Shown: positions 1 to 64,000 of the stretch, piece after piece | Layout of the letters: every line of letters starts with the position of its first letter | Position numbering within the stretch: the stretch's first letter is position 1 | DNA from: Alphaproteobacteria bacterium | GTDB taxonomy: Bacteria; Pseudomonadota; Alphaproteobacteria; Micavibrionales; Micavibrionaceae | Length of the DNA: 64,000 nucleotides | Assembly: GCA_016794145.1 (NCBI GenBank) | Contig: JAEUKP010000011.1 | Span: 62,001 to 126,000, forward strand | Direction of reading: 5' to 3' | Notes under the pieces: generated by a model | Database searches by the model: none | Seen by the model: only the letters and a program-made list of their open reading frames with translations | What the model was told of the DNA's origin: nothing | Program-made: the position numbers and the translations under genes

Positions 1-2
1 TA

Positions 3-149
3 TGTGGAAAAGGCCATGGTCAAATGCCAATCGAAATCAAAGTGATATCGAAAGAGGATTTTGCCGCATGGATTCAATCACAAGGTGGTCATTTAAAATC
101 ACCAACGCCCCCCAAACCCGATGTCCCTGCATCTGAAAATAATACATAA
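3..149 (+). CDS. coxB: Cytochrome c oxidase subunit II, C-terminal end (partial)
   Basis: Only the last 48 codons are inside the window and the 5' part is off the left edge. The fragment begins with [10 protein letters not shown], which matches the CuA-site segment (C-G-x-G-H-x-x-M) of subunit II, where Cys, His and Met ligate the binuclear copper centre that receives electrons from cytochrome c. A Pro-rich tail ending in ENNT follows. The stop lies 29 bases before ctaD, so the two genes form the usual coxB-ctaD pair. The identification rests on this motif plus the neighbour. Confidence 0.85.
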
Positions 150-178
150 CCATTCACACGACGAAAGAGGTTACAATA

Positions 179-1771
179 ATGTCCGACCATTCGATTGCCC
201 ATGATCACAAACCTGGATTCTTTGCGCGTTGGTTTATGTCGACCAACCACAAGGATATCGGAACACTTTATATTATCTTTTCTATCCTTGCGGGGTTAAT
301 CGGGGGGGCCTTCTCTGTCATGATGCGCATGGAACTGCAAGAGCCAGGCCTGCAATTCATTGCGCCAGGTGCAGAACAGATCTGGAATGTCTGGATTACC
401 GCACATGGTCTGATTATGGTTTTCTTTGTCGTGATGCCCGGATTAATCGGAGGGTTCGGCAATTGGTTTGTACCATTGATGATTGGGGCACCAGATATGG
501 CTTTCCCGCGTTTGAACAACATTTCTTTCTGGCTTCTGATCCCTGCTTTTGCACTGCTTGTTGGTTCTGTTTTTATAGGGGACGGGGCCGGAACAGGCTG
601 GACAGTTTACCCCCCCCTCTCAACAAAAATAAGCCATCCAGGCATGTCAGTTGATATGGCAATTTTTGCGCTCCACCTTGCAGGAGCAAGCTCTATTCTA
701 GGGGGAGCAAATTTTATTGCCACAATTCTGAATATGCGCGCCCCAGGAATGACGTTGCACAAAATGCCTCTATTCGCCTGGTCGATGCTGGTGACTGCTT
801 TCTTGCTGGTTTTGTCTGTCCCTGTCTTGGGTGGAGCTATTACCATGTTGCTGACTGACCGCAATTTCGGGACAAACTTCTTTAATCCTGAAGGTGGTGG
901 CGACCCAATTTTGTTCCAACACCTTTTCTGGTTTTTTGGGCATCCGGAAGTCTATATTATGATCTTGCCAGCCTTTGGTATCGTCAGCCATATTATCTCG
1001 ACCTTTTCTAAAAAACCTATTTTTGGATATCTGGGAATGGCCTATGCAATGGTATCAATTGGGTTTGTGGGGTTTATTGTTTGGGCCCACCATATGTATA
1101 CAACTGGACTTTCTGTTGATACACGCGCCTATTTTACCGCAGCAACATTGGTGATTGCTGTTCCTACGGGGATTAAAATATTTTCATGGATTGCAACCAT
1201 GTGGGGCGGGTCTATTGAATTTAAAACCCCTATGCTTTGGGCTGTCGGTTTTATTTTTCTCTTTACGGTTGGAGGCGTAACCGGCGTTGTCCTTGCAAAT
1301 GGGGGAATGGACATTGCGCTTCATGATACCTATTACGTCGTTGCCCACTTCCACTATGTTTTATCTTTAGGCGCTGTCTTTGCCCTTTTTGCCGGTTTCT
1401 ATTACTGGATTGGCAAAATGTCTGGGCGTCAGTATCCTGAATGGATGGGACAAGTTCATTTCTTTGCCACCTTTATTGGGGTCAACATGATTTTCTTCCC
1501 ACAGCATTTTCTGGGACTTGCAGGAATGCCACGGCGTTACCCTGACTACCCGGATGCGCTTGAAGGATTTAACCGTATTTCCTCTTACGGTGCTTATATT
1601 TCCTTTGCTGCAACTATTTTCTTTGTGTTCATTGTGATCTACACCTTGACACGTGGACAGAAAATTGGTGCAAATTATTGGAATGCACAGCCAAACGTGA
1701 TGACACTGGAATGGACAGTTTCATCTCCGCCTCCGTTCCACCAATTCGAAATTCAACCAACTGTTAAATAG
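179..1771 (+). CDS. ctaD: Cytochrome c oxidase subunit I (aa3 type)
   Basis: Catalytic subunit of the terminal oxidase, reducing O2 to water and pumping protons across the inner membrane. At 530 aa it is normal length for the family, with about twelve hydrophobic segments. Visible signatures are NHKDIGTLY near residue 23, the haem a ligand region WITAHGLIM near 75, HPEVY near 255 (CuB His with the cross-linked Tyr), HHMYTTG near 304 and [14 protein letters not shown] near 380-395 (haem a and a3 ligands). A GAAAGAGG ribosome site precedes the ATG. It follows coxB directly. The expected next genes (ctaB, ctaG, ctaE) are not downstream but about 27 kb away on the other strand. Confidence 0.98.
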
Positions 1772-1790
1772 AATCAGAAGAATTAGATCG

Positions 1791-1820
1791 GAAAGCCCCT
1801 CTGAGAGGGGCTTTCTCTTT
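1791..1820 (+). terminator. Rho-independent terminator after ctaD
   Basis: A perfect stem pairs 1791-1801 (GAAAGCCCCTC) with 1805-1815 (GAGGGGCTTTC), followed by TCTTTT. It sits 19 bases after the ctaD stop and before the ung ribosome site, so it should end the coxB-ctaD transcript. Confidence 0.85.
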
Positions 1821-1863
1821 TGCGCCAAACACATTAAAATTAGCCATATTGAAAGGAGAAAAT

Positions 1864-2544
1864 ATGAATCAAAATACGGTGAAATTAGATCAAAGCTGGA
1901 TGAGTCATATTGGGTTGGAATTCTCCAAACCCTATATGCAAGAATTGAAAGAATTTCTAAGGGGCGAGAAATCAAAAGGGAAAATCATTTACCCCAAAGG
2001 AGATGATATTTTTAATGCCATGAATATTACCCCCTTCGAGAAGGTAAAAATTGTGATATTAGGGCAAGACCCTTATCACGGTGAAGGCCAGGCTCATGGA
2101 CTTTCATTTTCAGTTCGTGATGGTATAAAACCACCCCCAAGCCTGATCAATATCTACAAAGAAATTGCAAATGAATATGCTTGTGCCATTCCAAAATCCG
2201 GCAATCTGACACATTGGGCAGAACAGGGTGTTCTTCTTTTGAATGCAACGCTTACTGTAGAAAATGGACTTGCGGGATCACATCAAAATAAGGGGTGGGA
2301 ACAGTTTACCGACAGAATCATTCATGCAATTAATGACCATCATGAACATATTGTCTTTATGTTATGGGGGTCTTATGCCCAGAAAAAAGGGGCGTTTATA
2401 GATAAAAACCGTCACCTCATCCTGCAATCTGTGCACCCATCCCCCTTGTCGGCTCATCGCGGGTTTCTAGGTTGTGGTCATTTTAAAAAAGCGAATGACT
2501 ACTTGGTTGCGCATGGGCATTCGCCAATCGATTGGGTACGATAG
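1864..2544 (+). CDS. ung: Uracil-DNA glycosylase, family 1
   Basis: Removes uracil from DNA as the first step of base excision repair. The 226-aa product has the catalytic water-activating motif GQDPYHG near residues 67-73 (Asp about 69) and the minor-groove intercalation loop HPSPLSAHRGF near 191-201, both diagnostic of family 1. I chose the ATG at 1864 because AAGGAG lies 7 bases upstream; an in-frame TTG at 1849 is less likely. The gene lies alone between the ctaD terminator and convergent ispH. Confidence 0.96.
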   Translation: MNQNTVKLDQSWMSHIGLEFSKPYMQELKEFLRGEKSKGKIIYPKGDDIFNAMNITPFEKVKIVILGQDPYHGEGQAHGLSFSVRDGIKPPPSLINIYKEIANEYACAIPKSGNLTHWAEQGVLLLNATLTVENGLAGSHQNKGWEQFTDRIIHAINDHHEHIVFMLWGSYAQKKGAFIDKNRHLILQSVHPSPLSAHRGFLGCGHFKKANDYLVAHGHSPIDWVR

Positions 2545-2675
2545 AGCTTTAATCAACGCTATCCACTTCCCATCGGGACTATACACCTAGAATTGAGGAC
2601 GCTGCCTTTTTGATAGCTTCGATATCTGATGACATACACGCCCGCCTTCCACACTCGCCTTTGTTAATATGGCAA

Positions 2676-3671
2676 TTATCCTTCTGATGCGGAAATGTCA
2701 AGTTTTTCTGCTTTCATTTCCGCATCCCTTAATAGGCGCGGGATGTTGAAGGTAATGTTTTCCTTGGCCAGAACGACTTCTTCGACAGTGACATCATAAC
2801 GTTGGCGGAGGGCTGTGATCACGTTTTCGATCAAAATGTCCGGAGCAGAGGCTCCGGCGGTCAGGCCCAATGTCTGGACATTCTGAAGGGATTCCCACGG
2901 AATGTTATGATCATCCTGCAGCAAATGCGCATTGGAACAGCCGTAGACTTTGGCGACTTCCACCAAGCGATTGGAGTTGGATGAATTCGGCGAACCGATC
3001 ACAAAGACGGCATCGGATTGCGGGGCTATTTCCTTGACCGCAAGTTGGCGGTTGGTGGTGGCGTAACACACATCTTCTTTGTTGGGGCCGACTATGGCCG
3101 GAAATTTGCGGCGGAGGGCGGCAACGACCGCACTCGTGTCATCGACCGATAAGGTTGTTTGGGAACAATGTGCCAGTCGGGTCGGGTCGGGAACCTCTAA
3201 TTTTTCGACATCATCCACTGTTTCAACCAGATAGACGCTGCCTTCGGGCAATTGGCCCATGGTGCCAACGACTTCGGGGTGTCCGGCATGTCCGATCAGG
3301 ATAATCGTCAATCCCATTTTATGGTGCCGCTCGGCCTCGTTATGGACTTTGGTGACCAGCGGGCAGGTGGCATCAATGTAAAACATCTCACGGGTGCGGG
3401 CTTCGTGCGGGACGGATTTCGGAACGCCATGCGCAGAAAAAATAACCGGACGGCCATCATCGGGAATTTCGGATAATTCTTCGACGAATAGAGCCCCTTT
3501 GGCGCGCAAATCTTCGACGACATATTTATTGTGCACGATTTCGTGGCGGACGTAGACGGGCGCGCCGTATTTTTCCAACGATTTTTCAACAATCTGGATA
3601 GCACGGTCAACCCCTGCGCAGAACCCGCGCGGCGCACAGAGAAGAATTTTAAGAGAGGGGTGCTGTGTCAT
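2676..3671 (-). CDS. ispH: 4-hydroxy-3-methylbut-2-enyl diphosphate reductase
   Basis: Last enzyme of the MEP isoprenoid pathway, converting HMBPP to IPP and DMAPP with an iron-sulfur cluster. The 331-aa protein has the three expected cluster cysteines: in [12 protein letters not shown] (Cys18), [11 protein letters not shown] (about 102) and VCYATTNRQ (about 203). SAHGVP and the [10 protein letters not shown] substrate loop are also present. The gene is downstream of a lipoprotein gene with a 5-base gap and is probably co-transcribed with it. Sampled 60-base lines are 50-58% GC, well above many neighbours. Confidence 0.97.
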
Positions 3672-3676
3672 TGGTC

Positions 3677-4441
3677 TTATTTCTGGATAATGAGCGGCGA
3701 AATATCAAGATATCTCTCGCTGGATTGAAAAATAATATAAGCAAGTCCCAACCGATTGGTTGTTACGGAAAAGGCAAGATGACCTTTGTTTTCAGAGAAG
3801 TAAGATACATCATAATCCTTTAACCCCGTCACCATATTCCCGAAAATCTGAGAAAATTGAGCATCGGAAAAAGGTGGCTGTTGATCGTTAAAAAGGACTT
3901 TTTGATAGGATGGTTGAATGCTCACGTAGAAAGATTTCTGTTCGAATTCATTTGCAAAGCTGGCCAGTAATGCCTCAAGCCGTTTGGCTGTGTCTTGGGG
4001 CGATGTTTTTCCTGTAATGTTTTCGTTCAAAAAATAGGCGGGAACGGTAAATTTTTTTCCATCCGGTGTTTCTGCGACGTAATACAGAATTGCAGAGCTA
4101 TCTACGGCATAAAAGGCTGGGATGGAATTATAAGCTTTCAGAATTTTTATCTTACTGCCGGTCGGAAGAAAGTTTCTTAGGATCAAAAAAGAATTATACT
4201 GACAACCAGAGCAAATCATCAAACCTTCGACATCCATTGCATAAAGATTTATATCAATTGCAGTTGGCGAATCTGTGAGAAGTTGTCGGGTGTTCGGGGA
4301 GGCAGATAACAGCAAATAAGGGCTAGTTAGGCTGTATTCTTTCCCTGCGAGGGGGGAATCGATATCCTGATCCTTGGCCCCACAAGAGCACAAAATGCCT
4401 ACGCAAAAGAAAAGAAAGAAGAGGGTTTTAAAAAATTTCAT
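3677..4441 (-). CDS. Putative lipoprotein of unknown function
   Basis: A 254-aa product that I do not recognise. The first 22 residues are a typical lipoprotein signal: basic start, hydrophobic core, then a lipobox ending at Cys20 or so in ILCSCGAK. The mature part is soluble-looking, with alternating polar and beta-prone segments and no obvious repeat or catalytic motif. It lies 5 bases upstream of ispH on the same strand and is divergent from another lipoprotein gene at 4579. Export and lipid attachment are inferred from the signal only. Confidence 0.75.
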
Positions 4442-4578
4442 TATGGGGTTCTTGTATATTATCCGTATATTTTATGCACGTCTTAGGCTTACCAGATCGT
4501 AGGCCCTCTTTCTACCCTCTTGCTATGATTTTTGTTTTGGGTATTGTTCAATTTGTAGATAAGCAGGGAGTTCTTTTG

Positions 4579-5226
4579 ATGAATAAGTTTATGATCCTCA
4601 GTTTGTTATTAATGGTATTCGTATTGCCGGGTTGTGAGGCCATTCACAAATTCGGGGAGTCTTTAAAGTCGATGGAAATGCCGAAGGTAAGGCCAAAAAG
4701 TGATCCCCAGATCAAAAACGTAGAAAATGCGGACTCATCTTCTTTGTCATCTGTTGGCGGAAAAGATTGCCCGCGAGTCAAAGCTGTCAATGATCTGGCT
4801 GCCATCACTCAGTTTTCTCCGCCATCCGATATGGTCGCTGATAAAATGATTTCGACGACAAAATTGGAAAAGATAACCTCAAAATGCAGCGTTTCCGGAA
4901 ATAGCGTATCGGTTGAAATGGCTCTTGATTTTACCGGTGTTTTGGGCCCCATCGGGGTTAAGGATCTCAATGGGCAAGCCAATTATACCTATCCTTATTT
5001 TCTATCTGTGATTTCTCCTGATGGTCAAATTTTATCGAAGGATGTTTTTGCACTGTCGATGGTTTATGAAAATGGGCAAATTACCTATCACCGCCAAGAT
5101 AAGCTGCGCCAAGTGATTCCACTGATCGCGCGTCAGGATCCAAGCCAGTTTCAGATTATGATCGGCTTTCAATTATCCACAGATGAATTGGCCTATAATC
5201 GGCGCCTGAACGAGGGTAGGAGATAA
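4579..5226 (+). CDS. Putative lipoprotein of unknown function
   Basis: I place the start at the ATG at 4579 because GGGAG lies 8 bases upstream and the N-terminus then becomes a good lipoprotein signal (MNKFMILSLLLMVFVLPGCE, lipobox Cys about 19). The longer reading from 4474 would bury that signal. The 215-aa product has two further Cys residues (in KDCPRV and SKCSV) that could pair in the periplasm, and a beta-rich C-terminal domain. Proteins of this general kind are common in alphaproteobacterial envelopes, but I cannot assign a role. Confidence 0.75.
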   Translation: MNKFMILSLLLMVFVLPGCEAIHKFGESLKSMEMPKVRPKSDPQIKNVENADSSSLSSVGGKDCPRVKAVNDLAAITQFSPPSDMVADKMISTTKLEKITSKCSVSGNSVSVEMALDFTGVLGPIGVKDLNGQANYTYPYFLSVISPDGQILSKDVFALSMVYENGQITYHRQDKLRQVIPLIARQDPSQFQIMIGFQLSTDELAYNRRLNEGRR

Positions 5227-5339
5227 TAGCACCGAATAATCGTTTTGAATCTTATTCTTTGCTTGCCATGATCAGATCAATATGCTACCCAAACGGCAAC
5301 GAAACAAACAGATTCATGTCTTCATGAAAGGATCAGGAA

Positions 5340-5915
5340 TTGACAAAATCCTCCTCCGCCTCTGGTGCTGGGCACATCCTAAGCTCCCGCTATGCAACCT
5401 CTTTGATCGATGTTGCACATCAATCGGGGGCCCTTGCTTCCATTGAAAAAGATATGGCGTCATTGCAGTCGGCTTTGGACTCCTCCCCAGAACTAAAGGC
5501 ATTGCTGGGGAATCCTGTTTATTCAAAAGCGCAGCAAATGGATGCGTTACAAGGTATTTCCAGCAAAGCGGGATTTCATCCGCTCGTTCTAAATTTCTTG
5601 GGCGTTCTCTCGAAAAATGGACGTTTGGACTCTCTCTCGGCCATTTTGGTCGCCTTTTTCAAGGAAATGGAGCGTCGTCATGGCGTGTTAGAGGCGAAAG
5701 TGGTCTCTGCTGTTTCCTTGAGCGAGGTCCAGCAAAAGGCTTTGGCCGAAAATTTATCAAAAAATACCGGCAAGCAGATCCGTTTGGTCATGGGCCTTGA
5801 TCCATCTCTCTTGGGAGGCATGGTGGTGACTGTCGGATCCCGCATGATAGATGATTCGCTGAAAACCCGTCTGGCACAGTTAAAACAGGCCATGATCGGT
5901 AAAAAGGCAGCTTAA
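5340..5915 (+). CDS. atpH: ATP synthase F1 delta subunit
   Basis: Peripheral-stalk (OSCP) subunit that ties F1 to the F0 stator. The 191-aa product shows the family pattern: SSRYATSLIDVA near the N-terminus, an internal NFLGVLSKNGRLDSL stretch, and the C-terminal motif LDPSLLGGMVVTVGSRMIDDSLKTRL. The start is a TTG at 5340 with AAGGA eight bases upstream; the nearby ATG at 5323 is in another frame. It is the first gene of an F1-only operon (H-A-G-D-C), the alphaproteobacterial arrangement with F0 genes elsewhere. The gap to atpA holds an inverted-repeat element. Confidence 0.95.
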   Translation: MTKSSSASGAGHILSSRYATSLIDVAHQSGALASIEKDMASLQSALDSSPELKALLGNPVYSKAQQMDALQGISSKAGFHPLVLNFLGVLSKNGRLDSLSAILVAFFKEMERRHGVLEAKVVSAVSLSEVQQKALAENLSKNTGKQIRLVMGLDPSLLGGMVVTVGSRMIDDSLKTRLAQLKQAMIGKKAA

Positions 5916-5939
5916 GGTTTTACTTGTTAAACAGTTTTG

Positions 5940-6252
5940 AACCACGAAGAACACGAAAGTCACGAAGTCAGATAAAAATATGGATGCTGTAAAAAAACAA
6001 AGCCATTTTTCTGAAGATGATCTGTCCAGGCAGGTTGTGGACGTTGCGTATTGTGTTCACCAGAAAATGGGTGTTGGCTTACTGAAAAGTGTTGATAAGG
6101 TAAATGAGAATCATGCGGCGCAGTTAATGAATTACATGCGCCTATCGGGAATTCAAACGGGGTTTTTGATTAATTTTAATGAACAATACTTCAAAGAAGG
6201 TATACGCAGATTTGTCATTTAAAACTTCGAGGACTTCGTGTTCTTCGTGGTT
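5940..6252 (+). mobile_element. MITE-like element bounded by 18-bp inverted repeats
   Basis: A perfect 18-base repeat AACCACGAAGAACACGAA at 5940-5957 is found inverted at 6235-6252. Similarity continues inward with gaps (CGAAGT blocks on both sides). The 313-bp unit sits between atpH and atpA and contains only a shortened GxxExxY reading frame. I saw no clean target duplication next to the repeats, though TAAGGTT occurs outside both ends (5913-5919 and 6264-6270). A transposase is absent, so mobility is inferred from structure. Confidence 0.6.
5980..6222 (+). pseudogene. Internally deleted GxxExxY-family gene
   Basis: The 80-codon frame aligns by eye to both ends of the fuller GxxExxY copy near 11.7-12.1 kb. 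LSRQVVDVAYCVHQKMGVGLLKSV matches its start; the frame then jumps to DKVNENHAAQLMNYMRLS and INFNEQYFKEGIRRF, which match its end. About 50 residues between are missing, including the Asp and Glu-x-Lys expected to form the PD-(D/E)XK centre. The join is in frame at a shared GTT, as after a microhomology deletion. It has its own ATG and may be translated, but should lack nuclease activity. Confidence 0.65.
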
Positions 6253-6293
6253 AAAATTTAAAATAAGGTTATAAACAAAAGAGGAAAATAAAA

Positions 6294-7838
6294 ATGGATA
6301 TCCGTGCATCAGAAATTTCTGAAATCCTGACCAAGCAAATCGCCAATTTTGGTGCGATGGCTGATGTGGCCGAGGTTGGTCAAGTTCTCTCCGTTGGGGA
6401 TGGTGTGGCCCGTGTTTACGGTCTGGATCAGGTGCGTGCGGGTGAGATGGTGGAATTCCCTGGTGGTATCAAAGGGATGGCACTGAACCTCGAAGCTGAC
6501 AACGTGGGGGTGGTTATTTTCGGATCCGACCGCGCGATTAAAGAAGGCGATATCGTCAAACGTACGGGCGAGATTGTTCAGGTTCCTGTTGGACGTGAAT
6601 TGTTGGGCCGCGTTGTGGATGCTTTGGGAAATCCGATTGATGGCAAAGGACCTCTGAATGCCAAAGAATTCCGCCGTGTCGAAGTCAAAGCCCCTGGCAT
6701 TATCCCGCGTAAATCCGTGCATGAGCCAATGCAAACCGGTCTGAAAGCGATTGACTCTCTCGTGCCGATCGGACGTGGACAGCGTGAATTGATCATTGGT
6801 GACCGTCAGACGGGGAAAACCGCTGTGGCCTTGGATGCGATTATTAACCAGAAATCGGTGAATGCATCCAGCAATCCAAAAGATCACCTGTATTGCGTGT
6901 ATGTGGCAATTGGTCAAAAACGTTCGACCGTTGTCAAATTGGTAAAGGAATTGGAAGAAGCAGGCGCGATGCAATATTCGATCGTTGTGGCTGCGACAGC
7001 GTCCGATCCTGCTCCGATGCAGTTCTTGGCCCCTTATACTGGTTGCGCGATGGGAGAATTCTTCCGTGACAACGGGATGCATGCGTTGGCTGTCTATGAT
7101 GACTTGTCCAAACAGGCTGTGGCTTACCGCCAGATGTCTTTGTTGCTGCGTCGGCCACCAGGACGTGAAGCGTATCCAGGGGATGTGTTCTATATTCACT
7201 CGCGCTTGCTGGAACGTGCTGCGAAACTGAATGAAGACAACGGATCCGGATCTTTGACCGCATTGCCTGTGATTGAAACCCAGGCAGGGGACGTATCCGC
7301 CTATATTCCAACCAACGTGATTTCGATTACCGATGGTCAGATCTTCTTGGAAACCGGTTTGTTCTATAAAGGCATCCGTCCTGCGATTAACGTTGGTTTG
7401 TCGGTGTCACGTGTCGGATCTGCGGCGCAGATCAAGGCGATGAAGCAAGTTGCCGGTAAAATCAAATTGGAATTGGCGCAGTATCGTGAAATGGAAGCCT
7501 TTGCCCAGTTCGCATCGGATCTTGATCCCGCTACTCAAAAATTGTTGGCGCGTGGGGCGCGTTTAACCCAATTGCTGAAACAACCTCAATACTCTCCATT
7601 AACCGTGGAAGAGCAAGTTGTGGTGATTTATGCGGGAACACGTGGCTATCTGGATAACGTGGCCGTCAATCAGGTCAGTGCGTATGAAGCGGACATGTTG
7701 ACTGAACTGCGCAGTGCAGGGGCGTCTATCCTTGCGGCCATTAAAGATAAAAAAGCTCTGAATGATGAGATCGAAGCGCAGATCAACGCGTTCCTTGATG
7801 GATTCACCAAAGGCTATGCGGTAAGATTGGCGGCTTAA
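6294..7838 (+). CDS. atpA: ATP synthase F1 alpha subunit
   Basis: Non-catalytic nucleotide-binding subunit of the alpha3beta3 hexamer. At 514 aa it has the family's normal length. The P-loop GDRQTGKTA lies near residues 170-178, and the end-region signature [17 protein letters not shown] near 363-379. AAGAGGAAAATAAAA gives a strong ribosome site before the ATG. Sampled DNA is about 57% GC, in contrast to the AT-rich inserts on both sides. Second gene of the F1 operon. Confidence 0.98.
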
Positions 7839-7868
7839 AAAATGTGTTTAAGAATCAGGGGGTAAAAA

Positions 7869-8312
7869 ATGAAATTAAGAGTTGTTTATTCTGGTTCAGT
7901 TGGCCCGTTACAAAAATTTTTTGGTTCAATTGGCCCTGATGAAACAGTATTAGTTTTGGATGGTAGAAAATTATCCCATGATTCTGAAGGCGCAGTAAAT
8001 GAACAAATAAAAATGATGGAGCCACGGGATTTTTTAAGTTCCATTATGCAGCGACCGGATTCTGTCAGGTTTATTGTTCAACACTTTTATGCGGCTGAAC
8101 GTTTTGCCCCACCTACTCTACACGATTTGAACGTTAGAGGAAGTGATAGTGTTGCGTCATTTAATACAGTTGGCAGTGTCCAGGGAAGTTTAAAGCGTAA
8201 TAGAAGAGGCGTAGACGGTGTCGTTGAATTGCATTCTGAGGGATATTATTTGGGCGACAATATAAGTTTACATCTTGCAGTGTTTTCTGATCCAAAGTTT
8301 ATTATAAGGTAG
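7869..8312 (+). CDS. Hypothetical protein in the atpA-atpG gap
   Basis: A 147-aa frame that I do not recognise. It has a strong AGGGGG ribosome site 7 bases before its ATG and ends only 4 bases before atpG, whose own AAGG ribosome site lies in its last codons. Translation may therefore be coupled to atpG. No signal peptide or membrane segment is seen; the chain is polar, mixed alpha/beta, with a basic patch LKRNRRGVDG. A sampled line is about 37% GC against 53-57% in the flanking atp genes, which suggests insertion of foreign DNA. No inverted repeats were found at its edges. Confidence 0.6.
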   Translation: MKLRVVYSGSVGPLQKFFGSIGPDETVLVLDGRKLSHDSEGAVNEQIKMMEPRDFLSSIMQRPDSVRFIVQHFYAAERFAPPTLHDLNVRGSDSVASFNTVGSVQGSLKRNRRGVDGVVELHSEGYYLGDNISLHLAVFSDPKFIIR

Positions 8313-8316
8313 ATAA

Positions 8317-9195
8317 ATGCCAAGTTTAAAAGAGTACAGAACGCGAATTACCTCTGTGAAATCAACACGGAAGATTACCTCTGCCATGAAAATGGTGGCG
8401 GCGTCCAAGTTGAAACGCGCACAGGAAGCTGCGGAATCATCGCAACCATACGCAAAAGCCATGGCCGGAATTGTTTCTCGTGTGGCGGCGGGCGTTCATG
8501 GTGATGGCGGGCCTAAACTTTTGGTTGGTACCGGAAGTTCGCAACGCCATTTACTGGTGGTCTGTTCATCGGATCGCGGTTTGTGCGGTGGCTTTAACGG
8601 CAACCTTGTGCGCTTTGCGCGGAACGAGATCCGTCGTTTGCATGCCGAAGGCAAGCAAGTGGAAATGATCTGTGTCGGACGCAAAGCCCGTGATGTGTTA
8701 AAGCGCGAGTTTTCCTCTCTGATTACCGATACCATCACCGGATTGGGGACACGTGGACGATTGGCCTTTGCCGATGCGTTGAAAGTGTCGGATTTGATTT
8801 TGGAAAAATTCAATCGTGGCGATTTTGATGTGTGTTCGTTGGTGTATAACCAATTCGGGTCTGTTTTGGTGCAACGTCCATCAACCCAGCAATTGATTCC
8901 GTTTGTGGTTGCGGCCAATCAGAACGCGGCGGCCGGATCGGCTCCGTATAGTTTTGAACCTGCAGAAGACGTGATTTTGGCAGAATTATTGCCAAAAAAT
9001 ATCAGTGTCCAAGTGTTCCGCGCGTTGTTGGACAGCGCGGCTGGCGAACAGGCCGCACGGATGACGGCTATGGACAACGCAACCCGTAACGCAGGTGATA
9101 TGATCAAAAACCTGACCGTGAAATATAACCGTGCGCGTCAGGCTTATATTACCAAAGAACTCATCGAGATTATCTCCGGAGCGGAGGCGGTTTAA
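8317..9195 (+). CDS. atpG: ATP synthase F1 gamma subunit
   Basis: Central rotor shaft of F1. The 292-aa product starts with the family pattern [30 protein letters not shown], written here as its blocks [12 protein letters not shown] and [10 protein letters not shown], and ends with the C-terminal helix [10 protein letters not shown]...[20 protein letters not shown]. The middle contains [13 protein letters not shown], also typical. Third gene of the F1 operon, separated from atpA and atpD by extra ORFs. Confidence 0.97.
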
Positions 9196-9243
9196 TATCT
9201 TTTGGTTGTCTGGATTGTTGATTGAAATAAAGAGAAAGTAAAA

Positions 9244-9819
9244 ATGGTTGAGCTGAGTACAGATTTTAAATTTTCGGTTTGCAAAGGGGATGAAGCGGCG
9301 ACCGTCGTATTTGTTTCAGGTCTCTATGCGGCGTTGAAAAAACAAAGCATTCGTAGTGTTTTTGATGCGTTGGTTCAGGCGAATTCGGATAGCGTGTCTT
9401 TAGCTTCTAACTTGGTTAAATCTCTGGGTGGATGTTCTGTGCGTGACATGGTTTTGAATTGGCAGCGAACAGAAAAATTTTGCCCAACGGAGGTTTTTGA
9501 CAGACATACGTTCTTTTTGAATCCCTCTTTTGCTGAAAAGAGGGCAATGGTTTTGAATGCTAAAAAATTGGATGAGACGAAGAGGGCCTGTGCTCCTGAA
9601 ATTTTGAGGATTGATGGTATTCATTATGTTCTACCTGTTTTGCGAGCCCTTTTTGAAGGCTGTGCAGAGGCTTTAAGTGATTTTGATTTTGCAGTGGCAG
9701 GCCATAAAATTTTAAATAAGTTTGAAGCAGAGGAAATTCAAAGGGAACAGGAGTTTCAGGCGTTCGCTTTTGAGATGATGAGGGTTTGCGCAATAGAGCA
9801 TGAGCATTTGCCTCGTTGA
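9244..9819 (+). CDS. Hypothetical protein in the atpG-atpD gap
   Basis: A 191-aa frame that I do not recognise. It starts 48 bases after atpG behind AAAGAGAAAG, and stops 71 bases before atpD. The product is soluble and mostly helical in appearance, with six or more Cys residues (for example in VCKGD, GGCSVRD, KFCPTE, RACAPE, EGCAEA) and a Glu/Gln-rich C-terminal helix. A sampled line is about 33% GC, the lowest in the operon. Its neighbours argue only that it is transcribed with F1 genes; an ATP synthase role would be a guess. Confidence 0.6.
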   Translation: MVELSTDFKFSVCKGDEAATVVFVSGLYAALKKQSIRSVFDALVQANSDSVSLASNLVKSLGGCSVRDMVLNWQRTEKFCPTEVFDRHTFFLNPSFAEKRAMVLNAKKLDETKRACAPEILRIDGIHYVLPVLRALFEGCAEALSDFDFAVAGHKILNKFEAEEIQREQEFQAFAFEMMRVCAIEHEHLPR

Positions 9820-9857
9820 GAATAATGTTTTGTTTCACATGTTAGCTGTGTAAATAA

Positions 9858-11315
<1,458 letters not shown>

Positions 11316-11326
11316 TTCTCTCTAAT

Positions 11327-11349
11327 CCCTCTCCCCTTGCGGGAGAGGG
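11327..11349. repeat. REP-like palindrome after atpD
   Basis: A perfect 9-bp stem, CCCTCTCCC at 11327-11335 against GGGAGAGGG at 11341-11349 with a CTTGC loop, begins 12 bases after the atpD stop and is followed by TAGGGTGAGGGGG. Dispersed repeats of this CCCTCTCCC...GGGAGAGGG type are widespread in proteobacterial intergenic DNA. It is not followed by a T run, so it more likely acts as an mRNA 3'-end stabiliser or is a selfish repeat than as a terminator. Confidence 0.6.
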
Positions 11350-11410
11350 TAGGGTGAGGGGGTAAGGTTTTTTAACTACAGAGACCGCAGAGATAGACAG
11401 AGAGCAATGC

Positions 11411-11680
11411 ATGATACGTATAATATCAATTGTATCTAACATTGCCTTGCTTTTGTGGGTTCTTTACATGGTGGCAGATGTTGGGCTTCCGAAGAGGGGC
11501 GATCAGGTTATAGGGGCTTTACTAATTGTAGTCTCTGCATCACTCTCTTTAATCTCACTAAACATGAATAAGGTAGAGCTTGATGTAATGAGAAAAATCT
11601 TAGACATTTGGCCTTTTTTATTATTTAAAAGGCTTGCTCTTGAGGAAAGAAAAAAGATTAGAGATTTACGGGAAAATTAA
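11411..11680 (+). CDS. Small two-helix membrane protein inside the GxxExxY element
   Basis: An 89-aa frame starting with an ATG eight bases inside the left inverted repeat. Residues about 4-24 (IISIVSNIALLLWVLYMVAD) and 34-52 (VIGALLIVVSASLSLISLN) are hydrophobic enough for two membrane helices, followed by a basic, charged C-terminal tail (LALEERKKIRDL). I do not recognise the family. It precedes the GxxExxY frame and may be cargo of the element. Confidence 0.5.
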   Translation: MIRIISIVSNIALLLWVLYMVADVGLPKRGDQVIGALLIVVSASLSLISLNMNKVELDVMRKILDIWPFLLFKRLALEERKKIRDLREN

Positions 11681-11720
11681 ATGGTAAAATATTACACAAT
11701 TTCCTGACCTTGGTTCTGAA

Positions 11721-12092
11721 CTGACCCGCAAGATCATAGAATGCGCGATAACAGTTCATAAATATTTCGGCCCAGGATTGTTGGAAAGTGTTTACGAAGA
11801 ATGTTTGGCGATTGAACTCGCCAAGGCGGGCTTAGCATATAAAAAACAACATTTGATGCCAGTTGACTATAACGGACATATGATTAAAGATGCGTACAGA
11901 TTAGATTTTTGGGTGGAGGATAAAGTTGTTGTTGAGTTGAAAGCAGTTGATAAAATGAACCCTCTGTTTGATGCTCAGATTATAACTTATATGAAACTTA
12001 GTAAAAGCCCATTGGGTTTGTTAATTAACTTTAATGAAAAACTAGTAAAGGACGGAATAAAGCGCTTTGCCCTGACGGAATTTAACTCTTAA
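11721..12092 (+). CDS. GxxExxY-family protein (PD-(D/E)XK nuclease type)
   Basis: Recognised by the order ELTRKIIECA, GPGLLESVYEE (the GxxExxY motif), YRLDFWV, VVELKAVDK, MKLS and LLINFN. The Asp of RLDF and the Glu-x-Lys of VELKA fit the PD-(D/E)XK superfamily core. Homology reaches at least back to codon 11715, but there is no in-frame ATG. Candidate starts are CTG at 11721, ATT at 11691 or TTG at 11778, the last cutting into the motif. An out-of-frame ATG at 11681 runs to a stop at 11705, so a start-region frameshift is possible. Substrate and role are unknown. Confidence 0.7.
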   Translation: MTRKIIECAITVHKYFGPGLLESVYEECLAIELAKAGLAYKKQHLMPVDYNGHMIKDAYRLDFWVEDKVVVELKAVDKMNPLFDAQIITYMKLSKSPLGLLINFNEKLVKDGIKRFALTEFNS

Positions 12093-12127
12093 ACTCTGTC
12101 TATCCCTGCGCTCTCTGTAGTTTAAAC

Positions 12128-12535
12128 ATGACAAACACATTCAACTTCGAACTTGTCTCCCCTGAACAGAAATTGATTTCGGAAGAGGCGTATCACGTGA
12201 CGATCCCCGGAGAAGAGGGGGATGTCGGTGTCCGTGCAGGGCATATGGCTTTGGTGATGTCGGTACGTCCCGGTGTTGTCGAAGTGATCCGCAGTGAAGG
12301 CGGCGCAAAAGAGAAAATCTTTATCGCGGGTGGCTTTGCGGATGTGTCGCAAACAAATTGTACAATTTTGGCTGAGGAGGCGGTGCCTGTTTCAAAATTG
12401 AACCATGATAAACTCACAGCCGAACTCAATCATATCACAGAAAATCTTTCGCTTTCTGATTCCGATCTCGAAAAAATAAGCTTGAATAGGAAATTGATAG
12501 TTGTTTCTGCCATGCTGGATGCGTTAAAGGGATAA
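12128..12535 (+). CDS. atpC: ATP synthase F1 epsilon subunit
   Basis: Rotor subunit that couples gamma to the c-ring and can inhibit ATP hydrolysis. The 135-aa product has the beta-sandwich pattern FELVSPEQKLISEEAYHVTIPGEEGDVGV, seen as its blocks FELVSPEQKL and VTIPGEEGDVGV, then FIAGGFADV. The C-terminal helical pair is short. Last gene of the F1 operon. The inverted-repeat element ends 5 bases before its ATG and no classical ribosome site remains (only GTTTAAAC), so expression may depend on the element's end sequence. Confidence 0.93.
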   Translation: MTNTFNFELVSPEQKLISEEAYHVTIPGEEGDVGVRAGHMALVMSVRPGVVEVIRSEGGAKEKIFIAGGFADVSQTNCTILAEEAVPVSKLNHDKLTAELNHITENLSLSDSDLEKISLNRKLIVVSAMLDALKG

Positions 12536-12565
12536 AAGTTTTTTTATTCCTTTATCAGACGAAAT

Positions 12566-12793
12566 TTACTTATTAAAACTTTTCGACATTTGCTTCATAA
12601 AGCCAAATGGATCGAATGGATTGAAATCTGCCTCGTGTTGGGGAAATTGAAAGCCAGAGCTTTTCATCATTTCTGCCATCATCATTGGATAGGCTTTGAT
12701 AGCTGAGTCAATAAATTGTTGACGGACTTCTGGTGGGAAGGCTGCAATCATTTTTCCGAATTCTTCGGGGTCTATTTTAAATGTGAATTCCAT
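12566..12793 (-). CDS. Small conserved-looking protein of unknown function
   Basis: A 75-aa frame with an excellent ribosome site (AGGAGCGAGG) before its ATG, which supports it being real. The chain is acidic and helical, with FGKMIAAFPPEVRQQFIDSAIKAYP followed by a Met-rich MMMAEMMKSSGF and a Phe/Pro-rich end. No membrane segment or known motif is seen. It is 21 bases downstream of trmJ on the same strand and is likely co-transcribed with it. Confidence 0.6.
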   Translation of the reverse strand: MEFTFKIDPEEFGKMIAAFPPEVRQQFIDSAIKAYPMMMAEMMKSSGFQFPQHEADFNPFDPFGFMKQMSKSFNK

Positions 12794-12814
12794 TTTCGCC
12801 TCGCTCCTTTTTAA

Positions 12815-13585
12815 TCAATTCTTTTTATCATGTGTGCCTAAAAGTGTCGTGATGATTCCGTGAAGAGTATTGATTTCCTGATCTGTCGGGTGGGCCCGGC
12901 TAAAGAAAGAACGTATATTCCGAGAGATAATATCTTTCATCTCAGGAACACGGTAGAAACCACCAAGATCTAATGCCTGATCAAGCCTGTCGAAAAACGT
13001 ATTGAACAATTGAGTCGACGCAGGCAAGCTTTTTCCCATCGGTAAAGTTATATCTGGCGCATCGAAAATATTCTGGGACCATTCATAAGAGACGAGCAAA
13101 ACAGATTGCCCTAGATTGAGTGATGAAAAATCAGGGTTGAGAGGAATTGTAATCAGCTTATGAGCCAACATAATTTCCTCATTGGTTAACCCAGAACGTT
13201 CAGCGCCAAATAGGATAGCAACTTTCTGACCTTCCTTTATTTCACGATGAATCTTAATACTTGCACTTCGTGCGGTCATCACAGGTTTTACCAAATCCCG
13301 TGAACGCGCCGTTGTAGCATAAATCGTTTGGCAATCTGCAATCGCTGCTGTCAATGTATCAAAAATTTCAACAGGTGGAATTCTGTCCAGTGCACCAGCC
13401 GACATTGCATTCGCACGTTCATTTGGCCAACCATCACGTGGGTTGACAATCCGAAGCCGAGACAGTCCACAATTGAGCATTGCGCGTGCTGTTGCTCCGA
13501 TATTTTCTCCCATTTGCGGGTTGACTAAAACAATAATGGGTTCTGCATTGTCGGACATAGAAAAAAGCTTTGCAGCATAATTCAT
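12815..13585 (-). CDS. trmJ: tRNA (cytidine/uridine-2'-O)-methyltransferase TrmJ-like (SPOUT)
   Basis: Probably methylates the 2'-OH of nucleotide 32 in tRNA anticodon loops. The 256-aa product carries SPOUT/SpoU motifs: VLVNPQMGENIGATARAM at the N-terminus (motif 1, residues about 19-36), LFGAERSGLTNEE near 127-139 (motif 2) and ITIPLNPDFSSLNLGQSV near 145-162 (motif 3), which form the knotted SAM site. TrmJ of E. coli has the same order. Start may be the ATG at 13585 or the one nine codons in (MSDNAEP); neither has a clear ribosome site. Confidence 0.85.
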   Translation of the reverse strand: MNYAAKLFSMSDNAEPIIVLVNPQMGENIGATARAMLNCGLSRLRIVNPRDGWPNERANAMSAGALDRIPPVEIFDTLTAAIADCQTIYATTARSRDLVKPVMTARSASIKIHREIKEGQKVAILFGAERSGLTNEEIMLAHKLITIPLNPDFSSLNLGQSVLLVSYEWSQNIFDAPDITLPMGKSLPASTQLFNTFFDRLDQALDLGGFYRVPEMKDIISRNIRSFFSRAHPTDQEINTLHGIITTLLGTHDKKN

Positions 13586-13633
13586 TGAAACACAAGAGAA
13601 AATAGAAGAACATTTGTATTTACGTAATAATAT

Positions 13634-13662
13634 TTGACAAATAAATCTGTTAAGGATATATT
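13634..13662 (+). promoter_or_regulatory. Near-consensus sigma-70 promoter
   Basis: TTGACA at 13634-13639 and TATATT at 13657-13662 are separated by exactly 17 bases. Transcription would start near 13669, about 33 bases before the 85-aa gene. The octamer TTAAGGAT occurs at 13650-13657, 13661-13668 and 13687-13694, overlapping the -10 region and the leader, so an operator function is possible. Confidence 0.65.
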
Positions 13663-13701
13663 AAGGATCTCAGCATTTATAATTTATTAAGGATTTAGAT
13701 A

Positions 13702-13959
13702 ATGGAAGCCACACACTTGGAACATTCACATCAGCCTTATTCACAGCCGGATAGACATACGGCCTTTGATGTTGTTGCTGCTTTTTCACAATTGGAAACA
13801 TCGCGTAAAATGACATTGTTTGATCAATTGATGTGTGGAAGGGCGAATGCTTATCGGAATACTTTAAAATCCATTTGGCCCCAATCAAATGACAACGATG
13901 CCAGGAAGCTTGAGATGATATTAAGAGCCCGACTTGATAGACTCAAAAAACTATCTTAA
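13702..13959 (+). CDS. Small hypothetical protein with strong promoter
   Basis: An 85-aa product that I do not recognise. It follows a near-consensus promoter, with TTAAGGATTTAG as ribosome-site region before the ATG. The N-terminal 25 residues are His/Gln/Ser-rich and probably disordered; the rest (FDVVAAFSQLETSRKMTLFDQLMCGRANAYRNTL and onward, rich in Arg, Leu) looks helical and could be a small DNA- or protein-binding domain. It is divergent from trmJ and convergent with rfbD. Confidence 0.6.
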   Translation: MEATHLEHSHQPYSQPDRHTAFDVVAAFSQLETSRKMTLFDQLMCGRANAYRNTLKSIWPQSNDNDARKLEMILRARLDRLKKLS

Positions 13960-13984
13960 GATCATCCCTGTTTAACAGATTTTG

Positions 13985-14890
13985 TTAATCATGTTTTTCG
14001 GCCGCGATGCTTTTAATCTCTTTTCTGATGGCGGCTTTCCAATCTGATTCTTGAATGGAAAATTGACGATATATTTTGTTACAAGAAAGAATCGATTTTG
14101 CAGGGCGCGGAGCCTTCATCTTAAAATCCGCAGATGTAGCGGGGATGACCTTTGCAGATTTTAGATTGTGTTTCGAAAGTTCAGTCATGACAAAACAGGC
14201 TACTTCATACCATGATGCACTTGGGGCCCCCGCATAATGATATGTTCCCCATCCTTGAAAAAAATCATTTTGACAGGTGGATGAGATTCTTAAAATAGCA
14301 TCAGCCAAATCAGATGCTGATGTTGGGCTTCCTATTTGATCTGTGACAACGGTCAATTCATCCTTTTTTTCTGCTAATTCGATAATCTTGCGTATAAAAC
14401 TTTTTCCGTACAGGCTAAAAATCCAACTCGTTCTTAATATAATATGACGGTTGCAACTTGCCCTTACGGCTCTTTCTCCAGCTTCTTTCGAAAGCCCGTA
14501 GATTGAGAGGGGATTAACGGGGCTCTCCTCTGTGTAGGGGGATTCTTGCATCCCATCAAACACATAATCTGTCGAGAGCTGAATAAGATCATGACCATAT
14601 TTCTCGGCGGATTGAGCAAGATGGAGGGGGCCTCTCCAATTTGTTTCAAAGGTTTCTTTTACTCTTTCTTCTGCATCGTCAACCTGCGTCCAGCCGGCTG
14701 CATTTACGATCATGCACCGCCCTAGTTTGGATCTATACTCTTTTAATATCTTTTCAACAGCCTCAGAGTTTGTAATGTCACATTCTGCATGACCAATTGG
14801 ATAGACAGACGAGCTGATATTATTGTTTTGTGCGGCAAGGATCAGTGCCATCCCGACCTGGCCTTTGGCTCCGAAAATGAGGATGTTCAT
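13985..14890 (-). CDS. rfbD: dTDP-4-dehydrorhamnose reductase
   Basis: Last step of dTDP-L-rhamnose synthesis for surface polysaccharide. The 301-aa short-chain-dehydrogenase-like protein starts with the Rossmann loop FGAKGQVGMAL, has the STDYVFDG motif near residue 112 (Thr/Tyr region) and the YGLSKEAGERAV catalytic Tyr-x3-Lys near 139-143. Follows rfbC with a 21-base gap on the same strand. rfbA and rfbB, needed for the earlier steps, are not in the window. Confidence 0.93.
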   Translation of the reverse strand: MNILIFGAKGQVGMALILAAQNNNISSSVYPIGHAECDITNSEAVEKILKEYRSKLGRCMIVNAAGWTQVDDAEERVKETFETNWRGPLHLAQSAEKYGHDLIQLSTDYVFDGMQESPYTEESPVNPLSIYGLSKEAGERAVRASCNRHIILRTSWIFSLYGKSFIRKIIELAEKKDELTVVTDQIGSPTSASDLADAILRISSTCQNDFFQGWGTYHYAGAPSASWYEVACFVMTELSKHNLKSAKVIPATSADFKMKAPRPAKSILSCNKIYRQFSIQESDWKAAIRKEIKSIAAEKHD

Positions 14891-14911
14891 AAGACTTACC
14901 TTTCTGGAAGA

Positions 14912-15454
14912 TTATTCACATTTGATATCTTTGAGGAAGGGAAGCTTTTCATCTTTCTCAGATAAAATAGGGGTATCAATATTCCATGGAATCTGTAGAT
15001 CTGGGTCATTCCAATGAATCCCGCCTTCATGTTCTGGGCTATAAAATTTGCTTGTTTTATAAGTTACGATAACGTCATCACTCTGTGTACAGAAACCATG
15101 CGCAAAACCCTCTGGAATATAAAACTGGGCGCCATCCTCTGCGTTTAATTCAACCTTGATGTACTGCCCGAAGGTTCGAGACCCTAAGCGAATATCAACG
15201 GCGATATCGAGGATACAACCTTTTAAAGCCATCACTAATTTTGCTTGTGCAGATGGTGCGCGTTGGAAATGAAGGCCCCTAATTGTGCCGGCCTTCCGGG
15301 AATAGGACATATTGTCTTGGACAAAAGAATCTAGTATCCCGTTTTTTGTGTCTCTCTTGTAATTCCAAGTTTCTGATAACCAACCCCGAGAATCCTCAAA
15401 TCGTTTTGGGACGATTAATTTGGGGCCTTCAATTTCAAATGTTTTAATCTTCAT
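14912..15454 (-). CDS. rfbC: dTDP-4-dehydrorhamnose 3,5-epimerase
   Basis: Cupin-fold epimerase acting just before RfbD. At 180 aa it is the usual length. FEDSRGWLSETW near the N-terminus, DNMSYSRKAGTIRGLHFQ (the RGLHFQ catalytic His strand near residue 60) and the YIPEGFAHGFCT segment are family signatures. It sits 6 bases downstream of the acyl-CoA dehydrogenase gene, so these form one operon on the minus strand. Confidence 0.94.
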   Translation of the reverse strand: MKIKTFEIEGPKLIVPKRFEDSRGWLSETWNYKRDTKNGILDSFVQDNMSYSRKAGTIRGLHFQRAPSAQAKLVMALKGCILDIAVDIRLGSRTFGQYIKVELNAEDGAQFYIPEGFAHGFCTQSDDVIVTYKTSKFYSPEHEGGIHWNDPDLQIPWNIDTPILSEKDEKLPFLKDIKCE

Positions 15455-15460
15455 TTTGCT

Positions 15461-17248
15461 TTATGCAATAAATTCGCTTTCTGTCATACTCATTAATGGT
15501 TCTGCACCTGCCATAATCATGCGATAACGACTTTCAGCCTCTGGCAACATTCTTTCAATAAAGAACCGGGCTGTTTTGATTTTTGACTGGTAAAATTCTG
15601 TTTTGTCTGTGTCCCCAGCTATTAATTTGTCCTGCGCAACTTTTGCCATTTTTATCCACATGAAACCAACAGCAACCAACGCAAATAGACGCAGAAAATC
15701 TGTTGAGGCTGCACCTGCTTCGTTTGGATCTTTCAAAGATTTCAGACCAATTTGTATTGTGGCTTGTTGTAATTTTGTAAAAGCCTTGGATAATGGGACA
15801 ACAAGTTTTCCCAGAGTTTCATCCTCTTGATATTGGGTCATAAACTCGAGAACCGGGTGGAAAAAGCGGCGTAATAAACGCCCATAGTTCTGGCTCATTT
15901 TTCTTCCCACCAGATCAAGGGCTTGGATGCCATTTGTCCCTTCATAAATCATGGCGATACGTGCATCCCGCGCATATTGTTCGACGCCATATTCGCGGAT
16001 ATATCCGTGTCCTCCGTGAATCTGGATTGCAAGATTTGCAATTTCAAACCCCATATCCGTTTGATAGGCTTTAATAATCGGGGTCAATAATGCAACGAGA
16101 TCATCGGCTTCCTGACGTTTGATAGAATCTGGATGTTTTTCTGCAATATCAAGGTGGAGTCCAACCCAATATGATAATGCTCTGGCGCCTTCACAAAAGG
16201 CTTTGGATGTGAGAAGCATTTTGCGAACATCAGGATGGACAAGAATGGGGTCGGCAGGTTTATCAGGATATTTTGTGCCATCAAGTGCGCGCATCTGAAG
16301 TCGGTCTCTTGCATAAGAAAAACCATTTTGCCAAGCCACTTCGGCAAGACCCAAGCCTTGCATACCAACTCCAAGGCGGGCTGCATTCATCATTGTAAAC
16401 ATTGCTTTCAACCCTTTATTAGGTTCTCCGACTAACCATCCAATTGAGGTGTCAAAATTCATGACACAGGTTGCAGAGGCTTTAATGCCCATTTTATGTT
16501 CGATTGATCCGCATGTGACATGGTTTGCAGCATGGGTATCAACAAGGAATTTGGGGACGATGAAGAGAGAGATTCCCTTTGCGCCTTCAGGTGCATCTGG
16601 CAATTTCGCAAGGACCAGATGTATAATATTATCCGTCAGATCATGATCACCTGCTGAAATAAAAATCTTTGTCCCTGTTATTTCATATTGACCCTGTCCG
16701 TTTGGGATCGCCTTTGTTCGGATAAGTCCCAAATCTGTCCCGCAATGAGGTTCTGTCAGGCACATCGTCCCGGCCCATTCACCTGTGATCATCTTAGGCA
16801 GATATGTTTTCTTTAAATCCTCTGAGCCGTGATGGAGGATTGCACGATAGGCTCCTTCGGATAATCCCGGATACATACCAAACGACATATTTGAAGAGCA
16901 GATCATCTCCATGAAAACCAAATTCCAGAGATGGGGCATTCCCATTCCGCCATACACTGGATCAGCAGAGAGTGATGTCCACCCCCCTTGTGTATAGCTT
17001 GCATACGCTTCCTTAAAGCCTTTTGGGGTTGTAACCTGGCCATTATCAAAATGACACCCCTCCTGGTCACCAGATTGGTTGAGTGGAAATAAAACCTCTT
17101 CACAAAATTTTGATCCTTCCGCAAGGATGCTTTCCATGAGATCTGGTGTTGCTTGTTCATAGCCCGGGAGCTGTGACAGTTGAGAGACATTTAATACGTC
17201 ATTGAGCACAAAACGCATGGTTTCGAGAGGGGCTTTATAAACAGGCAT
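15461..17248 (-). CDS. Acyl-CoA dehydrogenase, 595-aa long form
   Basis: FAD-dependent dehydrogenase of the enlarged acyl-CoA dehydrogenase class that includes DmdC-like proteins. Signatures: LTEPHCGTDLGLIRTKA (FAD/substrate loop), GTKIFISAGDHD, and YEGTNGIQALDLVGRK, which carries the likely catalytic Glu and adenine-binding region. IHGGHGYIREYGVEQYARD is also present. The C-terminal 130 residues are the extra helical domain of this class. Substrate cannot be told: fatty acyl-CoA or methylmercaptopropionyl-CoA are possible. Lies between a 105-aa unknown and rfbC. Confidence 0.88.
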   Translation of the reverse strand: MPVYKAPLETMRFVLNDVLNVSQLSQLPGYEQATPDLMESILAEGSKFCEEVLFPLNQSGDQEGCHFDNGQVTTPKGFKEAYASYTQGGWTSLSADPVYGGMGMPHLWNLVFMEMICSSNMSFGMYPGLSEGAYRAILHHGSEDLKKTYLPKMITGEWAGTMCLTEPHCGTDLGLIRTKAIPNGQGQYEITGTKIFISAGDHDLTDNIIHLVLAKLPDAPEGAKGISLFIVPKFLVDTHAANHVTCGSIEHKMGIKASATCVMNFDTSIGWLVGEPNKGLKAMFTMMNAARLGVGMQGLGLAEVAWQNGFSYARDRLQMRALDGTKYPDKPADPILVHPDVRKMLLTSKAFCEGARALSYWVGLHLDIAEKHPDSIKRQEADDLVALLTPIIKAYQTDMGFEIANLAIQIHGGHGYIREYGVEQYARDARIAMIYEGTNGIQALDLVGRKMSQNYGRLLRRFFHPVLEFMTQYQEDETLGKLVVPLSKAFTKLQQATIQIGLKSLKDPNEAGAASTDFLRLFALVAVGFMWIKMAKVAQDKLIAGDTDKTEFYQSKIKTARFFIERMLPEAESRYRMIMAGAEPLMSMTESEFIA

Positions 17249-17269
17249 CAGAATCTTTCCTTTTTAACA

Positions 17270-17587
17270 CTAATGTTTTGTCTGGTTATCATGGACCATT
17301 AATTTCATGAAATCATTCAACTTATCTTTGTCCATGGTTGCAATAATCTTTTTAGCCTGTGCTGCGGGGGAGGTATCATCGACGGTTTCTTTTTTTTCTA
17401 GAATAAGATGAGCAAGTCTTTTTAGTTTTTCCTCGCCAATTGTAAGGCGCGTTTCCTGCATATTCTTTAATGCTGATGCGACAAGTTCATCGCGTGTCAA
17501 GGGTATACCTGCAAGAGCGGGAGCCTGAGCAGGGGAAAAACATTTCTCTTTTTGCTTTTTCTTTCGTTTGAGCCAATTAAACAACAT
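17270..17587 (-). CDS. Hypothetical 105-aa helical protein
   Basis: Not recognised. The first 16 residues are strongly basic (LKRKKKQKEK), followed by a Pro/Ala stretch and then charged amphipathic helices (LVASALKNMQETRLTIGEEKLKRLAHLI; AQAKKIIATMDKDKLNDFMKLMV). No signal or membrane segment. It lies 21 bases upstream of the acyl-CoA dehydrogenase on the same strand and is probably the first gene of that operon. Confidence 0.55.
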   Translation of the reverse strand: MLFNWLKRKKKQKEKCFSPAQAPALAGIPLTRDELVASALKNMQETRLTIGEEKLKRLAHLILEKKETVDDTSPAAQAKKIIATMDKDKLNDFMKLMVHDNQTKH

Positions 17588-17706
17588 TATTCTTTCAGTT
17601 TCGCAGCCAGAGGTGAAGAAGGTGTAAATAAACGATTCGATTACTCTTCTCGATTATATCTTAAAAAAGACTTTCTGTCTGTCACGCAGTGCAGTAAATA
17701 GGTAGT

Positions 17707-18528
17707 ATGAATTATCGTCACATTTACCATGCCGGCAATTTCGCCGATGTGCATAAGCATCTGATCTTGATGATGGCACTGGATTATCTGCAGCAAAAAG
17801 AAAAGGGTTTGTTCATTCTGGATGCATTTGCAGGAATCGGTTTGTATGATTTAACCCGTCCAGAGCCACAGAAAACGATGGAATATCTGGGCGGTATCGC
17901 AAGAATTATGTCGGAGCCTGCGAAAAATCCTGACTTATTGGCATTTCAGAAAATGATCAGTCTTTTTTGGGGGGCGAAGCAGTACCCGGGATCGCCTATT
18001 CTCGCTGCAACGGTTATCCGCGATCAGGATCGTTTGGTTGTTAATGAATTACATCCCGAAGATACCGAAACATTAAAATATCATCTTCGTGGGTTTCGGA
18101 ATGTCCGTGTCACAGCCGAGGATGCCTACCAATCGATTCGAGCCCATATTCCACCTGTAGAGCGTCGCGGGATCATTCTAATTGACCCGCCATTTGAAAA
18201 GCCTGATGAATTTAAACTCTTGATTGATCAAATGGATCAATGGAAAAAGCGCTGGTCTAGTGGCTGCTTCATGGTTTGGTATCCTATAAAGGCGGGTCAG
18301 CCTATTCCCGAACTTCACAAGGCGGCCCAAAATTTAGGGATCAATCGGACATGGGTTTCTGAAATTTTATTACGGAAGCGGGATATGGCGGGTGGACTTA
18401 ACGGGGCAGGAATAGTGATGTTTAATGCCCCTTTTGGCTTGGCCGAGAAGGTTCAGGGTTTATCTGATGAGTTTTGTACCAAGTTAGGGGATTCTTGGAT
18501 CGAAAATAGGTTTCTGATAAATGAATAG
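17707..18528 (+). CDS. rlmJ: 23S rRNA (adenine(2030)-N6)-methyltransferase
   Basis: Methylates A2030 of 23S rRNA using SAM. The 273-aa protein has the diagnostic start MNYRHIYHAGNFADVHKH, the SAM-site DAFAGIGLYDL region near residues 38-48 and the catalytic LIDPPFE motif near 160. Length and order match E. coli RlmJ. The gene is monocistronic in appearance, with its own start 5 bases after an AGGTAGT segment. Confidence 0.94.
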   Translation: MNYRHIYHAGNFADVHKHLILMMALDYLQQKEKGLFILDAFAGIGLYDLTRPEPQKTMEYLGGIARIMSEPAKNPDLLAFQKMISLFWGAKQYPGSPILAATVIRDQDRLVVNELHPEDTETLKYHLRGFRNVRVTAEDAYQSIRAHIPPVERRGIILIDPPFEKPDEFKLLIDQMDQWKKRWSSGCFMVWYPIKAGQPIPELHKAAQNLGINRTWVSEILLRKRDMAGGLNGAGIVMFNAPFGLAEKVQGLSDEFCTKLGDSWIENRFLINE

Positions 18529-18555
18529 AATAAAGATCTGACGAGGATTATTTCC

Positions 18556-18584
18556 TTGCGTTTTGATCCAAAACCCCTTATAAA
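18556..18584 (+). promoter_or_regulatory. Probable promoter of rplK-rplA
   Basis: TTGCGT at 18556-18561 and TATAAA at 18579-18584 are 17 bases apart, placing the start near 18591 and leaving a leader of about 90 bases before rplK. A leader that long could hold the L1-binding autoregulatory site known from other bacteria, but I did not resolve its fold. Confidence 0.5.
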
Positions 18585-18681
18585 CCGGCCCTAGTTGTGG
18601 AAGGTTGTCGTTTAAAGCTGTTCAAAACAGGCCAAATCGAGCCGTACCACGTCCCTTTTAACATTTAGAAAGAAGGTTATC

Positions 18682-19116
18682 ATGGCCAAAAAGGTAAAAG
18701 GCTATATCAAGCTGCAAGTTGCAGCTGGTAAAGCAAATCCATCGCCACCAATTGGTCCCGCACTCGGGCAACACGGCGTTAATATTATGGAATTCTGTAA
18801 AGGATTTAACGCAAAAACACAGGAAATGGAAGCCGGGATGCCCATCCCTGTTGTCATTACCGTGTTTGAAGATCGTTCCTTTACCTTTATTCTGAAAACA
18901 CCGCCTGTTACGTATTTCATCAAAAAAGCGGCTAAAAAAGAAAAAGGATCCCAAACCCCTGGGAAAGGTGGTTTTGTTGGTAAAATTACCAAAAAACAAG
19001 TTGCTGAAATTGCGAATGCAAAAATGGTTGATCTCAATGCAAATGATCTTGAAGGGGCCATGTTGATGGTCGAAGGATCTGCCCGTTCCATGGGTATTGA
19101 AGTGGTGGAGGCATAA
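18682..19116 (+). CDS. rplK: Ribosomal protein L11
   Basis: Builds the GTPase-associated centre of the 50S subunit. The 144-aa product has [31 protein letters not shown], seen as [20 protein letters not shown] and GVNIMEFCK, plus the C-terminal RNA-binding domain ending in [10 protein letters not shown]. Two bases separate it from rplA. In most bacteria secE and nusG precede this pair; here the upstream gene is rlmJ. Confidence 0.98.
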
Positions 19117-19118
19117 TC

Positions 19119-19817
19119 ATGGCGCATATTGGAAAGAAAACTCAGAAAAACAATACTCTTGTTGATCGTACAAAATTTTATTCTGTTGAAGATGCTGTTG
19201 GAATTTTGCTTCAGGCCTCTAAAGAGCGTAAATTTGTAGAAACAATCGAAATCGCGATGAATTTGGGTGTTGACCCAAGACAGAACGATCAGGTTGTGCG
19301 CGGTGTAACGGAACTTCCACACGGGACTGGTGCTGTTGTGCGTGTTGCGGTGTTTGCAAAAGATGCAAAAGCGGCAGAAGCAAAGGCCGCTGGCGCAGAT
19401 GTCGTGGGCGCAGATGATCTCGCAGAAGAGGTTATGAAAGGAAATATCAATTTCGATCGTTGTATTGCAACGCCCGATATGATGCCGTTGATTGCTAAAA
19501 TCGGTAAAATCCTGGGCCCACGTGGTTTGATGCCAAACCCGAAATTGGGAACTGTGACAATGGATGTTAAGAAAGCCGTTGAATCTTCCAAAGGTGGTGC
19601 TGTCGAGTTCCGTGCGGCAAAAGACGGTATTGTCCATGCCCGCGTTGGCAAAGCTTCTTTTGAGGCCGGAAAACTTGCAGAGAATATCCGTGCCTTTATT
19701 GGCGCGATTAATCGTGCAAAACCAGCCGGAGCAAAAGGCGTATACCTGAAAAAAATCACTTTGTCATCGACAATGGGACCAGGCGTCAAAGTTGACTTGC
19801 AAAGTATTGCCGGTTAA
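19119..19817 (+). CDS. rplA: Ribosomal protein L1
   Basis: L1-stalk protein of the 50S subunit and, in many bacteria, translational repressor of its own operon. The 232-aa product has the two-domain pattern with the signature [20 protein letters not shown] near residues 127-146 and the start region [15 protein letters not shown]. Directly coupled to rplK and followed by a strong terminator, so rplJ-rplL are not in the same transcript here. Confidence 0.98.
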
Positions 19818-19839
19818 TTACGCCTGATAATCGACTTTA

Positions 19840-19873
19840 AACCCCCCACAGACGATGTCGGGGGGTTTTTGTT
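19840..19873 (+). terminator. Rho-independent terminator after rplA
   Basis: Stem AACCCCCC (19840-19847) with GGGGGGTT (19860-19867), twelve-base loop, then a T run. It lies 22 bases beyond the rplA stop, a textbook intrinsic terminator. Confidence 0.9.
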
Positions 19874-19968
19874 GGGCACAAGAAAATGATCTTCTTTTTC
19901 GGGGGGAGACTTATTTTTTTTGATTCCTTCTCCTTGTCGGATCGCCCTGACTGTGGCAACTTCTATAG

Positions 19969-22900
19969 ATGGTACGAATCCGCCCATTCTTTTCGTCTGT
20001 CATGACTGTTGCTTTATTATCATCGGCTGCATTTGCAGCAGATGATCCATCTTTATTCAAAGTAAAAATGCGTGGTAGCGATAAAGCGGGCTATTCTCGA
20101 ATAGTATTTGATTGGGGGGCTGCTACCAATCCGTCCCAAGTCAGATATAAAACAGAAGAATTATCAGACAGAGTTGTTATTCGGTTTGAAGGTAAGGTTG
20201 ATTTATCATCTGATTCGGATGTCTTCAAATCTTTGTCTCGTGTTACTGATTATAAAATCATTTCTTCGAATCAGGTTGAAATCGCCTTTACAAAAGGACA
20301 GACGGTTCGTTATTTACCAGCAGATAACAGGTTGATTATTGATATCAAGGGCGATCCTGTTCAGAAGCCTGCCTTCCCTTCTTCAGAGAAGCTATCGACA
20401 GAATCGCAGCCAGTTGATTTGGCCTCCCAAATCGAAACAGCTGCTGGTGATGGGGTTGATCAGAAACATGGATCCTCTGCCTTGCCGGCTGCCGCAGAAG
20501 GAGCTCCCGAATCTGTAGCAGTTCCCGCAAGTACAGGGTCTTATGATATTGTTATTACATCGACAACAGCGATTCCCCTTGCCGTTTTCGAACGGAATCG
20601 GTATCTGTGGATTGTTCAGGGGAAAGAAAATATCAAGTTGCCACCTCAGCTGATTAGCCATGGTGGTCAGGCATTGCAAGGATTTGAACCGATTCCATCA
20701 TCTACGGGTGTATCTGTTTTTAGGATCCAGATTCCAGAGAATATGAACATATCTGCAACAGGTGGCGGATTGGTTTGGAAATTGCGATTACAGACTGAAG
20801 CAACATCCAAATCTGATTCACAATCCTTCATTCCGTATCAAAAAACATCTGACATTCATAACGTGACTGTAAAACCCGGTATTCGTTGGCCTGCATCTGG
20901 CGTTAGCCGGGTCGTTGAAATAAAGGATCCAGATGCAGAAGATACAATAACAGTTGGATTGGTTGACACAGCAAAAGATTTTACAGGTGGACTTCAAAGT
21001 TTTGTTGATTTTGAAAGTCTTCCTGCTTTTGTTGGTTTGGCAGTATTACCAAAAATTGATGACCTGAAAGTTACAAAGACAGATGAGGGAATAGTCCTTA
21101 GCCGAGAAAAGGGATTAAATCTGGCATCTGATCAAGATATGATGACAGCCGGAGAGAAACCAAAGCCCGAGCATCATGAAACAAAGCATGAATCTGCTGC
21201 GGATACCTCTAAAGATCTTTCGCAGATCTATGATTTTAAATCTTGGCAAGTTGGAGATAAGAAAAGCCTTTCAAACAATCAACGCTTAATTATGGCGGCG
21301 ATGGGGAATCAGACAAATGAAAAAAAAGCAGAAGGATTAATTGGTCTTGCCAAACTATCTTTGTCTTTTAATTATGCACCAGAGGCTATTGGGTATCTGG
21401 ATTTGGCAGAAGAATATGTTCCCGAGATAGAATCTAATCCTGAATTTATGGCTTTGATGGGCGCAGCAGAGGCGTTGTCATGGAAGCAGAAAGACGCATA
21501 CCAGATCTTTTCCCATGCCAGTTTGAATGATATTGCAGACATCCCTTATTGGAAGGCTTTTACACTGGCAAAGCTTGATGATTGGCAGCAGGCCGCCAGA
21601 ATTCTTCCGAATGACCATCATATTATTGCTGGATATTCGGATGATATTAAAACCCCGTTAGGACTCACATTGGTTGAAATTGCTTTACGTGAAGGAAATT
21701 TACCAAAAGCGAAGAGTTTTCTTGATGTGCTCGAGCCGTTGCGAGATCATATGGATCTTCCTTATGCCTCTGCCTATGATTATTTAAAGGGAGAGATGGA
21801 CCGGCAGGGCAAAAAACCCGAAGAGGCAAAGGCAGCATGGAAAGGCCTTTCCGATGCTGCGGATGATTTGTATAGGGCAAAGGCGCGGTTTGCTTTAACA
21901 ATGATGCAATTAGATGCGAAGGAAATTACAGAGGACAAAGCGATCGATAATCTTGAGGGGCTTCGTTATGCTTGGCGCGGCGATGATCTTGAGGTGTCGA
22001 TCAATTATAATCTTGCCAAGATATATCTGATGAAAAATGAGCCTGTAAAAGCGCTTACGATGATGCAGTTGGCATATTCTTTAAATCCATCATCAGAGCA
22101 GGGTAAGAAAATCAATGCAGATATGCATGAGGCTTTTAAAGCACTTTTCTTACCGGAGAAAATAAAAACAATTTCTCCCGTCGATATTCTTATTCTTTAC
22201 AATGAATTTGCAAATTTATTACCGCCAGGAGATGAGGGGGCTGCGATCACCCGGCAATTGGCAGAACGTATGGCGACGGCAGATTTATTACCCCGTGCGA
22301 TTGCACTGCTTAAAAAACAGGTTGATGATGGTTTAAAAGGGTTGGAGGGGGCATCTGTTGCCATTCGCTTGGCAACACTTCAGAACATGGATATGAAACC
22401 TGATGATGCTTTGGTATCACTGGATAAGGCAGAAAATTTTATGAAGGGGCTTCCATCTGATGTGGACCAGGATGTTCTTGCCAAACAGGAGGATATTGGT
22501 CTTTTGCGGGCAAAAGCCTATTCTTTGAAAGGGAAACCTGATGAGGCTTTTGCTGCACTTGCTTTACTTCCACAAGATGATCAATCTTTAAAGTTAAGGG
22601 CAGATATTGCCTGGCGTGCTAAAAAATGGCAGGACGCAGCCGATTCTTTAGAACAATTGATTCAAAATCAAAACATCACACTCACACGGCCATTAACGGA
22701 TCCACAGGCTGAATTATTGTTGAATTGGGCCGTTGCTTTGTATCTTGCAGATAATCGATATGTGCTTGCAAATGTCAGGGAAAGATATTCCGATGCCATG
22801 TCTGCGACCCCTAAGGCGCAGAAATTCGAAGTTGTAACGCGGCCGCGTCAATCTGCATTATTGGCTGATAGAGAGACAATTAATTCTATTATTGATGAAG

Positions 22901-23082
22901 CAAGCATTTTTAAAGACTTTCTGACCAGTTTCAGGACGGCAGACACGCCTGAAAAACCGGTTGTGGTTCCAGCTTCTCCGAATGACGAAGCTTCTTCACT
23001 TTCCTCTTCAGCGGGCGAAAATGTACCACAGGCTTTAAGAAATTTGCCAGGATTAAAGACAGATGAAGTCTTGGGTGATTAA
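19969..23082 (+). CDS. Large periplasmic TPR-repeat protein
   Basis: A 1037-aa exported protein. Residues 1-24 are a signal peptide with probable cleavage after SAAFA. Residues about 27-120 form a beta-rich domain reminiscent of AMIN-type wall-binding domains (SRIVFDWG, LSDRVVIRFEG, RLIIDIKG). A Ser/Ala/Pro-rich linker follows. From about 420 to 900 there are repeated helical pairs typical of tetratricopeptide repeats (for example ALTMMQLAYSLNPSSEQG and PDEAFAALALLPQDDQSLKL). The C-terminus is low-complexity. Likely an envelope scaffold; no enzyme motif was found. Confidence 0.75.
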   Translation: MVRIRPFFSSVMTVALLSSAAFAADDPSLFKVKMRGSDKAGYSRIVFDWGAATNPSQVRYKTEELSDRVVIRFEGKVDLSSDSDVFKSLSRVTDYKIISSNQVEIAFTKGQTVRYLPADNRLIIDIKGDPVQKPAFPSSEKLSTESQPVDLASQIETAAGDGVDQKHGSSALPAAAEGAPESVAVPASTGSYDIVITSTTAIPLAVFERNRYLWIVQGKENIKLPPQLISHGGQALQGFEPIPSSTGVSVFRIQIPENMNISATGGGLVWKLRLQTEATSKSDSQSFIPYQKTSDIHNVTVKPGIRWPASGVSRVVEIKDPDAEDTITVGLVDTAKDFTGGLQSFVDFESLPAFVGLAVLPKIDDLKVTKTDEGIVLSREKGLNLASDQDMMTAGEKPKPEHHETKHESAADTSKDLSQIYDFKSWQVGDKKSLSNNQRLIMAAMGNQTNEKKAEGLIGLAKLSLSFNYAPEAIGYLDLAEEYVPEIESNPEFMALMGAAEALSWKQKDAYQIFSHASLNDIADIPYWKAFTLAKLDDWQQAARILPNDHHIIAGYSDDIKTPLGLTLVEIALREGNLPKAKSFLDVLEPLRDHMDLPYASAYDYLKGEMDRQGKKPEEAKAAWKGLSDAADDLYRAKARFALTMMQLDAKEITEDKAIDNLEGLRYAWRGDDLEVSINYNLAKIYLMKNEPVKALTMMQLAYSLNPSSEQGKKINADMHEAFKALFLPEKIKTISPVDILILYNEFANLLPPGDEGAAITRQLAERMATADLLPRAIALLKKQVDDGLKGLEGASVAIRLATLQNMDMKPDDALVSLDKAENFMKGLPSDVDQDVLAKQEDIGLLRAKAYSLKGKPDEAFAALALLPQDDQSLKLRADIAWRAKKWQDAADSLEQLIQNQNITLTRPLTDPQAELLLNWAVALYLADNRYVLANVRERYSDAMSATPKAQKFEVVTRPRQSALLADRETINSIIDEASIFKDFLTSFRTADTPEKPVVVPASPNDEASSLSSSAGENVPQALRNLPGLKTDEVLGD

Positions 23083-23083
23083 A

Positions 23084-23115
23084 AACAAAAGGCCCTTTTA
23101 TTGAGAAGGGGCCTT
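23084..23115 (-). terminator. Terminator of the minus-strand AhpD-like gene
   Basis: AAGGCCC (23089-23095) pairs with GGGCCTT (23109-23115). Read on the minus strand the stem is followed by TTGTTTTTAAT, a T-rich tract, about 40 bases beyond the stop of the CxxC protein gene. It is also 7 bases after the plus-strand TPR gene, so it may work in both directions. Confidence 0.6.
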
Positions 23116-23153
23116 GAGTAAGAATGTCTTTAATAAAAATTTCTGATTGTCTT

Positions 23154-23501
23154 TTATTTCTGTTCCGCAAACTGATCATAAGCCCGAAGTGCATCGGCTG
23201 CGTACATCAATGATGGGCCTCCACCCATATAGATGGCCATTCCAAGAACTTCTGCCAGTTCCTCACGTGTTACATCCAATCTGACTAGGGCTTTTGCATG
23301 ATAGGCAAGGCATCCGTCACATCTTGCGGCAACGCCTAACGCCATTGCGATCATTTCTTTTGTCTTTTCATCCAATAGTTTTGTTTGTGTTGCAGATTTG
23401 GCCATTGCCCCGAAACCAGCCATGGTGTCAGGGATAAGCTTATGGAGTTCTTTGCTGTAAGGTCCTATGTCTGCAATAATGTCTTGAAATACTTTGGTCA
23501 T
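23154..23501 (-). CDS. Carboxymuconolactone decarboxylase/AhpD-like protein
   Basis: A 115-aa helical protein with the AhpD-type redox motif RCDGCLAYH (Cys61, Cys64, His68), also written CxxCxxxH. Family members act as alkylhydroperoxidase partners or thiol peroxidases. The gene is 22 bases downstream of a rhodanese gene on the same strand, under what looks like shared ArsR control. A redox or sulfane-sulfur stress role is inferred from this context; the exact substrate is not known. Confidence 0.85.
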   Translation of the reverse strand: MTKVFQDIIADIGPYSKELHKLIPDTMAGFGAMAKSATQTKLLDEKTKEMIAMALGVAARCDGCLAYHAKALVRLDVTREELAEVLGMAIYMGGGPSLMYAADALRAYDQFAEQK

Positions 23502-23523
23502 GATTTTCTCCTTTTTGAAAATG

Positions 23524-24093
23524 TTATTTCTGATTCCATGGGGCTTTGGTAAGAATTAATGCAAGTCCGCACCGATCTGTAACGCCGGCAAAGACAAGCC
23601 CGCTGCCAACTGCAAGAGGTATAATGGCCCAGAGAGGCGATAAAGTCAGCGCGAGAACAGATCCAATGGCAACACATATGCCAGCGGCTATTCTTACTTG
23701 GCGTTCCAGAGAAATAGGCGATTTAACTGTTGCGCAACATGCTGCTCCTGTTTTTACAACGGTCGTTCCCGAGGTGGGTGTTCCGCATTCCTGGCAGGCC
23801 AGAATTCCGCCTTCAATGACACATGTATTTTCATATCCGTCATCTTTCAGCCTTTGCGAGGCTGCGGTCGCCCGTTTTCCACTACGGCAAAGAATATAGA
23901 TCGGTGTATCTTTTTGAATTTGTTCAACCTGTGATAGTGTTTCACCACTCAATTCATCCAGAGGGAGGTGAATATGGGGGCAGTCCAGGTGCGCTTCACG
24001 GTGCTCCATATCTGTTCTGACATCAAGAATAATGCACCCTTTTTTTGCGAGTTGATTGAGTTCCGTTGCATGAATCGTTCTGATTGGTTCCAT
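23524..24093 (-). CDS. Membrane-anchored rhodanese (YgaP-like)
   Basis: A 189-aa fusion of an N-terminal rhodanese domain and a C-terminal two-helix DUF2892 membrane domain, the architecture of E. coli YgaP. The active loop is ILCRSGKRATA with catalytic Cys69. Additional cysteines occur in CQECG and CCATVK between domains. Residues about 130-180 hold two hydrophobic helices. The gene is divergent from an ArsR-type regulator, the same pairing as ygaV-ygaP and the sulfide-responsive BigR loci, so sulfur transfer or sulfide detoxification at the membrane is likely. Confidence 0.88.
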   Translation of the reverse strand: MEPIRTIHATELNQLAKKGCIILDVRTDMEHREAHLDCPHIHLPLDELSGETLSQVEQIQKDTPIYILCRSGKRATAASQRLKDDGYENTCVIEGGILACQECGTPTSGTTVVKTGAACCATVKSPISLERQVRIAAGICVAIGSVLALTLSPLWAIIPLAVGSGLVFAGVTDRCGLALILTKAPWNQK

Positions 24094-24128
24094 TTTTTTT
24101 CCTTATAGGATTTTTAAGTATTGTATGT

Positions 24129-24143
24129 TATTATAGTATAATA
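24129..24143. promoter_or_regulatory. Palindromic operator candidate 1 for the ArsR regulator
   Basis: TATTATA-G-TATAATA is a perfect 7-1-7 inverted repeat in the 104-bp divergent region between the rhodanese and regulator genes. It pairs with a second palindrome centred 27 bases away. ArsR/BigR-type repressors bind AT-rich imperfect dyads of this size. Confidence 0.6.
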
Positions 24144-24155
24144 AAATAATTTACA

Positions 24156-24170
24156 AATATATAATATATT
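24156..24170. promoter_or_regulatory. Palindromic operator candidate 2 for the ArsR regulator
   Basis: AATATAT-A-ATATATT is another perfect 7-1-7 inverted repeat, 27-28 bases before the preferred regulator start. In AT-rich DNA such palindromes can arise by chance, but two of equal geometry in one divergent promoter region are suggestive. Confidence 0.55.
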
Positions 24171-24197
24171 TTATTCATGAAAAGTCAAGGGTCTCGT

Positions 24198-24536
24198 ATG
24201 CAGAAAAATAAAACAGAAAAAGAGAAAAAAAATCTTGAAAACGCTGTCGGGCTTTTGAAATTACTATCACACCCTGTCCGGCTTTCCATTCTTTGTAATC
24301 TATTGCATCACGGAGAATTAAGTGTTGGGGAGATTGTTGCCGCAGAGAGTGGGGCCGCAGGCCAATCCCAAATTTCACAGTTTTTAGGTAAAATGAGATC
24401 AGAAGGCCTTGTTCAATCACGGAAAGAAGGACAAATGGTTTATTACTCTATTTTGTCTCCGCAGGCTCAAAAGCTTGTGGACTCTCTCTATGATATCTAT
24501 TGCGGAGAGGCACAAAATCAAAAGCCATGCCCCTAA
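24198..24536 (+). CDS. ArsR-family transcriptional regulator (YgaV/BigR-like)
   Basis: A winged-helix repressor. I prefer the ATG at 24198, with AAGGG six bases upstream, over the ATG at 24177, which has none; the product is then 112 aa. LLSHPVRLSILCNLLHHGELSVGEIV and QSQISQFLGKMRSEGLVQSRKEGQMVYYSI give the classic ArsR helix-turn-helix and wing. A Cys lies in SILCNLL and a second in DIYCGEA; BigR/YgaV sense sulfide or persulfide through a Cys pair, and these are candidates. It is divergent from the rhodanese-AhpD operon. Confidence 0.88.
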   Translation: MQKNKTEKEKKNLENAVGLLKLLSHPVRLSILCNLLHHGELSVGEIVAAESGAAGQSQISQFLGKMRSEGLVQSRKEGQMVYYSILSPQAQKLVDSLYDIYCGEAQNQKPCP

Positions 24537-24580
24537 TTTTTCTTTTTTCTTTTTTCGACGTCGAAGATTTTAAGGCAGAG

Positions 24581-25960
24581 TCAGGGGGCATGCCATTTTG
24601 GTCCTTGGGGGGTATCTTCGATCACGATGCCTTTTTCCGTTAACAGGGCGCGGATTTCATCGGCCCGGGCAAAGTTTTTGGCGCGCTTGGCGTCGGCCCG
24701 CTCGGTCAATAATCCCTCGACCCATGCGGCATCGCTATCGGATTCTTGCGCTCCGTGATGAAACCATTCTGCCGGATCCACGGTCAAAAATCCCATCAGA
24801 TTGGCTGCGGATTTAAAGGCGGCTTTGTCTGCGGCGGTGCGTGTGTCGGCGGCTTGTTTGGCCAAAGCATTCAATTCGGCATAGGCCTTTGGCGAGTTCA
24901 AATCATCGCACAAAGCATCCAGAATTCCGTCCGGCAACGACACAGATATATCGGCCACATCGTTCAGATCATCCAGAATGCGATAGAATTTGTCGAGCGT
25001 TTTCCGTGCGTTGACCAAGCCGTGTTCAGTCCAATCCAGAGGTTGGCGGTAATGGGCCGAGAGCAGGGCATACCGGATGACTTCGCCCGCAATGCCTTTG
25101 GTCAGCAAGTCTTGCGCGGTGGTAAAATTGCCCAGAGATTTGGACATTTTTTCGCCTTCCACGGTGACAAATCCATTGTGCATCCAGTATTTCGAGAACG
25201 CGGCCAAGTCATGATGTCCATGGGCGCAGCAGGATTGTGCAATTTCGTTTTCATGGTGAGGGAATTTCAAATCGGCGCCGCCGCCGTGAATATCAATCGG
25301 CAAGCCCAGATGTTTTTCAGCCATGGCCGAGCATTCAATATGCCAGCCCGGACGACCACGTCCCCATGGACTATCCCAGCCAACTTGATCGGGGGTCGAG
25401 GGTTTCCACAGAACAAAATCGGCCGGATCGCGCTTAAACGGCGCAACATCGACACGCGCTCCGGCAATTTGGTCATCGCGGGAACGGCCTGATAATCCGC
25501 CATATTCCGGGAAAGACGGAACGTTGAAAAGAACGTGATCTTCTGCCACATAGGCATGCCCGCGGGCAATCAGCATCTCCATCAGCTGGATCATTTCGGG
25601 AATGGTTTCCGTGGCGCGGGGCTGGATATCCGGACGTGTTACGCCCAAGGCCGCCATATCATCATTATAGATCTGTTCGTATTTGCGGGTGATGACGGTA
25701 ATCGGATCCCCCGTTGCTTTGGCTGCGTCCATGATTTTGTCGTCAATATCGGTAATATTGGAGGCATAGGTCACGCGGGGGTAAAGCGTGCGCAACACAC
25801 GGGACAGCAAATCAAACACCACCGCCATGCGGGCGTTCCCGATATGGGCCACGTTGTAAACAGTCGGGCCGCAGGCATACAGGCGCACATGATCAGGATT
25901 CAAGGGGACGAAATCTTCTTTCGTCCGTGATAAAGAATTATACAGTTTGAATATGCGCAT
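24581..25960 (-). CDS. cysS: Cysteinyl-tRNA synthetase
   Basis: Charges tRNA-Cys. The 459-aa class I synthetase has HIGN (in YNVAHIGNARM, replacing the common HIGH) near residue 39 and KMSKS near 272 (EKMSKSLGNF). Zinc ligands are the Cys of ACGPTVYN, the Cys of HIECSAMA and the HHENEIAQS region. Length is normal. Sampled lines reach about 58% GC, clearly higher than nearby genes near 40%, the same bias seen in ispH and the atp genes. Confidence 0.97.
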   Translation of the reverse strand: MRIFKLYNSLSRTKEDFVPLNPDHVRLYACGPTVYNVAHIGNARMAVVFDLLSRVLRTLYPRVTYASNITDIDDKIMDAAKATGDPITVITRKYEQIYNDDMAALGVTRPDIQPRATETIPEMIQLMEMLIARGHAYVAEDHVLFNVPSFPEYGGLSGRSRDDQIAGARVDVAPFKRDPADFVLWKPSTPDQVGWDSPWGRGRPGWHIECSAMAEKHLGLPIDIHGGGADLKFPHHENEIAQSCCAHGHHDLAAFSKYWMHNGFVTVEGEKMSKSLGNFTTAQDLLTKGIAGEVIRYALLSAHYRQPLDWTEHGLVNARKTLDKFYRILDDLNDVADISVSLPDGILDALCDDLNSPKAYAELNALAKQAADTRTAADKAAFKSAANLMGFLTVDPAEWFHHGAQESDSDAAWVEGLLTERADAKRAKNFARADEIRALLTEKGIVIEDTPQGPKWHAP

Positions 25961-26008
25961 GAAAAAGCCCTCAGTCTCAATACATAGGATGAGGGATCAA
26001 CTTACTTT

Positions 26009-26167
26009 TTAACGCGGGATCGCGCAAGGACCCTGATACGGGATTTCGAAAGTTGCGAGTATGTCATCGATATCGCCGTGCCAGCCATCAGACTTGCCAC
26101 CAGAAGAGACGCTAAAACCAGTGTAGACATCACAAAGCCCTGTTTCTTTCATGTTGTTCGGATTCAT
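26009..26167 (-). CDS. Small hypothetical protein
   Basis: A 52-aa frame starting at the ATG at 26167, which has CGGAGG about 9 bases upstream; a longer reading from 26197 lacks such a site. The product is acidic and Gly/Ser-rich in the middle (FSVSSGGKSDGWHGDIDD) and has two cysteines. It is not recognised. It lies 48 bases upstream of cysS on the same strand and could be a short leader-type or independent gene. Confidence 0.45.
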   Translation of the reverse strand: MNPNNMKETGLCDVYTGFSVSSGGKSDGWHGDIDDILATFEIPYQGPCAIPR

Positions 26168-26401
26168 GTATGAACCTCCGATACATGAGGATACCATGAA
26201 AAAAGTGAGGAAAGTCTTAAAAACACGCAGATTTATTTTTCTGGAAATTTGATAGGGCTGGCCATCTCTATCAAAAGATTATACGCTTTATATTAGTTAT
26301 TTTTTATACGAAGTATTAATAAACTCAGTTTACGCTTATATATAGTGTGTTGTTGCAGTGTGTATGATTTCTACCTTTTTGATCCAGTATGGAAAGAATA
26401 A

Positions 26402-28588
26402 ATGGAAAGAACTTTTGAGGGGGACGCAACTTCTGTGCCGGAAGTCAGCGAAAAAAATAAATCGGGTCGCCTTTTTTCTTGGTCATTAGCCTGGAATGAG
26501 AATGACTCGCCCCGTATTTGGCGCAGCCGGTTAAGCTGGAGGATTGTCATGGCGGTTTTTTTGACCATCATGACGGTTCAGGCATCTGTTCTTGCCTTAA
26601 CCCTTAAAAATTATCGGGCTGAACAATTATTTGAATTGAAATCACATGCAACAAGTGTTCTGTCTTCTGTTATGGATCATCGTGCAGCAAGCAAGCTCGA
26701 ATCGCCTGTTTCCGTCCAACAACAGCAACGTATTTTTGCACTGACACCGATCAGGGGAATGACAGTTTATTCAACTGAATATAATTTACTTTCAATGAGT
26801 GGTGAGTCTGTTGCCCTTGATATCTTGAATGATAAAGATATCAATCAAACTTATATTTCTGATGATAGATTGCATTATGAAGCAATTCTACGCCCAAGTG
26901 ATCTGGGAGGACTTCCTTATTATGTTGTTGTACGTCTCGATTCTGGACGAGCTTTAGATAAAGTGACCGAATATGTGCAGAGAAGTATTGTTATTATGTT
27001 TCTTTTGTCTGCTTTTGTCACAACAATTTTAATGATTGCTCTCGGAAAATGGTTGTTGGAGCCGATTATATTTTTGCGTGACAATCTATCAATGGCAATT
27101 GCAAATCCTGAATCGCCTAACATTATAAGGTCTCCGTATGATTCGAAAGATGAAATCGGAAGTGCAATTGCTGCATCAGAGGAATTAATCAAACAAAATG
27201 CAAAGAACTTAAGGCAGGTTAAAAGTGCCGCACAAAGTCAAATCCATAAACTGGCATATTATGATGTCCTTACCAATCTACCCAATCGAATATTTTTCAT
27301 TCAGAAATTGTCGGATTATGTTCGTCAGGCAAATACAAATAATACAAATATAGAACGTCTTGCTGTCGTGGCTGTTGATCTTGATAACTTTAAAGATGTG
27401 AATGACTCTATGGGGCATAACGTGGGGGACGCCATTCTGGGTGCGGTTGGCCGCCGCTTGAAATCATCACTCCCTGAAAGTGCTGTTGTTGCAAGGACAG
27501 GGGAAGATGAATTTGCGATCACCTATATCTTGAACAATGATATGATTACGGCAAAAGAGGTTGGTGAAAAAGTGCGCAGCATTATTTCTCACGAGCCATT
27601 CCGTGTTTTTAATGAAAGTTTTCAGGTTCGTGCCTCAATTGGTGTTTCAACTTTCCCTGATGATGCACTTGATCCTGATCAGGTATTGAAGAATGCTGAT
27701 ATTGCCCTCAATCGTGCAAAAGAAGATGGCCGCGATTGTATCCGTGAATATCTTGAGGATTTTGATAAAGCCGTTCAGGCCAGGTTCCAAATGTTAAGAG
27801 ATCTGCGGAACGCCTTGGAGCATAATGAATTGAGTTTAAATTACCAACCTCAATTGGATCTGAAAACAGGGGCCATTATTGGTGCCGAAGCACTCCTTCG
27901 GTGGTTTAAGCCAGATAATAGTAAAGAGGGGGGCAAATTTATTTCCCCTGCTGAATTTATTCCGATTGCTGAACAATCTGGCTTGATTGTCCCTATCGGA
28001 GAATGGGTCATGGAAAAAGCCTGTGAAGAAGCAAAGCGCTGGCACGATGCGGGTCATCCGATTCGGATTGCTGTTAACGTGTCGGGAGAACAATTTCAAC
28101 AAAGTGATTTGGTGGCTTTTACAAAATCTGTGTTAGAAAAAACAGGAATTGATCCACGGTTTCTTGAGCTAGAGGTCACAGAGAGCGCGTTTATGGAGGA
28201 TATCCAGCAAACGATTAAGACCTTAAAAGAATTGCATGCGCTCGGTGTCGAATTGGCAATTGATGACTTTGGAACCGGGTATTCATCCCTTTCCTATCTT
28301 CGCCAGTTTCCGATTGATCGGTTGAAAATTGACCAATCTTTTATTCGCAATGCGCTTAACAACACAGATGATGCAGCGATTGCGAAAACAATTATCGCAC
28401 TCGGGCGTTCATTGAATCTTAAAATTATTGCAGAAGGTGTCGAAACGGTTGAGCATGAACAGTTCCTCATTTCCGAGGGATGTGATGAAGTTCAGGGGTA
28501 TCGCTATTCAAGACCAGTGCCTGCACCTAAATTCGTGCAATTAATAGACCGTTATACAGGCGATCTTGCCTTTTTCAGTCAAGTATAA
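26402..28588 (+). CDS. Membrane GGDEF-EAL protein, likely c-di-GMP phosphodiesterase
   Basis: A 728-aa signalling protein. Transmembrane helices near residues 42-62 and 198-218 enclose a periplasmic sensor. HAMP-like linker follows. The GGDEF domain (YDVLTNLPNRIFF near 297) has GEDEF at about 366-370 instead of GGDEF, which usually means no or weak cyclase activity. The EAL domain is complete: EALLRW near 495, VTESAF, DDFGTGYSSLSYL and KIDQSFI. It therefore probably degrades c-di-GMP, with the degenerate GGDEF perhaps sensing GTP. The next gene follows by 1 base. Confidence 0.92.
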   Translation: MERTFEGDATSVPEVSEKNKSGRLFSWSLAWNENDSPRIWRSRLSWRIVMAVFLTIMTVQASVLALTLKNYRAEQLFELKSHATSVLSSVMDHRAASKLESPVSVQQQQRIFALTPIRGMTVYSTEYNLLSMSGESVALDILNDKDINQTYISDDRLHYEAILRPSDLGGLPYYVVVRLDSGRALDKVTEYVQRSIVIMFLLSAFVTTILMIALGKWLLEPIIFLRDNLSMAIANPESPNIIRSPYDSKDEIGSAIAASEELIKQNAKNLRQVKSAAQSQIHKLAYYDVLTNLPNRIFFIQKLSDYVRQANTNNTNIERLAVVAVDLDNFKDVNDSMGHNVGDAILGAVGRRLKSSLPESAVVARTGEDEFAITYILNNDMITAKEVGEKVRSIISHEPFRVFNESFQVRASIGVSTFPDDALDPDQVLKNADIALNRAKEDGRDCIREYLEDFDKAVQARFQMLRDLRNALEHNELSLNYQPQLDLKTGAIIGAEALLRWFKPDNSKEGGKFISPAEFIPIAEQSGLIVPIGEWVMEKACEEAKRWHDAGHPIRIAVNVSGEQFQQSDLVAFTKSVLEKTGIDPRFLELEVTESAFMEDIQQTIKTLKELHALGVELAIDDFGTGYSSLSYLRQFPIDRLKIDQSFIRNALNNTDDAAIAKTIIALGRSLNLKIIAEGVETVEHEQFLISEGCDEVQGYRYSRPVPAPKFVQLIDRYTGDLAFFSQV

Positions 28589-28589
28589 G

Positions 28590-28982
28590 ATGACCCGATT
28601 TTTCTTTTTAACGATTTTGTGTGTGGTGATTGCAACCCTCCCCTTTTCATGGTCTGCAGAGGCCGCTGATGTCACTCCTTTCAAAGAATGTGCAACCATC
28701 GTCAATTCTGCCAATCAGCAAGTGATGGGGGTCATCAAGACAGAATCATTCATGTTTCGTGGGAAGCTTATTCGGCATGAAAAAAACTTTAATCTTCAGG
28801 ATGGTGAAACAGTGGCGGTTTGTTCCACGGGGCCATTTTTCCCCGGATATAAAGTCGAGTTGACCATCCGTACAATTATGCCCCTTTTTACATGTCACAC
28901 CAGATTGAGCGGAAATATCTATTTACGCAGCAAATGGGATAATGAAAATAAAGTGACCCTTCTCTATGCAGATTGCAAGTAA
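28590..28982 (+). CDS. Exported protein of unknown function
   Basis: A 130-aa product if read from the ATG at 28590, one base after the stop of the EAL gene. That reading gives a clear signal peptide (MTRFFFLTILCVVIATL, cleavage near AEA). The mature chain has four Cys (in KECAT, AVCSTG, FTCHT, ADCK), suggesting disulfides. It is not recognised. Coupling to the GGDEF-EAL gene suggests the two act together, perhaps as periplasmic partner. Its 3' end overlaps the convergent SURF1 gene by 19 bases. Confidence 0.65.
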   Translation: MTRFFFLTILCVVIATLPFSWSAEAADVTPFKECATIVNSANQQVMGVIKTESFMFRGKLIRHEKNFNLQDGETVAVCSTGPFFPGYKVELTIRTIMPLFTCHTRLSGNIYLRSKWDNENKVTLLYADCK

Positions 28983-29698
28983 GGTCGAAGGAAACGTACC
29001 GCCCAAAGAATAGATAAAACAAAAGCCATTGTGAACCAGAAAACGGCATAGGATGCATGGTCATTCCGTAATTTTTTTTCAACCAGACACGGGGTCCAGT
29101 CTGATGAAAAATCAGCTGTATTTTCAATTGTCATAACAACATTTTCTAAGTCAGGGGTCCCCCATCTTATCTTTAGGTCCTGAGGATCAAGGCGCCACCA
29201 GATATTTCTCTCTGGTACATTGTTGGGAGTGGCGAATGACCATCTTGGGTTGCGTATAATCCCTTTTAGGGGAATGGGGTTATTTTGAGCAGAACGGAAT
29301 TCGCTGATTTGTGGATTGTAAGAGCAGCCAATTTCAGCAGGAATGGTAAGATTAAGGGAAGGAATAGTGACTGGCGCAACAACGGCAATGATACTTTTGC
29401 CTTCTTGGATGCGCCCATGGAAAAAAAGAGATTTAGAAAAATCGATACTGCCTTTGACAACACCTCGTTTTAGATCATTTTTCCCAAGCTTTGTGAATTC
29501 TGTTCGCGTCAGGGAAGCAGGGGCATTTGTTGCAAACGCGATATCGAGATTTTCTTGTAGAGTATTTTTCCATTCCAACCGTTTTATTTGCCAGATTCCC
29601 AATGTCAGAAGACCTATCACACCCACGCCACACACAAATAATGATAAAATCGGGAACTTGGTTTTGTCGTGAGTCTGGGGGGGGCGGATCTGGGGCAA
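28964..29698 (-). CDS. SURF1-family cytochrome oxidase assembly protein
   Basis: Helps insert haem a into cytochrome c oxidase subunit I. The 244-aa protein has the family layout: N-terminal helix with LGIWQIKRLEWKN near residues 36-48, a periplasmic domain, and a C-terminal helix (ASYAVFWFTMAFVLSILWAV). It is the last gene of the ctaB-coxF-ctaG-ctaE-DUF983-SURF1 operon, the usual alphaproteobacterial position. Confidence 0.92.
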   Translation of the reverse strand: MPQIRPPQTHDKTKFPILSLFVCGVGVIGLLTLGIWQIKRLEWKNTLQENLDIAFATNAPASLTRTEFTKLGKNDLKRGVVKGSIDFSKSLFFHGRIQEGKSIIAVVAPVTIPSLNLTIPAEIGCSYNPQISEFRSAQNNPIPLKGIIRNPRWSFATPNNVPERNIWWRLDPQDLKIRWGTPDLENVVMTIENTADFSSDWTPCLVEKKLRNDHASYAVFWFTMAFVLSILWAVRFLRPYLQSA

Positions 29699-29703
29699 GA
29701 TAA

Positions 29704-30063
29704 CTATTCCCAGTCAGCAGGGCGATGGCGATATTGAATAGAAATAACAAGAGATTTTAGGGGTTTGAGGCTAGCAATCGTGATGGTGAGCGCGAGCCCC
29801 CCCCAAAGAAAAGCGTGAAGCCATAGAGGGGGAGAAAAAATAGATTCAAAGACAAGAGCCAAAGGAACCAAGATGGCACCCAGGACAAAAATAAGGAACA
29901 CAGCAGGCCCATCAGCGCTATCATTTTTTTTGAGGTCAAGGCCGCATGTATTACATTTATCCTGTAAAGTCAGATGTCCCAATCCAGGGTGAAACAAGTC
30001 CCCCTTCCCACATCGTGGGCATCTGCATGATAACGATGTGATGAGCGCGGATAATTCCGTCAT
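29704..30063 (-). CDS. DUF983 family protein
   Basis: A 119-aa membrane protein with an N-terminal zinc ribbon (CPRCGKGDLF and CNTCGLDL) and two hydrophobic segments. DUF983 proteins commonly sit next to cox assembly genes in alphaproteobacteria, here between ctaE and SURF1 with gaps of 7 and 5 bases. The function is not defined; assembly of the oxidase is inferred from synteny. Confidence 0.88.
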   Translation of the reverse strand: MTELSALITSLSCRCPRCGKGDLFHPGLGHLTLQDKCNTCGLDLKKNDSADGPAVFLIFVLGAILVPLALVFESIFSPPLWLHAFLWGGLALTITIASLKPLKSLVISIQYRHRPADWE

Positions 30064-30070
30064 TCTTTTA

Positions 30071-30991
30071 TTATTGCCCGTTCACGGATAGGGCTTGATG
30101 CGCTGCGCGAACAGCTTCATCAGAACCAATTCCAACTGTTCCTCCCCAGACATAAACAGCAACAAACAAAAACAACCAGACAACATCGACAAAATGCCAA
30201 TACCAGGCGGCTGCTTCAAATCCGAAATGGCGATCTGATTCAAAATGCCCTTTTGATTGACGAATCAGGCAGACAGCTAAAAAAATTGTCCCAACAAGAA
30301 CATGAAAACCGTGAAATCCTGTCGCCATATAGAAAGTAGAAGCAAAAGATCCATCTCCGAATTTAAATGCCGTATGGTGATACTCATATGCTTGTACAAA
30401 AAGGAATATGACCCCCAGAACAACAGTGTAGAGCAACGCTTCTTTTGCACTTTTATGATTGCCAGTCAGAATCGCATGGTGGGCCCAGGTGACAGTTGTT
30501 CCCGAAAGCAGAAGAATCATTGTCATCAAAAACGGGAATCCGAAAGGGGGAACTGTTTCGATTTGTGGGGGGGGCCAAATGCCAGAGGTATAGGAAACCC
30601 GTAAATATTGAATGGCTTCATCTGCGTAAACACTGGCATCGAAAAAAGCCCAGAAAAAAGCGACGAAGAACATAACTTCTGATGCAATAAACAAGGCCAT
30701 ACCGATTCGCAATCCACGTTCGGTAACTTTATTGTGAACTTTTTCGGTGACAGTTTCGAAGATAATATCTTTCCACCAAAAGAACATAACAGCCATAACT
30801 GACAAAAGACCAAGTAGAGGCGCCCAAAAGCCGAATTCGAATTCTTTGATATCAGCCCGGTGCATAAAGAGAATCATACCCAAAGCAAAAAGCCCGCCTG
30901 CAAACGCGCCAGCCAAAGGCCATATGCTTGGCCTCACAATATGGTATGGATGAGGTTTCCCCGTTGTTCCGTATTCAATGGTGTCAGACAT
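30071..30991 (-). CDS. ctaE: Cytochrome c oxidase subunit III
   Basis: Seven-helix subunit that stabilises proton uptake and subunit I. The 306-aa product has HPYHIVRPSIWPL, the WPPPQIETVPPFGFP loop, and FHGFHVLVGT followed by FEAAAWYWHFVDVVWLFLF near the C-terminus. ATG at 30991 is preferred to an adjacent TTG. Part of the ctaB-to-SURF1 operon. Confidence 0.97.
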   Translation of the reverse strand: MSDTIEYGTTGKPHPYHIVRPSIWPLAGAFAGGLFALGMILFMHRADIKEFEFGFWAPLLGLLSVMAVMFFWWKDIIFETVTEKVHNKVTERGLRIGMALFIASEVMFFVAFFWAFFDASVYADEAIQYLRVSYTSGIWPPPQIETVPPFGFPFLMTMILLLSGTTVTWAHHAILTGNHKSAKEALLYTVVLGVIFLFVQAYEYHHTAFKFGDGSFASTFYMATGFHGFHVLVGTIFLAVCLIRQSKGHFESDRHFGFEAAAWYWHFVDVVWLFLFVAVYVWGGTVGIGSDEAVRAAHQALSVNGQ

Positions 30992-31085
30992 CAATTCTTT
31001 CCCCTAATTGTTTTTCGTGGTCTTTTTTGCGCAGTATAGCCAAAAAATGGCCGAACGTATTTTTATGCAGTACTGTTTGAACAGA

Positions 31086-31697
31086 TTACTTTATTTTGAC
31101 GGACATTGTACCTGAATTTTTAGCATCATAAAAGTCCTCAAGTGCTTTCTCTAATTCTGGAGAATCAGCCTTAAAAAATCGATAAGATAAGGTGATTGAT
31201 TGAAGATCTTTTAATTGAGGATTCTTATCCAGAGAGGGATCGATATAGAAAATAACAGGGAAATGAGCTTCTTTTCCCGGTCCAATCAATTGATAATCAA
31301 AACAAAAGCACTGAGTTTTATGAAAAAATACGCCTGCGGCAGGTGGGTCTACATTATAGATGGCTGTTCCTGCAAAAGGTTGATCCCCTAGATTTTTTGC
31401 AGAAAAAGAGATGGCTGCCTCTTGACCTAATTTAAGGGATAGGGGTGCTTGATCAGATCTGAAATCCCAGGGCAAATTGTCACTCACATCAGTATTAAAC
31501 CTAATTTTAATCTGACGATCTAAAATAAGATCGGTTGTTTTCGTGTCGGATCGTTCTGCCTGGCCCCCAAATCCTGTCATTTTGCAGTAAAGCCGGTATA
31601 GTTCGACAGACGAGGCCGTAAGAGCAAGCATTCCAACAACAAGAGCCAGAATAATATAGCCTGTTCGACGGTTTTTTTTGTTTAGATCATCATCCAT
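31086..31697 (-). CDS. ctaG: Cytochrome c oxidase assembly factor CtaG (Cox11)
   Basis: Delivers copper to the CuB site of subunit I. The 203-aa protein has one N-terminal membrane helix (residues about 12-32) and a periplasmic domain containing the copper motif QCFCFDYQ. The CxC pair of Cox11 is intact. It lies between the small signal-peptide gene and ctaE in the assembly operon. Confidence 0.95.
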   Translation of the reverse strand: MDDDLNKKNRRTGYIILALVVGMLALTASSVELYRLYCKMTGFGGQAERSDTKTTDLILDRQIKIRFNTDVSDNLPWDFRSDQAPLSLKLGQEAAISFSAKNLGDQPFAGTAIYNVDPPAAGVFFHKTQCFCFDYQLIGPGKEAHFPVIFYIDPSLDKNPQLKDLQSITLSYRFFKADSPELEKALEDFYDAKNSGTMSVKIK

Positions 31698-31709
31698 TCA
31701 TACCACAGT

Positions 31710-32060
31710 CTAATGCGGTGGAGCTGATGTTTGGGTATCAGGAGACAAAATCTGCGACCCGGCCGGGGTGTCTTTGACAATGTTTGCAACTTGTCCAATG
31801 TTGATGGGGATGGGTCGAATATCACCAGTCAGTGACACATCATCTGGGGCCGGCATCTGCTCTTCCCCCCCTGTCGCGTATAAATGATCAACATAGGCCT
31901 GGCCCCTTGCCTTATAGGCGGCAGCCTGGTCATCCATCACTGTTTGGTGTGCTGCGCGTTGTTTTGGCCATAAAATCATCAATTGTTCTTCGGCGTGCGC
32001 GAAAGAAGGGAAAACGAGTGTCAGTGTTGTAAGTGCCAGAAGGCTCGATTTAGTCCGCAT
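31710..32060 (-). CDS. Exported protein in the cytochrome oxidase assembly operon
   Basis: A 116-aa product read from MRTKSSLLAL gives a clear signal peptide (cleavage near AHA). The longer frame has extra N-terminal residues that hide it. The mature part is Gln/Ala/Pro-rich with no recognised motif. Its start overlaps the end of the CoxF-like gene by 11 bases and it ends 12 bases before ctaG. A gene here is unusual in the standard ctaB-coxF-ctaG order, so a role in copper or haem delivery is only a guess. Confidence 0.6.
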   Translation of the reverse strand: MRTKSSLLALTTLTLVFPSFAHAEEQLMILWPKQRAAHQTVMDDQAAAYKARGQAYVDHLYATGGEEQMPAPDDVSLTGDIRPIPINIGQVANIVKDTPAGSQILSPDTQTSAPPH

Positions 32061-32262
32061 CTGATAGTCCTTTATAAGTATCTTCATGAGATGAGGTTTT
32101 TGCAGCATCAATACCATTTTGAATTTTGATCATCGTAACAGACCAAATCAAGGTTACGCAGGTCATAACGAGCAGAACCACAATCCAGTTCTTCTGGTTC
32201 CGACGCTTTTTGAATAGTGCATCTTGGTCGCCGCCAGCGGGAGTATTTTGTTCTTCCATCAT
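32050..32262 (-). CDS. CoxF-like small membrane protein
   Basis: A 70-aa single-pass protein: polar N-terminus, RRNQKNW then a helix (IVVLLVMTCVTLIWSVTMIKI) and a polar tail. Size, topology and position between ctaB and ctaG match the small CoxF protein of alphaproteobacterial cox operons. ATG at 32262 or 32259 both follow AAGGG; an upstream TTG is less likely. Function is assumed to be oxidase assembly. Confidence 0.65.
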   Translation of the reverse strand: MMEEQNTPAGGDQDALFKKRRNQKNWIVVLLVMTCVTLIWSVTMIKIQNGIDAAKTSSHEDTYKGLSDAD

Positions 32263-32277
32263 CAACCCTTTTATCTT

Positions 32278-33180
32278 TTAATTGTGACATAACATTAAAG
32301 TTAAGAAAAGAGCAAAGAGGTAAAAAATAGAGTACCCAAACATTTGTTTTGCAGGTTTCAAATCATCCGTGCGCAGGACACGAATAGCCGAAACGATGAA
32401 CAATGTCCCGAGTGCGCATGAAATCAAAAGGTAGAGCCAGTTTACCATACCTATTAAACCAGGTATTAAGGTGATCGGGAGTAAAAAAACGGTATAGGCC
32501 AGGATTTGCCATTTTGTATATTTTGGGCCCTTGGTAACAGGCATCATCGGAATATTTGCCTGTTTATAATCTTCGTTTGCAAATAGTGCTAAAGCCCAGA
32601 AATGCGGCGGGGTCCACATGAAAATGATCAGGAATAATAACAGACTTTCTATGGCGATGTCTCCGGTCACCATGGCCCACCCAACCATTGGTGGAAGGGC
32701 ACCGGCAGCCCCACCGATCACAATGTTTTGCGGCGTTCTGCGTTTTAGAAAGATGGTGTAGACCACGACGTAAAAAAAACTTGCAAAAGCAAGAATTCCG
32801 GCGGCCATCAGATTTGTTGCAAGGGCCATCATCAAGACGGCAAGAATTGTTGTAAAAATTGCAAAACCCAGCGCATCATCAGGTGTTATTTTTCCCATTG
32901 GAATGGCCCGTTTTTTTGTGCGGTTCATGATCTGATCGATATCGCGGTCATACCACATATTAAAAGCTCCTGACGCACCTGCGCCAAGGGCCAAAGCCAA
33001 TATACCGATAACAGCCAGAAGGGGATGAAGTGAATCTCGATCAGGTGCCACCCAATAACCGGCAAAGCCGGAAAAAACAACCAAACTCATAACCCTGGGT
33101 TTTAGGAGCGAGAAGAAATCACCCGCGGTCGATGTCGAGTGTTGGGACGGTGAAGAGGAGGGAGTCAGTAAGCTATCCAT
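32278..33180 (-). CDS. ctaB: Protoheme IX farnesyltransferase (haem O synthase)
   Basis: Adds a farnesyl group to haem b for haem O and A of the oxidase. The 300-aa polytopic protein has the UbiA-type Asp-rich motif NMWYDRDIDQIMNRTKKR near residues 75-92 and a second loop LFANEDYKQANIPMMP near 205-220. First gene of the minus-strand assembly operon, preceded by an upstream gene only at 33231. Confidence 0.96.
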   Translation of the reverse strand: MDSLLTPSSSPSQHSTSTAGDFFSLLKPRVMSLVVFSGFAGYWVAPDRDSLHPLLAVIGILALALGAGASGAFNMWYDRDIDQIMNRTKKRAIPMGKITPDDALGFAIFTTILAVLMMALATNLMAAGILAFASFFYVVVYTIFLKRRTPQNIVIGGAAGALPPMVGWAMVTGDIAIESLLLFLIIFMWTPPHFWALALFANEDYKQANIPMMPVTKGPKYTKWQILAYTVFLLPITLIPGLIGMVNWLYLLISCALGTLFIVSAIRVLRTDDLKPAKQMFGYSIFYLFALFLTLMLCHN

Positions 33181-33230
33181 GGAGGCTAATGTAGCAGAGT
33201 TTTGATGGTTTCATAAATGATTTTATAACC

Positions 33231-34004
33231 TTATCGCTGCAATCTTGAATATAGCGAACATGTGCTGACGGCCAGTTGGGCAAGATCCTCATCCCGGGAG
33301 AGTCGATGATCACCATCTTCAATTAGGATAAGTTCCGGGGGCTCTGGTGCAATATGTGCTGCTAATTTTTGTGCAATTTGGTAGGGAACCACACTATCTT
33401 TCTTGCCGTGCAGCAAAATGCTTGGAAATCCCAGATATAAAGGGCTTTTCAAAATAAAATTTTGGACCCCGTCTTCAAATAATCGAAGGGTAAGAAGATC
33501 CCCATCAGGTGTTTCTATATATCCTTGTTCTTTGCACAAATTTTGTTGTGCGGGTGTCATTTCTGTATTCCACACCCAATCGGTAAAGTCAGGGGCTGCC
33601 GCTACCCCAATAAACCCCTTCACTCGATTTTGCAGCATTCTGGAAATTATTAACGAGATCCATCCCCCCATCGAGGATCCAATCAGGATCATATCTCCAT
33701 CAACCAAGGTTTTAATGATCGTGAGGGCATCGTTTGTCCATTCGGTGATGCACCCATCCTGAAAATCTCCTGTTGATGCGCCGTGACCGGAATAATCAAA
33801 ACGGAGGAGGTTATAGCCTTTTTGAGAGCTCAGTTCATCAAGAAAAACCGCTTTCGTTCCGGTCATATCGGATCGGTAACCACCTAGGAAAACAAGGGTG
33901 GGAGGCTGTTGGCGGCCTTCATTTGATCCTTTTCGAAACCGATAGGCGAGTTTTTTGCCATTATCTAAGGATAAATAGCTTGGAGTGTCTTTTGAAATCA
34001 TCAT
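33231..34004 (-). CDS. Alpha/beta hydrolase
   Basis: A 257-aa serine hydrolase. The nucleophile elbow GSSMGGW lies near residue 111; the oxyanion turn LGGYRSDM near 42; the base and acid are in ILLHGKKDSVVPY (Asp) and EDGDHRLS (His near 236). Intracellular: no signal. Related cytosolic esterases of unknown substrate are common, so no pathway is assigned. It is divergent from two glycosyltransferase genes. Confidence 0.85.
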   Translation of the reverse strand: MMISKDTPSYLSLDNGKKLAYRFRKGSNEGRQQPPTLVFLGGYRSDMTGTKAVFLDELSSQKGYNLLRFDYSGHGASTGDFQDGCITEWTNDALTIIKTLVDGDMILIGSSMGGWISLIISRMLQNRVKGFIGVAAAPDFTDWVWNTEMTPAQQNLCKEQGYIETPDGDLLTLRLFEDGVQNFILKSPLYLGFPSILLHGKKDSVVPYQIAQKLAAHIAPEPPELILIEDGDHRLSRDEDLAQLAVSTCSLYSRLQR

Positions 34005-34058
34005 ATCTCATGTTATAAAGCCTGCGCCAACCAAGCAAGGATATTCTAAGAGAGATAA

Positions 34059-35231
34059 ATGCCAAATCCTAAACCAGAAACAAAAAACCATAAATTTACA
34101 GTCCTGCAAGTCATTCCGAATATGGGGGCGGGGGGGGCAGAGCAAACAACGATAGATGTTACAGCAGCTTTGGTTAGGGCAGGGCATAAAGCAATCATTG
34201 TATCAAACGGAGGGCCCCGTGTGATTGAGTTGCAACGCTTGGGTGCCCTTCATATCCAAATGCCGGTTCATTCAAAGAATCCTTTTATTATTTGGCAGAA
34301 TGCACGGCGCTTAAAGCGCCTTATTCAGGAATATAGGGTGCATGTTATCCATGCACGCTCGCGCGCGCCAGCGTGGAGTGCTTTGAAAGCGGCTCGTGAT
34401 ACAGGAATTAAGTTTCTAACAACCTGTCATGCGCCCTATAATATTCGGGGGAATGAATGGAAACGACGTTACAATTCAGGGATTGCAAAAGGTGATTTGG
34501 TAATTGCGAATTCTGAATTTGTTGCGCATTATTTGGTTGATAATTATGCTGTTCCGGTTGATAAAATTCGTGTAATTCCCCGGGGCATTCCTTTTGAAAA
34601 ATTTGATCTTGCAAAAGTATCTGTTGATCGGATGCTTAAATTGTCGCAGGAGTGGCGGATTCCCGATGTTGCACCGCTTGTTTTATTACCCGGGCGCCTC
34701 ACTCGCTGGAAGGGGCAAACTGTTTTGATCGAGGCGATGTCAAAATTGAAACGGAAGGATGTTTATTGCGTCTTGTTGGGTGATGATCAGGGGCGCACAG
34801 ATTATCGAAATGAATTAGAAGCAATGATCCATGATTTTCATTTGGAAGATCGCGTAAGAATCGCGCAGCATTGTGACGATATGGCTGTTGCCTATAAAAT
34901 GGCCAGTGTTGTTGTTTCTGCCTCAATTGAACCAGAGGGCTTCGGTCGTGTTGCAGTTGAAGCGCAGGCAATGGGTGTCCCAACAATTGCAACGGCAATC
35001 GGTGGATCCAAAGAGACGATTATTCCCGATGTAACAGGTTGGCTTGTTCCCCCTAATGATCCTGGAGAAATGGCAAAAGCGATTCACAAGGTTTTATCCT
35101 TATCACAGGAAAAACGTGATGCAATCGGTCTTCAGGCGGCCCATCATGCGCGTAGTCATTTTAGCAAAGAGCAAATGACGCATGCAACATTACTTGTTTA
35201 TGATGAATTGATGCTAAAGGGGAAACGTTAA
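34059..35231 (+). CDS. Glycosyltransferase family 4
   Basis: A 390-aa GT-B enzyme. N-terminal GAGGAEQTTIDV loop near residues 24-35, and the C-terminal donor site EGFGRVAVEAQAMGVPTIATA near 286-306 (E-x7-E motif), as in lipopolysaccharide and exopolysaccharide transferases. It is directly followed by a GT9 gene with no spacer, so they are one operon for surface glycan, perhaps LPS core. Confidence 0.93.
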   Translation: MPNPKPETKNHKFTVLQVIPNMGAGGAEQTTIDVTAALVRAGHKAIIVSNGGPRVIELQRLGALHIQMPVHSKNPFIIWQNARRLKRLIQEYRVHVIHARSRAPAWSALKAARDTGIKFLTTCHAPYNIRGNEWKRRYNSGIAKGDLVIANSEFVAHYLVDNYAVPVDKIRVIPRGIPFEKFDLAKVSVDRMLKLSQEWRIPDVAPLVLLPGRLTRWKGQTVLIEAMSKLKRKDVYCVLLGDDQGRTDYRNELEAMIHDFHLEDRVRIAQHCDDMAVAYKMASVVVSASIEPEGFGRVAVEAQAMGVPTIATAIGGSKETIIPDVTGWLVPPNDPGEMAKAIHKVLSLSQEKRDAIGLQAAHHARSHFSKEQMTHATLLVYDELMLKGKR

Positions 35232-36224
35232 ATGATGCAGCAAAATATTCTGGTTATCAAACTCGGAGCTTTGGGTGATTTTATTTATGCTTTGGGTCCA
35301 ATGGCTGCCATCAGGCGGCATCACCCACAGGATCATATTACGTTGTTGACAACACAACCATTTGCGAAAATGGCTCAAGAGTGCGGATATTTTGATAGAA
35401 TTCTTGTCGACCATAAACCAAAGGTATTTGATATCTTTGGCTGGGTGCGCCTTCGGTCTGTATTGAAAGAGGGGCGCTTTTCTCGGGTATATGATCTGCA
35501 AAATAATGACCGCACAAGTTTGTATTTTAAATTGTTTGGCCCACCATCCGCTCGTCCTGAGTGGGTCGGGGCTGTGAAAGGGGCTTCGCACAGAAACGCA
35601 TCGCCAGAACGATCGCAAATGCATGCTTTTCTGGGGCATCGCCAGACTTTAACCGGCGCAGGCATTCAAAATGTTGAGTTGGATCAATTGGAATGGATGA
35701 AAGGTGATCTATCAGGCTGTCCTTTAAAGGTGCCTTACGTTGTTTTGGTTCCTGGGTGTTCAATCGCGCACCCTGAAAAGAGATGGCCGGTTGAATCGTT
35801 CCGGGTCATTATCTCTAAATTGATTTTACAGGGATACCAACCAGTGATTATTGGATCAAAAGAAGATCAAGAAACAAATGAGCGTGTTGTTCGGGGGATA
35901 GAGGGTGTTTTGAATCTAACCGCGCGCACAACACTTGGTGATATTCCAGTTTTGGCAAAGGGTGCGGTTGCTGCAATCGGGAATGATACTGGTCCTATGC
36001 ATATGGCGGCGGTATCTGGTTGCCCTGTTGTTATGTTATTTTGCAACCAGACAAGCTCTATCAAGATGCATGCCCCGCCTAAAGAAAAAGGATTGAAGGC
36101 TCTTGAGGCTATGGATTTAAAAGAAATATCGCCACAAGACGTTTGGACTAAGTTTCAGGAACTTCTTTCCGAGAACACAAATCGTTCAGATACCCAATTA
36201 TATCCAGCACGTGCGGATGGCTAA
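35232..36224 (+). CDS. Glycosyltransferase family 9 (heptosyltransferase-like)
   Basis: A 330-aa protein with the ADP-heptose transferase pattern: N-terminal ILVIKLGALGDFIYALGP, then VLVPGCSIAHPEKRWP near residues 172-187 and AIGNDTGPMHMAA near 252-264. The ATG starts immediately after the stop of the GT4 gene. Its last 77 bases overlap the convergent ArsR gene on the other strand. Confidence 0.93.
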   Translation: MMQQNILVIKLGALGDFIYALGPMAAIRRHHPQDHITLLTTQPFAKMAQECGYFDRILVDHKPKVFDIFGWVRLRSVLKEGRFSRVYDLQNNDRTSLYFKLFGPPSARPEWVGAVKGASHRNASPERSQMHAFLGHRQTLTGAGIQNVELDQLEWMKGDLSGCPLKVPYVVLVPGCSIAHPEKRWPVESFRVIISKLILQGYQPVIIGSKEDQETNERVVRGIEGVLNLTARTTLGDIPVLAKGAVAAIGNDTGPMHMAAVSGCPVVMLFCNQTSSIKMHAPPKEKGLKALEAMDLKEISPQDVWTKFQELLSENTNRSDTQLYPARADG

Positions 36225-36459
36225 CCGAATAATAGATCGTTTGTGCGTCACGGCGTGTTGTCACAAGATTGTTTTCTCGCATTTTTGCCAAATGTTGCGA
36301 CAGTGCGGATTGCGAGATTCCTACAATTTTTTCGAGTTCACTCACTGATTTTTCACCCTCACACATTGCGCACAAAGCCGTAAGTCTCTTTGGGTTAGAA
36401 AGAGATTTTAGGATCAGTGATATCTGGTGGATATCCGCTTTTAACTCATTAATGCCCAT
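36148..36459 (-). CDS. ArsR-family transcriptional regulator
   Basis: A 103-aa winged-helix protein: LKSLSNPKRLTALCAMCEGEKSV, then SELEKIVGISQSALSQHLAKM (recognition helix) and LVTTRRDAQTIYYSV (wing). Two Cys lie in LCAMCEG; the typical metal-binding CVC arsenic site is not obvious. It overlaps the end of the GT9 gene by 77 bases on the opposite strand. The gene upstream is an SDR at 36494, 34 bases away. Confidence 0.88.
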   Translation of the reverse strand: MGINELKADIHQISLILKSLSNPKRLTALCAMCEGEKSVSELEKIVGISQSALSQHLAKMRENNLVTTRRDAQTIYYSVSHPHVLDIIGYLNDLCSRKEVPET

Positions 36460-36493
36460 GTCGCAACCTTGTGCGCGGGATTAAATAGAAAAT

Positions 36494-37264
36494 CTAGTCA
36501 TTTGACAAGACTTTTTTATCTGGCAGATATGCAAAAAACGCAGACCTTAATCTTGAGGGGAATAAAGATAATATTTTCAATGGGATAGATAATTTCCAAG
36601 GAAAACTAATCTGGGCTTTCCCCTGGTTGATGCCGTTGATCATGTGCTGAACCGCTTTTGATGTGTCCATCAGAAAAGGCATTGGAAAATCATTTGAATC
36701 TGTCATTCTGCTCTTGATAAAGCCTGGGCAGATGACGGTGACTTTCACCTGGAATGCTGCAAATTTTGTGCGGAGTGCTTCGCCATAGAACCGGATTGCG
36801 GCTTTTGATGCTGCGTATGCCGGAGCTGATGGCATGGGCATATATCCAGCAAGCGAGCTTATGATAACAATATGGCCTGATCTTTTTTGAATCATATAGG
36901 GGAGTGCAGGATAGATGGTATTCAGAACGCCAGTCACATTGGTATCGAAAATCAAATAATCCTTTTCTATCGCGGTGATTTCATGTCCGCTGAACCCCCC
37001 TGAGATACCTGCATTTGCAATGATAAGGTCAAGGCCATGATGTGTTGTAATATCGAGAATCCACTCTTTCATCTTGTTTCGATCTGTGACATCAACCGCC
37101 TTTACAAATACAGTTGCTTTCTTTAAACGGCAGGATTGGGCGACGGTGTGAAGCCGTTCTATATCGCGGCCGCACAAAAAAAGTGTGATACCTTCTTGTG
37201 CATATTGATGCGCAAATTCTTCGCCTAACCCGCTTGATGCACCGGTAATGAGGATATTTTTCAT
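36494..37264 (-). CDS. Short-chain dehydrogenase/reductase
   Basis: A 256-aa NAD(P)-dependent oxidoreductase. Rossmann motif ITGASSGLGEEF near residues 5-16, NAGISGG near 84, VIISSLAG with the catalytic Ser near 134, and YAASKAA with Tyr-x3-Lys near 150-154. The C-terminal helix is hydrophobic (PWKLSIPLKILSLFPSRL), as in membrane-associated SDRs. Substrate unknown. Divergent from gmk. Confidence 0.9.
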   Translation of the reverse strand: MKNILITGASSGLGEEFAHQYAQEGITLFLCGRDIERLHTVAQSCRLKKATVFVKAVDVTDRNKMKEWILDITTHHGLDLIIANAGISGGFSGHEITAIEKDYLIFDTNVTGVLNTIYPALPYMIQKRSGHIVIISSLAGYMPMPSAPAYAASKAAIRFYGEALRTKFAAFQVKVTVICPGFIKSRMTDSNDFPMPFLMDTSKAVQHMINGINQGKAQISFPWKLSIPLKILSLFPSRLRSAFFAYLPDKKVLSND

Positions 37265-37336
37265 GAAATTGCCTATTTCTATAAAAGTTCGTACAAAAAG
37301 TGATGACAGACTCTAACAAATATGTAGAATTACACC

Positions 37337-37975
37337 ATGTCATTTCTTCCGATCAAACGCCGTGGACTTCTTTTTATTCTTTCCTCTCCCTCCGGAGCTG
37401 GGAAAACAACAATTACCCGGGCCCTGCTGGAGCAGGACAAACATTTAAGCATTTCTGTTTCTGTGACAACCCGCCCCCCCCGTCCTGGCGAAGTTGATGG
37501 GAAGGATTACTTCTTTGTAAGCAAAGAAAAATTTGACCAGATGGTTGAAAATAATGAGTTATTAGAGCATGCGAAGGTTTTTGGAAATTATTATGGAACG
37601 CCTTTGATGCCTGTCGAGAAGGCTTTGGCCAATAGTCAGGATATTATCTTTGATATTGATTGGCAGGGCACTCAGCAACTTAAACAAAAACTTGTGAATG
37701 ATTTGGTTACAGTTTTTATTTTACCTCCCTCTCAGGAGGAATTGGAGCGGCGTCTCAGGGCTCGCCAACAAGATAATGAGGATATTATCAAGGAACGCAT
37801 GAAGAAAGCCTCTGATGAGATTTCGCATTACTCTGAGTATGATTATATTATTGTCAATCATGATTTGAACCGCTCTATTTTGACGGCGCAGGGGATTTTG
37901 GAGGCGGAACGTAGCAAAAGGCGGCGTATTACAGATCTTCCGAATTTTGTTCGTGGCCTGATGGGAGATTCTTGA
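37337..37975 (+). CDS. gmk: Guanylate kinase
   Basis: Phosphorylates GMP to GDP. The 212-aa protein has the P-loop SSPSGAGKTTI near residues 16-26, the GMP-binding SVTTRPPRPGEVDGKDY region and the lid RMKKASDEISHY. Divergent from the SDR gene and followed by the Dot/Icm cluster after 172 bases. Confidence 0.97.
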   Translation: MSFLPIKRRGLLFILSSPSGAGKTTITRALLEQDKHLSISVSVTTRPPRPGEVDGKDYFFVSKEKFDQMVENNELLEHAKVFGNYYGTPLMPVEKALANSQDIIFDIDWQGTQQLKQKLVNDLVTVFILPPSQEELERRLRARQQDNEDIIKERMKKASDEISHYSEYDYIIVNHDLNRSILTAQGILEAERSKRRRITDLPNFVRGLMGDS

Positions 37976-38068
37976 TTTTTTGGGCATGGTTGATTTTTTT
38001 AGAGGTTGGGTTGTCCGGGGCTTGATTCTTCTGTAGATTGAAGTTTATCTTTTTGATAAAGTTTTAAC

Positions 38069-38134
38069 GCTTCGGTGCTAAGCCGAGGCCTAATGTTCAC
38101 GCAATAAGGGTTTTTCTGATAAAACCCTCTTTTT
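38069..38134 (+). terminator. Two-hairpin leader with terminator just upstream of dotI
   Basis: Hairpin one pairs GCTTCGG (38069-38075) with CCGAGGC (38083-38089). Hairpin two pairs AGGGTTTT (38107-38114) with AAAACCCT (38121-38128) and is followed by CTTTTT, an intrinsic terminator ending 13 bases before the dotI ATG. Upstream are weak promoter-like matches, such as TTGATT 38022-38027 with TTATCT 38045-38050 (17-base spacer). It may end gmk transcripts or act as an attenuator for the cluster. Confidence 0.6.
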
Positions 38135-38147
38135 AGTCAGGTAAAAT

Positions 38148-38876
38148 ATGTCCGAATCGACACCGCCAAGCGTTCAAAATCAAAAATCGACACGACCTGG
38201 AGGGCCGCCCCCCAGAAAGACTGGTGCCAAGCCATCACCTGATCAAGCTGAAATTCAAATGTTGAAAACAGTGGGGTCTGTTGTTGTCCGGAATGAGTTT
38301 TATCGTGATGGATATCGTACTCTCCTGAGGATTGCAGTTATTGAAGCGATGATCATCTTGGCGCTTGTTGGGGCGATGTATTTTGTGATTGAGGTGCACC
38401 AGCCTGAAAATCGGTATTTTGCAACAACGGAGGATGGACGTTTGGTTCCTATGGTTCCTTTGAGTGAGCCGAATTTGAGTGTTCCCGCGCTAATGTCCTG
38501 GAGTGCGCAGGCGGCAACAGAGGTGATGACTTTTGGTTTTAATGACTATAAGCGTCGTTTGCAGCAGGCATCACGAAACTTTACACGCCTTGGCTGGGTG
38601 AGCTTTACGGCCGCTCTTGAAAAATCACGTATTATAGAAACCGTTGAGGCGAATGGTCAGGTTGTCTCTGCGGCGCCTGCAAGTGCGCCTATTCTGATTT
38701 CAGAGGGGCTTGTGAATGGTCGGTATCAATGGCAGGTTCAGGTTCCTTTGGTGGTGACCTATCAGGCGGGTTCGTCTATTCGGGATGATAAGATGCTGGT
38801 GACGTTGCTTCTTGTCCGGGTTCCAAAACTTGAAAGCCCGAATGGTGTCGGGATTGAGCAATGGATTGCGCGTTAG
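38148..38876 (+). CDS. dotI: Type IVB secretion protein DotI/IcmL
   Basis: Inner-membrane protein of the Dot/Icm (TraM of IncI plasmids) apparatus. The 242-aa protein has a Pro-rich cytoplasmic N-terminus, a membrane helix near residues 59-84 and a periplasmic domain with NRYFATTEDGRLVPMVPL, LSVPALMSWSAQAATEVM, FNDYKRRLQQASRNFT and GWVSFTAALE, which are diagnostic. First gene in a run matching icmL-K-E-G-C-D-J-B. Followed after 115 bases by dotH. Confidence 0.92.
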   Translation: MSESTPPSVQNQKSTRPGGPPPRKTGAKPSPDQAEIQMLKTVGSVVVRNEFYRDGYRTLLRIAVIEAMIILALVGAMYFVIEVHQPENRYFATTEDGRLVPMVPLSEPNLSVPALMSWSAQAATEVMTFGFNDYKRRLQQASRNFTRLGWVSFTAALEKSRIIETVEANGQVVSAAPASAPILISEGLVNGRYQWQVQVPLVVTYQAGSSIRDDKMLVTLLLVRVPKLESPNGVGIEQWIAR

Positions 38877-38991
38877 AAAAACAGCAAAATAATTCTATAA
38901 TAACGATTTATCATTGTTATATTGATATTGCTCTTGTCCGGGTTCCGGTATATTCTTCTCCTGATTTTTAAGTAAACCGCACGGGGTGTGC

Positions 38992-40188
38992 ATGACGAAA
39001 TTTTATTTTTTCCGCATTCAGATGGTCATATTGATGGTCGTCCTTGTTTGTGTGGGCGGCACTTCGCAGGCCCAGACACCTTCTGTATCCGAGACTCCTA
39101 CGGAAACACCGACTCAAACCCTTATGCAAGAGGCTCCGGCTGCAGCCGATCCTCAACCGGATTCGAAAGCATCGGCCCCTGAGGCCGACGCTCCGCCGAG
39201 TTTGGCTGATTATTTGAGTAAAACAGCTGGCACCAATGATTCGGGGGAATCAAGTTCCTCTGCCCCCTCTAATCCGGCGGCGACTCCTTCTGGGGCGGCG
39301 CCAACAATGGACATGAACGCGCTTGTTCAGGGCGGGGCTCCTCCTTTGGAGGTGTCTCCCGAAGTTGCCAAAGCTGAGGCTGACGCGTCTATTCGAAAAG
39401 AAGCTTTTGGAATTGCTTCTGATCAGTTGATGCCCTTAAAGCCAAACGAAATTCGAAGAATGCTCGAGCTTTACGATGAAACGAAGCAAGCATCTGAAAC
39501 CCCGGTTTATCCAACGCCTGAACCGGAATCCTCATTTCAGGGGATCTCTTTGGATCCTGGATCAAAGCCCTTGGTCATTAAAACCGCGATTGGCAATGTG
39601 ACAACGGTTAGTATTGTTGATTTAACAGGGCAGCCATGGCCAATTCAAGACCTGACATGGGCCGGTGATTTTCAGATAGAACAGCCGGAAAGTGGAAGTC
39701 ATATGTTGAGGATTACCCCAACTTCCGAGTTTGCAGGCGGAAATGTATCCATGAGGCTTTTGGGTTTAAATCCACCCGTTATCTTTACATTGAAGGCGGA
39801 GCGGAAAACGGTTCATGTTCGGTTGGATGTCCAGATTCCGGAAATCGGACCGAAGGGTGTTCTTCCTCCAATGGAGGTTCCTGTATCTACAAAGGCCGGT
39901 GACGATTTTATGACATCTGTTTTGGTTGGCGTTGTCAAAGGCAAGGATACGACGCAATTGAAAGTAGATGGGATTGATGGTCGTACAACAGCTTTTAGCA
40001 AGGGTGGCATGCTTTATGTCCGGACCCCTTATACAATGTTGTCCCCCGCCTGGAGTAGTTCGGTGCAATCTGGTGATGGGACCAAGGTGTACGCGTTAAA
40101 TTTTAGCCCTGTTATCCTTTTGTCTGATAAAGGAAAAATGGTGAGAGCTTACCTCTCTCATAAGGAGACGTCTGATGAGCAATACTGA
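38992..40188 (+). CDS. dotH: Type IVB secretion protein DotH/IcmK
   Basis: Outer-membrane core component (TraN-like). The 398-aa product from the ATG at 38992 (GGGG just upstream) has a signal peptide cleaved near SQA. A disordered Pro/Ala/Ser region spans about 25-150. The conserved C-terminal part includes KPLVIKTAIGNVTTVSIVD, TGQPWPI and a beta-rich end VRTPYTMLSPAW. In Legionella DotC, DotD and DotH form the outer ring; DotC and DotD are not in this window. It overlaps dotG by 14 bases. Confidence 0.9.
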   Translation: MTKFYFFRIQMVILMVVLVCVGGTSQAQTPSVSETPTETPTQTLMQEAPAAADPQPDSKASAPEADAPPSLADYLSKTAGTNDSGESSSSAPSNPAATPSGAAPTMDMNALVQGGAPPLEVSPEVAKAEADASIRKEAFGIASDQLMPLKPNEIRRMLELYDETKQASETPVYPTPEPESSFQGISLDPGSKPLVIKTAIGNVTTVSIVDLTGQPWPIQDLTWAGDFQIEQPESGSHMLRITPTSEFAGGNVSMRLLGLNPPVIFTLKAERKTVHVRLDVQIPEIGPKGVLPPMEVPVSTKAGDDFMTSVLVGVVKGKDTTQLKVDGIDGRTTAFSKGGMLYVRTPYTMLSPAWSSSVQSGDGTKVYALNFSPVILLSDKGKMVRAYLSHKETSDEQY

Positions 40189-41671
40189 TAATTTTGATCC
40201 GCCTGAGGATATGGATCTTGATCCCCCTTCTGATGCCGATATCGATTTTGATGATTTTGAAAATAATAAGGATAAGTCTTTAGGGGCCTCGTGGAAAAGT
40301 AGCCCTCTCTTCAAGTTTGGGGTTGTCGCGCTTGTTATTATTATCGTTGTTGCATTGGTTTCTATTCTGAGCAGCGATGAGGTGCAAGCCCCTCAATCTG
40401 TTGTGGGAAAAGGCGCTGGTGCGGGGTTTAAAGAGGCTCCTGGTATGAAAGAGCTGACCCCTGTTATGAAGGAAGCGATTGAAGAAAGAAATGATCAGCG
40501 TGTTGATGAGGCTGAGAAAAAAGGCATAAGTGCTATTCCGACGCCGATCACCCCCCCAAAAACTCTTTTAGAGGTCCCTCAGGATTCAGGCGAGTCAGAG
40601 GATCCTTTGCTGAGATGGCAACAAATGCAGAATGAGCGTGCAAAAGCGCAGCGGGAACAACAGTTGGTTGAGGGGCAAAAACCTCAAACTGACCCGCAGA
40701 GGGAAGCAAAAGTTGGCGCTTTGGTGCAGGCTATGTCCCAGCAAATCGAAGGGATTCTAGGTGAACAGAAGGATCAAGAATTAAAGCATATGAATGTTTT
40801 TACGCCTGCATCTCTCCCCGAGGGTGGGGCTGTGGATCCAAATGGTCTTGGATCCCCTGTCACGGGTCAACCCCAACTTGCCGCGCAGAAACCATCTAAA
40901 ATCCTTTTGCCGGCGGGTAAGATTGAATATGCCCAGATGGTTCTAGAGGCGAATTCTGATATTCCGGGGCCTGTTGTGGCTTTATTGGCATCGGGTCAAT
41001 TCAGTGGGGCTAAGTTAATTGGAAAGTTCCAGGCTCAGGAAGAGTATCTTGTGATTACTTTCTCAACTTTGGTTACAAAAAAAGGGACAAGTATTCCTAT
41101 TAATGCGTATGCCCTGGACCCTGGAACATCCCTGACCGGGATGGCGACAGATGTAGACCATCGCTACTTTAAACGGATTGTTTTACCTGCAGCTGCAAAA
41201 TTTGTTGAAGGTTTGGGCGAGGCCTATGCTGAAACAACTTCCGAGACAACGCAGAACTCAACGACGACAACGACAACCACAACAGATTTGAACACGAAGC
41301 AAGAATTCGGGAAAGCTGTCAGCGAGGCCGCCAAATCTGTTGGTGATGTTCTGGACGAAGATGGTAAAAACACCAAGCCATTGGTTATTGTTGCCGCTGG
41401 GACTCCCATGGGTATTTTGTTTATGGAGTCTGTGACGGATAAAGACGTTTTGCAAGCAAGGGCAGGTGTGTCCGGAAGCGGGCAGCAAGGAGGCCAACAG
41501 GTTTCTCCGCAATTGCCGTATCCTCAGGGGTTTCAACCGCAGCAAAATACGGGCGTTACATCCATGCAACAGCTGCAATATGGTCTTCAAGGGCAGCAAT
41601 TTATGCAGCAAAGTCCGTATAACGCAAATACGATATTGGGCCCATACGGTGGCACAAGTCAGCAACAATAG
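40175..41671 (+). CDS. dotG: Type IVB secretion protein DotG/IcmE
   Basis: Channel protein spanning the envelope, with a VirB10/TrbI-like C-terminal domain. The 498-aa product has one helix near residues 46-65 (FGVVALVIIIVVALVSIL) and the conserved ILLPAGKIEYAQMVLEANSD, GPVVALLASGQFSGAKLIGKF and INAYALDPGT segments. It is about half the length of Legionella DotG (about 1050 aa) and lacks that protein's long internal repeat region. AAGGAG precedes the ATG. The C-terminus is Gln/Pro-rich. Confidence 0.92.
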   Translation: MSNTDNFDPPEDMDLDPPSDADIDFDDFENNKDKSLGASWKSSPLFKFGVVALVIIIVVALVSILSSDEVQAPQSVVGKGAGAGFKEAPGMKELTPVMKEAIEERNDQRVDEAEKKGISAIPTPITPPKTLLEVPQDSGESEDPLLRWQQMQNERAKAQREQQLVEGQKPQTDPQREAKVGALVQAMSQQIEGILGEQKDQELKHMNVFTPASLPEGGAVDPNGLGSPVTGQPQLAAQKPSKILLPAGKIEYAQMVLEANSDIPGPVVALLASGQFSGAKLIGKFQAQEEYLVITFSTLVTKKGTSIPINAYALDPGTSLTGMATDVDHRYFKRIVLPAAAKFVEGLGEAYAETTSETTQNSTTTTTTTTDLNTKQEFGKAVSEAAKSVGDVLDEDGKNTKPLVIVAAGTPMGILFMESVTDKDVLQARAGVSGSGQQGGQQVSPQLPYPQGFQPQQNTGVTSMQQLQYGLQGQQFMQQSPYNANTILGPYGGTSQQQ

Positions 41672-41702
41672 AAGTTCTTGGCAGATATAATAGAAGGTAA
41701 TT

Positions 41703-43070
41703 ATGGCAGATAAAAATGTGATTGATGATCAGGATTTTGATACTCAAGGCGTTGACGCGCAAGATTCGTCGTATGATGAATCCTACGATGATGATCAGGT
41801 TTATGCAGATGATGATTCATCTGAATGGGCTGATGAGTCTGACTTCTCTGAGGAAGATAGTTCTAAAGAGGAGAATCAACCCTCTCAGAAGAAGAAAACA
41901 TCTCCTTTAACCATCATTATTATTTTAGTCGTTGCGATTGTTGGTGTTTTTGGGGTTATGCTTTTGAAAGGCAATAAATCTTCTGTCACCTCCTCAGAAC
42001 AGGGCAGTGAAGTCGCTCTCTCGACAGATGTTGAGGCGCCGCTTGATGCGGAAAGTCCATCGGGATCATCGCCCGTAGTGTCAATGGATCAAGGCTTGCC
42101 CACACACGAAAATGCCCCAAATCCTGATAAAAATACTGTTTCTGGAGAGGTACAGTCTCCGGAATCTATCGGAACTGACGGGCTTAAGGCAGCTCCATCT
42201 CTTGTTTCTGGGGAAGGGGAATCTGGGCAGGGTGTTATGGAGAACCCAAGCTTGTTGGTGCCAAATACAAACGTTCGTTCTCCTGAGTCTGCGCGAGGAG
42301 ATGATCCTGTTGCCCAGCCGTCTTCAGACCGGTCTGCAGATGTTGTAAAGGCAATTTCTCCAACGGTGACTCCTGTGTCGGATTTCCCAACGGTTGATTC
42401 GATTAAGAAACCTGATATAGCTCAATCTGGTGCTGTCGAAGCGTCGACCTCCAAAGATTCGGGTATTGACCCTGGTTCCCCTTCTGATTCCTCTGTTTCG
42501 ATGTCTTCTGGACCTACTCCTGTGCTCCCAGTTCCAACTTCTGCGGCGCAGCAAACAGCCACTGTCGATTTGAAGGCTCAACTTGAAGAGGCCCGCTCCA
42601 AAATTCAGGTGCTCGAGAAGCAGTTGTCTGAACAATCTGCTGAGTTAGAGATCCAAAAAAAGAAAAATATCTCAAATAATGAGGCATCATCACGCGTAAC
42701 ATCTGCTAAACAGGCGGATGGATCTTCTGCCGAGCGGTCTCTTCCAGAGGGAAGCCCTGTGGAAACGCCTGTAGAAACAAAGTCGGTTGTTCCTGAGCGG
42801 AATCACTTTGAATCCCGTTCTATCGTGCCCCCTCGAACCCTTGTAAAGAAACCGGTCCAAGTTTCCCAACCTAAACCCCTCCAAAAGAAACGCAGCTGGA
42901 TTTTAAAAAGTGCAGGGGCAGGTAAGGCCATTCTTTCAGATAAAGCGACTGGTGATTTGAAAACTGTTAGGATCGGTGACTCTGTCCCAGGCCTTGGTCG
43001 TATTATAAGTATCTCTATGGACCATTCTTCATGGGTTGTTAAGGGAACCTCAGGATTCGTAAGAGAATAG
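41703..43070 (+). CDS. dotF: DotF/IcmG-position protein
   Basis: A 455-aa protein at the icmG slot of the cluster. The acidic N-terminus (about 60 residues, Asp/Glu/Ser-rich) precedes a membrane helix near 66-87. A Ser/Pro-rich stalk and a coiled coil (about 284-320, LKAQLEEARSKIQVLEKQL) follow. The end (about 395-455) is a small beta domain with RSWILKSAGAGKAIL and VRIGDSVPGLGRIISI, of the kind seen in TraP/PilP-like proteins. Legionella IcmG has the same helix plus coiled-coil plan but is 269 aa. Assignment rests on order and plan more than on sequence. Confidence 0.65.
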   Translation: MADKNVIDDQDFDTQGVDAQDSSYDESYDDDQVYADDDSSEWADESDFSEEDSSKEENQPSQKKKTSPLTIIIILVVAIVGVFGVMLLKGNKSSVTSSEQGSEVALSTDVEAPLDAESPSGSSPVVSMDQGLPTHENAPNPDKNTVSGEVQSPESIGTDGLKAAPSLVSGEGESGQGVMENPSLLVPNTNVRSPESARGDDPVAQPSSDRSADVVKAISPTVTPVSDFPTVDSIKKPDIAQSGAVEASTSKDSGIDPGSPSDSSVSMSSGPTPVLPVPTSAAQQTATVDLKAQLEEARSKIQVLEKQLSEQSAELEIQKKKNISNNEASSRVTSAKQADGSSAERSLPEGSPVETPVETKSVVPERNHFESRSIVPPRTLVKKPVQVSQPKPLQKKRSWILKSAGAGKAILSDKATGDLKTVRIGDSVPGLGRIISISMDHSSWVVKGTSGFVRE

Positions 43071-43251
43071 CAGCTTTTTTCCAGTTCACTCTTTATCTAT
43101 TTAACCCTTCTTTAATCTGGGAATGTTATTTTCAGATATGTGCATTTTTGGCCTTTATTTAGGTTTTGGAAGATTTACGAAGCTTGATTTCTCGGCAAAA
43201 ATCTGATCTAATTAAGGTAAGGAATGCCGTAAAAACGGTCGGGTGTGATGT

Positions 43252-44295
43252 ATGAGAAATTTAAAAGTTTCCCTTTATAGGTTGCCGTTATCATTGTTTG
43301 CAACAATGATTGTTCTTCTTTCTTCTGTTAAGCCTTCCTATGCTGGTGCAAGTGCTATTGATGTCTTGGTTCAAATGGGGGTTTCCAAGGTCAATTCCTG
43401 GATTAATAAGGCGCTTAACTCTCTTTTGGGCCTTGGGGCTTGTAAAGGCAATGGTCAGATTAGTGATGTTATTTGTAACGTCATGGAGTCTTCTGCCGGT
43501 ATTCCCGGTTTTATTAGTGCTCTTGCTTATATTCTTGGGTTGATTTTGGCTGTATCTGCTCTTTTCAAGCTAAAAGAGCATGTTCTTAACCCGTCTCAAA
43601 CACCTTTATCTGACTCTGTTAAGAGGTTTGTTGCCGGTGGTGCCTTTTTTGCGCTCCCTATGGTGACAGAAGCAAGCCAGAATTTGCTGACAAAAGGCAA
43701 TATGGCCATGAGCAAAGTTACGCTTTACAATGGCTCTACTGGTGGTGGAAGCGGGCTTGACGGCATGTTGGTCGCCCTTTTTCTTGATATTTATGAACCC
43801 TTGATGAGTATTATCTTTGCGTTTGGGTACTTAGCTGGGTTGGTTCTTACGATGGTTGGAATTGGCCGCTTGATTAAAACTGCGCAAGATGGTCCACGGG
43901 GCCCTGCCAGCATGGGAACGGTCATGACCTTTATTATTGCGGGTGTCCTTTTTTCCCTGAGCAATATTATGGGCGCTTTCTCGAGCAGTATGTTCCAGAG
44001 CTCGACAGTTGCGACATTTGCTGTGCTAGAGACATCAACCGGGGATGTGGCGCTTGATGGTCATGTTTTGGCCATGATTTCGACGATTCTTGTTTTTATG
44101 ACTATAATAGGTTATATTAGTTTTATGCGCGGGTTTTTTATTATCAAAGATGTCGCAGAGGGAAGTGGTCAGGCGTCTCTTATGGCTGGTGTTACCCATA
44201 TTTTCGGGGGTGCGTTGGCTGTGAATCTCGGGCCGCTGTTAAATGCCGTCCAGACAACTTTGGGACTAAATTCTTTTGGTATAACATTTTACTAA
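43252..44295 (+). CDS. dotE: DotE/IcmC-like protein with an IcmD-like first half
   Basis: A 347-aa polytopic protein at the icmC slot. Signal-like helix at the start, then a region (about 80-140, GIPGFISALAYILGLILAVSALFKLKEHV) closely resembling the IcmD protein encoded next (GIPGFITAIAYIMGTLFAVLGILKIKDHV). The second half has four further helices with GLVLTMVGIGRLIKTAQDG and HIFGGALAVNLGPLLNAVQT, as in IcmC. It is much longer than Legionella IcmC (194 aa). It may be a fused IcmD-like/IcmC protein. A 181-base gap precedes it, longer than elsewhere in the cluster. Confidence 0.75.
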   Translation: MRNLKVSLYRLPLSLFATMIVLLSSVKPSYAGASAIDVLVQMGVSKVNSWINKALNSLLGLGACKGNGQISDVICNVMESSAGIPGFISALAYILGLILAVSALFKLKEHVLNPSQTPLSDSVKRFVAGGAFFALPMVTEASQNLLTKGNMAMSKVTLYNGSTGGGSGLDGMLVALFLDIYEPLMSIIFAFGYLAGLVLTMVGIGRLIKTAQDGPRGPASMGTVMTFIIAGVLFSLSNIMGAFSSSMFQSSTVATFAVLETSTGDVALDGHVLAMISTILVFMTIIGYISFMRGFFIIKDVAEGSGQASLMAGVTHIFGGALAVNLGPLLNAVQTTLGLNSFGITFY

Positions 44296-44330
44296 CTACA
44301 CAAACGAAACTGGCATCGAGGAGGAAAATC

Positions 44331-44741
44331 ATGCTGAAACTAAGTAAAAAATTGAATAGACTTGGGGCTTACACATCTGCGTCACTTGTTATAGGGCTTT
44401 TGTCTTCGACCAGTGCGCATGCGCAAAGCGGTGGAAACTCTTTTACAAGTATTACAAAGACAATTACCGAACAGATTGGTGGAATTCCAGGTTTTATTAC
44501 GGCAATCGCCTACATCATGGGAACCTTGTTTGCCGTCCTTGGTATTTTGAAAATCAAAGACCATGTTGAAAACCCAAGTAACGAACCTTTGAAGAACGGG
44601 GCTATCCGTTTAGCTGTTGGTGGTGGATTGTTTGTGATTCCGTTGATTACAGAGGCGATGCAAAACCTTATTGGTACAAATGGTACGGGTGTTGACGTTC
44701 AAAAAATGAACAATATTAATACCTATAACGCTGTTAACTAA
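44331..44741 (+). CDS. dotP: Type IVB secretion protein DotP/IcmD
   Basis: A small membrane protein of 136 aa, close to Legionella IcmD (132 aa). A signal-type N-terminus (cleavage near AHA) is followed by two hydrophobic segments with GIPGFITAIAYIMGTLFAVLGI and LAVGGGLFVIPLITEAMQN. GAGGAGG lies before the ATG. The first segment repeats in dotE. Precise function in the apparatus is unclear, but icmD is required for Legionella intracellular growth. Confidence 0.85.
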   Translation: MLKLSKKLNRLGAYTSASLVIGLLSSTSAHAQSGGNSFTSITKTITEQIGGIPGFITAIAYIMGTLFAVLGILKIKDHVENPSNEPLKNGAIRLAVGGGLFVIPLITEAMQNLIGTNGTGVDVQKMNNINTYNAVN

Positions 44742-44761
44742 GAATTATAAATTATCATACT

Positions 44762-45478
44762 ATGAAAGATATCAAACTAAATTTGGGGATTGCCCGTTCA
44801 ACGGGCAGTCTTCGTTCTTCTTCGGGGGCAGGTAGACCGCCTTATGCACAAGGCCCTGCTATGCTGACTCCTGAACTGAAGTCTACAATTTTTCAAAGAG
44901 ATGAACAAACCTGTCAATGTTGTGGATTTAAGGCTGATAAATATCAGGATGTCGACTTTATCGATCATAATCCTAAAAATCTTGATCCGGAGAACTTGAT
45001 AACGTTGTGTATTTTTTGTCATCAATGTTTTAATCTGGAACAGGCAACAACGATGCGATCCGGTGTCTTGGTCTGGTTGCCTGAAATTTCGCAAGTTGAT
45101 TTGCATCATTTGATGCGTGCAGTTTATGTTGCGCGCATTTCCCAGGGGCCCATGGCCGAAGCCGCGCGTGTAACACTTGATACCCTGATGGGGCGTCGTG
45201 AGGAGGTCCGCCGTCGTCTTCGGACTGATGATCCTTTTGTCCTTTCTGTTGTTTTAAAAGATTTTCTGACAGGAAAATATTATGCTGAAAGAAATGAAAA
45301 ATTAGAGGGAGTCCGTTTGTTACCATTGGACAGACGTTTGATTAAAGAGGCTGATTTGGAGTTTAACCAGTTTCCTCAGATTCTTGCTTATTGGAGATCA
45401 AAAGATGGTCCATTTGGGGACCGTGCCCCGACACTTTGGATGAATTTGTATAAAAATGCTTTAAGGCAATTAAACTGA
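44762..45478 (+). CDS. dotN: Type IVB secretion protein DotN/IcmJ
   Basis: A 238-aa zinc protein, slightly longer than Legionella IcmJ (208 aa). The first 35 residues are disordered. CQCCGFKADKYQDVDFIDH and LCIFCHQC provide two CxxC-type knuckles, giving an HNH-like fold that in IcmJ/DotN is thought structural. DotN belongs to the DotL coupling complex, although dotL and dotM are not nearby. Located exactly between icmD and icmB. Confidence 0.85.
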   Translation: MKDIKLNLGIARSTGSLRSSSGAGRPPYAQGPAMLTPELKSTIFQRDEQTCQCCGFKADKYQDVDFIDHNPKNLDPENLITLCIFCHQCFNLEQATTMRSGVLVWLPEISQVDLHHLMRAVYVARISQGPMAEAARVTLDTLMGRREEVRRRLRTDDPFVLSVVLKDFLTGKYYAERNEKLEGVRLLPLDRRLIKEADLEFNQFPQILAYWRSKDGPFGDRAPTLWMNLYKNALRQLN

Positions 45479-45578
45479 TATTTTCTTTCTTTTTTCGTTA
45501 ATTTCTGGTGGTAGGCGGTTTTCTATTTCTAGAAATCCTGTATAGTATCAAAAGATTAAATCCAACTGATTGATACAC

Positions 45579-48566
45579 ATGAATATTCTTCAAAAAATTC
45601 TTTACCCGTTTCAAAGTGCTTTACGCCAATCTATCAGTAGTTTCATTCGGTTGGAAACGATGGACAGTGAGTTTACGCTGGCTGCAAGCGATGGGTCTCT
45701 TGTCACCTATTTGAAAGTTGATGGCAGCCGACAGATCATAGGTGAGGAAGAGTATAATTTTCTGGTTGAGGCTGCAACAATCAAGCTGGGCGCAAAGTTT
45801 GACCGACCAGGGCATGCGATGCAAATTTATTTTTCAAGGGATCCGGCCCGGATTCGGTCGTATCTTGATGTTTTGAACAGGCCCGTTTTTGCGACTGCAC
45901 AGAATACGGGACTTGAGATCTCTGATTTGATTGAAGAAAAGGTCAAGAATCTCTCAACGATTCTCAGTTATGAAGAGTGCTATTTTGTGCTCTGGACACG
46001 TCCCTCGTCCATGACCAAAAGTGAAATCGAGCGTGTTCGTGAAGAAAAACAGGTCCAGAATAAGAAATGGGTTAACGCCCCTTATGGTCAAAATCCTTTG
46101 GCGGGGATTGAGTCTCTTCGTACAAGACATAAAAGCTATACAACAGCTATTCAACAGGCATTGGATGAGATGGGCATTCGGGCTCAATTTCTTGAAGTTC
46201 ATGATGCTTTGCGGGCTGTACGTAATAATATGTTCCCCTCCCGGGCAAATGAGGATTGGCGGGCCTGTTTGCCCGGTGACCCGATTTCCCCCCGTTCCCC
46301 GCTTAATCAGTTTGATTTGTCTGATATTATCTGGCCATCGATTCCCGACCAGATTTCGGTTGGTGACGCGCGGTTGACCGGTGGGTCTGTTGTCCAGATT
46401 GATGATATGAATTGGGCTGGTGCCGATATGACATTGGGGCCGATGGAAGTTGCGCCTTTTCCGATGCTTTTAAACAGGCTTTACGATTCAAAAGTGCCCT
46501 TCAGGATTTCATTGTTGATTGAGGGCGGGGGGGTTGAGGCAACGGCCTTCAAAACATTGGTTGCAACGTTGATGAGCGTAACCAATGCGATGAATAAGCA
46601 AATCAAATATTCTTTGGAAGGATTACAAGCCCTTGCCCGCAGCGAGCCTGTTGTGAAACTGCGGGTTTCTTTTGCAACATGGGCTCCTAAATCTGATCCA
46701 AATTTAATTCAAGACAGGTTATCTGTTTTGATGCAGTCTGTTGAAAGTTGGGGATATGCTCAAGTCAGTGCAGCATCTGGTGACCCCCTCGATTGTGTTA
46801 TGTCATCCGCGATGGGCATTCACTGTGCAGGCACTGCTCCGCTTGCGATTGCGCCAATGCGTGAGGTTATGAAACTGGTCCCATGGCAACGGCCATCAAG
46901 TCCGTTTTCTCAAGGCGCTATTATGTTACGAACGCCTGATGGGAAAGTTTGGCCTTACCAGACAGGTACAAATTTAACAACCACATGGTTTGATCTTATT
47001 TTTGCGCAACCAGGGGCTGGTAAATCTGTTTTGATGAATACGTTGAATCTTGGTACAATTCTAACGCCGGGTTTAAATAAACTTCCCTTTATTGCAATTA
47101 TTGATATTGGTCCCTCTTCCTCTGGGTTGGTCTCGCTGATTAAAGAGGCCCTGCCAGTTGAGCGACAATACGAATCAAATTATTACCGTCTGCAAATGTC
47201 CAGGAATTATGCGATCAACCCTTTTGACACGCAATTGGGCTGTCGTTATCCGCTGATTGATGAACGAAGCTATCTTACTGAATTAATGACGTTGCTTTGT
47301 ACCCCTCCGGGCAATGAAAAGCCATATGATGGTATTCCCCAATTGGCGAGTTTGGTTGTCGACGAAATGTATCGTTGGCGCGACGACAACATGGCGAATG
47401 CAGAACCGCGCCCATATCTCCCACGTCTTGATTCAGATATCGATGATGCTATCCAGAAACATGGTATTCATCTTCCGACAGATCCTTATTGGTGGGATGT
47501 TGTTGAAAGTTTATTCGAACGTGGATTGTATATAGATGCGATTCGGGCGCAGCGGCACGCAATGCCAACCTTGAATGATGCTATTACAGCTGCACGGCGA
47601 CCACAAATTCGCTCTTTGCTTGAGGAAACAGCGATCGGAGGCAGTACAGAATCAGTTATCTCTGCTTTTGAACGGATGATTACATCTGCTGTTCGTGACT
47701 TTCCGATTTTATCATCTGTCACACAATTTGATATTGCAGGGGCACGTATTTGCTCTTTGGATTTGATGGACATTTCTCCTCAAGGGGATGATACGGCAGA
47801 TCGTCAAACTGCTGTCATGTATATGCTGGCACGGCAGGCGTTGGTAAGGGCATGGTGGGTTGGTAAAGAGTCATTACCATTTATTCCCGAAAAATTCCGG
47901 GGTTATCATGAATTGAACCTTCAGGATATTGCAGAGTCACCCAAAAGACTTTGTTACGATGAATTTCATAGGACAAGCTCTTCATCTTCTGTACGTGCGC
48001 AAGTTGTACGTGACGTTCGGGAGGGGCGGAAACGTGGTGTTCAGATTGTTCTTGCATCTCAGCTCTTGGGTGATTTTGATGATGATATGGTTGATTTGGC
48101 CACGGGGGTTTGGGTTTTGGGGACGGCGGTTTCTGATAAGGCTGTTGATGATATCCGCGATAGGTTTGGCCTCTCTCCAACCGCAAGAAATATTATCAGG
48201 TATCGTTTAACAGGTCCCCGTGCAGGAGGCGCGCCTGCTTTGTTGATTTTAGGAACAAATGAAGGTCGTTACGAGCAGCATTTGATCAATACACTAGGTC
48301 CGATTGAACTTTGGGCTTTTGCAACCTCTGTTGAGGATGTGATTATCCGCAATAGACTGTATACGAAGTTTGGTGCCGGCCGTGCACGACAAATTTTAGC
48401 CACGTCTTTCCCCGGAGGAAGCGCGCGAAATGAATTGAAAAGACGTATTCTTGCAAAATCAGACTCAGGAGATACAAAAGCCGCAGCGCAGAGTGCCATT
48501 ATTGATGAATTGATTGAAGAATTAAGTGAAACATACCGTAAACAAGCTTTAGCAGGAAACGTTTAG
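45579..48566 (+). CDS. dotO: Type IVB secretion ATPase DotO/IcmB
   Basis: VirB4/TraU-like ATPase that powers the Dot/Icm channel at the inner membrane. About 995 aa, near Legionella IcmB (1009 aa). Walker A QPGAGKSVLM near residue 480, Walker B in LCYDEFHRT near 792, and IVLASQLLGDF (sensor-like) near 830. An ATG at 45579 is preferred; an in-frame TTG at 45570 is possible. No clear ribosome site in front. Last recognised gene of the icmL-to-icmB run. Confidence 0.93.
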   Translation: MNILQKILYPFQSALRQSISSFIRLETMDSEFTLAASDGSLVTYLKVDGSRQIIGEEEYNFLVEAATIKLGAKFDRPGHAMQIYFSRDPARIRSYLDVLNRPVFATAQNTGLEISDLIEEKVKNLSTILSYEECYFVLWTRPSSMTKSEIERVREEKQVQNKKWVNAPYGQNPLAGIESLRTRHKSYTTAIQQALDEMGIRAQFLEVHDALRAVRNNMFPSRANEDWRACLPGDPISPRSPLNQFDLSDIIWPSIPDQISVGDARLTGGSVVQIDDMNWAGADMTLGPMEVAPFPMLLNRLYDSKVPFRISLLIEGGGVEATAFKTLVATLMSVTNAMNKQIKYSLEGLQALARSEPVVKLRVSFATWAPKSDPNLIQDRLSVLMQSVESWGYAQVSAASGDPLDCVMSSAMGIHCAGTAPLAIAPMREVMKLVPWQRPSSPFSQGAIMLRTPDGKVWPYQTGTNLTTTWFDLIFAQPGAGKSVLMNTLNLGTILTPGLNKLPFIAIIDIGPSSSGLVSLIKEALPVERQYESNYYRLQMSRNYAINPFDTQLGCRYPLIDERSYLTELMTLLCTPPGNEKPYDGIPQLASLVVDEMYRWRDDNMANAEPRPYLPRLDSDIDDAIQKHGIHLPTDPYWWDVVESLFERGLYIDAIRAQRHAMPTLNDAITAARRPQIRSLLEETAIGGSTESVISAFERMITSAVRDFPILSSVTQFDIAGARICSLDLMDISPQGDDTADRQTAVMYMLARQALVRAWWVGKESLPFIPEKFRGYHELNLQDIAESPKRLCYDEFHRTSSSSSVRAQVVRDVREGRKRGVQIVLASQLLGDFDDDMVDLATGVWVLGTAVSDKAVDDIRDRFGLSPTARNIIRYRLTGPRAGGAPALLILGTNEGRYEQHLINTLGPIELWAFATSVEDVIIRNRLYTKFGAGRARQILATSFPGGSARNELKRRILAKSDSGDTKAAAQSAIIDELIEELSETYRKQALAGNV

Positions 48567-48572
48567 GAACTC

Positions 48573-49076
48573 ATGGCGAAGCCAAAAGACCCAGAACAGC
48601 AGACAGAAGAGAAATCGGGAATATCAGCCAGTAGAACAAAAAAAATATATTGGGTGGGGGGCGGTCTTTTCTGTTTTCTTATCATGATAATGATTATGGT
48701 ATCTGGTCAGGGAAGCATGCAGTATGGAATCTGTCGGGTCTATGTTGAGTTGCACGAGCTTTATCCTAGGGAAATTACATATTTGAGCGTTGATGATGGA
48801 AATCCCGTCAAAATTTTTTACAAAAAAATTGATCCCTTCGGCGTTGACTCTGTGAATTCGATTGAATGCCAATTCAAGAAGGATAGTAACGGCCAGTTGT
48901 TATACGAGTTGTCGAAGGTTGATATTAACGAGAGATTCAGGACATATGAGGCCGAGAAACCTGAGAATATCAAACGATTTAACGTCGGGATTCCCGCTAT
49001 TCTTGATAATCCTCCGAATCTTGATTTGCCAAATTTTTCACAAGACAATATTCTTGAATATAAAGATTCCGACTAG
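48573..49076 (+). CDS. Small single-pass membrane protein after icmB
   Basis: A 167-aa protein with a Lys/Glu-rich cytoplasmic N-terminus, one helix near residues 27-46 (WVGGGLFCFLIMIMIMVSG), and a polar, probably periplasmic domain with two Cys (YGICRVY, IECQFK) that may bond. It begins 6 bases after icmB, so it belongs to the operon. The Legionella icmB neighbour is icmF, a much larger protein, and this is not it. Unrecognised; a secretion-accessory role is inferred from position. Confidence 0.65.
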   Translation: MAKPKDPEQQTEEKSGISASRTKKIYWVGGGLFCFLIMIMIMVSGQGSMQYGICRVYVELHELYPREITYLSVDDGNPVKIFYKKIDPFGVDSVNSIECQFKKDSNGQLLYELSKVDINERFRTYEAEKPENIKRFNVGIPAILDNPPNLDLPNFSQDNILEYKDSD

Positions 49077-49086
49077 TTGTGGTTGC

Positions 49087-49108
49087 CACGCCCTTGTTGT
49101 AGGGCGTG
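49087..49108 (+). terminator. Hairpin at the end of the Dot/Icm operon
   Basis: CACGCCCT (49087-49094) pairs perfectly with AGGGCGTG (49101-49108) around a six-base loop, 10 bases after the stop. No T run follows, so it could stabilise the mRNA 3' end or be a weak terminator. Confidence 0.4.
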
Positions 49109-49160
49109 TGATCAATGAAACCAAACTGGACTCTGTGCCGTCTATGGTTTCTAAAATTTC

Positions 49161-49195
49161 TTAACAACAGAAACCGCAGAAGAAAACGGAGAGAG
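49161..49195. repeat. Solitary end of a GxxExxY-type element
   Basis: TTAACAACAGAAACCGCAGA and the bases after it align with the left inverted repeat of the 11374-12122 element (TTAACTACAGAGACCGCAGA) with few changes. No partner repeat or GxxExxY frame is visible nearby, so this seems to be a relic or a solo terminus. Confidence 0.5.
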
Positions 49196-49253
49196 TTTCC
49201 CTCCCTCCACCCGTCTCCGTGCGAAAGCAGGGAATCTTTTTTAACCTAAGTGA

Positions 49254-49281
49254 GATTGGGGCTTTCGCTGCAATGACGGCG
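49254..49281. repeat. CGTCATTGC-type intergenic repeat (degenerate)
   Basis: On the minus strand the segment reads as a CGTCATTGC...GCAATC-like unit (plus strand GATTGGGG, CGCTGCAATGACGG). Dispersed repeats containing GTCATTGCGA and GAAGCAATC are common in alphaproteobacterial and other intergenic DNA. It lies inside an 8-base inverted repeat, ACCTAAGT at 49244-49251 with ACTTAGGT at 49309-49316. Confidence 0.4.
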
Positions 49282-49351
49282 TATTAAAATTGTGCGATTC
49301 TTATATTGACTTAGGTGGTTGTCAGGGCGCCATGGCATATTTCTGGCTTGA

Positions 49352-50095
49352 TTATTTAGAATCGGGAATGGGGTTTTGTAATTCTTCAGCCACATCGTCC
49401 GATGTTTCATAAAGATACCAGGTCGGATCTTTCGAGCGGACATCACGCCCAAAGGTCCAAACATCATTCATTGTAACCAATTTATCAGGGTTGCCATGGA
49501 TAATTTGACCCTCACGATTCCGAATCACAATCGTCTCTTCTGCAATAAACCTCAATTTGATATAAATCATCCGATCAATTCTTTTGATCCCCATAATTTT
49601 ACAGTCTTTAATAATATGGACATCCGTTGCAAGGGTTTCACCTGCGGCTTTTCGATCATCGATTGCTTGTTCAAAGCTTGCGTAAACACCCTCTGATAGA
49701 AGCATTTTAAGGGTCCTTAAATCTTCTCTTGCGAAAGCCTCAACAATCATCGGGAAGGCTTCTTTTGCACCATTTATGAAGGTTTGAGGGTCGAAACCAG
49801 AATCTGATTTAATATAATCTGAAATTTCTTTCATTGTGTCTTCCCCGCCTTCGATAGGCAGGGTTTCTATTTGTGTTCTCGATTCCGTTTGATCCAAAGA
49901 TGAGGGTTTTAGAAGAGTCAGATCTACGGTACGACCACGTTCTTTTAATTCGTCGGCTTGCCGTTGACGCTCTTTAATTTGTTCGAGGATATCAGAACGA
50001 TCTGTTTCCGATCCATGTTTCGAGCCAATTGTATTTCTAAGCCAAATCACAAGAACAACGGCAATGACGATATAGATAAAAAGATCAATTGGCAC
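49352..50095 (-). CDS. Tim44-like domain protein
   Basis: A 247-aa protein with one N-terminal helix (residues about 5-20) and the Tim44/TimA-like domain, the FINGAKEAFPMIVEAFAREDLRTLKMLL block near residues 107-134 being typical. Alphaproteobacterial Tim44-like proteins are inner-membrane proteins related to the mitochondrial import factor. The divergent gene is secB, a common alphaproteobacterial arrangement, so a role at the export/insertion pathway is inferred. Confidence 0.88.
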   Translation of the reverse strand: MPIDLFIYIVIAVVLVIWLRNTIGSKHGSETDRSDILEQIKERQRQADELKERGRTVDLTLLKPSSLDQTESRTQIETLPIEGGEDTMKEISDYIKSDSGFDPQTFINGAKEAFPMIVEAFAREDLRTLKMLLSEGVYASFEQAIDDRKAAGETLATDVHIIKDCKIMGIKRIDRMIYIKLRFIAEETIVIRNREGQIIHGNPDKLVTMNDVWTFGRDVRSKDPTWYLYETSDDVAEELQNPIPDSK

Positions 50096-50268
50096 GAGCT
50101 TACCCTTTCGAAAGTCAGAGCATTATAATAAGGTTTTTCTTGTCTGAAACAAGTCAGATATGATCGATTATAGGCCCAAATTTGTCCCTACTTGTAGATT
50201 TTATTGAATTCTGCTAACTCAAATCAATCAAGAATCCCTTAAACGCACTAGAAATGAAGGCACAAACA

Positions 50269-50781
50269 ATGGCTGAAACAGATAATCAACCCCCAACGGC
50301 TTCTAACCTTCCGGTGATGGTTCATGCGCAGTATGTGAAAGACGTATCTTTTGAAAATCCATCTGCTCCTTTTTCATTAAGGGCAGGGCTTGAAAATCCG
50401 AAATTGGATGTGAATATCAATCTTGATGTCCGTCATCTGGAAGATCCCGCGATCAAGTCATTATATGAAGTTGCTTTAAGGATATCCGTCCGTGCAACCC
50501 GCGCGGAGCAAACAATTTATATCGCGGAAGTTTTATATGGTGTCGCAGCATCAATGCCAAATGTTGCCGAAGAGCATCATCATCCTTTGCTTCTGGTTGA
50601 GATTCCTAAATTAGCATTTCCATTTGCACGCAAAGTATTGGCTGATTTGATTCAAGATGGGGGCTATCCACCTTTATTGTTAGGGCCTGTTGATTTTGCG
50701 TCAATGTATTTGTCACGTTTCGGACAAAAAAGCGAGGAAGGTTCTTTGACCGATTTAGCTGTCCGCACGGCTGTTAATTAA
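50269..50781 (+). CDS. secB: Protein-export chaperone SecB
   Basis: Holds precursor proteins unfolded for SecA. The ATG at 50269, with GAAGG upstream, gives 170 aa; an upstream ATG at 50254 adds five residues. Typical segments: YVKDVSFENPSAPFSL near 21-36, FMVE-type core LYEVALRISVRATR, and the C-terminal PLLLGPVDFASMYLSR. Its last 27 bases overlap the convergent rsmA. Confidence 0.95.
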   Translation: MAETDNQPPTASNLPVMVHAQYVKDVSFENPSAPFSLRAGLENPKLDVNINLDVRHLEDPAIKSLYEVALRISVRATRAEQTIYIAEVLYGVAASMPNVAEEHHHPLLLVEIPKLAFPFARKVLADLIQDGGYPPLLLGPVDFASMYLSRFGQKSEEGSLTDLAVRTAVN

Positions 50782-51666
50782 AACAACAGATTGAGCAATC
50801 TTTACAAAATCTGAGACTGTTAGGTCTTCGGCACGCTTTTTTTGATCTGTTCCGGCATGTTCCATTGCGGACGCAAATTCGGAGAGGCTCGAACGGATCA
50901 TTTTTCTGCGTTGCTGGAAGGCGGCGGCAAGTATTTTTTCCATGATGTGAAATGGCGGGGCCTCTTGATCCATCTTACGAGGAATGAATTGAACCACACT
51001 TGATTTTATTTTGGGCGGAGGGGTGAATGCGGATGGGGGAAGGTCAAATAACCGTTTTGTTGTACACAGCCATTGTGCCATAACGGAAATTCGTCCATAT
51101 GTTTTGCTTCCTTCAGCGGCAAGAATTCGGTCTGCAACCTCTTTCTGGAACATCAGGGCCATAAAGGTAATGGCGTTTTTGTCTTTACGTATAAGTTCTA
51201 GCCATTTGGCAAGAAGGATAACGCTGATATTATAGGGCAGGTTTGCAATGATGGCTCTGGGCGCTGGGGCAATTGTTGATATATCAATGTGCAGGGCGTC
51301 CCCATGGATAATCTCCAATCGGTCACCGTAGTTTTTTTGGAGGTCTGTAATAGCCGTAACAGCACGCGCATCAAATTCAATCGCGATGACTTTGGTTGCA
51401 GATGATCCAAGTAAACTCCGTGTTAGCCCACCAGGTCCAGGCCCGATTTCAATTGCTGTTATGCCTGAAAGATTCGCAAAAGACACAGTTGATAAGCGCA
51501 CAATTTTATCTGTGATATTTTGGTCAAGTAAAAAATTTTGTCCAAGCGATTTCTCAGCACGCAAATCATGCGTCCTGATCACATCGCGCAGAGGTGGTAA
51601 TATTGGGGTCAAGGTGGATGGTGAATGAGGAGGTAAAGACAAAGAGGAATTACCCGCGTTTTTCAA
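50755..51666 (-). CDS. rsmA: 16S rRNA dimethyladenosine transferase
   Basis: Dimethylates two adenines in the 3' hairpin of 16S rRNA (KsgA). The 303-aa protein has KSLGQNFLLDQNITDKI near residue 40, the SAM motif EIGPGPGGLTRSLL near 71-84, and ANLPYNIS near 140 (NLPY catalytic motif). Follows surA on the same strand with a 17-base overlap, a classic surA-rsmA pairing. Confidence 0.96.
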   Translation of the reverse strand: MKNAGNSSLSLPPHSPSTLTPILPPLRDVIRTHDLRAEKSLGQNFLLDQNITDKIVRLSTVSFANLSGITAIEIGPGPGGLTRSLLGSSATKVIAIEFDARAVTAITDLQKNYGDRLEIIHGDALHIDISTIAPAPRAIIANLPYNISVILLAKWLELIRKDKNAITFMALMFQKEVADRILAAEGSKTYGRISVMAQWLCTTKRLFDLPPSAFTPPPKIKSSVVQFIPRKMDQEAPPFHIMEKILAAAFQQRRKMIRSSLSEFASAMEHAGTDQKKRAEDLTVSDFVKIAQSVVLINSRADS

Positions 51667-52639
51667 TAAAGGCTTGTGATCTTAGATCAAGATAGTAGCG
51701 GCGTTGGGCTCTATCCATCCGTTCAAGGCCTAGTTTTTCAGTGATATCATCCCGGCTCGGTAATTGATCTGTGGTCAATTGGCGTTTATCTTGTAATTTG
51801 ATAATATAAAGACCTGTTGATGTTTCAATGGGGGCCGAAATTTCCCCTTTTTTAAGGGATAGAAGACTCTCGTCAATTTCTTTTGCTAGAACACCTTGCA
51901 TCACCCATCCGATGCTTTTGCCTTGTGCAGCGCCAGGGGATTGCGAGAATTGCCGTGCAGCTTTTGGAAAGGCTTCAGGCTCTAATTTCAGTTGTTCGGT
52001 TAGTTTCTTTGCAAATGTTTTTGCTTCTTCAAGTTTTGTAGGGTTTGTAACTGGCAAATAAATTTCTGCAATATAATATTGGTCTTTTCCTATATTTTCT
52101 TTGAGTCGATCAAGTTCAGAATCAATATCGGCATCTGTGACTTCAATTTTCGGACGAATCCGTTTCTGGATGACTTTCGTCCACGCGATCTGGGCCTTGA
52201 TCTGGTCTCGCATGGTATTGATTTTAATTCCACGCTGCTCAAGAGCTTTCTTAAACACATCTGCAGGAATATTGTTTTGTTTTGCGATTTGTTCAAAACC
52301 ACTATCGATTTCTTTTGTATCAACTGTCAGTCCCAATCGACTGGCTTCTTGAGATCTGATTTGTTCATCAACCAGCATATCAATAATTTGGGGGCGTAAC
52401 TTTTCATCCAGCTCTTTCGATGGTTTCAGGCCGCTTGATATTGCAATAAGTTCCATACGTGCTTTTACATCTGACGCGGTAATAACATCTTTATTGACAA
52501 TCGCCACAATTGATTCTTGGGACCCTTTCGCTGATATTTTTGAAGGGTTTGTGCCTGATGGCTGTGGGGGGGCAGCAACAGCAGACAGCGACGCCGTGGA
52601 CATCAGAATGGTTATTGTCATGATCAGGAAATATTTCAT
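51650..52639 (-). CDS. surA: Periplasmic peptidyl-prolyl isomerase SurA
   Basis: Outer-membrane protein chaperone. The 329-aa product has a signal peptide (cleavage near AVA), a SurA N-domain (IVAIVNKDVITASDVKARM), a conserved LVDEQIRSQEASRLG helix, and one parvulin domain (YYIAEIYLPV, AAQGKSIGWVMQG, ISAPIETSTGLYIIKL). E. coli SurA has two parvulin domains; the single-domain form is common in alphaproteobacteria. Confidence 0.92.
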   Translation of the reverse strand: MKYFLIMTITILMSTASLSAVAAPPQPSGTNPSKISAKGSQESIVAIVNKDVITASDVKARMELIAISSGLKPSKELDEKLRPQIIDMLVDEQIRSQEASRLGLTVDTKEIDSGFEQIAKQNNIPADVFKKALEQRGIKINTMRDQIKAQIAWTKVIQKRIRPKIEVTDADIDSELDRLKENIGKDQYYIAEIYLPVTNPTKLEEAKTFAKKLTEQLKLEPEAFPKAARQFSQSPGAAQGKSIGWVMQGVLAKEIDESLLSLKKGEISAPIETSTGLYIIKLQDKRQLTTDQLPSRDDITEKLGLERMDRAQRRYYLDLRSQAFIEKRG

Positions 52640-52643
52640 CGGT

Positions 52644-53585
52644 TTAGTCCTTTTTCGAGGTCAGGTTATTCACATAGGTCGGGACAATACTGTCCATCGG
52701 GGTTGGCGAAATACCTAATTCCCGCAAGCCATATGCATCTTGTGCCACGATATTATCGCTTTGCAAAGACGTAATCTGGTCATTTGTTAATGGAGGCTTT
52801 GGTAAAAAAGCCATACAAAAGGCCTGAATTCTTGCAATCCACCATGGAATTGTTATCAAAGCGCGTGTTTGACCAGTATAGCGGAAGAGACGGTTGTAAA
52901 TCTCTTTGAAAGTTAAGATTTCTGGCCCTCCTAACTCATAAACACGGTGACAGGTTTGGATGTCACGAAGGACATGGACGACTGACTTCGCAACATCCAG
53001 AACATAAACGGGTTGGAATCGTGTTTTCCCCCCGCCAATGAGTGGAAGAAGCGGAAGTCTTCTTGAAAGCCCTGCGAATAGGTTAAAAAAATGATCTTCT
53101 GGTCCGAAAATCACACTTGGACGTAGGATTGTTGCTGATGGAAAATTCTTTTCTATGGCTTGTTCTCCCAACAGTTTTGTGATCGCATACGCCGATTTGG
53201 AGTGGTTAACACCTAAGGCCGATATATGCACAAGCCGTTGGATATTATTCATGCGGCATGCATTTGCAATCCATTCGGGGAGTTCAGTGTGTAGATGATG
53301 AAAATTTGCACGCTTTCCATGTTCTGTCAAAATTCCAAGGCAATTAATAACAGCAAAGGACCCTTTGATCATTTTTTCAATTTCGGCTGCTGAAGTGTAA
53401 CTTGCATAAACTGGTACAATTTGACCAGGAAGACCGTAAGATCTCAGAAAATAAGCAGAGGCAGGGCGACGTGTTACAACTTTTACAATGGCACCGCAAG
53501 ATACAAGCTCTGCAACAATATAGCGGCCCAGAAAACCCGTCCCACCGAAAACGGTGATAACTTTTTCTTTGAAATCTGTATTCAT
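52644..53585 (-). CDS. NAD-dependent epimerase/NDUFA9-like protein
   Basis: A 313-aa extended SDR with the Rossmann motif VFGGTGFLGRYIVAEL near residues 13-28 and a degenerate active centre (SALGVNHSKSAYAITKLLGE with Tyr-x3-Lys). Such proteins are the bacterial relatives of complex I subunit NDUFA9. Not an obvious sugar epimerase. It lies 4 bases upstream of surA on the same strand. Confidence 0.85.
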   Translation of the reverse strand: MNTDFKEKVITVFGGTGFLGRYIVAELVSCGAIVKVVTRRPASAYFLRSYGLPGQIVPVYASYTSAAEIEKMIKGSFAVINCLGILTEHGKRANFHHLHTELPEWIANACRMNNIQRLVHISALGVNHSKSAYAITKLLGEQAIEKNFPSATILRPSVIFGPEDHFFNLFAGLSRRLPLLPLIGGGKTRFQPVYVLDVAKSVVHVLRDIQTCHRVYELGGPEILTFKEIYNRLFRYTGQTRALITIPWWIARIQAFCMAFLPKPPLTNDQITSLQSDNIVAQDAYGLRELGISPTPMDSIVPTYVNNLTSKKD

Positions 53586-53694
53586 TATCTGATACCCCGC
53601 GATTCTGACTTGATTTTTCTTAGGTTCACTATAATCATCTAAGCATGTTTTTCAAAAGGCTTTTATAACGCTCTCAACAGGAAGGCAAGAAACT

Positions 53695-55122
53695 ATGGCA
53701 AGTATTATCCGTCCACGGCAAACTAAAATTGTTGCGACTTTGGGCCCGGCTTCGAATTCCCAGGAAATGATCCGTAGATTGTTTATGGCGGGTGTTGATA
53801 TGTTTAGGCTGAATTTTTCGCATGGCGAACATAAGGATCATGCTGAACGTGTTGCTTTTATCCGGAATGTTGAGAAAGAGACAGGCCGTCCGATTGCCAT
53901 TCTTGCCGATATGCAGGGCCCGAAATTACGTGTTGGTCGCTTTAAAGACGGAAAAATTGAACTCAAGATAGGTCAGAAAATCCGGTTAGATTTGGATCCC
54001 GAATTGGGAGATGAAACACGTGTCAATTTACCTCATCCAGAGGTGATCGGGACAATGCCTGTTGGATCCTTTATCCTTCTTGATGATGGAAAGGTTCGTA
54101 TGGAAATCGTTGACCGTGGTGATGGGTTTCTGGTTGGTGAGATCAAGGCAGGTCGTGTTTTATCAAATAATAAAGGATTTAATGTTCCTGGCGTTGTTCT
54201 TCCTCTTGATGCTTTAACCCCGAAGGATAAAATTGATCTTGAGGCAGCATTATCGATGGGAGTTGACTGGATCGCACAATCCTTTGTTCAAAAGCCCGAA
54301 GATGTAATTGAGGCCCGTAAATTAATCGCTGGTCGTGCGGCTTTGATGATCAAGCTTGAAAAACCGTCAGCGCTTACCTATCTTGACCAGATGATTGCGC
54401 AATGTGATGCGGTTATGTTGGCCCGAGGTGATCTGGGTGTTGAAATTCCGCCCGAGGAAGTGCCGCTCGCACAAAAACGTGTGGTGCGTGCTGTGCGTTT
54501 CGCGGGTAAGCCGATTGTTGTTGCAACGCAAATGATGGAGTCGATGATTGAAAATCCATCGCCTACCCGTGCTGAGGTGAATGATGTGTCAACAGCAATT
54601 TTTGATGGGACAGACGCTGTGATGCTTTCTGCAGAAACGGCAGCCGGGCAATATCCTGTCGAAGCCGTCGAAATGATGGATCGTATTTGCCAGTCGGTTG
54701 AAAAGAATGATCTCTACCGTAGCCTTATTAATGCAGATCACCCTGATGCTCGCCACAATGATGCGGGTGATGCCATCACGATTGCAGCAGATCAAGTGGC
54801 TCATGATCTTCAGGCTGCCTGTATTGTAACCTACACGACATCTGGAACGACAACGCTTCGTGCTGTACGGCAACGCCCAGCAATGAAAGTTGCCTGTTTG
54901 ACCCAGAATCTGACAACTGCGAGGCGCTTATCAGTTTCTTATGGCGTGCATGCAATTGTTGTCAGTGAAATTACAACATTTGCTGATGCTGTCAAATTTG
55001 CCCAGCACCGTATCGGATCCGAAGGATTGGCAAAAAAAGGGGAACGCTTTGTGATGACCGCAGGTGTTCCGTTTGCAACACCTGGATCAACCAATATCCT
55101 TCGTGTTGCATGGGTCGAGTAG
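53695..55122 (+). CDS. pyk: Pyruvate kinase
   Basis: Final step of glycolysis, PEP to pyruvate with ATP formation. The 475-aa protein has RRQTKIVATLGPAS-type start (PRQTKIVATLGPAS near residues 7-20), LADMQGPKLRVG near 74-85, LMIKLEKPSA (catalytic Lys) and MLARGDLGVEIPPEEVP near 239-255, and ATQMMESMI near 276. Monocistronic in appearance. Confidence 0.97.
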   Translation: MASIIRPRQTKIVATLGPASNSQEMIRRLFMAGVDMFRLNFSHGEHKDHAERVAFIRNVEKETGRPIAILADMQGPKLRVGRFKDGKIELKIGQKIRLDLDPELGDETRVNLPHPEVIGTMPVGSFILLDDGKVRMEIVDRGDGFLVGEIKAGRVLSNNKGFNVPGVVLPLDALTPKDKIDLEAALSMGVDWIAQSFVQKPEDVIEARKLIAGRAALMIKLEKPSALTYLDQMIAQCDAVMLARGDLGVEIPPEEVPLAQKRVVRAVRFAGKPIVVATQMMESMIENPSPTRAEVNDVSTAIFDGTDAVMLSAETAAGQYPVEAVEMMDRICQSVEKNDLYRSLINADHPDARHNDAGDAITIAADQVAHDLQAACIVTYTTSGTTTLRAVRQRPAMKVACLTQNLTTARRLSVSYGVHAIVVSEITTFADAVKFAQHRIGSEGLAKKGERFVMTAGVPFATPGSTNILRVAWVE

Positions 55123-55268
55123 GTGGCGGTAGACACTTGCTTTTTTAGATTCCCATAGGACAATCATTTTTTTCAACTCTGCAACACAGATGCTGCATGG
55201 TTTAAAAAGAATAGTCTATGCTGGGATCCCCAAGATTTGAAAAGAATGCGTTCTGCGGTACCGAAGAG

Positions 55269-55967
55269 TTAGTTCAGTGATTTACGATTTGACCTATAAC
55301 GTTCGAACGCATCCATCATATTGACAACGCCTTGCATCACGTTCCCTGATGGATGTGTCCATATGTGATGACTTGAGTCAATAAAGGTTGCATCGGCCTT
55401 GATAAAACTTTGACAGTTTTCTTGGTTAAAAGAACCCTCAACAGCAATTGGATTATCGGTTGCTGTTGTCCACCAGTTTAAGATGTCTAGTAAAGAGTCG
55501 CCATTTTTATCACTATAAATTGTAATAAAATCAAGGCTATGATCGAGGGCGGATTTTGCTGCAGATTTTGTGCAGCAACGAAGCCCGATGATGGATTCCT
55601 CACTGAGGATTTTCCGTGCTTCTGTTGCCTTCTGGATAGAGGAGCAGACAACACCATCTGCATCGACTTCACGGGCTAATCTTGTATCATCCATCACCAG
55701 AAAAATAAACCCATTTTTATAGGATGTTTCTTGATAGGTTTTCACGACTCGGTCTGGAACTGCATTTTCGGGATGAGGTCTAAATTCAACAATATGACGG
55801 TTTAAAGCATAGTTGGAAAACCGGTTCGCCGCGTGAAGGGCCTGACCCAATTTAAAGCATTGTTTATCATGATCATGCGTATCAGGAAGAATAATATATA
55901 AACCGCATTCAGGAACTTCAGTGTCGATGATTAACGGTGTTACATCTGTTGTTATTTCTTCGGACAT
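55269..55967 (-). CDS. Thiamine-phosphate-synthase-like protein, degenerate
   Basis: A 232-aa TIM-barrel-like protein resembling ThiE/TenI in order: GLYIILPD, FLVMDDTRLAREVDADGVVCSS (where ThiE has NDR..LA..ADGVHLGQ), IIGLRCCTKSAAKSALD (in place of GVS-H) and PIAVEGSFNQEN (for the GGI-N loop). The phosphate and pyrimidine residues are changed, so it is probably not an active synthase. Located directly after a TetR gene (2-base gap) and convergent with pyk. Confidence 0.7.
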   Translation of the reverse strand: MSEEITTDVTPLIIDTEVPECGLYIILPDTHDHDKQCFKLGQALHAANRFSNYALNRHIVEFRPHPENAVPDRVVKTYQETSYKNGFIFLVMDDTRLAREVDADGVVCSSIQKATEARKILSEESIIGLRCCTKSAAKSALDHSLDFITIYSDKNGDSLLDILNWWTTATDNPIAVEGSFNQENCQSFIKADATFIDSSHHIWTHPSGNVMQGVVNMMDAFERYRSNRKSLN

Positions 55968-55969
55968 TT

Positions 55970-56623
55970 TTATTTGCAGATTCTAAGGGATTCTAGAATA
56001 ATTTCGTTTGCAAAGTTTTGATCAAGTGGATTCGGGTTGCTCATCAATTGATAAAAGAATGCGCCATAGATCATATCAACCGTCAATGCTGTATTCAATG
56101 TTGATCGAAAATCACCAGATGCTTTTCCTTGATCAAGAATACTTGCTAAAATTTCTTCATGTTGCAGCATAAATTTTTCAAAGAACAAAGCTTGTGTTTC
56201 TGTATGTCCCTGTGATTCTGCATACACTTCCGCAATAATTTTTCCACCACGTCCACGGCAAATTCGGGCGAAACGCTCCAGTTGTTTTTCAAGAAGATCT
56301 TTTGGTTTTGCGCCACTGACAGGAGCAGGGAGAGATGCCATCGGGCCTGAAATAGCATCCAGGACCAATGCAACTTTATTAGGCCACCAACGATAAATGG
56401 TTGTTTTACCCACACCCGCTTTCTTTGCAACAGATTCAATTGAAATATCGCGGACAGAGGTCATGAGCAACATTTTATTTGTTGTATCCAGAATAGCTTG
56501 CATTGATTTTTCAGATCTTGGTCGCCCATTTGCACGGGGGCTGACCTGCTCGGATGCAGAATTCATTGGCGCATCATTGTTTTGATTAATCTCTATTGAG
56601 GAATGGGCCACAGTTGCCGTCAT
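55970..56623 (-). CDS. TetR-family transcriptional regulator
   Basis: A 217-aa protein. A polar N-terminus of about 35 residues precedes the TetR helix-turn-helix (SIESVAKKAGVGKTTIYRWWPNKVAL near 61-86). The C-terminal helical ligand domain is of the TetR_C type with AFFYQLMSNPNPL. A dyad TAAGA-GACTG-TCTTA upstream may be its operator. It precedes the ThiE-like gene by 2 bases, so that gene may be the target or a co-sensed partner. Confidence 0.88.
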   Translation of the reverse strand: MTATVAHSSIEINQNNDAPMNSASEQVSPRANGRPRSEKSMQAILDTTNKMLLMTSVRDISIESVAKKAGVGKTTIYRWWPNKVALVLDAISGPMASLPAPVSGAKPKDLLEKQLERFARICRGRGGKIIAEVYAESQGHTETQALFFEKFMLQHEEILASILDQGKASGDFRSTLNTALTVDMIYGAFFYQLMSNPNPLDQNFANEIILESLRICK

Positions 56624-56669
56624 TTTCAGGATACCTTCTCACTCTTTTATAACTCATTTTCTTTTTTTG

Positions 56670-56684
56670 TAAGAGACTGTCTTA
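56670..56684. promoter_or_regulatory. Dyad operator candidate upstream of the TetR gene
   Basis: TAAGA at 56670-56674 and TCTTA at 56680-56684 form an inverted repeat with a five-base centre GACTG, about 47 bases before the TetR start. TetR-family proteins bind such dyads and often autoregulate. Confidence 0.4.
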
Positions 56685-56762
56685 TCCTGCAACCCCCCTT
56701 TAGGGCAAGGAAAAACGTAAGACAAACCCGAAAAATGATTAACTTTTCTGTTAAGAACTCGA

Positions 56763-57983
56763 TTAACGTTTTGCAAATCGTTGGGGCGCCTCTAAAAGAA
56801 TTGATGAAACACCGCTTTTAATTTCTAGAATGGCCAGTCCCCGATCTACAAGTCCATCAGGCATGAATCGAAAAATTCCATCGACGCCCGCGAATCCGCT
56901 TGCATTTGTTAAGGTTGTACGGCTGAAATCCTTTCCCGATTTTGCAATCACAACCGCAAGTCCAGTTGCATCATAAGCAAGTGAGGCAAGCCGCGGGGGT
57001 CGTACCCCGTAAGTTTCTAAATACCGGTTTTCAAAGCGTGTTCGCAGACGGGGAGATGCAGCCGCATACCAGGCCCCTTCAAGCCCTGATAATTTTGCAG
57101 CTTGCGCTTGATCCCAAAGCCCGGTACCTAACCGTTTTACTGTTGTCGGTGCATATCCTTCTGCTGTTAGCATATTCGAGATTTTGTTCGATTCGGTTGC
57201 TGATGTTGCAATCAAAACAGCATCGACCCCGGATTTTAAGGGGGTAAGATCTGCTGGTGCAGGCAATGATCCGGCATTATAGCGAATGATTGTTGGGTTC
57301 GGGATCGCATAGCGTTGCATAAAAGTATCGAAAGTTGAGGTGACCGAGTCACCATAAATATCGCGCGGGGCAATTAACGCGATGCGTTTGTATCCAACAG
57401 AATTTGCGTAGGATAAAACCGAGTTTACCTGGGCTTGTGGCATAAAGCCCATGACAAATGTATTCCCCATTGCAGCCGAAGCATCTGTTGAGAAAGAAAG
57501 GATGTTGATATTATTTTGCAGGGCGATTGGTGCAATTGATTTTGCATCTGTTGAGAAAACAGGTCCTAGGATAAGGTTGGCTCCATTGGAAATGGCATTA
57601 TTCATTGCTTGTGCGGCCCCTTTTCCTGTATCTTCAGGGTATAATTCAAAAAAAGACGAGGCATTCAAATCAAACATCGCAAGCTGTGCTGCATTCAACA
57701 TTGCCTGACCTATCTCAGATCCTTTTCCTGTTAAAGGCAGAAGAAGGCTGATACGAGCAGTACCTGTTTGTGATTTTGTGGACGGGATAGTGTCATTTGG
57801 TGGTGATGTTTCGCTTGTCGTTTGTGTCGAGGGCGAATGAGACATGTCAGAGGAAGCCGGGGACATAATCTGATCGGATGATTGTGTCCATGGGCTGTCC
57901 TTCAGATCAGAGCAGCCAGTCATCGCAAAAAGCGTTGCCCACAATAAAAACATATAGCGGATAGAAAGCAGATTGCACTGCAT
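56763..57983 (-). CDS. LpoA-like lipoprotein / periplasmic binding-protein-fold protein
   Basis: A 406-aa lipoprotein (lipobox in FAMTGCSD, Cys about 24) followed by a Ser/Thr/Pro linker and a type I periplasmic binding fold: RISLLLPLTGKGSEIGQAMLNAAQLAMFD, NLILGPVFSTDAKSIAP, RIALIAPRDIYGDSV. Divergent from rsmI, as yraM (lpoA) is from yraL (rsmI) in E. coli. It is probably a penicillin-binding-protein activator or an ABC-type solute binder; LpoA-like is favoured from synteny. Confidence 0.82.
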   Translation of the reverse strand: MQCNLLSIRYMFLLWATLFAMTGCSDLKDSPWTQSSDQIMSPASSDMSHSPSTQTTSETSPPNDTIPSTKSQTGTARISLLLPLTGKGSEIGQAMLNAAQLAMFDLNASSFFELYPEDTGKGAAQAMNNAISNGANLILGPVFSTDAKSIAPIALQNNINILSFSTDASAAMGNTFVMGFMPQAQVNSVLSYANSVGYKRIALIAPRDIYGDSVTSTFDTFMQRYAIPNPTIIRYNAGSLPAPADLTPLKSGVDAVLIATSATESNKISNMLTAEGYAPTTVKRLGTGLWDQAQAAKLSGLEGAWYAAASPRLRTRFENRYLETYGVRPPRLASLAYDATGLAVVIAKSGKDFSRTTLTNASGFAGVDGIFRFMPDGLVDRGLAILEIKSGVSSILLEAPQRFAKR

Positions 57984-58046
57984 GGAAAGCTCCCTTAATG
58001 TCTAGAACAGAATTGAAGATTTGACCCTACACAAAATGACAGATTG

Positions 58047-58919
58047 ATGCCAGACACTTTATATCGTTTTACAGACATTCAAAAAAAACCTTTAAAATCA
58101 GGACTCTATCTTGTTGCAACCCCTATCGGGAATTTGCGTGATATTACGTTAAGGGCGATGGATACCCTTGCAATGGTTGATGTTGTGGCATGTGAAGATA
58201 CGCGTGTCAGTGGAAAGTTATTTCAGGCGTTAGGGTTTAAAGTTAAATTAATTCCTTATCATGACCATAATGCAGAGATACAACGTCCTCATATTCTGCA
58301 GTTGTTGAGAGAGGGAAAGGCTGTCGCTTTAATCAGTGATGCTGGGATGCCCTTGATTTCTGACCCTGGTTATAAATTGGTTCGGGACTGCTTGGATCAA
58401 GGGCTTTACGTCACAAGCTTGCCTGGGGCGAATTCGCCCTTGATGGCCCTACAACTCTCTGGCTTGCCGAGTGATCACTTTTCTTTTCTTGGGTTTTTGC
58501 CATCGAAAACAAAGGCGCGTCGCGATATTTTAGGCGTATGGGCGTGTGTACCTACAACTTTGGTTATTTTTGAATCTGCGTCTAGGCTTCAGGAAAGTTG
58601 TCAGGATATTTTGGCCATCCTGGGGGATCGACCGATGACCGTCACTCGTGAGCTTACAAAAAAGTTCGAAGATGTATGGCCCTCAACGGTTTCTGGTGTT
58701 CTGGAGCGTCTTGAAAAAGATGGGCCACCAAAGGGGGAAATTGTTCTGGTGATTGGCCGGGGTCAGGACTCTGGAGAGGATATTGACCTCGATTCGATCT
58801 TAAAGGCAGCTTTGTCAGAAATGACGATGAAAGACGCTGTTTCTAGTGTTGTTGCGGTTACTGGACTTCCTAAAAAACAAGTTTATAATGCAGCATTGTT
58901 GCTTAAGAACAGGGACTAG
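58047..58919 (+). CDS. rsmI: 16S rRNA (cytidine(1402)-2'-O)-methyltransferase
   Basis: Methylates C1402 of 16S rRNA. The 290-aa protein from the ATG at 58047 has VATPIGNLRDITLRA near residues 20-34, VACEDTRVSG near 48-57, LISDAGMPLISDPGY near 88-102 and LPGANSPLMALQLSGLP near 118-134, typical of the RsmI tetrapyrrole-methylase-like fold. TyrA follows after 2 bases. Confidence 0.95.
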   Translation: MPDTLYRFTDIQKKPLKSGLYLVATPIGNLRDITLRAMDTLAMVDVVACEDTRVSGKLFQALGFKVKLIPYHDHNAEIQRPHILQLLREGKAVALISDAGMPLISDPGYKLVRDCLDQGLYVTSLPGANSPLMALQLSGLPSDHFSFLGFLPSKTKARRDILGVWACVPTTLVIFESASRLQESCQDILAILGDRPMTVTRELTKKFEDVWPSTVSGVLERLEKDGPPKGEIVLVIGRGQDSGEDIDLDSILKAALSEMTMKDAVSSVVAVTGLPKKQVYNAALLLKNRD

Positions 58920-58921
58920 AA

Positions 58922-59677
58922 ATGATAAAGAAAAAACAAACCTTGGGCATTATTGGGGTTGGCGCGTTCGGTGAATTTATGTTGAAACACGTAACGCCTT
59001 ATTTTGATGTGCGGATTTATGATGCTTTTAAAAACCTAGATGATATTGAAAATACATATCATCTGACGGTGATGTCCCTTCAGGATGTTGCCAAAAGCGA
59101 TATTGTTGTTTTGTGTGTTCCTGTTAAGGAGCTTGAGAAAACGGTTTGCAGCATTGTCCCTTACTTGATCGCTGGCCAATTGGTTATTGATTTATGTTCT
59201 GTTAAGTGCAAGCCAGTGGAGATTCTCAAAAGAATCATTCCTCCTGTTGTTGATGTTGTCAGTTTGCATCCTTTATTTGGTCCTCAGAGTGGAAAAAATG
59301 GAATTGCAGGACTCAATGTAACAGTTTGCAATGTGATGGGCGGGCGTGCGGACTGCATCGTGGATTTTTTAAAGAACAGGCTTGTTTTAAATACGTTTGA
59401 GACAACGCCTGAGCAGCACGATCAAGAAATGGCATATGTCCAGGGTTTAACGCATATGATTGCAAAGGTTTTTGTGCGTATGAATATCCCCAATATCAAT
59501 CAGCAGACAAAAACATATGCCCATTTAAATGATATGGTTGAACTTATCCGTTATGACAGTGATGATTTATTTCTTGCTGTCCAACGCGATAATCCTTATG
59601 TCAGGGAAACAACTGAAAAATTCTTTGCAGCTGTAAGAGAGCTGGAAGATAGGCTGAATGGGGCCTCTAATCAGTGA
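58922..59677 (+). CDS. tyrA: Prephenate/arogenate dehydrogenase (TyrA family)
   Basis: Tyrosine biosynthesis enzyme. A 251-codon short form: Rossmann GIIGVGAFGEFM near residues 8-19, DIVVLCVPVKELE near 59-71, LVIDLCSVKCKPVEIL and LHPLFGPQSGKNGIAG near 115-130 (conserved His and Gly-Pro region). Chorismate-mutase and ACT domains are absent. It overlaps the convergent pyrB by 7 bases. Confidence 0.86.
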   Translation: MIKKKQTLGIIGVGAFGEFMLKHVTPYFDVRIYDAFKNLDDIENTYHLTVMSLQDVAKSDIVVLCVPVKELEKTVCSIVPYLIAGQLVIDLCSVKCKPVEILKRIIPPVVDVVSLHPLFGPQSGKNGIAGLNVTVCNVMGGRADCIVDFLKNRLVLNTFETTPEQHDQEMAYVQGLTHMIAKVFVRMNIPNINQQTKTYAHLNDMVELIRYDSDDLFLAVQRDNPYVRETTEKFFAAVRELEDRLNGASNQ

Positions 59678-60594
59678 GCACCGACCAATAAATCCAATAT
59701 CGCCATACGCACGGGCACACCGTTTGCTCCCTGTTGGAAAATAAGGCTTTGAGACGGGTCATCGGCGACATCATCTGAAATTTCAACACCACGGTTCATT
59801 GGGCCAGGGTGCATAACGATTGCATCATGCTGCGCTATTGCCAAGCGTTCGGGGGTCAGACCATAGGCATGATAATAGGCGGTATCGTCAGGAATTGCGG
59901 ATATATCCATCCGTTCTTTCTGAATACGGAGGACATAGACAACATCACAGGTTTTCAAACCTTCTTCGAGGGTATCGAATATTTTAACATTTGAGGGCAT
60001 TTTTTGTGGCTGCAGATTTTTGGGCGCAATTAAATGAATATGAGCTCCTAATTTTGTAAAGAGTGCAACATTCGAATTCGCAACACGGCTATGTGCTAAA
60101 TCACCAATAATGCCAATTGTTAGGCCTTGTATTCTTTGTTTGTGTTCGATGATTGTAAATGCATCAAGTAACGATTGGCTGGGGTGTTCGCGGTAACTGT
60201 CTCCTGCGTTGATGACAGGGCAATCAACCAAGGACTGAACATAGTGGGGGGCATTATATTCATGATGTCGCATCACAATCGCATCGGGTTGATATCCATT
60301 GAGATAGCGGAGTGTATCAGAAAAAGTTTCACCTTTCTGAGCAGAACTGATCTTTTCATCCCAATTCATCAATTTTCCACCAAGTCGTAATACTGCCATT
60401 TCAAAGGAATTGCGCGTCCGTGTCGAGTTTTCTGTAAACAGAGTGAGAACCACTTTACCATTCAAGGTCTGTGGTACGGTCTTGTCTATCAGGGACCGTT
60501 TGAAAAAAGCGGCACGATCAAGAATGGCTGCGATGTCATCAACCGTTAGGGGGGGGATATCCAAAAGATTTTTTACAGAAAGAATATGTGTCAT
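59671..60594 (-). CDS. pyrB: Aspartate carbamoyltransferase catalytic chain
   Basis: Second step of pyrimidine synthesis, forming carbamoyl-aspartate. The 307-aa product has the carbamoyl-phosphate motif STRTRNSFEMA near residues 56-66, HPSQSLLDAF near 137-146, and VMHPGPMNRGVEI near 262-274. pyrC is not next to it here. It is convergent with tyrA. Confidence 0.97.
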   Translation of the reverse strand: MTHILSVKNLLDIPPLTVDDIAAILDRAAFFKRSLIDKTVPQTLNGKVVLTLFTENSTRTRNSFEMAVLRLGGKLMNWDEKISSAQKGETFSDTLRYLNGYQPDAIVMRHHEYNAPHYVQSLVDCPVINAGDSYREHPSQSLLDAFTIIEHKQRIQGLTIGIIGDLAHSRVANSNVALFTKLGAHIHLIAPKNLQPQKMPSNVKIFDTLEEGLKTCDVVYVLRIQKERMDISAIPDDTAYYHAYGLTPERLAIAQHDAIVMHPGPMNRGVEISDDVADDPSQSLIFQQGANGVPVRMAILDLLVGAH

Positions 60595-60602
60595 GTCTAA
60601 GG

Positions 60603-60661
60603 TTATGACTCAAACCGAAAATTTTTTCCAGTAACGATTTGTTAATCATTTAGAGTCATAA
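60603..60661. repeat. Inverted repeat upstream of pyrB
   Basis: TTATGACTC at 60603-60611 is found inverted as GAGTCATAA at 60653-60661. The repeat lies in the 120-base gap between pyrB and the prepilin peptidase gene. With the terminator that follows it could form a structured small RNA on the plus strand, or it could be an operator for pyrB, whose start codon lies 9 bases to the left. Confidence 0.4.
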
Positions 60662-60673
60662 TGGAAAGATAAG

Positions 60674-60712
60674 AGGGAACAACGTGAGAGTGCGTAGTTG
60701 TTCCCTTTTTTA
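60674..60712 (+). terminator. Rho-independent terminator with no clear upstream gene
   Basis: AGGGAACAAC (60674-60683) pairs with GTTGTTCCCT (60697-60706), followed by TTTTTATTTT. On the plus strand the nearest upstream plus-strand gene (tyrA) ends 1 kb earlier. On the minus strand it would follow the prepilin peptidase gene by 2 bases, with a weaker tract TCTTATCTTT, so it may serve that gene. Confidence 0.65.
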
Positions 60713-60714
60713 TT

Positions 60715-61224
60715 TTACCCAGCTAAATAGGGATAAAATTTCCATATACATGATGCGAGAATACCAACGCAAAAACCAGGCCCTGCCGGAATCATCAATC
60801 GGTGGAGATCTGGCTTCTTTTTTTCTTTGATGGCGCGTGTCAGGGCAAAGCCAATTCCGTGGAGAAGCCCTGCAAAGGCACCAATCGTGATTGCAATTGC
60901 AACCCCTTCTATTCCAAGCCAAAGTCCGGCAGCAGCAAGAAGCTTAACATCGCCCAGCCCCAAGGTATCTTGTTTATAATACATATTTCCAAAGAAACGT
61001 GTGGCGAGTAATGTTCCTCCCCCCAGCAATGCACCATAAAGAAGATGGATCGGTTCAAATATCATGAAATTTAGGCTTGCATGAAAGGCAATTCCTAGAA
61101 TTCCAAAAGTCAGGTTTAGCCAGTTCGGCAAAAGCCAGACTCGTAAGTCAATAATCGAAAGACTAATAAGGGTTATGATTCCACTGATTGCTAAAATAGA
61201 GGGGAGGAAGTTTAAAATATCCAT
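60715..61224 (-). CDS. Prepilin peptidase (A24 family, short form)
   Basis: Cleaves type IV prepilin signal peptides. The 169-aa protein has about six hydrophobic segments and both catalytic aspartates: Asp26 in SIIDLRVWLLPN and Asp92 in LGLGDVKLLAA (GxGD). The N-methylation domain of PilD is missing, as in TadV/CpaA and IncI PilU. It is 154 bases from the response regulator and close to a secretin, so a type IVb pilus or Tad-type system is likely. Confidence 0.9.
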   Translation of the reverse strand: MDILNFLPSILAISGIITLISLSIIDLRVWLLPNWLNLTFGILGIAFHASLNFMIFEPIHLLYGALLGGGTLLATRFFGNMYYKQDTLGLGDVKLLAAAGLWLGIEGVAIAITIGAFAGLLHGIGFALTRAIKEKKKPDLHRLMIPAGPGFCVGILASCIWKFYPYLAG

Positions 61225-61378
61225 ATTACGCCTTTCTTGATTCTGGGTATTATTAAGCAGGGGGAATTTCAGTTTGTCCCCAGTGTGCAGGATTGCAATG
61301 TATAACTTCTTGATTTACGATCCAGAGCTAAATTTATTTCTGCTGCTTGATTCGAAACAATAAGAGAAGTTTACCTAA

Positions 61379-61756
61379 ATGTCCCAAGGAGAAAAGATAT
61401 TAATTGTTGAGGATAACGATTTTGTTCGTATGCAAGTTCTGTCTTATCTTGAGGATGCAGGCTATACTGTAATTGAGGCGACAAATGGAGCGATGGGTCT
61501 TACGATGTTGGCGCCTGACTTGTCTTTGGTCATCGTGGATGTTCGGATGGCGCCTATTGATGGGTTTGAATTTATAAAGGCAGTGCGTGGGAGAAATCCT
61601 ACATTGCCTTTGATATTGGTGACGGGGGATCAAAATCCTGATTTATTGAATGAAGCGAGTAAATGGTCGGTCAGCGCTGTTTTGATGAAGCCGGTTCAAA
61701 GGGACCGTTTGATCAGTATGGCAGAGAGAGCGATCTTAAAAGTCAAAAAAAGATAA
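61379..61756 (+). CDS. CheY-like single-domain response regulator
   Basis: A 125-aa receiver domain with no output domain. Asp12 in IVEDNDF, phospho-acceptor Asp54 in LVIVDVRM, Thr82 in VTGDQ and Lys104 in LMKPVQ are all present. It lies 29 bases upstream of the secretin gene and 154 bases from the prepilin peptidase, so it may tune assembly of that system; the partner kinase is not in the window. Confidence 0.93.
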   Translation: MSQGEKILIVEDNDFVRMQVLSYLEDAGYTVIEATNGAMGLTMLAPDLSLVIVDVRMAPIDGFEFIKAVRGRNPTLPLILVTGDQNPDLLNEASKWSVSAVLMKPVQRDRLISMAERAILKVKKR

Positions 61757-61785
61757 CGTATGAATTTTTAGAAAAGGCCAGGTAA

Positions 61786-63528
61786 ATGTCTTTGTTGCAG
61801 TTTTCTCTTTCTTTTAACCAATTGAAAAAAAACAGTTTTTTTCTTTTAGTTCTTTTGTCAACAACAGGAATCTTATTGACAGGATGTGTGGATACTGTTT
61901 CCCCTGATCCAAGGACCCCTAATGTACCAACCCCAAAGGTTGCAGACCAAAGAGAACGAGCAATTAATGAAAACGCAGAAAGCATTATGTATCTCCCATT
62001 AGGGGATGATGTTTTAATTCCACAAAGTGTAAAGTCAGATGGATTGCCTGATACAGTTGTTGGCCCCTATGAGCTTCGTGGCGAAACGCTTGCTGGGGCG
62101 CTTCAGTTGATTTTAGACGGGGTGGATATTCCTGTTGCGTTTGAATCCGACACAAGTTTAACAAAAACAATTACGGTTACAAATTTAAAGGGGCCCATTA
62201 GCCAGGTCGTAAATGATGTGTGTGCTTTGGCGAATATGTATTGTTCTTATAATGGACATGTTTTGTCTGTAAAAGATCGCGAGATTTTTACGGTCACACT
62301 TCCTCCGATCGTTGCAAAGGCAGATATCGGTGCGTTATTAACAAATGTTGCGGCGGCGATTGGAAGTATTACCGGAGAGACCCCGATCACAGACCCATCT
62401 ACGCGTACCATTGTTTATCGTGCAAGCCAAAGAACTGCAGAAATGGCAAATCGCTATTTCCAAAGGCTTCGCTCGAATACGGCGATGATTGTATATGAAA
62501 CATATATTTGGGAAGTTAATCTGAATACAGCTAATTCTACAGGGATCAAGTGGTCCTCTTTTGACCAGATAGGTCGTTTTAAATTCGGATTGAATTTTGC
62601 TGGATCAACAGATTCAAATCTTGGGACACCTGTTAGTATAGGGTTGCCAACCACTGGAAATGTCAGCTTCACGTCTGGTGATGTCCTTCAGTTTATCTCT
62701 AGTTATGGGGCTGTTAAAACCATCTCACAACCGCAGATTTCTGTCTTGTCTGGGTCTGAGGCAAAGCTTCGTGTTGCAGATAAGCAGAACTATGTCGCAT
62801 CTGTTACAAAAACAGCGAGTACAACAACAGGGGGATCTGATAGTTTTTCAACGACTACAGCAACTGCGGACACCGGGTTTACGCTGAATATAGGGTCAAA
62901 TTGGGATAACTCTTCGGTTTATGGAACGATCGGGATTCTTCTGCAAGAACTTCGTAAGATTGACACCTTCGAGGCTGGGCCAGATGCAACTGTACAATTG
63001 CCCCAGACAACAGAGCGTGAATTAAACACGACTGTTCGTATCCGCCCTGGAGATATGGTTTTGATTGCTGGGTTGGTTCGTGAGAGTGATCAATTTACAA
63101 AGGATGGATTGGGGCTTTCGAATCCTTTGATTCCAACGAGTCGCAGTGTGAGTAGTGGGAATACCGAATTGGTTTTCTTATTGCATCCGCGAGTTATTGT
63201 TTTCACGGCGGCTGATGCAAGAACACCTCGTAATGGTGATACAGCAAGTGTTTCTTCTCCTGCTTCTAAAACTTTATCAAAGTCAGATCGGGATTCTTCT
63301 CCGTCTATTCCCTCACCCGTTCTTTCACCGGTGGTTTCGCCTTCGCGTGAGGCTGACATGGTTGCAAAAATGCCCGCTGTTATGGCTGATGAAACTGATG
63401 CCTTGTCACCGGTTTCATCATCGATAGAAATTCAGCCCCTCCCCGAGGTAACGACAGGTCATACAAATGCAGCTGACCTAGAAAAAGATCCATCTGTAAT
63501 TGTGAATTATGACGTTTTGGGACATTAG
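61786..63528 (+). CDS. Lipoprotein secretin, PilN/type IVb-like
   Basis: Outer-membrane channel of a type IVb pilus or related system. The 580-aa product has a lipobox at Cys34 (ILLTGC), an STN-like N-domain (residues about 90-160, LAGALQLILDGVDIPVAFES) and a C-terminal secretin domain: ISQPQISVLSGSEAKLRV, FTLNIGSNWDN, TVRIRPGDMVLIAGLVRES and GNTELVFLLHPRVIVF. The end (about 490-580) is a Ser/Pro-rich tail. Lipoprotein secretins occur in IncI pili (PilN) and BfpB. It ends 7 bases before the next gene. Confidence 0.88.
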   Translation: MSLLQFSLSFNQLKKNSFFLLVLLSTTGILLTGCVDTVSPDPRTPNVPTPKVADQRERAINENAESIMYLPLGDDVLIPQSVKSDGLPDTVVGPYELRGETLAGALQLILDGVDIPVAFESDTSLTKTITVTNLKGPISQVVNDVCALANMYCSYNGHVLSVKDREIFTVTLPPIVAKADIGALLTNVAAAIGSITGETPITDPSTRTIVYRASQRTAEMANRYFQRLRSNTAMIVYETYIWEVNLNTANSTGIKWSSFDQIGRFKFGLNFAGSTDSNLGTPVSIGLPTTGNVSFTSGDVLQFISSYGAVKTISQPQISVLSGSEAKLRVADKQNYVASVTKTASTTTGGSDSFSTTTATADTGFTLNIGSNWDNSSVYGTIGILLQELRKIDTFEAGPDATVQLPQTTERELNTTVRIRPGDMVLIAGLVRESDQFTKDGLGLSNPLIPTSRSVSSGNTELVFLLHPRVIVFTAADARTPRNGDTASVSSPASKTLSKSDRDSSPSIPSPVLSPVVSPSREADMVAKMPAVMADETDALSPVSSSIEIQPLPEVTTGHTNAADLEKDPSVIVNYDVLGH

Positions 63529-63535
63529 GTGTAGA

Positions 63536-64000
63536 ATGATATCAGGATTAGTAAACAGAAATCAAAAATTGAAACTGGCAGGAAGTCTTTTTTTCTTTGC
63601 CCTTATTCTTTTTGCGGGCGCTCCTGCACAGGCGACGAATGCTTTAGGTGATCCTGTGAATCGGAGCTCGAATGCGAAGGGGGCAGGGGTCGCCGGATTA
63701 AAAGCTGTCGAGGCTGAAACCAAAGCTGGCGACATTACTGTTGGATCGACAACACAGGTTGTTGTTAAATTCAGGAATGAATCCGCTCAAGAAGTAAGGG
63801 TTGGCGCTGTTAGTCTCTATCCATCATCGACAGTCAGCACAGAGGTTGCATTAAATGAATGTGGGGGTGGAAAAGAGGCTATTCCTGCTGGCGCAGAGTG
63901 TGCGATTGTTGTGTCTGTAAAGGGGTTGAAAATTGGGAATTGGCGCGTTGAAGTTTTGCTGCGCCATGATGGCAAGTCCAAAATTGTAACGGCTGCGTTG
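63536..64000 (+). CDS. Exported protein downstream of the secretin (truncated by window end)
   Basis: An open frame of 155 codons that runs off the right edge. ATG at 63536 starts a clear signal peptide (LKLAGSLFFFALILFAGAPAQA, cut near PAQA). The mature part is beta-rich, with VGSTTQVVVKFRNES and IPAGAECAIVVSVKGLKIGNW resembling an Ig-like or DUF-type fold. Two Cys are placed to pair. It starts 7 bases after the secretin gene, so it is probably a periplasmic part of the same system. Not further identified. Confidence 0.65.
   Translation, partial: MISGLVNRNQKLKLAGSLFFFALILFAGAPAQATNALGDPVNRSSNAKGAGVAGLKAVEAETKAGDITVGSTTQVVVKFRNESAQEVRVGAVSLYPSSTVSTEVALNECGGGKEAIPAGAECAIVVSVKGLKIGNWRVEVLLRHDGKSKIVTAAL

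What the first reader, a model, noticed from the sequence alone, without database searches (positions are those of the whole stretch)
38148..49076. Collinear Dot/Icm (type IVB) core cluster in an alphaproteobacterium
Eight genes in the order of Legionella icmL-K-E-G-C-D-J-B, with diagnostic motifs in DotI, DotH, DotG, IcmJ and IcmB, lie between gmk and secB. Dot/Icm systems are best known from Legionellales and IncI plasmids; the surrounding genes here are plainly alphaproteobacterial. The missing parts (DotA-D, DotL/M, IcmS/W, IcmF/H) would have to lie elsewhere. Such a system could deliver effectors to a host or prey cell.
Basis: partly seen in the sequence, partly recalled or inferred. Interest (0 to 1): 0.8.

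Follow-up and report, generated by a model that had tools for sequence, protein, structure and literature searches.

The report
Order-wide Dot/Icm secretion in Micavibrionales
A relative of the predatory bacterium Micavibrio, together with nearly its whole order, carries an intact Legionella-type protein-injection machine on its chromosome, and in one family the gene for the machine's central channel exists as three side-by-side versions, so these predators may inject proteins into the cells they attach to.

Summary
Window 38148-49076 encodes DotI, DotH, DotG, a DotF-like protein, an IcmD-IcmC fusion, DotP, DotN and DotO, plus a ninth conserved gene, between gmk and secB. No MOBP or MOBF relaxase was found, ATPase motifs are intact, and selection is purifying. 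The organism belongs to Micavibrionales, the order of the epibiotic predator Micavibrio. Among 38 order genomes, DotH occurs in 36, DotC in 35, DotL in 37 and DotA in 38. Gene trees follow the taxonomy. DotL and DotB score much higher against L. pneumophila than against conjugation homologues. Twenty genomes of the window's family read in full carry exactly three tandem dotA genes; eight read from other families carry one. DotA forms the pentameric channel in Legionella. A 2011 paper on M. aeruginosavorus reported no type III or IV secretion; a 2022 survey noted such systems in seven marine Micavibrionales. Best reading: contact-dependent protein injection, probably into prey; target and effectors are untested. 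Novelty: new variant of a known kind.

The parts
38148..38876 (+). dotI/icmL, inner-membrane component (VirB8-like)
   Evidence: PF11393 E=3e-63; NF038072 IcmL_DotI_only 197.6 bits, above its cut-off of 175
38986..40188 (+). dotH/icmK, outer-membrane core component
   Evidence: PF12293 E=1.3e-68; L. pneumophila DotH (PDB 6x62) E=2e-39
40175..41671 (+). dotG/icmE, VirB10-like core protein, short form of 498 aa; only the C-terminal part of the 1008-position DotG model is matched
   Evidence: NF033900 E=7.9e-48 (model positions 725-1007); TraO 5.3e-30; TrbI PF03743 3.8e-15
41703..43070 (+). dotF/icmG-like: one TM segment, acidic N-terminus, coiled coil; assigned by position and topology
   Evidence: weak IcmG hit E=0.063; conserved at this position in relatives with low identity
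43252..44295 (+). dotE/icmC-like protein with an extra N-terminal IcmD/DotP-like domain (natural fusion)
   Evidence: TraQ NF033883 E=3.2e-11 on residues 172-339; residues 63-160 match DotP, 40% identity, E=2e-24
44331..44741 (+). dotP/icmD, small pilin-like membrane protein
   Evidence: TrbC PF04956 E=0.00057 and DUF6750; conserved in order in relatives
44762..45478 (+). dotN/icmJ, coupling-complex component with HNH-type zinc fold
   Evidence: NF038221 E=1.1e-24; CxxC pairs at residues 51 and 83
45570..48566 (+). dotO/icmB, VirB4-class ATPase
   Evidence: P-loop AQPGAGKS at residue 479, nearly invariant in the order; TraU/DotO relatives on 3,768 plasmids; 139 confirmed related loci in public genomes
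48573..49076 (+). conserved gene of unknown family directly after dotO: one TM helix plus an alpha/beta domain (periplasmic side inferred) with two invariant cysteines (C54, C99); candidate new component
   Evidence: found in 70 loci against 76 with dotO; alignment A3; confident model, pLDDT 87.9, no significant fold match

Best explanation
This is the core operon of a complete, vertically inherited, relaxase-less type IVB secretion system that the order Micavibrionales keeps on its chromosome as a protein translocator. Shown: the genes, their order, intact ATPase motifs, order-wide conservation, purifying selection, closer similarity of the coupling protein DotL and of DotB to Legionella than to conjugation systems, and a triplicated dotA in one family. 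Inferred: DotL-DotM-DotN, with a new membrane protein encoded between dotM and dotL, load protein substrates. DotB and DotO open the base. DotA forms the central channel through the DotC-D-H-G(-F) envelope complex. After irreversible attachment to a neighbouring cell, effectors are injected, most likely into bacterial prey, since cultured Micavibrio are epibiotic predators. In the DotA-triplicated family the channel would be a hetero-oligomer or a set of alternative channels.
For: Component hits in the window and elsewhere in the genome: DotC E=3.7e-75, DotD, DotB and IcmT, DotA x3, DotL and DotM. Order-wide presence: DotH 36/38, DotA 38/38, DotL 37/38, DotC 35/38. Collinearity. Gene trees follow family and genus. 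No MOBP or MOBF relaxase in this genome; 30 of 38 order genomes lack MOBP and 37 of 38 lack MOBF. DotL against L. pneumophila DotL 499 bits, against true conjugation coupling proteins 219-305; DotB 367 against 158-244. dN/dS about 0.02-0.14 where dS is not saturated. Precedents: P. putida IsoF kills bacteria with a T4BSS (PMC9519443); DotA-IcmX is the pentameric gatekeeper channel in Legionella (PMC12857230, PMC12981334). Micavibrio feeds attached to prey (PMC3189940).
Against: No effector or immunity gene was identified. IcmS/IcmW adaptors, IcmF/DotU and IcmX were not found or not searched genome-wide. The window organism is an uncultured lineage, so predation is inferred from the order. The strain M. 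aeruginosavorus ARL-13 was described as lacking T4SS (PMC3189940) and could not be re-searched here. DotL also matches NCBIfam TrbC (388 bits, below cut-off), and a T4CP of a Bosea megaplasmid scores 454 bits, so DotL similarity alone does not prove protein transport.
Confidence: 0.6

Rival explanations
1. The same intact protein translocator, but aimed at eukaryotic cells (protists, algae), as in Legionella and Coxiella. Uncultured Micavibrionales would be protist associates rather than, or as well as, predators of bacteria.
For: The closest experimentally studied coupling protein and DotB are those of L. pneumophila. Relaxase-less T4BSSs are typical of eukaryote-associated Gammaproteobacteria (PMC11338181; PMC9418006). 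Several alphaproteobacterial lineages with small genomes carry similar clusters.
Against: No eukaryote-associated lifestyle is documented for the order in the papers read; the only well-studied members are predators of bacteria (PMC3189940). The IcmSW-binding DotL C-terminus of Legionella is not matched: similarity stops at residue 655.
Confidence: 0.22
2. A conjugation apparatus or remnant of an I-type (MPF_I) plasmid or ICE that moves or moved DNA.
For: Related systems are common on alphaproteobacterial plasmids. A few relatives hold MOBP relaxases.
Against: No MOBP or MOBF relaxase in this genome. Genes dispersed at four loci among housekeeping genes, with G+C close to the flanks. Single-copy core order-wide with congruent trees. 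Purifying selection. DotL and DotB are much closer to Legionella than to plasmid homologues.
Confidence: 0.06
3. A T4BSS used for something other than injection, such as adhesion, DNA release or secretion into the medium, with the DotA copies secreted as matrix proteins.
For: L. pneumophila DotA is itself secreted (PMC12981334). Micavibrio must attach irreversibly (PMC3189940).
Against: The full coupling complex DotL-M-N and all three ATPases are kept under purifying selection, which points to substrate loading and transport.
Confidence: 0.12

Closest known systems
Legionella pneumophila / Coxiella burnetii Dot/Icm (T4BSS, pT4SSi)
   Same: Gene order dotI-H-G-F-E-P-N-O; DotA, B, C, D, L, M and IcmT present; no relaxase found; DotL 499 bits and DotB 367 bits to L. 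pneumophila.
   Different: DotG is 498 aa and matches only the C-terminal part of the DotG model; IcmD-IcmC fusion; most DotC proteins lack a lipobox (4 of 21 have one); the IcmSW-binding DotL tail is not matched; IcmS/W, IcmF/DotU and IcmX not found; three dotA genes; extra genes after dotO and between dotM and dotL; four separate loci.
Pseudomonas putida IsoF kib T4BSS (bacterial killing; PMC9519443)
   Same: A chromosomal T4BSS in a bacterium that acts on other bacteria; works-like precedent.
   Different: kib is a rare genomic island with 17 T4BSS structural genes and an effector-immunity pair; here the system is core to an order, dispersed, with no effector pair recognised. Sequences of kib were not compared.
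I-type conjugation systems (IncI1 R64/P9-type, IncL/M, alphaproteobacterial MPF_I plasmids)
   Same: Homologous gene set and order (traM-N-O-P-Q-R-T-U, traY, trbA/C).
   Different: Those carry relaxases and mobilise plasmids; no MOBP or MOBF relaxase here; coupling protein and DotB far more Legionella-like.
pT4SSi noted in seven marine Micavibrionales (Needham et al. 2022, PMC9418006)
   Same: Same class of system in the same order, detected by MacSyFinder.
   Different: One sentence with no parts list; order-wide core status, dotA triplication and new accessory genes are not described in the passages read.

Membership tests
Type IVB secretion system (Dot/Icm) | Core-complex genes DotC, DotD, DotH, DotG | tested here: met
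   PF16932, PF16816, PF12293, NF033900; DotF-like protein by position only
Type IVB secretion system (Dot/Icm) | Three ATPases DotB, DotO, DotL with intact Walker A | tested here: met
   TIGR02524 397 bits; P-loops at DotO 479, DotB 167, DotL 126
Type IVB secretion system (Dot/Icm) | DotA channel protein and DotI/IcmT inner-membrane proteins | tested here: met
   TIGR04346 over cut-off three times; NF038072 over cut-off; NF038220 over cut-off
Type IVB secretion system (Dot/Icm) | Coupling complex DotL-DotM-DotN | tested here: met
Legionella-type Dot/Icm in the strict sense | IcmS/IcmW adaptors and a DotL C-terminal tail that binds them | tested here: inconclusive
   DotL similarity stops at residue 655 and tail length varies widely in the order; IcmS/IcmW not searched genome-wide
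Legionella-type Dot/Icm in the strict sense | IcmF and DotU/IcmH, IcmX, DotK, IcmQ/R | not tested
Legionella-type Dot/Icm in the strict sense | Translocates protein effectors into another cell | not testable with these tools
   needs experiment
I-type conjugation (MPF_I) | Cognate relaxase | tested here: not met
   no PF03432 or PF08751 match in this genome; other relaxase classes not tested
I-type conjugation (MPF_I) | Location on a plasmid or mobile island | tested here: not met
   four loci among housekeeping genes on 131-178 kb contigs; gmk and secB flank the window cluster; core to the order

The most novel reading that the evidence does not exclude
Micavibrionales use an ancestral chromosomal T4BSS as their prey-injection weapon, and one family has evolved a hetero-oligomeric (or switchable) translocation channel from three tandem DotA paralogues, plus coupling-complex and envelope parts unknown in Legionella: a PH-like membrane protein encoded between dotM and dotL, and the two-cysteine membrane protein encoded after dotO.
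Probability: 0.4. Interest if true: 0.85.

Novelty: new variant of a known kind. Interest (0 to 1): 0.68.

Why it matters
[quoted passage not shown] An order-wide Dot/Icm machine gives a concrete, testable injector. A channel protein triplicated in one whole family, while eight genomes read from other families have a single copy, offers a natural experiment on the DotA pore, which is pentameric in Legionella. It also suggests that relaxase-less T4BSSs arose or spread in Alphaproteobacteria as an ancient chromosomal trait, not only in Legionella-like Gammaproteobacteria.

Tried and rejected
Coupling-protein search with TIGR02759 (F-type TraD) found nothing; PF12696 found DotL. DotO has no relative among solved structures. 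The genome family f205 first thought to be Legionellaceae proved to carry IncI-like clusters and was used only as a plasmid-type reference. Fold search of the dotM-dotL linker protein gave only weak PH/PTB-like matches (best E 0.12), and of the post-dotO protein nothing usable. Genes next to the dotA array (a TcpQ-like 155-aa protein and a 309-aa membrane protein) and the proline/glutamate-rich gene before dotD are not conserved in the order, so they are not counted as parts. M. aeruginosavorus ARL-13 and EPB could not be searched: neither is named among the 80 best loci, which used exact peptide patterns and gives no proof of absence.

Full report
Observation. The nine open reading frames at window 38148-49076 are co-directional and close together. 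Profile searches identify DotI, DotH, DotG, a TraQ/DotE-like protein and DotN clearly; DotP and DotF are weak by profile but keep their place in relatives. DotO has no Pfam or NCBIfam model of its own, yet it matches TraU/DotO proteins of 3,768 plasmids, 3,699 of them over at least 80% of its length. The protein at 43252-44295 has an N-terminal region that is 40% identical to DotP, so it is an IcmD-IcmC fusion. A ninth gene (48573-49076) follows dotO in 70 loci, against 76 loci in which dotO was found.

The rest of the machine. The window is part of contig C3 of a 1,887,449-base genome scored 100% complete. On C2, dotD, dotC, dotB and icmT are consecutive, followed by a gene with STN and TcpQ domains. 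On C1, dotM, a 179-aa membrane protein and dotL are consecutive. DotL matches L. pneumophila DotL (PDB 6sz9) at E=1.6e-148 and DotM matches IcmP at 1.5e-30. On C3, upstream of the window, three dotA genes of 1042, 946 and 1002 codons stand in tandem; the third matches the solved L. pneumophila DotA at E=2.9e-18. P-loops are intact in DotO, DotB and DotL, DotN keeps its CxxC pairs, and DotD has a lipobox in 21 of 21 sequences, whereas only 4 of 21 DotC sequences show one.

Who carries it. A DotO profile search of named public genomes gives 139 confirmed loci; many of the 80 kept are titled Micavibrio sp., including a closed 2.46-Mb record labelled M. aeruginosavorus. This places the window in the order Micavibrionales. 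In 38 genomes of the order, DotH is present in 36, DotA in all, DotL in 37 and DotC in 35, and DotA, DotC and DotL are present in all 31 near-complete genomes. In a sample of the class, 16 of 385 genomes have DotH: four from the window's own family and 12 from other families, so the trait is patchy but not confined to the order. Two of those other lineages (L162, L164) carry dotI to dotL in one contiguous cluster, including the small gene between dotM and dotL, which suggests that the four-locus layout of Micavibrionales is derived (inference).

Inheritance and constraint. DotL and DotO trees group all Micavibrionales sampled with strong support and recover genus and family. The DotB tree agrees broadly, but its deep branches are unsure. 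Comparison with the nearest relative gives dN/dS of about 0.02 to 0.14 where dS is not saturated; dS is high everywhere, so these are rough. G+C of the cluster (45.5%) is close to its flanks (43-44%). These facts argue against a recent island and against decay.

Protein translocator or conjugation. No MOBP or MOBF relaxase was found in the genome; 8 of 38 order genomes have a MOBP hit and one has MOBF. Other relaxase classes were not searched. By bit score the coupling protein and DotB are much closer to Legionella (499 and 367) than to conjugative plasmids (219-305 and 158-244). The exception is a T4CP on a Bosea megaplasmid (454), which lies near a DotO-like gene without other recognisable core genes in the stretch read. 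The DotO tree puts most of the alphaproteobacterial chromosomal systems in one starred group with Micavibrionales, and the IncI plasmids far away. No Legionella DotO sequence was available for that tree.

DotA triplication. All 25 genomes of the window's family gave several DotA matches. The 20 read in full carry exactly three tandem genes, while eight genomes read from families f2, f3, f5, f6 and f7 have one. The tree sets the triplicated genes off from the single ones with strong support and shows that first, second and third copies are mostly orthologous by position (six label changes against a least possible three). The paralogues are only about 28-37% identical to each other in aligned parts, so they diverged long ago and are all kept. 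In Legionella DotA with IcmX forms a pentameric gatekeeper channel (PMC12857230 and PMC12981334). The economical reading is a mixed channel or three alternative channels; which one is not decidable here.

Candidate new parts. The 179-aa protein between dotM and dotL is conserved through the order and in two other lineages. It has a predicted PH-like N-terminal domain, one membrane helix and a conserved C-terminal motif GxPxSADDFL; the fold match is weak. The protein after dotO has one membrane helix and an alpha/beta domain with two invariant cysteines, with no significant fold match.

Function. [quoted passage not shown] P. putida IsoF shows that a T4BSS can kill bacteria (PMC9519443). The predatory cyanobacterium Vampirovibrio was proposed to use a conjugative T4SS on its algal prey (PMC4451040). 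Injection into bacterial prey is therefore the most likely role; injection into protists is the main rival. No effector was identified.

Prior knowledge and novelty. Needham et al. 2022 listed pT4SSi in seven marine Micavibrionales in one sentence (PMC9418006). In the papers searched I found no description of order-wide conservation, of the complete parts list or of the DotA triplication; subscription journals and preprints are mostly outside that library. I therefore class it as a new variant of a known kind.

Noticed in passing
L012:4454-13520 (genome C3:24454-33520): Three tandem, diverged dotA paralogues, conserved in all 20 genomes of the family read in full; single copy in eight genomes of other families.
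   Followed up: yes
L009:17789-18328 (minus strand, genome C1): 179-aa protein between dotM and dotL: PH-like domain predicted, one TM helix, conserved C-terminal motif GxPxSADDFL; also present in two other alphaproteobacterial lineages (L162, L164).
   Followed up: partly
L162, L164, L165, L166, L168: Other alphaproteobacterial lineages, mostly small genomes, with chromosomal T4BSS clusters; in L162 and L164 the run from dotI to dotL is one contiguous locus.
   Followed up: partly
L179, L190, L191: DotO homologues (41-43% identity) on Methylorubrum, Rhizobium and Bosea megaplasmids without recognisable dotI/H/G neighbours in the 33 kb read; in Bosea a DotL-like protein lies nearby.
   Followed up: partly
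L003:96-1343 (genome C2): STN plus TcpQ domain protein follows dotB-icmT and is found there in most relatives; possible outer-membrane accessory of the system.
   Followed up: partly
window 61786-63528: Secretin (PF00263, E=3e-15) of a type II, type III or pilus system near the window end.
   Followed up: no
window 19969-23082: 1037-aa protein without any Pfam match at E 0.0001.
   Followed up: no
L217:2096-7723: In genome G020 two dotA genes show up as one 1876-residue open frame but as separate start-to-stop genes; possible fusion or read-through not examined.
   Followed up: no
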